A stretch of DNA of 20,676 bases from the IMG/VR virus record IMGVR_UViG_3300025106_000138, positions 1 through 20,676 of that record. The stretch is one strand, 5' to 3'. Position 1 is the first letter of the stretch. Each line of letters starts with the position of its first letter. The notes below the pieces were generated by a model. That model did no database searches, was not told the DNA's origin, and saw only the letters and a program-made list of their open reading frames with translations. Source of the stretch: a virus. The position numbers and the translations under genes are program-made. Below are positions 1 to 20,676 of this stretch, piece after piece.

Positions 1-798
1 TTAATCTAATGCATAATTAGTTGTTATTACCTCCACCTTACGCTTTTGGTAGCCACTCCTGTTATTCACGCTAACACCGGTTTCGGTGCTCCATTGATGC
101 CATCCATTAGCCTTTACGTATTGCTTAAGTATATCACTAGGATAGCTGCTCAACATAAATTTGCCTTTTATACCGGCCAATGTTTTTAACAATAATTCAA
201 AATCCTCAATGGTATAACCATCATAGTGACCACAATTGCTATTGTAGTAAGGAGGGTCGCAATAAAAAAAGCTATCCACGCCATCCCTGCTTTGAATGAT
301 GTATACTGCATCAGCACACTCTATTTGTGCGTTTTGTAGCCTAATAGCCAACTCTTCTGTAAACTGCTCTCGTTTGTTGCTAACCTTTACGCTAGTGGTA
401 TTATCAGTCTTATCAAAGCCCCAACTGCCGTCCAATTGACTGCAAAAGCTTTGCGTAGAAAGTACCCACAAAGCCCATGCTCTTTTAACCTCGTTGAACA
501 AATGTGGCTTGTTATATACTATCCAAGCATCATCGTGCTCTTTACGGCTGTGCAATGTGATACGTACCAAAGGCTGCAACTCATGAAAGCGGTTTTTACA
601 AACCCGATAGAAATTAATCAACTCGGCATTGGTATCATTCAATACTTCGCATTCACTAGGTGGTTTGGCAAAAAAGATGGCCGCACCGCCAACAAAAGGC
701 TCACAATACAATTTGTGAGTAGGCAACATTTTAACGATAGTAGCGGCTAGCTTCTGCTTGCCGCCATAATAACTGATTGGTGTTCTTAACTTGCTCAT
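1..798 (-). CDS. dam: Phage DNA adenine (N6) methyltransferase, D12/Dam class
   Basis: A 265-residue protein that should transfer a methyl group from S-adenosylmethionine to adenine N6 in DNA. Seen in the sequence: the N-terminal SYYGGK motif (residues 9-14), the SAM-binding motif I as EPFVGGA (33-39), and the catalytic motif IV as DPPY (181-184). The order X, I, then IV and the length match the D12 (Dam/DpnM) class. No restriction endonuclease lies next to it, so it looks like an orphan methylase; such phage enzymes usually protect phage DNA from host restriction or affect gene timing. The recognition site cannot be read from the sequence. It is the last gene of the leftward series, 57 bases after the preceding gene. 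ATG start and TAA stop are both inside the window, so the gene is complete. Family certain, biological role inferred. Confidence 0.93.
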   Translation of the reverse strand: MSKLRTPISYYGGKQKLAATIVKMLPTHKLYCEPFVGGAAIFFAKPPSECEVLNDTNAELINFYRVCKNRFHELQPLVRITLHSRKEHDDAWIVYNKPHLFNEVKRAWALWVLSTQSFCSQLDGSWGFDKTDNTTSVKVSNKREQFTEELAIRLQNAQIECADAVYIIQSRDGVDSFFYCDPPYYNSNCGHYDGYTIEDFELLLKTLAGIKGKFMLSSYPSDILKQYVKANGWHQWSTETGVSVNNRSGYQKRKVEVITTNYALD

Positions 799-855
799 GA
801 ATTTGGTTTTTAAGGTGTTTAGTCCTATTCCCTAAAAACAAAATCACAGTTAGCA

Positions 856-1161
856 CTAGGCCACAGTAACGCCCAACACTTCAATAACTTTATCTGCGAT
901 AGCTGCAAACGACACATCGCTTACATCATTGCTAGTTAACGAAATAGTCCTTGTTATTGTATCGGGTAGCATGGCAACGTTGAACTGCTGCCCTTGTGGC
1001 AAATTAGCAGGCAAATCAGCAGAGGCAAATAGAATGGCTTTCACTTTAATTTGTGACGGTGCATTGGGCGGCGTAACTGTTGTAGGTGTATTGACAAATA
1101 ACCGATTGAAAGTTTTGCCAGCAATATTGATTGCCGAAATAGAAGCAAAATGGGTGTTCAT
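856..1161 (-). CDS. Small unknown protein after the tail fibre gene
   Basis: A protein of about 101 residues that I do not recognise. It begins with MNTHFASISA and carries alternating polar and hydrophobic stretches that suggest a beta-rich fold; no cysteines, signal peptide or membrane segment are seen. I chose the ATG at 1161 because it lies 26 bases after the fibre stop codon behind an A-rich leader; an in-frame ATG at 1218 would add 19 residues (MAQILTHSNV...) but overlap the fibre gene by 31 bases. Its place between the fibre and the methylase makes a fibre-associated role (for example assembly helper or virion decoration) possible, but that is only positional inference. Confidence 0.6.
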   Translation of the reverse strand: MNTHFASISAINIAGKTFNRLFVNTPTTVTPPNAPSQIKVKAILFASADLPANLPQGQQFNVAMLPDTITRTISLTSNDVSDVSFAAIADKVIEVLGVTVA

Positions 1162-1187
1162 TTTTGTATAGTTTAAATTGTAAAAAA

Positions 1188-2828
1188 TTACATTGCTGTG
1201 TGTGAGAATTTGCGCCAACCGGCTGCACTTTTGAAAACAGGACAGTCTAGTGTTGTATTGTAGTACATAACTCCAGTATCTGCATCTTGCCCTGTAAGGG
1301 CATTTATCTCAGATGTTGTAAGACTTCTTAGCACCTTTCTAATATTTCCATATTCGTCCGCAAAATTGTCGTTTACTGAAACTGTAAGAAATTTATTGTT
1401 AGACTTGGGTAAAGTGTTTACATAGTAATCTCCGGGAGAAGTTGAATTTGTTTGTAATCCCATGATTCCGTTATACCATTCTCCATCTCCAAAAAATACT
1501 CCTCCATATCCTATTCCAAAACTTTTCAGACCTTCAGAACCCATAAAACTTATAGACCTATCAAAGCAATACATTCTTGCGTATGCCGTATTCTCGTCAT
1601 CCCAAAGTTCTAATTCTTTAAAATCTGCTATTCCGTCATGGCCAATAGACCAATTTTGTGTAGCAATTCCTCTAGACAATATTCCTCCTGATTCATTAAA
1701 AGCAGTTAGATTTACTCCATTGTCTATCCAAGAATTTCCAAGATATACTGCATTAGACGCATTTGCGGCAGTTCCGGTAAATGACCCTTCTGTAGTTATC
1801 TGCCAATCTCCTGTATTAATACCAAGAGCCATTGAGCCGGAAGAAAGATTATAAGATTCGTCTGTAAACCATATTCCATATAGGCTCGCAGCCATATTAG
1901 AGGTACCATTAAAAAAGCCTCCTGAGATATTTCCTCCACCAATGTTTGCAGTCCCGTCATAGTCTATAGACCAACTGTCTGTAACAATTTTTCTATTACC
2001 GTATCCAATAAGACCATTTTCTTCTGCATGCCATAAGACATTATCGTATGCATCGGCTAGCCTTCTTGACGCTCCACTGAAAAATCCTTCGTTGTTTGAG
2101 TCTGTAGTTATTTGCCAATACTGTGCACTATAATCTCCATTATCGAACATAGTCCAATTGGCTGTTGCAATTCCCGTTGGCTGACTACTAGACAAATATC
2201 CACCTCCGGTTATAGCTGTCCAATCACCTAAATTATTTGCACTACTGGCATTATCTGCCCATGCTGCATTATCTGCCCATGCTGCATTGTTGGCATAGTT
2301 AGCATTTAATGCATTCCCATCTTTATCAACAATATAACCCTCCCAATTTTTATAAGTAATATCATTCAGTTTATTCCACTCCAAAGCACCTCTATCAACG
2401 TAGGCTTCGCCATCCCATTCGGTAAATACAAGGTTATCGTTTTCATCTAAATACCATTTGTTTACAAATTCCAAAGGGCTTCTTTTAAGCAAATTGGCAG
2501 CACCAGCTGTGCCAGTAAAATATCCGTTAGCATCAATACTCCAATTGGCCATACCTATTCCAGCCTCATCAATTACGTTTTGCAGATTGCCTACTTCATC
2601 AACGTACCAATTGCCTAAGCTGCTGGTATCGGGCAATTGCTCCGGTAACACTTTACCATCTTCGCCCAAATCGGCCTTAGCATTCATAGCACTAGACAAA
2701 TCGGTTACATCACCAATAGCTACCTTATCGTCCTTGTGCCGAAAGCTATCGAACGTTTCTTGCCTTTGAATTACCGTGGGCACTCTACTGCCACTCCACC
2801 ATGCTTTTATTTGACTGAGTACTGCCAT
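1188..2828 (-). CDS. Repetitive tail fibre protein
   Basis: A 546-residue protein likely to form a trimeric host-binding fibre. After an N-terminal part of about 70 residues with an ADLGEDGKVLPEQLPD stretch typical of fibre shafts, most of the protein consists of degenerate repeats of the form NW-x-I-D-x-(D/N)-G followed by F-x-G-x-A/S (for example NWSIDANGYFTG, DWQITTEGSFTG, NWSIGHDG), plus an exact tandem duplication of NAAWAD. The C-terminal 60 residues (LTTSEINALTG... GVMYYNTTLDCPVF... GWRKF) resemble C-terminal segments of other Bacteroidota phage fibres and secreted repeat proteins. It follows the other fibre/baseplate protein by 3 bases. Gly codons in the repeat part lean to GGA, while neighbours mostly use GGC/GGT, hinting at an exchanged receptor-binding module. 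Fibre role is inferred from repeats and position, with good confidence; the receptor is unknown. Confidence 0.75.
   Translation of the reverse strand: MAVLSQIKAWWSGSRVPTVIQRQETFDSFRHKDDKVAIGDVTDLSSAMNAKADLGEDGKVLPEQLPDTSSLGNWYVDEVGNLQNVIDEAGIGMANWSIDANGYFTGTAGAANLLKRSPLEFVNKWYLDENDNLVFTEWDGEAYVDRGALEWNKLNDITYKNWEGYIVDKDGNALNANYANNAAWADNAAWADNASSANNLGDWTAITGGGYLSSSQPTGIATANWTMFDNGDYSAQYWQITTDSNNEGFFSGASRRLADAYDNVLWHAEENGLIGYGNRKIVTDSWSIDYDGTANIGGGNISGGFFNGTSNMAASLYGIWFTDESYNLSSGSMALGINTGDWQITTEGSFTGTAANASNAVYLGNSWIDNGVNLTAFNESGGILSRGIATQNWSIGHDGIADFKELELWDDENTAYARMYCFDRSISFMGSEGLKSFGIGYGGVFFGDGEWYNGIMGLQTNSTSPGDYYVNTLPKSNNKFLTVSVNDNFADEYGNIRKVLRSLTTSEINALTGQDADTGVMYYNTTLDCPVFKSAAGWRKFSHTAM
2248..2283 (-). 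repeat. Two exact 18-bp tandem copies in the fibre gene
   Basis: Two perfect, adjacent 18-base copies (plus strand gcattatctgcccatgct at 2248-2265 and 2266-2283), followed by a partial third copy. They encode the repeated AAWADN block of the fibre protein. Being a multiple of three, copy changes keep the frame, so this is a plausible site of length variation by slippage. Confidence 0.85.
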
Positions 2829-2831
2829 AAA

Positions 2832-3650
2832 TTATTTTTTTATCAAAATCCAATCAAGTACCAAGGATTGTTGCCTTGATTCTATTTCACGTAATTGAAC
2901 TTTAAATGATGTAGTTGTTTTGGTGTGAATACAAAAAATTACGCCCGGATTATACCAATGCGGAACAGAAGTGTCTTTTTCTGCCAACGTTGCAATCACC
3001 ATATAGTTGGCATCGGGCAGGGTTACCCCCAACGATACCGTCATTTCATTTTGCGCACTTGCAACATCACCTACGTCTAATGTGCCTTTTAACAAAATGG
3101 AATTGGCATCCACATAAGCCTTAGTTGCCGGATGGTAATCATTGGTAGGTGTATATACCGAGGTATTCGTTTTGGTGAGTACATCGGCTGTATTGGCCTT
3201 GGTAGTAAGCGTAGTATTGATACCTGTAATGGCACTACCTACACTCGTAAGCAATTGCTCGGCCAAGCGCAAGCGTTTTAACACACCATTCGATGGGTCG
3301 TTTCGTTCAAAATCTGCCCAAGTATAATTGGTGGTACCTAACCCAAAGGAGGCAAATCGGTTTTTATAGTAGCTACGAGGCACACCGTCTTTAAATGCGC
3401 GGCTTGTTCCTACTTCGTTAACGGTTACAGTCGGCTGCACTGAGCCGCCCACAAGGGGCATTACTTCGCCATTAATAACCACCACACCATTACTTACATT
3501 GCTACCGGTTACTATGCAGCCACTAACAATGTAATTATTGCCACCAAGCAAGCTGAGCAATTGCAGCTGCAGCATTTGCTCTTGCATAAACTGCCAAGTA
3601 CTAGCACTTGCTGGCCAACCTGTTTTTATACTAAAATCTAACAAATTCAT
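2832..3650 (-). CDS. Tail fibre or baseplate-attached receptor-binding protein
   Basis: A 272-residue protein. The N-terminal about 40 residues (MNLLDFSIKTGWP..., then a Gln/Leu-rich stretch MQEQMLQLQLLSLLGG) look like a baseplate attachment segment; the middle contains TTKANTADVLTK and ATKAYVDAN, blocks common in phage fibre shafts; the last 90 residues (from GTLDVGDVASAQNEMTVSLG) form alternating beta strands ending in DWILIKK, like a fibre head domain. It lies directly downstream of the baseplate genes, with 6 bases to the preceding gene and 3 to the repetitive fibre gene, the usual place for the first fibre protein. It may be the connector between baseplate and the long fibre, or a second receptor-binding protein. 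Family not identified with certainty. Confidence 0.62.
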   Translation of the reverse strand: MNLLDFSIKTGWPASASTWQFMQEQMLQLQLLSLLGGNNYIVSGCIVTGSNVSNGVVVINGEVMPLVGGSVQPTVTVNEVGTSRAFKDGVPRSYYKNRFASFGLGTTNYTWADFERNDPSNGVLKRLRLAEQLLTSVGSAITGINTTLTTKANTADVLTKTNTSVYTPTNDYHPATKAYVDANSILLKGTLDVGDVASAQNEMTVSLGVTLPDANYMVIATLAEKDTSVPHWYNPGVIFCIHTKTTTSFKVQLREIESRQQSLVLDWILIKK

Positions 3651-3656
3651 AAGTAC

Positions 3657-4118
3657 TTAAATTAGTTCTACATAATAATTTTTGCCATCCAACTTATACT
3701 CGTTTGCCTTGGCTTTAATGGCTGCCAACATTCCGGTGTTGGAAGTAAGTGTGGCCGGTATGCGTATGGTAAAATCAAACCCGGTATCATCGTCATAAAA
3801 AAACACTTCCTGTTCATCGCCAATAAACATTACTTGATCGTTTTCATCGTAAAAAAACAAAGCACCAAAAGCCGTAAAGTCTACCACCTGTATGCGCCTT
3901 GCGGTATTATCAAAAGCATCGTTTAATACTTTTTGCAAGTAGCACACCTGCCCATTGTGTGCCAACTTGTACACTACTTGCTGCCGATAATTGCTAAACC
4001 CATCATATGCCTCACGCAGTGGTTTATTGGCAGCCAATACCAACAAAGTGAGCGTAGGCATACGCAGCCATGCAGGTATTAACCATTGCACCAATTTGGT
4101 ATAAACTATTTTAAACAT
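3657..4118 (-). CDS. Unknown baseplate-region protein
   Basis: A 153-residue protein I do not recognise. The first about 30 residues are hydrophobic (LVQWLIPAWL... TLTLLVLAAN) but include prolines and need not be a membrane segment; the middle has RRIQVVDF and the acidic aromatic VFFYDDDTGFDF. Its start overlaps the end of the gpJ-like gene by 8 bases, so translation is probably coupled. In Mu and P2 the gene right after gpJ encodes gp48/gpI, the protein linking baseplate wedge and fibres; this protein occupies that place and may be its functional counterpart, but I see no sequence signature proving it. Confidence 0.55.
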   Translation of the reverse strand: MFKIVYTKLVQWLIPAWLRMPTLTLLVLAANKPLREAYDGFSNYRQQVVYKLAHNGQVCYLQKVLNDAFDNTARRIQVVDFTAFGALFFYDENDQVMFIGDEQEVFFYDDDTGFDFTIRIPATLTSNTGMLAAIKAKANEYKLDGKNYYVELI

Positions 4119-4974
4119 CGGCTATGTAATTAATTATTAAACCATTGGGTTCAAACTTGCAATACCCGGCATCAGGTATAAATGAACTGCCAACACTTGT
4201 AAAATTGCCATTACCTGTTTTGCGCTCCATTCGCACCAAGTTTACCTTGCGGCGGCTTACGCCATAGCAAGCCTGTAGTGCATCAATAAACCCGGCATTG
4301 ATAAACTCGCCATCAAATTCCAAAGTCAATGGATATGCGATTGCTGCCTCCCTTACAGGATAGCCCGCGCCATCTATGCGCATTCCTTGTTCGTTGAGTA
4401 ACAATGGATTGTAGTACACATTTACCTCGGCTCTCAGTAAATCGGCTACTTGATTATAAATAACAATGGTTACACCGGCATACTTGATGGTGTTTACATA
4501 GGTGGTAAAAGCTGTTAATTCTGCCGGTAGCAATGGCACTAAATCAGTACCACTGAGCTTGGCTATTTTAACCAACAATACCCGTTTATTATCTACCGTT
4601 GCCTCCGTTACTGCTGCGTATTTGATGATTTTGCTATTGGTTATTTCCGTGTCTGTTTTGCCGGTATTGTCAAACACATCGCTATTGGGCAATAAGTTAA
4701 AGCCATACTGAAAGGCTTTGAATTTGGTTTGATACCAAGTTATTTTACCGGGTATTAATGCGGTTAACTGATTGTCTACATCGGTTTTAAAAGCATCTAA
4801 CAATTTTTCAAAAGTCATAATGGCAAAGGCCATAATGTAAAACAACAAACGCCATATAGCCACTTTGCTGGTATTGGCAAACATGGCCAAGGCATCGGTA
4901 TTGCCATCTGCAGTTGCCTTGGCTATTCCCTCGGCCACCATGCTATCAAATATTTGTTGTGTTGTACGTGCCAT
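4111..4974 (-). CDS. Baseplate wedge protein, gpJ-like
   Basis: A 287-residue protein (from MARTTQQIFDSM) proposed to be the baseplate wedge component equivalent to P2 gpJ/Mu gp47. Seen: an N-terminal helical region with SKVAIWRLLFYIMAFAIMTFEKLLD (split by charged residues), then a mixed middle region with VTVIYNQVADLLRAEVNVYYNP-type strand order and a C-terminal alpha/beta tail. The helical N-terminus, the nucleotide-free beta-rich centre, and the place directly after gp25-like and LysM-like genes all fit gpJ-like proteins of Bacteroidota phages. An upstream in-frame ATG at 5013 would overlap the previous gene by 31 bases; the ATG at 4974, 8 bases after that stop, is preferred. Assignment rests more on gene order than on clear motifs. 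Confidence 0.58.
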   Translation of the reverse strand: MARTTQQIFDSMVAEGIAKATADGNTDALAMFANTSKVAIWRLLFYIMAFAIMTFEKLLDAFKTDVDNQLTALIPGKITWYQTKFKAFQYGFNLLPNSDVFDNTGKTDTEITNSKIIKYAAVTEATVDNKRVLLVKIAKLSGTDLVPLLPAELTAFTTYVNTIKYAGVTIVIYNQVADLLRAEVNVYYNPLLLNEQGMRIDGAGYPVREAAIAYPLTLEFDGEFINAGFIDALQACYGVSRRKVNLVRMERKTGNGNFTSVGSSFIPDAGYCKFEPNGLIINYIADV

Positions 4975-4982
4975 AGTGTTTG

Positions 4983-5249
4983 TTATTCGTATTCGCCCCA
5001 ATAAATAGCCCAACTGTCGTCTACTAACGGAGTTGTTAAGGCCGATGCTGGAGCATTAACATCGTTAAACTGTTCAATTACCGATTGCTTATAAGGGTTA
5101 GCAGTTGGTAATTTTAAAGCAGTACCAGCAGCTACATCATTAATGTCAATACCGTTAAGCAAAGCCAAGGTTACTAGCTCATCAGCATCGCCCAAATACT
5201 GGAGAGCTATGTCTACTATTGTTTGTCGTTGTTTAACCGTTACTTGCAT
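4983..5249 (-). CDS. LysM-like tail protein (gpX-type)
   Basis: An 88-residue protein. Residues 2-45 (MQVTVKQRQTIVDIALQYLG... ALLNGIDINDVAAGTALKLP) follow the LysM pattern: an opening strand, a helix with DIALQYLGD, an N-G-I-D motif, and the closing G-x-x-L-x-LP. Single LysM-like proteins such as P2 gpX/Mu gp46-neighbour proteins sit at the tail hub. The tail of the protein is Pro/Asn-rich and ends in WAIYWGEYE. The ATG at 5249 is preferred over the TTG at 5252; it overlaps the gp25-like gene by 17 bases, suggesting coupled translation. The domain is clear, the exact structural role (hub tip or tube base) is inferred. Confidence 0.7.
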   Translation of the reverse strand: MQVTVKQRQTIVDIALQYLGDADELVTLALLNGIDINDVAAGTALKLPTANPYKQSVIEQFNDVNAPASALTTPLVDDSWAIYWGEYE

Positions 5250-5517
5250 CAATTATTAATTGTCCGTTTTCAAAAGCCACTTTATTAACCAATATGCCAT
5301 CTGCAGTAAACTGACTGACAACATCACTTACCATTTTTGCAGGTTCATCGTCATTGATATATTGCTGTATACCTATTCCTGTTGTTGGGTATTGTTTAAA
5401 ATCTCCTTTTTTAGAAAGCAATAAAACTTGCTGTTGCTGCACTCGTGCATCGCCTAATACCAAGTCGCCATTTGCAATAGCTATATCATGCTGTTCATTC
5501 AATAAAATATCAATCAT
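5233..5517 (-). CDS. Baseplate wedge protein, gpW/gp25 family
   Basis: A 94-residue protein of the T4 gp25/P2 gpW family. In contractile tails this small protein joins hub, sheath and wedges and helps start sheath polymerisation. Seen: the opening DILLNEQHDIAIANGDLVLGD, the central LLLSKKGDFKQYPTTGIGIQQYI and the C-terminal alternating strands (ILVNKVAFENGQLIID). The length fits the family (about 95-140). Its ATG overlaps the stop codon of the spike gene as ATGA, a typical translational coupling junction. Together with the spike, hub, LysM and gpJ-like genes it defines a standard contractile-tail baseplate cassette. Confidence 0.8.
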   Translation of the reverse strand: MIDILLNEQHDIAIANGDLVLGDARVQQQQVLLLSKKGDFKQYPTTGIGIQQYINDDEPAKMVSDVVSQFTADGILVNKVAFENGQLIIDASNG

Positions 5518-6074
5518 TGCTTTATTTTATCGTTTTCTAAATCCGTTACCTGTGTCGTAGTTATAGTACTGCCTGCCCAAGCTGCTGCTGCTGCCTTCAA
5601 TGCCGCGCCCCCATCTGTTGGCACCACTATCCAACTATTAAACGCTGTTTTAAGACTGGTTAAATCACCTTCTAACGCATTTAAACGCTCTACTAAACTT
5701 TCAACTTTAACCAAACCACCCAATGAGCCGCCATTAAATGTTATGCCGCTTTCGCTTAATTCAAATACCGTTTCTCCAATTTTGAATATCACCTTGTCAA
5801 CAGCCCCAAAAACAACAATAAAATACTCCTCATCATCTGCCATTTTTTCAATCATTACCGTGCTGTCAATAGCTGGCTGGAAAATAATATCTACCCCTAC
5901 AGTCGTGCTTTTGTACATTACATCGGGTAAATGTCTTTCATCATCTGTTACTACCTCGCAAGTAAAAGTTTCAGTATCTACCGATTTTACAACTGCGCTC
6001 AATGCGCCCCCACTACCATATCTCTTGGCAATTAACCGTAAACCATCCACTATTTTTTTTTCTGTTACATCCAT
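5514..6074 (-). CDS. Baseplate spike protein, gpV/gp45-like
   Basis: A 186-residue protein proposed to form the trimeric membrane-piercing spike. Residues about 20-100 form an OB-like beta barrel (GGALSAVVKSVDTETFTCEVV onwards, then VDIIFQPAIDSTVMIE), followed by short beta-helix-like strands (KVIFKIGETVFELSESGITFNGG) as in gpV/Mu gp45, and then an Ala-rich coiled segment (VESLVERLNALEGDL) replacing the usual His-x-His iron-binding tip. No H-x-H motif is visible at the C-terminus, so the metal-loaded tip may be absent or supplied by another protein. It starts 3 bases after the hub gene and overlaps the gp25-like gene by 4 bases. Function is well supported by domain order and neighbours. Confidence 0.78.
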   Translation of the reverse strand: MDVTEKKIVDGLRLIAKRYGSGGALSAVVKSVDTETFTCEVVTDDERHLPDVMYKSTTVGVDIIFQPAIDSTVMIEKMADDEEYFIVVFGAVDKVIFKIGETVFELSESGITFNGGSLGGLVKVESLVERLNALEGDLTSLKTAFNSWIVVPTDGGAALKAAAAAWAGSTITTTQVTDLENDKIKQ

Positions 6075-6077
6075 TTT

Positions 6078-7088
6078 TTATAGTTTGATGCCAATGCCAA
6101 CTATGCGCCTGAAACCTTGTCGATTATACTTCACTTCTACACTATCACATAAGTAATTGCCGCTTCTTTCATTATAGCGAGTATCTGTCAATTGCACTAC
6201 GTAGCCATGCTCACAAAAAGGGAAACCAAAAGCAGTAATTTTACCTTCATAGCCGGTGTAGGTTTCCTTTAATTCATTTAGCTTGGCTAAATAGGCTGTA
6301 CTTGCAGCATCGGTTACGGTTCTGCTTTTTATTCGTTTTACATTACCACTATCGCTTGTATTTGTAATTGACTTCGTTCCATCATTTTTTACAGCAATAA
6401 ACCGAATGTTTACTTTATCAACTGGCGGTGTTCTCAAACGCAGTCCGGCATCTTTTATTACATTCCAACCCATTTGATACTTTACATTACCCGCTGTTGC
6501 TGTTGTTGCTGTTTTGGCATCTAAAAAGGCACCACCTACATACAGTACATTAGCATGAAAAACCATCGTTAGTACATTCGACAAATGCTTGTTTAAGCGT
6601 TCTAAATTTTCAGCACCGGTATCGTTTGTTACGTTAAATTTTTCAACTTTTATAGTAACATTTTGCTTCATGCTATCGCTTAATACAATGTCCGTACCCG
6701 CTATGATGTAAGCGATGATTTCTTTATAGTCTACATTTTTAAAGGATCGAGGTTCTAAATACCTTTTACGAAGCTGATAAATGTACCCTTCGCACTCAAT
6801 TTCTAAAGGAGTACCAAAATTTAAACGCCTAATAAACCCCACAAACTCCTGTTTGTAAATACCATTATATCCTAATTCCACCGTCACCTTATCACCTTCA
6901 TTAAACACCTCCGCCGTGCGCATGCTTACGGTTGTTAACCGTGTATTTTGGCGAAGCCTTGCTGTAATAGGTAATTTGATACTACAGGTATTTGCTGGAG
7001 TGTGAATGCTTTTTTTAATATGCACGTTGTGCACTCCCCTAAACTTGTAGGCACCTATGGTAATAATGCTATTTAAATAAAAACTCAT
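6078..7088 (-). CDS. Tail hub protein, gpD-like (T4 gp27-like)
   Basis: A 336-residue protein of the phage late control gene D/Mu gp44 type, which forms the trimeric baseplate hub between the tube and the spike. Seen: N-terminal ITIGAYKFRGVHNVHIKKSIHTPANTCSIKLP (in segments, a gp27-type beta barrel), EGDKVTVELGYNG.. QEFVGFIRRLNF, the second barrel around 130-200, and a C-terminal barrel with GYEGKITAFGFPFCEHGYVVQLTD that closes with the SVEVKYNRQGFRRIVGIGIKL stretch (residues about 316-336). Its ATG shares one base with the stop of the upstream gene (TAATG), indicating coupled translation. Family assignment is good; the name gpD is used by function, since sequence identity cannot be measured here. 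Confidence 0.8.
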   Translation of the reverse strand: MSFYLNSIITIGAYKFRGVHNVHIKKSIHTPANTCSIKLPITARLRQNTRLTTVSMRTAEVFNEGDKVTVELGYNGIYKQEFVGFIRRLNFGTPLEIECEGYIYQLRKRYLEPRSFKNVDYKEIIAYIIAGTDIVLSDSMKQNVTIKVEKFNVTNDTGAENLERLNKHLSNVLTMVFHANVLYVGGAFLDAKTATTATAGNVKYQMGWNVIKDAGLRLRTPPVDKVNIRFIAVKNDGTKSITNTSDSGNVKRIKSRTVTDAASTAYLAKLNELKETYTGYEGKITAFGFPFCEHGYVVQLTDTRYNERSGNYLCDSVEVKYNRQGFRRIVGIGIKL

Positions 7089-7768
7089 TAGGCTAATTCT
7101 AATTCAAAAATGGTATCACTTACAAGGTTCAATTCGTAGGGTATCACATGCTTAACGCCAACTTTAGGTGTAATGGGCACTCGTTTAATAACCACCATGT
7201 GCTTGTCCTGTTCCATTTGTCCAAATGCTTTATTAAAGGCTATGTTGGTAATGACGCTTTTAATTTCAACACTTCTATTAATAGCAAACAAGGAACACAA
7301 CTGTGTAAACTCATCCTCCGGCCATTGATTGTTTACACCCACAATAAGCCCCTTGATGTTGATTACAAGGTCATCCGTACTGATAATTTCCTTCACGCTG
7401 CCACTTCTTTCAACCATATCCGTTTCTACAACTTGCCTATTCAACTCTATTACGCTTATAACCGGAAACCATAGGCTTACTCCGTTTAATACAACCGGCA
7501 TAAAATACTCACGCTGATAATTGTCCTTAGCCCAAAAATCACCGCCCAATTTGCCGGTTATTTGTTCTACAGGCGCATTGTTGATATCCCAAAATTCGCT
7601 ACTGTTTAGCTGTTGAGGATTTTCATTGCGTTTTTCAACTACATAATTACCGCTCTTACCACGCAAATCATTAATACCATTGTTAACTAGATTGACGGCA
7701 TAATTACCCGGAGGATTGTAACCCCATTGTTGTTTAAATAACCCGGCGATATCAAATGCTGTAACCAT
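7088..7768 (-). CDS. DUF6046-like tail/baseplate protein
   Basis: A 226-residue protein. The central part (SLWFPVISVIELNRQVV, then GSVKEIISTDDLVINIKGL, then WPEDEFTQLCSLF, then the FGQMEQDKHMVVIKRV end strand) follows the pattern I recall for the DUF6046 family of Bacteroidota phages. By position between tape measure and hub it replaces the tail protein that in Mu (gp43) and P2 joins the tube end to the hub. The first part is Asn/Gly-rich (GYNPPGNYAVNLVNNG). The ATG at 7768, one base after the tape-measure stop, is preferred; a GTG at 7795 would overlap by 26 bases. Family recollection moderate, role inferred from gene order. Confidence 0.68.
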   Translation of the reverse strand: MVTAFDIAGLFKQQWGYNPPGNYAVNLVNNGINDLRGKSGNYVVEKRNENPQQLNSSEFWDINNAPVEQITGKLGGDFWAKDNYQREYFMPVVLNGVSLWFPVISVIELNRQVVETDMVERSGSVKEIISTDDLVINIKGLIVGVNNQWPEDEFTQLCSLFAINRSVEIKSVITNIAFNKAFGQMEQDKHMVVIKRVPITPKVGVKHVIPYELNLVSDTIFELELA

Positions 7769-7769
7769 A

Positions 7770-9710
7770 TTAGTTGGCGGCCAACCCTGTGGCACTATTT
7801 ACTATTCGTAAAAACATTTCGCGTATTTTATCTTCCAGTTGCGATACCCCTTCCGTTACGTTATTGGCATGTAACTCAAACTTGTCCACGCCCATTTTAC
7901 TGATGTTGATGGTTATGGTTTTTTGGCCACTCATCGCTTTTTCGGCAGCTGCACTCACTTTAGCAGCATCAGCTGCAGAGGCATCTTTCAATGGCTTACC
8001 CTGCATTAATGCATCTAATTTGGTATAGTCGTATTTAAATTGATCTCCACCCCGCAATCCTTTTGCGTAGCTATACTCTTTTAAAAACTCTTTTTGTTGT
8101 TGTGGAGTCAGTTTTTTTAATGCACTGGAGTCAGATGAAAGCATTTTAGCCCTATCAAGCGTATCGCGAGCTTTTTGAATAAATGAAATTTGTTCTTTCA
8201 TTTTTATCGGAGTATCAAACTCTGCTGCTGCACCCCTATATTCTTTGGCCTTAGCATCATATTGTTTGGCATTATCCTCGTTACTCCAATCGCTTCTTAT
8301 TCTAGGGTCAAAAAAATGTTTATACTTTTTTGCCGCTTCTACATCGCCATTTCTAAGTAGTTGCGCAACCATCTCTGCTCTTTGAGCCTGCTCTAAATTT
8401 GAATCTCTATCCTTTTTATAACTTGTTAAAGCAAAATCTGTTGCTGCCATTCCAATGCGCTTATTGTAAGCTCCATTCACTTTTTCAAGCATGGACAAAA
8501 GCTCACTATTTTTTACCGTTTCCTTATCAATATGACTAAATAGCTCAGGATATTTAACAACTAGCAAGTTGAGCATCTTTGCTCTAGTATCATTTTTCTC
8601 ATTCATTTGAGAAATTGATGTCACTAACGTATTTATTTCAGCCCTTTCTCCTTGTAATGTTTCGGGAACAGACTTACTAATATTTAAAAAATTAAGCGTT
8701 TTACTAGCCACTTCCATAAAGCCACTTGCCGCTGGCATCAATGCGTTACCGATATTTATTTTAAAGCTTTCCCACTGCCCCTCCAGCACTTTCATTTTAC
8801 CATAGCTTGTTTGGCCAATCGTTGTCATCATATCGGCAAACTGACCGCCTTTGCTAGTAGCTATTTCAAATGCCTTGGCTACCATGCCACTTGTAATTGC
8901 ACCTTTTTCCATTGCCTGCCGCAATTGGCCTACACTCATTTGGCTTTTAAAACCAAATTGTTGCCACTTTTGGCTCATTACTTGCAAAGGATTAAACCCA
9001 GCATTTACATACTGCAGCAAATCCTGACCCATTAATTTGCCAGCACTTTGGGTTTGGCTAAATGCAAGTGTTAAGGCTTCAAAACGTTGCGTATTGCCCA
9101 TGCTCACATCGCCTAGCTGCTTCATTATTGGCATCACCTTTTCGCTGCTAATACCAAAGCTCATCATGGTTTGCCCTGCTTTAAATACTTCAGGGCCAAG
9201 TATGGTATCTTGCTGTAGTTTATTTAAGTTATTGGCCAAAGCTTTGCCCTTTCCGGCATCGCCTGCCAATACTTCGTAGCTTTTACTAGTTGCGCCAAAA
9301 TCCATTGCAGCTTTAACACTACTAGTGGCAAAACTCATAACAGCACCCACACTTGCTGCCGCCAACATGGGTTTAACCAATGCAGACATTTGACCTCCCA
9401 AAAAACCTTTTGCCGTATTAGCCAAACCGCCCTTGCCATTTACCTTGTTGTTCAATCGTTCAATCTCTCTTTCAAGTTTATTGGCCTCTCTACTGGCTTG
9501 CTTAAAAATATTCCAATCCGTAGTACTATTGGCTGTTTGCCTCAATGCTTCCACTTTTTGCCTTGCTCCATCCATACTAGTACCCATATTTCTGGCACCA
9601 CTTGCAGCTCTTTGGTTCATTTGGGCTATGGCACTATCTGCAGCACGAACACTTGCACCCAATCGGGGTGTCATTCTGTCGTTAAGCAATAATGTAAAAG
9701 TGAGTGCCAT
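7770..9710 (-). CDS. Tail tape measure protein
   Basis: A 646-residue protein that sets tail length and leaves the tube during DNA ejection. Seen: long helical segments rich in Gln, Lys, Ala; an N-terminal tape-measure-like start (LLNDRMTPRLGASVRAADSAIAQMN); a Gly/Ala-rich hydrophobic zone at about residues 104-130 (GGQMSALVKPMLAAASVGA) that may insert in the membrane; then the typical tape-measure N-terminal domain features (GKALANNLNKLQQDTILGPE, SAGKLMGQDLLQYVNAGFNPLQ, GAITSGMVAKAFEIATSKGG, LEGQWESFKINIGNALMP). By the rule of about 1.5 angstrom per residue the tail would be near 100 nm. It follows the chaperone frameshift frame after a hairpin, in standard order for contractile and siphovirus tails. 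Confidence 0.92.
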   Translation of the reverse strand: MALTFTLLLNDRMTPRLGASVRAADSAIAQMNQRAASGARNMGTSMDGARQKVEALRQTANSTTDWNIFKQASREANKLEREIERLNNKVNGKGGLANTAKGFLGGQMSALVKPMLAAASVGAVMSFATSSVKAAMDFGATSKSYEVLAGDAGKGKALANNLNKLQQDTILGPEVFKAGQTMMSFGISSEKVMPIMKQLGDVSMGNTQRFEALTLAFSQTQSAGKLMGQDLLQYVNAGFNPLQVMSQKWQQFGFKSQMSVGQLRQAMEKGAITSGMVAKAFEIATSKGGQFADMMTTIGQTSYGKMKVLEGQWESFKINIGNALMPAASGFMEVASKTLNFLNISKSVPETLQGERAEINTLVTSISQMNEKNDTRAKMLNLLVVKYPELFSHIDKETVKNSELLSMLEKVNGAYNKRIGMAATDFALTSYKKDRDSNLEQAQRAEMVAQLLRNGDVEAAKKYKHFFDPRIRSDWSNEDNAKQYDAKAKEYRGAAAEFDTPIKMKEQISFIQKARDTLDRAKMLSSDSSALKKLTPQQQKEFLKEYSYAKGLRGGDQFKYDYTKLDALMQGKPLKDASAADAAKVSAAAEKAMSGQKTITINISKMGVDKFELHANNVTEGVSQLEDKIREMFLRIVNSATGLAAN

Positions 9711-9722
9711 ATAGCTAATTTT

Positions 9723-9757
9723 AAAAAAGGCACGGTGCGTTACTCACCGCCCATGCC
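9723..9757 (-). terminator. Hairpin with U-tract between tail chaperone and tape measure
   Basis: On the minus strand GGCA-(4-base bulge)-CGGTG, a 7-base loop, then CACCG-TGCC, followed at once by six T residues. The stem is 5 plus 4 base pairs with a 4-base bulge on one side. The stop codon of the -1 frame (9740-9742) lies in the loop. It looks like a weak or partial intrinsic terminator that could lower tape-measure mRNA relative to the upstream tail genes. Whether it acts in vivo is unknown. Confidence 0.4.
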
Positions 9758-9934
9758 TTTGATTTTTAAAGTTTTTATACCCTCTACATTTAGCATGTAG
9801 AGTAAATAATGATATTTTCTAAAAAGTTGATCGTCTGTTAATTGCGAAGTATCCAGCCCCGGCATGTATCGCTGTAGCATGCTTTCTGCATGAAATACAG
9901 GGTCAAATTCATGATTCTGTCCTTCGCTTAGTGC
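9740..9934 (-). CDS. -1 frame extension of the tail assembly chaperone (gpGT-type)
   Basis: This frame is open from 9943 to the stop at 9740 and has no ATG, GTG or TTG before an internal ATG 19 codons in, so it is unlikely to be an independent gene of this length. It opens 16 bases before the end of the upstream 112-residue chaperone gene, in the -1 frame. The 64 codons encode ALSEGQNHEFDPVF..., QLTDDQLFRKYHYLLYMLN..., a charged, helical sequence ending in KIKGMGGE. In lambda, P2, Mu and many other tailed phages the gene before the tape measure is extended just so by a -1 ribosomal frameshift, the longer product loading the tape measure. The proposed slip is at A_AAG (9937-9934) and would give a protein of about 175 residues. 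Confidence 0.65.
   Translation of the reverse strand, partial: ALSEGQNHEFDPVFHAESMLQRYMPGLDTSQLTDDQLFRKYHYLLYMLNVEGIKTLKIKGMGGE
9782..9802. repeat. Perfect inverted repeat, 8-bp arms
   Basis: CTCTACAT (9782-9789), a 5-base spacer, ATGTAGAG (9795-9802). It lies inside the -1 extension of the tail chaperone. There is no T-run next to it on either strand, so it is not a simple terminator. It may be an RNA hairpin in the late transcript or chance; no function is claimed. Confidence 0.6.
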
Positions 9935-10266
9935 TTTACGTATTTACTCTTTACACCATTCACAATACGCATACACTCTTCAATAACGCCCGGTACATAA
10001 TCCATGTCGGTAATCATGTCCTTTTCCCCGCCAATGAAATTGTTTTCCCAAATGGCCTCTGCAAACTTTACATTGTCGCGGCCTAAGTAGGTTAATGCCA
10101 GCGAAAAGGAGGTTCGGTCAAGTTTTTTCAAATAGCCCACTTTATCCTCTACTTGAATTTCATGCACCGTACCGTGCTGCTTTTTCCATTCGGCCATTAC
10201 TTCTTGTGATACTTGCCCAATTAGTATTGCCTTTTCGATTGTTTCGGTTGCTTTATTTGTGGTCAT
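9928..10266 (-). CDS. Tail assembly chaperone (gpG-type)
   Basis: A 112-residue protein located between tail tube and tape measure, where tailed phages encode the chaperone that coats the tape measure before tube assembly. Seen: an N-terminal helix (TIEKAILIGQVSQEVM), the segment IQVEDKVGYLKKLDRTSFSLALTYLGRDNVKFAEAIWENNFIGGE that resembles tail chaperones of Bacteroidota phages (GYLK-P-x-R then A-L then G-G-(D/E)), and a basic C-terminus ending KSKYVKH. The presence of a start-less -1 frame overlapping its last codons strongly supports the chaperone role. It is 26 bases after the tube gene. No membrane segment or cysteine-rich site is seen apart from one Cys. Confidence 0.75.
   Translation of the reverse strand: MTTNKATETIEKAILIGQVSQEVMAEWKKQHGTVHEIQVEDKVGYLKKLDRTSFSLALTYLGRDNVKFAEAIWENNFIGGEKDMITDMDYVPGVIEECMRIVNGVKSKYVKH
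9934..9937 (-). promoter_or_regulatory. Proposed -1 frameshift site A_AAG
   Basis: The codons before the chaperone stop are GTA AAG CAC TAA. A slip of the Lys codon AAG to AAA (A_AAG) moves the ribosome to the open -1 frame. The heptamer C_GTA_AAG shares its second half with lambda G_GGA_AAG, but its first half does not allow good re-pairing of the P-site tRNA, so slipping would be inefficient or single-tRNA. The site lies inside the only window (9928-9943) where both frames are open. Confidence 0.45.
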
Positions 10267-10292
10267 TATAAATAGATGATTGGTTAAAGAAA

Positions 10293-10715
10293 TTAAACGC
10301 CTTTTTTGATTTTGGTGAACTTAAAGGGGATGGTTACTTTGCCATACTTATCGCCCTGTGCTTGCCCATCGTTATACTTGCCCAACTTAACATTCATCAA
10401 AATGTCCGTTGTTACTTTTGATAAGTTTGAATATGCACAAGTAATAGGAAAACGCAAATCCAAAATATCCCGATAACCAGCCGCTTGCGCAGCATTGGTC
10501 ATTTGGTCTAAAGCTGATTTCAACAACACTATTTGGCCATTGTATTTGCGGTTACCGCTTTGAATGTCTATGGGTTCATCGCCTGCGCCATATACCTCTT
10601 CGTCTTCCATTTCTACCGAATAGGTCAACTCTTGAATGTCTGTAACACGAACACCTAAAAAGGTGAAGCTCATGTCCTTCCAGCGAAACTGCTTGCTGTC
10701 AAATTCTTGCGCCAT
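10293..10715 (-). CDS. Major tail tube protein
   Basis: A 140-residue protein next to the sheath gene, the normal place of the tube gene in contractile-tailed phages. Seen: DSKQFRWKDMSFTFLGVRVTDIQELTYSVE, a beta-rich start as in P2 FII/T4 gp19-like tubes; an EVYGAGDEPIDIQSGNRKYNGQIVLL central strand pair (in segments) with the pattern G-N-R-K-Y-N-G-Q; and C-terminal strands (VNVKLG-like, GKVTIPFKFTKIKKG). The length fits the family of small tube proteins (about 115-175). It is 32 bases from the sheath gene. Function strongly supported by size, composition and order; the specific family name cannot be proven by eye. Confidence 0.8.
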   Translation of the reverse strand: MAQEFDSKQFRWKDMSFTFLGVRVTDIQELTYSVEMEDEEVYGAGDEPIDIQSGNRKYNGQIVLLKSALDQMTNAAQAAGYRDILDLRFPITCAYSNLSKVTTDILMNVKLGKYNDGQAQGDKYGKVTIPFKFTKIKKGV

Positions 10716-10747
10716 TATTATAAAATTTATAAGTATGTTTAAAAAAG

Positions 10748-11938
10748 TTAGTACCCAAATCCAAGTGCTACAACAATGTCTTTAATATAGCCTTTGGGGC
10801 GTATGGTTAAAAACACATAAATCTTGCCGCCTGATAGCAAATTGAAGTTTGGATTATCAATATTGGCATTGGTATACAATCCTGCATATGCTTGAGGGTC
10901 AGGGTTTACCATTGCGTTTACATTGCTAATGCTGTTGCCAATTTGGTTGTTAATAGCATCTTCAATATCCTGCTCTAAAGCTTTTGAATCAGACGTATAT
11001 AAACGGCCATTGTCGTCTACATCAAAGTCATCTTTCAACACACGGTAATAAGTAGCATAGGCAATTCGCTGTGCCTCGCCAATAACTGCATTGCGCGACC
11101 ACGCGCTAAAATCGCTAGTTGGGTCACAAAGGCTAATATCATCGTTAAAAATGAAGCCCGGAGCATTTTCATTGACTAGGTAGGTGATGTAGCCTTTGTC
11201 GTGAATGTCGCCTAAATCAATTTTATTCCAATCTCCTACAGCTTTGTTACCAAGTGTTACTGCAGCTGCAGTGGGTATTTTTAGGCTACCACTTTTTACG
11301 CGGCCAATATTTCTGTGAACGGCAAATGCAGCCTTACGCCCCAATGCTCGCACTACCGATATGGCTGTATTGCCATTTTCTGCGCCTAATACGCAATGGA
11401 CATTGGTATTTTGAGTAGTAGCATAGTTTTTTAATGCCCCACCTGCATACCCTTTGCCTTCAATTAAAAATTCAATGGGCTTGTTTTGCTGCTTCCAAGA
11501 GTTGGCTTGCTCTTGCAATAAAGGAATGACGGTGTGTATTCTGGTATCAAGTCCTTCAGTTATTGTGTCTACACTATAAAAAGTTAATAAACCTATTGCT
11601 TTGACTCTTTTCCCCGAAAAATTCACCAAATGAGTAATTAAACCACTTTCTATATTGGCAATATCCTCAATTTGCTCGTCTGGGCTGCCAAATATATACA
11701 ACGGTGTACCTTCAGATACTTCGTCATAAAAAGCACATACAGCGTTGGTCACTGATCCCGGATAAGCCGCAAACAATTGTTTGGCTTGCTTTTTCGACTT
11801 TACTAATGCAAAACCATTAGGAGCCAAGTCTATATTAGGTTCAGCACCTGCAATTACCAAACCAAATACACCACTAGCATCTGCAGGCTGAATATTTAAG
11901 TTACCACCGGTTAAAATGATATCGACTGAAGGATTCAT
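10748..11938 (-). CDS. Tail sheath protein, DUF2586-like
   Basis: A 396-residue protein expected to form the contractile sheath round the tube. Seen: the opening MNPSVDIILTGGNLNIQPAD and GVFGLVIAGA (residues about 23-33), a GxP-type variable domain in the middle, and the conserved C-terminal sheath fold with GYITYLVNENAPGFIFNDDISLC, the SRNAVIGEAQRIAYATYYRVL helix, and the final strands GGKIYVFLTIRPKGYIKDIVVALGF. The pattern matches the DUF2586 sheath family of Bacteroidota and Mu-like phages. It is directly followed by the tube gene. Its ATG lies only 16 bases downstream of the 3' end of a tRNA gene, so tRNA processing may set the 5' end of its mRNA. Confidence 0.88.
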   Translation of the reverse strand: MNPSVDIILTGGNLNIQPADASGVFGLVIAGAEPNIDLAPNGFALVKSKKQAKQLFAAYPGSVTNAVCAFYDEVSEGTPLYIFGSPDEQIEDIANIESGLITHLVNFSGKRVKAIGLLTFYSVDTITEGLDTRIHTVIPLLQEQANSWKQQNKPIEFLIEGKGYAGGALKNYATTQNTNVHCVLGAENGNTAISVVRALGRKAAFAVHRNIGRVKSGSLKIPTAAAVTLGNKAVGDWNKIDLGDIHDKGYITYLVNENAPGFIFNDDISLCDPTSDFSAWSRNAVIGEAQRIAYATYYRVLKDDFDVDDNGRLYTSDSKALEQDIEDAINNQIGNSISNVNAMVNPDPQAYAGLYTNANIDNPNFNLLSGGKIYVFLTIRPKGYIKDIVVALGFGY

Positions 11939-11954
11939 AAATAAGAAGTATTTG

Positions 11955-12026
11955 TTGCGAGAGAAGGAATCGAACCTCCGACCTGAGAGTTATGAGCCCT
12001 CCGAGCTACCGCTGCTCTATCTCGCG
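11955..12026 (-). tRNA. tRNA-Met (CAT), initiator-like (fMet)
   Basis: A 72-base cloverleaf on the minus strand. Acceptor CGCGAGA/TCTCGCA with a C1-A72 mismatch, D arm GAGC/GCTC with a 7-base loop AGCGGTA, anticodon stem GAGGG/CTCTC with loop CTCATAA (anticodon CAT at 11992-11994), variable loop AGGTC, T stem GGAGG/CCTTC with loop TTCGATT, discriminator A73; CCA is not encoded. The C1-A72 mismatch, A11-U24 pair, G-rich bottom of the anticodon stem (G29-C41, G30-U40, G31-C39) and the loop identical to bacterial initiators all indicate an initiator tRNA, not an elongator Met or Ile2 tRNA. The middle G-U pair is a departure from three G-C pairs. It lies between two genes of the tail operon, 8 bases after one and 16 before the sheath gene. 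Confidence 0.9.
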
Positions 12027-12034
12027 GTGAAAAA

Positions 12035-12406
12035 TTATTTGTTATCGCTAATAGGCTTTTCGTCACCTTTTTGCAATTGGGGCTTGGTAGACTTTGACTT
12101 TTTTTCTACTTCGGCCAATGAGGCTTCCGCATCCGATTGTTGCTTTTTCAACGCTTCAGCTGCTAGTGCGTCAGCTTCTTTCTGCGCTTGTTCTTCTGCA
12201 GCTTTTTTTGCAGCCTCTTCATCGGCTAAAAAACCTACAATATCTATCTCAGTAACTTTGGGGTCACCGGCATCAATCGAAATGGCCACTTCAACTGCCT
12301 TTACATTATCCGTATGCAAATCGCCATTAGCATCAATAAAGATTACATTAACATTAGGGTTGTCGGCTAAAAATGCTTGAATTTTATCTTTTAAGTGTTG
12401 TTCCAT
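12035..12406 (-). CDS. Unknown protein with Ala/Lys/Glu-rich C-terminal half
   Basis: A 123-residue protein of unknown family. The N-terminal half (HLKDKIQAFLADNPNVNVIF, then an IDANGDLHTDN turn and VTEIDIVGFL strand) looks like a small folded alpha/beta unit. From about residue 60 on it is strongly helical and charged (EEAAKKAAEEQAQKEADALAAEALKKQQ), probably a coiled coil, and it ends in a Lys/Ser/Pro-rich disordered tail. It stands between the lysis-type gene and the tRNA/sheath, where contractile phages often code head-tail joining or neck proteins, but nothing in the sequence confirms that. No signal peptide or membrane segment. Confidence 0.6.
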   Translation of the reverse strand: MEQHLKDKIQAFLADNPNVNVIFIDANGDLHTDNVKAVEVAISIDAGDPKVTEIDIVGFLADEEAAKKAAEEQAQKEADALAAEALKKQQSDAEASLAEVEKKSKSTKPQLQKGDEKPISDNK

Positions 12407-12417
12407 TTTAAGAACGA

Positions 12418-12849
12418 TTATTGAATGGTGATGAAAACTTTGTCCCCTGTATCAATTGCTTTTTTGATTTTTTCAAATAAAGCATTAAAAGCCACTCGGC
12501 TGCTCGTTACGCCATCGGCAAAACGTGCGTAACCCGGCAAAATGCAACCTTCTGTATCAACTTCTGTGTTACCCGGATGAATCAATACTCCATCATAACC
12601 CGGAACATTCAACAATCGAGGCAAAAGCCTTTTAAACCGTGGAGATTGATTGATAATAACCGGATAACGCCCTTCGGGTATGCACGTTTTGCCGTGTATT
12701 TTACGTTCAGCTATTTCAGCTAACGACATAGACTCCTTTAAGCCTCTATCTTCATCCTCCAAAACAAACGAATGAAATTGACCATCCACATACAGCTTGC
12801 CGGTGGTACTACTTGTGGTTCTTACATCTCTGTCTAACAATAGTTCCAT
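12418..12849 (-). CDS. DUF5675 family protein, probable lysis enzyme
   Basis: A 143-residue protein matching the DUF5675 pattern common in Bacteroidota phages: TTGKLYVDGQFHSFVLEDEDR (in segments), IHGKTCIPEGRYPVI, SPRFKRLLPRLLNVPGYDGVLIH and GNTEVDTEGCILPG. The H91-x(10)-C102 spacing within IH-P-G-N-T...EGC is reminiscent of the His and Cys of L,D-transpeptidase (YkuD) catalytic sites, so a peptidoglycan-acting role is plausible. It is next to two small membrane proteins, which fits a lysis cassette. It has no signal peptide, so it would need a holin or other export route. Family recognition is good, enzymatic activity is an inference. Confidence 0.8.
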   Translation of the reverse strand: MELLLDRDVRTTSSTTGKLYVDGQFHSFVLEDEDRGLKESMSLAEIAERKIHGKTCIPEGRYPVIINQSPRFKRLLPRLLNVPGYDGVLIHPGNTEVDTEGCILPGYARFADGVTSSRVAFNALFEKIKKAIDTGDKVFITIQ

Positions 12850-12852
12850 CGC

Positions 12853-13137
12853 TTACTTTTTGGTGAATATTTTTTTCAAAAAGCCCGATACCAATTGATA
12901 CACACTATTACTAGCAACCCGTTTACTAGAACCTAAAAGTTCGCTCAAAATAAACAAGCCTGTACCAATCACTCCAGCTACAGGGTACTTACTCATTACA
13001 CCTACGGTCACTGCTTTAAGTAAGTCGGCATGATCGGTAAATGTTACAACGGAAGTGCTATCCTGCGCAAATAACACAACAGGCAATGCCAACACAGCAA
13101 GAAAAAAAAACGAGATAACTTTCAAAAGCGTTTTCAT
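12853..13137 (-). CDS. Small secreted or membrane protein, possible holin partner
   Basis: A 94-residue protein. Residues 1-25 (MKTLLK, then ISFFFLAVLALPVVLFA, then Q) look like a Sec signal peptide or signal anchor, and residues about 52-68 (PVAGVIGTGLFILSELL) form a second moderately hydrophobic segment; the C-terminus is basic (LKKIFTKK). Its ATG overlaps the stop of the preceding 71-residue membrane gene as ATGA, and it stands 3 bases before the DUF5675 gene. Position and topology suggest a lysis cassette member (holin, antiholin or a spanin-like factor), but no lipoprotein box is seen and no family is recognised. Confidence 0.55.
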   Translation of the reverse strand: MKTLLKVISFFFLAVLALPVVLFAQDSTSVVTFTDHADLLKAVTVGVMSKYPVAGVIGTGLFILSELLGSSKRVASNSVYQLVSGFLKKIFTKK

Positions 13138-13349
13138 GACTTTTTAATTCTTTTTTTAATTAATACATACAAATCCTTACCAACAAGCCCGGCTACTGCG
13201 CTCACCATAGCTATTAGGCCGGCTTCTATAATTCGATGCCAAAATGAAATATCCAAGCTGGTAATCATCTTAAAGAAGCCGCCCACTAAGCCAAAGAGCA
13301 TTGATAATTTGGTGTCTTGCTGATTAAAATATTGCACGTTGATTTTCAT
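13134..13349 (-). CDS. Small membrane protein, holin-like
   Basis: A 71-residue protein with two hydrophobic segments, about residues 17-32 (SMLFGLVGGFFKMI) and 41-58 (IEAGLIAMVSAVAGLVG), separated by a short polar turn, and a strongly basic C-terminus (KKRIKKS). This two-segment layout with a charged end is that of many small phage holins, which form the membrane hole that lets a lysis enzyme out. It is translationally coupled (ATGA) to a second small membrane protein and followed by the DUF5675 gene. The capsid gene ends 17 bases upstream. Holin assignment rests on topology and place only. Confidence 0.6.
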   Translation of the reverse strand: MKINVQYFNQQDTKLSMLFGLVGGFFKMITSLDISFWHRIIEAGLIAMVSAVAGLVGKDLYVLIKKRIKKS

Positions 13350-13366
13350 TTTTACTTACAAACTGC

Positions 13367-14470
13367 TTACGAAACGATGTCTTCCACTACACACCAAACA
13401 CCTTTTTCTCTGCGTTGGCGGCCACCTAAACGAAGCTCCATACTGAAGATGTCACCAAAGTATTCGGCACGATTTGGATTGTCGAAAATATCTACCTGAC
13501 CCTTGGCGCGCTCCACACAATTTTGTTGATAAAATAGGCTACTTGCACTATCTAGGGTTTTGTCCGATGCTGCAAATCCGCTAGCCAAAGTATCTACAGG
13601 TGTCCAAACGTTTGCTACTTTTCTAAAGCGAAGCACATCGCTTCGCATGAAGAATTTAAAGCCCAAATACTCACCAATGATACCTTTTGACACATCAGCT
13701 GTGCGGTAGAAGTTAGTTTGGGCAGCATCGCTCATGCTGTCAATTAACTGCTGGTGGTGAAACGCAGTAATCACCGCAATTCGATTATCTGGAGGAATGT
13801 TGGCCGCATCCATTTGCTTTTTAATTTTACCAACCAACTCTTTGGTAAACACTTTACGGCTACCGGTAGCACCTGAAATCAAGTCTTCACTAGTTGCATC
13901 ACCTATGGTTGCTATAACATTAGCAGGTGTAGTGTAATTGATTGTATTAGAAGGCTTGAATGCCCATCTGTACAATAAGCTATCCATAGCGGCTTGAATT
14001 AACGCAGCCTGATCTTCACCCATTGCAGATTGTCGCTTATCGTAGCTTAATTCGTACTGCTCAATTTTTTCAATGTGCCTTGGCGTACTATAAAAGGTAT
14101 CTAAATTATAAAGCACTTCAACATCAACACGCTTAACTGCTGTTACCGGGAAATCAGTAATATTTTTATTAATGGCACTTGGTGCACCGGCTTGTGGTAT
14201 ATGAACAACTTTACCCGCTAAAACATATTGATCGGCATTAAAGGCATACTGCGCAAATTCATTGTTTTTGAATAGGTTGTCGATGATATCCTTTGTCCAT
14301 ATTTCCTTCTGAATGGCCATCATAACAACACCCTCAGGACTTGGCACAAATGCACTAAATGCAGCAAGGCCAATAAACGTTGGTAACGGAGGAACTGAAA
14401 ACAGTGAGGATAGCAAAATAGCCATGCAGGCAATAAATAATAATGAGGTGATTGCTTTTAGCGGTTTCAT
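13367..14470 (-). CDS. Major capsid protein with hydrophobic N-terminal leader
   Basis: A 367-residue protein. From residue 51 (MAIQKEIWTKDIIDNLFKNNEF, in part) it reads like the major capsid proteins of Bacteroidota phages: DQYVLAGKVVHIPQAG, VEVLYNLDTFYSTPRHIEK, EDQAALIQAAMDSLLYRWAF, VITAFHHQQLIDSM, GEYLGFKFFMRSDVLRF, and the C-terminal strands with GDIFSMELRLGGRQRREKG. Preceding this is a leader of about 50 residues with two hydrophobic runs (about 7-27 and 31-43) that resembles a signal or double membrane segment. An internal ATG pair at codons 50-51 (14323-14318), with GAGG about 8 bases upstream, could start a leaderless form of about 317 residues. It sits 50 bases downstream of the protease gene, which may remove the leader. 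Capsid role strong, leader function open. Confidence 0.85.
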   Translation of the reverse strand: MKPLKAITSLLFIACMAILLSSLFSVPPLPTFIGLAAFSAFVPSPEGVVMMAIQKEIWTKDIIDNLFKNNEFAQYAFNADQYVLAGKVVHIPQAGAPSAINKNITDFPVTAVKRVDVEVLYNLDTFYSTPRHIEKIEQYELSYDKRQSAMGEDQAALIQAAMDSLLYRWAFKPSNTINYTTPANVIATIGDATSEDLISGATGSRKVFTKELVGKIKKQMDAANIPPDNRIAVITAFHHQQLIDSMSDAAQTNFYRTADVSKGIIGEYLGFKFFMRSDVLRFRKVANVWTPVDTLASGFAASDKTLDSASSLFYQQNCVERAKGQVDIFDNPNRAEYFGDIFSMELRLGGRQRREKGVWCVVEDIVS

Positions 14471-14520
14471 TGTATAATAATTGATTGTTTAAATGGGGTT
14501 TAAAAAGTATTTTATTGGCA

Positions 14521-15018
14521 CTATTCCTTATAGTCTACGCCAAAATGCGTTTTGAATTTTGCTTTGAAAACATCAAGGCTCAACTCCTTTAAACGAGGAA
14601 GCTTTCCTGACTTGTCTAGTTCGCTATAAGTTTTAGCCTCTAAAACAGCAAGCTCGCCACTACCTTCCTCATCTTGAATTTTACTAGTGAATGGCGTGTA
14701 GCTGGGCATCGCTTCTAATACGGCTTTTAAGCCCACCGGATTGCCAGCAAACTGCGCCTTTAAGGTTTTGCCCAATTCAACGGTAATTTTCTTTTGCTTT
14801 AATGCTTCAGCTACGTAGCCATCAATTTCTTTTGTTACGGCTTCTGCCTTTAAAGTACTAATTGCCGTTTCTTGCTCCTTCACCTTGGCCTCTAGAGTAG
14901 GCACTAATGCAGCTTTAGCAATCAGCTGATCAATCACACCTGTCACCTCAGCAATAGGGGCATCGGCTTTCAAATTCAAAGCACTTAATTGCTCTGCGCT
15001 TAAAAAAAACTTTTCCAT
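14521..15018 (-). CDS. Probable nested scaffold protein (Mu gpZ-like internal start)
   Basis: In the protease gene, codon 223 is an ATG (MEKFFLSAEQL) preceded by the A-rich stretch CAAAAAACAAAT, which is a good initiation context for Bacteroidota. Starting here gives a 165-residue protein that contains exactly the helical scaffold part and none of the protease. In Mu, the scaffold gpZ is translated from an internal start of the protease gene I in the same frame. The same solution is inferred here; no independent scaffold gene exists between protease and capsid. Not proven. Confidence 0.5.
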   Translation of the reverse strand: MEKFFLSAEQLSALNLKADAPIAEVTGVIDQLIAKAALVPTLEAKVKEQETAISTLKAEAVTKEIDGYVAEALKQKKITVELGKTLKAQFAGNPVGLKAVLEAMPSYTPFTSKIQDEEGSGELAVLEAKTYSELDKSGKLPRLKELSLDVFKAKFKTHFGVDYKE

Positions 15019-15684
15019 ATTTGTTTTTTGGGTAGTTAAACAAGCTTGGTATGCTTGCCATATTTCTGTTTGGGTTGTCAAGTTTTGGGGTAAATCAAAT
15101 TGGGCGGTGGCATCAAAAATCCCATCAATCAATTTGTTTTCTAAAGCTTCTTGTGCTGTCATCCATTTATCTTCCGCACCCATAAATGTGGTTTTGGCCT
15201 CGGCTTCGGTTAAACCCGTTTTTTGGGCATATATAACAGCCATTGTATTTTCCAAGCTGTCTAATAGTGCCGCATTTGTACGCATACTATCAGCACCGCC
15301 AGTAATAACACCTTTGGCTTTGTGCGTCATCATTTTAGCGAGGCTACTCATGTAGCACTTATTACCCGCAAGTGCCACCACACTAGCCATACTTGCGGCT
15401 ACCCCGTCTACGTATACGTTAATTTCTGCGGGGCTGCTTTTGATGCCACTATACATAGCAATGCCGTCAAATATGCTACCCCCAGCACTATTGATACGGA
15501 CGTTAATTACCGGATGATCATTTTGTAAGAATTTAATTTGACCAACAAAATCAGCAGCACTTACACACCCTTCCCCTTGCCCTATAATGCCATATAGCAA
15601 TATTTCGGGAATGATATTTTTGGGTGTTTTAGTAGTTGATTTTGCCATGCTTTCGCTTGTTGAGGATGTAAAAATGGCAAGCAT
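14521..15684 (-). CDS. Head maturation protease, Clp-like, with C-terminal scaffold domain
   Basis: A 387-residue protein. Residues about 25-200 are a ClpP-like serine protease: INSAGGSIFDG (64-74), the nucleophile Ser98 in VAASMAS, His121 in MTHKA, and Asp172 in EDKWMTAQEALENKLID, matching the ClpP triad order. Residues 223-387 are a helical and partly coiled scaffold-like domain (VPTLEAKVKEQETAISTLKAEA), ending with a basic segment (RLKELSLDVFKAKFKTHFG). This is the protease-scaffold layout of Mu gpI. It cleaves scaffold and perhaps capsid leaders during head maturation. First gene of the leftward series, upstream of the capsid gene. The first ATG (15684) is used here; an ATG at 15648 (MAKSTTK) gives a slightly shorter, equally good form. 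Confidence 0.88.
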   Translation of the reverse strand: MLAIFTSSTSESMAKSTTKTPKNIIPEILLYGIIGQGEGCVSAADFVGQIKFLQNDHPVINVRINSAGGSIFDGIAMYSGIKSSPAEINVYVDGVAASMASVVALAGNKCYMSSLAKMMTHKAKGVITGGADSMRTNAALLDSLENTMAVIYAQKTGLTEAEAKTTFMGAEDKWMTAQEALENKLIDGIFDATAQFDLPQNLTTQTEIWQAYQACLTTQKTNMEKFFLSAEQLSALNLKADAPIAEVTGVIDQLIAKAALVPTLEAKVKEQETAISTLKAEAVTKEIDGYVAEALKQKKITVELGKTLKAQFAGNPVGLKAVLEAMPSYTPFTSKIQDEEGSGELAVLEAKTYSELDKSGKLPRLKELSLDVFKAKFKTHFGVDYKE

Positions 15685-15818
15685 TATTACCTTAAAAAAA
15701 AGGCTATTTTATGTTCATCTACAAAATGACGCATTAAGCTACGGCAACCGCGGTATGATACTTTTCATGCTATATATATAGTAAAACAGGGGTGAATTTT
15801 GGGAAAATAACATACTCA
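15685..15818. promoter_or_regulatory. Divergent control region between the two virion gene blocks
   Basis: 134 bases separate the leftward protease start from the rightward terminase start. It is AT-rich and contains a perfect 12-bp palindrome CTATATATATAG (15770-15781) and an 8-bp palindrome ACCGCGGT (15747-15754). TACTTTTC at 15759-15766 resembles the Bacteroidota -7 box TAnnTTTG in seven of its eight positions (counting the two free bases) on the plus strand. Both late blocks are likely to start transcription here. No exact promoter pair could be fixed by eye. Confidence 0.45.
15770..15781. repeat. Perfect 12-bp palindrome in the divergent region
   Basis: CTATATATATAG reads the same on both strands and lies about 38 bases before the terminase start and 86 bases before the protease start. 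It could be a dimeric operator for a late regulator or simply an AT-rich promoter core. Confidence 0.5.
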
Positions 15819-16304
15819 ATGGCAGCTACAAAAAAAGCAAAGGCAGCACCTAAAAACACCAAAGAAGAGCTAGAAAGAAAGAAACGATTGGCCTACACGC
15901 TATTTGTGGACAACGGCTTTGAACAAAAGGTAATTGCCGATATCACTGGTATTAGTGAACGTAGTATTAGTAAGTGGAAAACAGAGCTTGATTGGGAAGC
16001 CGATAAAGAAGAAGCTCGAATGGGCTTTGAAGCACAGCGCAAACGCATTCGTAGGCACATTGATACATTGCTTACGCAAATTGAAACCCGTAACCCTCCC
16101 AATAATGTACCTACAGCAGCGGAGGGAGATACACTTAACAAGCTAGCCGATGCTGTTAAGAAGCTACAAACTGAACTAAGCTTTGCCCATAAAGCAGAGG
16201 CAGGTAAACAATTCATTCGCTATGTACAGCAAGTACATGGTCAAAACAAAGCCATTGAAGTGGTAGAACTATGGCACGAGTACTTAATGAGCACAACCAA
16301 CTAA
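15819..16304 (+). CDS. Terminase small subunit
   Basis: A 161-residue basic protein starting MAATKKAKAAPK. After a Lys-rich start, residues about 18-60 (EERKK-like helix, then FEQKVIADITGISERSISKWKTEL in segments) form a helix-turn-helix of the kind found in phage terminase small subunits, with DNA-reading helix ISERSISKWK. The rest is helical (RRHIDTLLTQIE, KLADAVKKLQTEL) and probably oligomerises. It recognises phage DNA for packaging and passes it to the large subunit, whose gene starts 4 bases after this stop. A GTG at 15792 would add nine residues but the ATG at 15819 has the usual A-rich leader. First gene of the rightward block. Confidence 0.8.
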   Translation: MAATKKAKAAPKNTKEELERKKRLAYTLFVDNGFEQKVIADITGISERSISKWKTELDWEADKEEARMGFEAQRKRIRRHIDTLLTQIETRNPPNNVPTAAEGDTLNKLADAVKKLQTELSFAHKAEAGKQFIRYVQQVHGQNKAIEVVELWHEYLMSTTN

Positions 16305-16308
16305 AAGC

Positions 16309-17862
16309 ATGGTAGGGAACGATAAAAAAGCAATGATTGATTGGGAACATTACCGGGAAAGCCTGCGTAAAGGAACACCTGTAGACCTAACCGAAACACC
16401 CGAACAAAAAAACAAACGTATCAAAGCACTTGAAGCTGACCCTCAAGCTTGGAAGCAATACTATTTTACCAAATTTATGGGTTACGAAAGTCCCGACTTT
16501 CATTTAAAGGCTTCTAAACGCCTGCTGCACAAATTTCTCACCTTCCGCCATTGGTACGAGGTAAGGCATTGGGTTCGTGGTTTGAGCAAAACAACTACTA
16601 CGATGATGGATGTGCTATTCCTCGTATTAACAGGCAAACTGAAAAATATCATTTACACCAGCAGCACTTACGATGCAGCAGAAGCTTTTTTAACAAAATA
16701 CCAATGCCAGTTGGATAGTAACCAACGCATAATTAATGATTACGGTAAACAAGAGTTGCCCGGTAGCTGGACAATGGGCGGCTTTACCACACGCAATGGT
16801 GTTAAGTTTTTGGCACTTGGTGCCGGGCAAAGCCCTCGTGGTAATGGTAATGATGAAATACGCCCCGATTGCATTATTGTAGATGACTTTGATACTGATG
16901 AGGAATGTATGAATATCGACATCATCAACAAAAAATGGCGTTGGTTCGAAAATGCATTGTTTTTTACCGTAGATACAGCAAAGCCATATTTAATCATTTG
17001 GTTGGGCAATATCATTGCAGAAGACTGCTGCGTGGTTCGTGCTGGTAAAATGGCAGACCATACCGAAATAATCAATATCAGAGATGCGTCCGGTAAAAGT
17101 GTATGGCCGCAAAAAAACAGCGAAGAAGATATTGACTACCAACTCAGCAAGGTAAGCTACGAATCCGGTCAGCAGGAAATGTTCAATAACCCAATGAGGC
17201 AGGGGCAAACGTTTAAAGAAATAACGTGGGGAAAATGTCCACCTATAAAAGAACTCCCTTTTGTGCTCGTTTATGCCGACCCAAGTTATAGTAACAAAGA
17301 CAAACCTTCCGCCAAAAGCAAAATGCAGAATAGTTGCAAGGCCGTAGTATTGATTGGATATAAGGAGAATAAATTTTACTTATACCGTAGCTTTCTAGAC
17401 CATGTTACCAATAGTACGTTTATTGATTGGTTGTATGGCATGAGGCAGCATGTAAATAATGCAACGCCTTTATACACTTACATTGAAAACAACAGCTTGC
17501 AAGACCCATTTTACCAGCAAGTACTCTTACCGCTGATATACGAAAAAGGTAAAGATTACGGTGGTGTTTTGTCGATAACGCCCGATGAAAGCCGTAAAGG
17601 TGAAAAATGGTTTCGTATCGAAGCTACGCTGGAGCCGCTGTTTCGTTTAGGAAATTTCATTTTCAATATTAATGAAAAGGATAACGAACACATGAAACGC
17701 ATGGCTGCTCAATTTTTAGCCGCAAGCGTTACTAGCAAGCTACTTGATGGCCCTGATGCCTGCCAAGGAGCAGTTGCCCAAACGCAAAACAAAACCTTAC
17801 TAGATGGCAATAACGATGTTGTTGCCCACAAACGAACTCGGCCAACTTCAAAATCATACTAA
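16309..17862 (+). CDS. terL: Terminase large subunit (packaging ATPase-nuclease)
   Basis: A 517-residue protein that pumps DNA into the head and cuts it. ATPase: Walker A-like RGLSKTTT (90-97), of the R-G-x-S-K type seen in Mu-like terminases rather than GxxxxGK[ST]; Walker B CIIVDDFDTDE (188-198); coupling motif WLGN (231-234). Nuclease (RNase H fold): YADPS with Asp324, IENN with Glu393, and KLLDGPDACQGA with Asp480/Asp483 near the C-terminus. Domain order and length fit the family. It overlaps nothing and is followed after one base by the DUF1320-like gene. The deviating Walker A is a feature of the group, not a defect, as far as can be judged. Confidence 0.92.
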   Translation: MVGNDKKAMIDWEHYRESLRKGTPVDLTETPEQKNKRIKALEADPQAWKQYYFTKFMGYESPDFHLKASKRLLHKFLTFRHWYEVRHWVRGLSKTTTTMMDVLFLVLTGKLKNIIYTSSTYDAAEAFLTKYQCQLDSNQRIINDYGKQELPGSWTMGGFTTRNGVKFLALGAGQSPRGNGNDEIRPDCIIVDDFDTDEECMNIDIINKKWRWFENALFFTVDTAKPYLIIWLGNIIAEDCCVVRAGKMADHTEIINIRDASGKSVWPQKNSEEDIDYQLSKVSYESGQQEMFNNPMRQGQTFKEITWGKCPPIKELPFVLVYADPSYSNKDKPSAKSKMQNSCKAVVLIGYKENKFYLYRSFLDHVTNSTFIDWLYGMRQHVNNATPLYTYIENNSLQDPFYQQVLLPLIYEKGKDYGGVLSITPDESRKGEKWFRIEATLEPLFRLGNFIFNINEKDNEHMKRMAAQFLAASVTSKLLDGPDACQGAVAQTQNKTLLDGNNDVVAHKRTRPTSKSY

Positions 17863-17863
17863 T

Positions 17864-18421
17864 ATGCCTTATTTAACAAAAGCCGACTTAACTACACACT
17901 TGTATTGGGAGGTATTGACAGAGATAACCCGTGAAAACACAAAGGAGTTTGCTAACCAAGCAGCTTTCCCGGCAACTGGCTTTAAGCGTTATCAGTATAA
18001 AGATGTTAGCACTGGCAAATTCTACATATGGGATGGCGACACTTATAATGAAACTCAACTTATTTCTATCATCGATAAAGCCATCAATGCCGGTATTGAT
18101 GAGGCTAAAAGCTATTTAAATCGTTACGATTTGGAAGCGATGTTTAGTAACGATGACACCAAACGAACCTTTCAAAACGATTATTTGGATACGTTGGTAA
18201 AAGACTTAGTAATGTTTCATTTGACCAAATTGGCCAATGCAAACGCTAATTTGGAGGATTTACAGTTTAACTATAAGCAAGCAGTAAAAACACTTGAACA
18301 GGTTATGAAAGGAATAACCGACCCTCCTTGGCCACTTAAAGCCAACAACCCAAACACTTCTATTGACGAGGGTGGCAATGTTGAATTTCACACAAATACA
18401 AAACGAAGGAACAGTTTTTAA
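17864..18421 (+). CDS. DUF1320 (Mu gp36-like) protein
   Basis: A 185-residue protein starting MPYLTKADLTTHLYWEVL. The N-terminal Y-L-(T/N)-x-x-D-L opening, helical body (IDKAINAGIDEAKSYLNRYDLEAMF in segments) and the region YLDTLVKDLVMFHLTKLANANANLE followed by YKQAVKTLEQVMKG match the DUF1320/gp36-like family, probable head completion or connector proteins that bind below the portal. In Mu this gene follows the capsid gene; here it stands between terminase and portal. Start is one base after the terminase stop (a longer form beginning at 17804 would lie inside terminase and is rejected). The C-terminal tail (NPNTSIDEGGN..) looks disordered. Confidence 0.75.
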   Translation: MPYLTKADLTTHLYWEVLTEITRENTKEFANQAAFPATGFKRYQYKDVSTGKFYIWDGDTYNETQLISIIDKAINAGIDEAKSYLNRYDLEAMFSNDDTKRTFQNDYLDTLVKDLVMFHLTKLANANANLEDLQFNYKQAVKTLEQVMKGITDPPWPLKANNPNTSIDEGGNVEFHTNTKRRNSF

Positions 18422-18466
18422 TCCAACTCCAACTTTTTACTATTTATAGTTACAAAATATTTTTTT

Positions 18467-19837
18467 ATGCCAAAAGATAGTTCATCCGCCCAATTATCCA
18501 AACAAATAACAGCACCTGTAACCAAAGCACCGGAACAAACCAACCAACCATTGATAGTTAACAAAATGGTGCTGCTATCGCCAGACAGAACACCTAAAGA
18601 TGTTGGAACGTGGAGAGATAGCCACCGTGCTGCAGAAAGCATTTATTATCCCAATCGGTCAAGAATTTATGACCTCTACAAAGATGTTGAGCTAGATGGG
18701 CATTTAAGTGGCATAGTGGAAAAGCGCATAAAAACGATTTTAAATAAAAAAATCCGTTTTGTAAAAGATGGTAAAACCGTAGAAGATGTTTGCGATCTTA
18801 CAGAAACCATTGAGTTTAGCAATTTGTGCAAAGAAATTTTATGGAGTATTTTTTGGGGCATATCAGGTTTTGAGTTTATACCCGGCGAACAATTTGATTT
18901 TAAAGTCATTCCGCGCAAGCACATAAAACCTGAAAAAAAAGTACTCACAGTTAACCAAACAGACTACGATGGCACTTCATACGAAGGCGTGCAAAATATA
19001 TGGGTGGTAGGCGAAGAGCGAGATTTGGGCTTGTATCTTAAATGCTCCTTTTATGTGATGCTCAAAAAAGGAAACTTTAGCGATTGGGCAAACTATATTG
19101 AAATATTTGGGCAGCCATTAGTTGTTACGCGTTACGATGCCTATGACGAAAAAACGAAAGTACAGCTAAACAACGCTATGGAGTCTATCGGGTCGTCCAT
19201 GCGTTTGAGTATTCCAAAACAGGCCGAAATTGATGTACTAGATGGCAAAACAAGCAATGGCAATGGCGACCTCCAAAATAAATTTAAAGATGCTTGTAAC
19301 GAAGAACTTTCAGTTATCGTGGTAGGTAATACCGAAACAACCAAAAGCAGCAGCAGCAGTGGTTATGCTCAAAGCAATACGCATAGCGACCAACAGGATG
19401 AAATTATCAAAAGCGACATCAAGTTTCTTTTAAACCTCTTAAATAGCAATCATTTTAAAGCTATCTTAAAAAGCTACGGTTACAGTACCGATGGCAAATT
19501 TACTATTGAAGAGTTGATGAAACCGGCTGCACAAAAACTACGTGCCGAAACTATCAAAACTTTAAAAGATATTGGACTGCCCATTAAGCACGAACAATTG
19601 TACGAAGAGTTTGGATTAGAAAAGCCAGACGATTACGATGCGCAAATGGCTCAGTCACAAAAAGAAGAGGAAGAACAAGAGCAAGAACCAACTGCTAACA
19701 ATAATGACTTGCCAACCGGTACATCCAAGCCAAAAACCAAAACAAAAGCCAAACAGCAAAAGCAGCCTACGCTATCGGTAATGGATAGGTTTTTTGCAAC
19801 TTTATCCGATTTTTTCGACCAAGCCCACAAGGATTAA
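18467..19837 (+). CDS. Portal protein, DUF935 (Mu gp29-like)
   Basis: A 456-residue protein forming the dodecameric ring at one vertex through which DNA enters. Seen: WRDSHRAAESIYYPNRSRIYDLYKDVELDGHLSG (in segments), then IVEKRIKTILNKKIRFV, the clip/stem part with FEFIPGEQFDFKVIPRKHIKPE, GNFSDWANYIEIFGQPLVVTRYDAYDE, and the C-terminal FTIEELMKPAAQKLRAETIKTLKDIGLPI; all are in DUF935 order. The last about 65 residues are a charged, Gln/Glu/Lys-rich linker (EEEEQEQEP, KPKTKTKAKQQKQ) and a short helix MDRFFATLSDFFDQAHKD. The final codons carry a slippery heptamer (19810-19816) leading into the -1 frame of the minor head protein, so two products are predicted: a 456-residue portal and a longer fusion. 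Confidence 0.88.
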   Translation: MPKDSSSAQLSKQITAPVTKAPEQTNQPLIVNKMVLLSPDRTPKDVGTWRDSHRAAESIYYPNRSRIYDLYKDVELDGHLSGIVEKRIKTILNKKIRFVKDGKTVEDVCDLTETIEFSNLCKEILWSIFWGISGFEFIPGEQFDFKVIPRKHIKPEKKVLTVNQTDYDGTSYEGVQNIWVVGEERDLGLYLKCSFYVMLKKGNFSDWANYIEIFGQPLVVTRYDAYDEKTKVQLNNAMESIGSSMRLSIPKQAEIDVLDGKTSNGNGDLQNKFKDACNEELSVIVVGNTETTKSSSSSGYAQSNTHSDQQDEIIKSDIKFLLNLLNSNHFKAILKSYGYSTDGKFTIEELMKPAAQKLRAETIKTLKDIGLPIKHEQLYEEFGLEKPDDYDAQMAQSQKEEEEQEQEPTANNNDLPTGTSKPKTKTKAKQQKQPTLSVMDRFFATLSDFFDQAHKD

Positions 19838-19857
19838 AGCAACACCTTAGTGGGCTT
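19810..19857 (+). promoter_or_regulatory. Programmed -1 frameshift signal: slippery heptamer plus stem-loop
   Basis: T_TTT_TTC at 19810-19816 is in correct phase with the portal frame (GAT TTT TTC). After a 4-base spacer, AAGCCCAC-AAGG (19821-19832) pairs with CCTT-(A)-GTGGGCTT (19845-19857), a 12-bp stem with one bulged A. The portal stop codon (19835-19837) is in the loop. The loop GCAA (19839-19842) can pair with TTGC at 19864-19867, giving a possible pseudoknot. No T-run follows, so it is not an intrinsic terminator. This is the standard architecture of a -1 frameshift element. Confidence 0.65.
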
Positions 19858-20676
19858 GCCGGTTTGCCATACGCACAGTTAAAACAAGAATTAAACAGCG
19901 GTTATCAACACCTTATTTGTGGCCATAGTCACAACTTGCCCTACACAATGCAAGCTGATGACAATAGCGAGCTCATGTCTATTGCCGAGGAAATGGCAAA
20001 AGATATTTACTCGCGCAAAAAAATGGTAGATAAGCTGCCCGATGAATTAATAAGTGGTTATGCCGCAAAATTGCTCAATGCCATTACTATAGGCTATGGC
20101 ATGCCTTCAACCAAAGAGGATGAAGGCATGTTACATGCACTACGCAATAATGTGTATCATTTTAGTGCGGCCAAAGGCTATACACAGGCCAAAAGCTTAA
20201 CAGAAGCATTATTAGACGAAAATGGGAAACTCCGTACTTGGAGCCAGTTTAAAGCTGTAGCACTAACTATTAATAACGAGCAAGTAAACCAATGGTTAGC
20301 AGCCGAGTATCAAAATGCTATTGCTGCAAGCCAAATGGCACGTAAATGGCAAGAAATCATCCAACACAAAGCCATACTGCCATTCTTAAAGTACGTAACT
20401 GCTCACGATGGGCGCGTGCGTCCTGCTCATGCGGCAATGGATGGCATTACATTACCGGTTGACCATCCTTTTTGGAAAACCTATTTTCCACCTAATGGTT
20501 GGGGATGCCGTTGCTTAATTATTCAACTAGCTCATGCTGTTGTAACCAAGGACACCGATATTTATTTTCCTACCGATAAAGAAGTGCCTAAAATGTTCCG
20601 CTTTAATCCCGGAATAGAACAACAGGTATTTAGTAAAGAACATGCTTACTTTAAAGATTTGCCAGCCGGATTAGAA
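19816..20676 (+). CDS. Minor head protein, Mu gpF/SPP1 gp7-like, partial; -1 frame of portal
   Basis: An open frame of 287 codons from the slip site to the window end, cut off at the right edge. The central and C-terminal part is clear: DDNSELMSIAEEMAKDIY, LLNAITIGYG, VYHFSAAKGYTQAKSL, EYQNAIAASQMARKW, then TAHDGRVRPAHAAMDG, DHPFWKTYFPPNGWGCRC, which is the H-x-x-D-G and P-P-N-G-W-x-C-R-C signature of the Phage_Mu_F family. These proteins bind the portal and help head assembly and DNA ejection. The frame is open from 19789, but its first ATG is only at 19948, inside the conserved-looking region (CGHSHNLPYTMQADD), with TTG codons at 19864 and 19936 as other possible starts. A portal fusion by frameshift is the favoured reading, giving at least 737 residues. 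Confidence 0.85.

What the first reader, a model, noticed from the sequence alone, without database searches (positions are those of the whole stretch)
19810..19857. Predicted portal-minor head protein fusion by programmed -1 frameshifting
Seen directly: a phased T_TTT_TTC heptamer six codons before the portal stop, a 4-base spacer, a 12-bp stem with one bulge, a stop codon inside the loop, and a possible loop-downstream pairing GCAA/TTGC. Exactly here the -1 frame carries the Mu gpF-like protein, which has no ATG until 19948. Known: X_XXY_YYZ heptamers with downstream structures drive -1 frameshifting in phages and viruses, mostly for tail chaperones; gpF/gp7-type proteins bind portals in a few copies per head. 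Inferred: a fraction of portal subunits carries a covalently attached minor head protein, which would fix its number and its place in the head. I do not know of a described portal-gpF frameshift fusion.
Basis: partly seen in the sequence, partly recalled or inferred. Interest (0 to 1): 0.78.

Follow-up and report, generated by a model that had tools for sequence, protein, structure and literature searches.

The report
Frameshift signal fusing portal to cargo
Mu-like viruses of Bacteroidota bacteria carry a conserved RNA signal that should make some ribosomes slip back one base at the end of the portal gene, so that part of the portal protein is made with a second head protein (often a toxin-like cargo) attached; this has to my knowledge not been described.

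Summary
In the window the portal ORF (18467-19837) ends with an in-phase T_TTT_TTC (19810-19816) followed by a stable hairpin, and the Mu F-like (MuF) ORF lies exactly in the -1 frame without an ATG until 19948. The same signal (T_TTT_TTC or T_TTT_TTT, usually 6 nt, then a GCCC.../...GGGC hairpin) sits at the same junction in 100 of 108 portal+MuF loci fetched (75 split, 25 single-ORF fusions). The stem covaries, and 21,647 other portal codons hold no such phased heptamer. A scan of 2.9 million viral contigs for the RNA motif alone, blind to proteins, gave 80 loci: 79 are portal/MuF junctions. The wiring goes both ways. In most loci the 0 frame gives portal and -1 gives portal-MuF; in the fusions the 0 frame gives portal-MuF and -1 stops 17-38 codons on, giving portal alone. 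The tree needs at least six switches between the two. Many MuF parts end in toxin-like domains. Best reading: programmed -1 frameshifting makes two portal forms, bare and MuF-tethered. No experiment was available; co-assembly in one ring is inferred.

The parts
18467..19837 (+). portal ORF (0 frame product, 456 aa), Portal_Mu/DUF935
19810..19816 (+). slippery heptamer T_TTT_TTC, in phase with the portal frame
   Evidence: conserved in 57 non-redundant junctions, 0 phased copies in 21,647 other portal codons
19817..19822 (+). 6-nt spacer to the conserved stem (the full stem in this window intrudes from 19820)
19820..19858 (+). stimulatory hairpin; conserved core GCCCAC 19823-19828 pairs with GTGGGC 19850-19855; 13 bp in all with one bulge
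   Evidence: covariation
19835..19837 (+). 0-frame stop codon TAA of the portal, inside the hairpin loop
19789..20676 (+). MuF (-1) open frame, runs off the window; after the slip it reads from CGA 19816 (RPSPQGLKQHLSGLAGLPYAQL...)
   Evidence: Phage_Mu_F match; probable continuation in L005 (100% identical 123-nt overlap) adds 131 aa with an LPD3 domain
19864..19866 (+). first NTG (TTG) in the MuF frame, the rival start; first ATG is at 19948-19950

Best explanation
A programmed -1 ribosomal frameshift at T_TTT_TTC, stimulated by the hairpin about 6 nt downstream, lets part of the ribosomes leave the portal frame at portal residue 450 and continue into MuF. One mRNA then gives two proteins with the same N-terminus: bare portal (456 aa) and a portal-MuF fusion (about 868 aa if L005 is the continuation). 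The slip site lies in a disordered linker after the finished portal fold. Relatives that are single-ORF fusions keep the signal, and there the slip makes the bare portal. Shown by comparison: the signal, its phase, its covariation, its near-exclusiveness to this junction, both wirings, and coding selection in the -1 frame before any start codon. Inferred: that slippage happens and how often; that both forms join one dodecameric ring, so that MuF and its cargo domain sit inside the head at a fixed place in limited number and may be delivered with the DNA.
For: Heptamer and hairpin in 100 of 108 portal+MuF loci. No phased T6[C/T] in 21,647 other portal codons; the codon before TTT TTC ends in T in all cases although it encodes D, S, N, R, G, L or A. 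Stem pairs 5 and 6 change type together: 100% paired vs 86% in shuffles, covariation 0.326 vs 0.065, 0 of 500. Blind motif scan: 79 of 80 loci at portal/MuF, 75 of 76 with a portal match in phase. Single-ORF fusions with the signal, -1 stop 17-38 codons on; at least 6 fused/split switches on the tree. In 23 of 66 non-redundant -1 loci no ATG/GTG/TTG lies within 60 nt after the portal stop (48 of 66 lack an ATG there), and in the pre-start stretch substitutions fall 54/37/107 on codon positions 1/2/3 of the -1 frame. Outgroups with conventional MuF starts (D3112, martha, Mushu, SuMu, fF4, pippi8-1, FPSV-S1) and the portal-only relatives checked have no signal. U_UUU_UUC is in the high-efficiency class H_HH.U_UU.Y in E. 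coli (PMC4066793) and is the predicted site in SPP1 17.5 (PMC6316719). AlphaFold places F423-F424 of a fused relative in a low-confidence linker 371-445.
Against: No frameshift product, peptide, band or ribosome profile was available. Some loci (hankyphage, ATG 4 nt before the portal stop; the window, TTG 29 nt after the start of the stop codon) could also start MuF independently. Two fused loci (L164, L168) keep the stem but have CTTTTTC out of phase, and L034 has lost the signal, so bare portal may not always be needed. Relatives are not independent, so counts overstate independent evidence.
Confidence: 0.92

Rival explanations
1. MuF is translated independently, by re-initiation after the portal stop or from a GTG/TTG/ATG start; heptamer and hairpin are incidental or help coupling.
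For: The window has TTG 19864 shortly after the stop; hankyphage-type loci have an ATG overlapping the portal stop.
Against: 23 of 66 -1 loci have no NTG within 60 nt after the stop, three have no ATG at all in the stretch scanned. The stretch before any start evolves as coding in the -1 frame. Single-ORF fusions, which need no second start, keep the same heptamer and stem.
Confidence: 0.05
2. The signal acts at transcription: slippage of RNA polymerase on T6 gives a mixed mRNA.
For: A T-run is at the centre, and a few loci have T7 or A-runs of 7-10.
Against: Six T followed by C is short for slippage; the covarying hairpin at fixed spacing and the strict codon phase are hallmarks of ribosomal slippage.
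Confidence: 0.03
3. Sequencing or assembly indel, or a broken gene, in the T-run of the window.
For: The window is a metagenome fragment; L044 has a T-run one base shorter and a different frame.
Against: The same -1 arrangement occurs in dozens of unrelated contigs, in isolate genomes (Chryseobacterium, Epilithonimonas, Flavobacterium, Nubsella) and in sequenced phages (TCUEAP3, hankyphage p00, BKO1-TP4).
Confidence: 0.01
4. The FFxxAP peptide is kept for a protein function and the DNA pattern follows from it.
For: FFxxA is invariant in the otherwise unalignable linker of fused proteins.
Against: The third base of the preceding, variable codon is T in all (log10 p about -48 under independence); 53 of 57 use TTT TTC; the 3' arm is read differently in the different loci and covaries with the 5' arm.
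Confidence: 0.03

Closest known systems
Tail assembly chaperone -1 frameshift (lambda G/GT and analogues)
   Same: -1 slip near the 3' end of a phage morphogenesis gene gives a minority C-terminal extension; SPP1 17.5 even uses UUUUUUC (PMC6316719)
   Different: Those are tail chaperones absent from the virion (PMC5009743); here the gene is the portal, the extension is a minor head protein and the products should be virion parts
Capsid and tail-tube protein frameshifts (phage A2, PSA, SPP1 17.1/17.1*)
   Same: Recoding gives two forms of a structural protein that share an N-terminus
   Different: Other proteins and other signals; the extension is not a MuF protein, and no inverted wiring is known to me
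dnaX-type frameshift
   Same: In the single-ORF phages the slip shortens the product; heptamer plus hairpin
   Different: Cellular polymerase gene; the phage junction exists in both wirings
Portal-MuF-PBECR single-ORF fusions (PMC5512222; PHROG 35074) and MuF polymorphic toxins (PMC5576092)
   Same: Same domains; the fused ORFs found here are members
   Different: The frameshift signal, the bare-portal product, and the split loci with MuF in -1 are not mentioned there
SPP1 gp6 portal and gp7
   Same: A MuF-type protein bound to the portal in one to three copies per head (PMC5576092, PMC4493119)
   Different: There the binding is non-covalent between separate gene products

Membership tests
Programmed -1 ribosomal frameshifting signal | X_XXY_YYZ heptamer in phase with the 0 frame | tested here: met
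   T_TTT_TTC at 19810, phase checked
Programmed -1 ribosomal frameshifting signal | stimulatory structure at about 5-9 nt | tested here: met
   5' arm of the conserved stem 6 nt after the heptamer, z -4.6
Programmed -1 ribosomal frameshifting signal | evolutionary conservation with covariation | tested here: met
Programmed -1 ribosomal frameshifting signal | measured trans-frame product | not testable with these tools
   no proteomics or reporter data; hankyphage mass spectrometry exists (PMC12135933, S6 Table) but its file could not be read
Mu-type portal (PF06074) | profile match over the family | tested here: met
   E 8.7e-66, profile 1-336 of 336
Phage_Mu_F (PF04233) | profile match | tested here: met
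   E 1.3e-13
Tail assembly chaperone G/GT frameshift | located between tail tube and tape measure genes | tested here: not met
   the site lies at the portal/MuF junction, after the terminase and adaptor-like ORFs
MuF polymorphic toxin | variable C-terminal toxin domain after MuF | tested here: inconclusive
   the window ends inside MuF; the probable continuation L005 has LPD3. In relatives PBECR2 30, CdiA_C 8, PBECR3 8, LPD3 5, Gln_amidase 3 of 76 (categories overlap)

The most novel reading that the evidence does not exclude
A recoding element specific to portal/MuF junctions of Bacteroidota Mu-like phages keeps a mixture of bare and MuF-tethered portal subunits in the same ring, so that a few enzymatic cargo domains are covalently anchored at the portal vertex inside the head; the mixture itself is selected, because it is kept when the wiring is inverted.
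Probability: 0.65. Interest if true: 0.85.

Novelty: new variant of a known kind. Interest (0 to 1): 0.8.

Why it matters
It would add the portal, the twelve-fold ring that starts head assembly and passes the DNA, to the proteins made in two forms by frameshifting, and explain how a ring can carry only some minor head proteins and effectors. It also means that many database MuF proteins are truncated or mis-started: the Elizabethkingia phage TCUEAP3 record starts MuF 278 nt after the portal stop, inside conserved sequence. It makes the old question of MuF copy number and place in the head directly testable with existing phages.

Tried and rejected
The pseudoknot GCAA/TTGC is not conserved. Terminator reading: on neither strand does a T-run follow the stem. 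The +1 relation in L044 has a T-run one base shorter and is taken as an indel; L008 (FPSV-S1) is a Winoviridae phage with an ordinary ATG start and no signal. An alignment of seven diverse portals was too loose for the genome scan; a closer one worked. In a phylum sample (395 genomes) strict thresholds gave six hits, three of which are portal/MuF; the rest look like chance, so prevalence in genomes is not estimated. The AlphaFold model of a fused relative is of modest confidence (mean pLDDT 66), so no fold search was made.

Full report
The observation. The window's last 2.2 kb hold a Mu-type portal ORF (18467-19837, PF06074) and, in its -1 frame, a Mu F-like ORF (PF04233) that runs off the window. 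Six codons before the portal stop stands T_TTT_TTC in phase; a hairpin of 13 bp with one bulge follows, z -4.6 against shuffles. TTTTTTC as such is not rare here (11 found, 11 expected), so the case rests on phase, place, structure and relatives.

Relatives. Portal relatives were fetched from IMG/VR, GTDB genomes and phage records. L002 (60% identical portal) has nearly the same 28-nt stretch from heptamer to stop, with a compensatory stem change, GCCCAC/GTGGGC to GCCCGC/GCGGGC. Of 108 loci with portal and MuF, 74 have MuF in -1 with the T6 heptamer, 25 are single-ORF fusions with it, one (L157) is a locus with a broken-looking MuF frame that keeps the heptamer, and eight lack it. Of these eight, L060 and L007 have A-runs (A_AAA_AAG or longer) at the junction and MuF in -1, and L012 has A-runs in a fusion; A-runs are common in the lysine-rich linker, so this is weak. 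L164 and L168 keep the stem only; L034 has neither; L044 has a shorter T-run; L008 has an ordinary start.

Not chance. In 57 non-redundant junctions the heptamer is T6C (53) or T7 (4), while 21,647 other portal codons of the same genes hold none in phase. The codon before is GAT, AGT, TCT, AAT, CGT, GGT, CTT or GCT: amino acids differ, the third base T does not. The stem's 5' arm usually starts 6 nt after the heptamer; the first four pairs are nearly fixed (GCCC/GGGC), and pairs 5 and 6, which were not used for anchoring, pair in 42/44 and 43/44 with four to five pair types. On the model-fitted alignment 100% of cells pair against 86% in shuffles, and the covariation score is 0.326 against 0.065; slid versions fall to 0.06 or less. 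That alignment leans to the structure, so one search is the cleaner test.

Blind test. Of 80 loci, 79 match portal and/or MuF around the motif, 75 of 76 with a portal match are in phase, and of 74 with both genes 50 are -1 and 24 fused; one locus is unrelated. A few contigs had been seen before. Covariance model R1 hit 71 junctions and one other place in 718 kb.

Two wirings. In split loci the 0 frame ends 3-16 codons after the heptamer and -1 runs on for about 200-550 codons. In the fusions the 0 frame runs on and -1 meets a stop after 17-38 codons. On a portal tree the fused/split label needs at least six changes: for example, L163 is -1 inside a fused clade. So the signal outlives the switch, which is best explained if both products are wanted. 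If one signal serves both wirings, its efficiency may be substantial, as in dnaX; this is inference.

MuF is not simply started anew. In 23 of 66 non-redundant -1 loci no NTG codon lies within 60 nt after the portal stop, and 48 lack an ATG there. Between the stop and the first possible start, substitutions between relatives fall 54/37/107 on codon positions 1/2/3 of the -1 frame. In window and L002 this stretch reads RPSPQGLKQHLSGLAG and RPSPQGLKNYLSGLPG.

Controls. Mu-like phages D3112, martha, Mushu and SuMu, the Winoviridae fF4, pippi8-1 and FPSV-S1, and Salinibacter phage M8CC-19 lack the signal. So do the portal-only relatives of Bacteroidota chromosomes that were searched, which have no MuF match nearby.

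Cargo. Of 76 MuF parts, 73 match Phage_Mu_F; 30 match PBECR2, 8 CdiA_C, 8 PBECR3, 5 LPD3 and 3 Gln_amidase (overlapping counts). The probable continuation of the window's MuF (L005, identical over a 123-nt overlap) carries LPD3. The window's closest relative L002 has no recognised cargo, so tethering MuF itself matters too.

Literature. SPP1 gp7 binds the portal in few copies (PMC5576092, PMC4493119); portal-MuF-PBECR fusions are described as architectures (PMC5512222); MuF toxins are described (PMC5576092). None mentions frameshifting at this junction, nor do papers on hankyphage, P. gingivalis phages, Peternella, fF4 or the recoding review as held. The library holds open-access papers only, and no supplementary file could be read.

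Limits. There is no experiment; relatives are not independent; E-values of the custom model are rough; the AlphaFold model is of modest quality.

Noticed in passing
window 9740-10266, minus strand: The 112-aa ORF before the tape measure gene (9928-10266) is followed in its -1 frame by a stretch IRKALSEGQNHEFDPVFHAESMLQRY..., the layout of a tail chaperone G/GT frameshift, without an obvious classical heptamer.
   Followed up: partly
L104-L162 (many), e.g. L129 and L136: A group of 59 portal relatives without a MuF match nearby; many lie in Chitinophagaceae-type chromosomes and end after about 370 aa, and the two loci read lie near a UDP-glucose-epimerase-like gene; perhaps a domesticated or headless element.
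   Followed up: partly
L010 3463-3741: In Elizabethkingia phage TCUEAP3 the annotated MuF starts 278 nt after the portal stop, leaving out conserved MuF sequence that the -1 frame encodes.
   Followed up: yes
L164, L168: Fused loci of Pedobacter and Sphingobacterium keep the GCCCCG hairpin but have CTTTTTC out of phase; a +1 slip on CTT would stop soon after FF.
   Followed up: partly
L085 171-205, minus strand: A second full match of the signal (31.5 bits) lies in an unrelated-looking ORF (..AIKNFFVDAPSSGGAEF..); chance or another recoding site.
   Followed up: partly
MuF C-termini in A9 members: Toxin-like domains after MuF vary widely (PBECR2, PBECR3, CdiA_C, Gln_amidase, LPD3, Hint) across the set.
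   Followed up: partly
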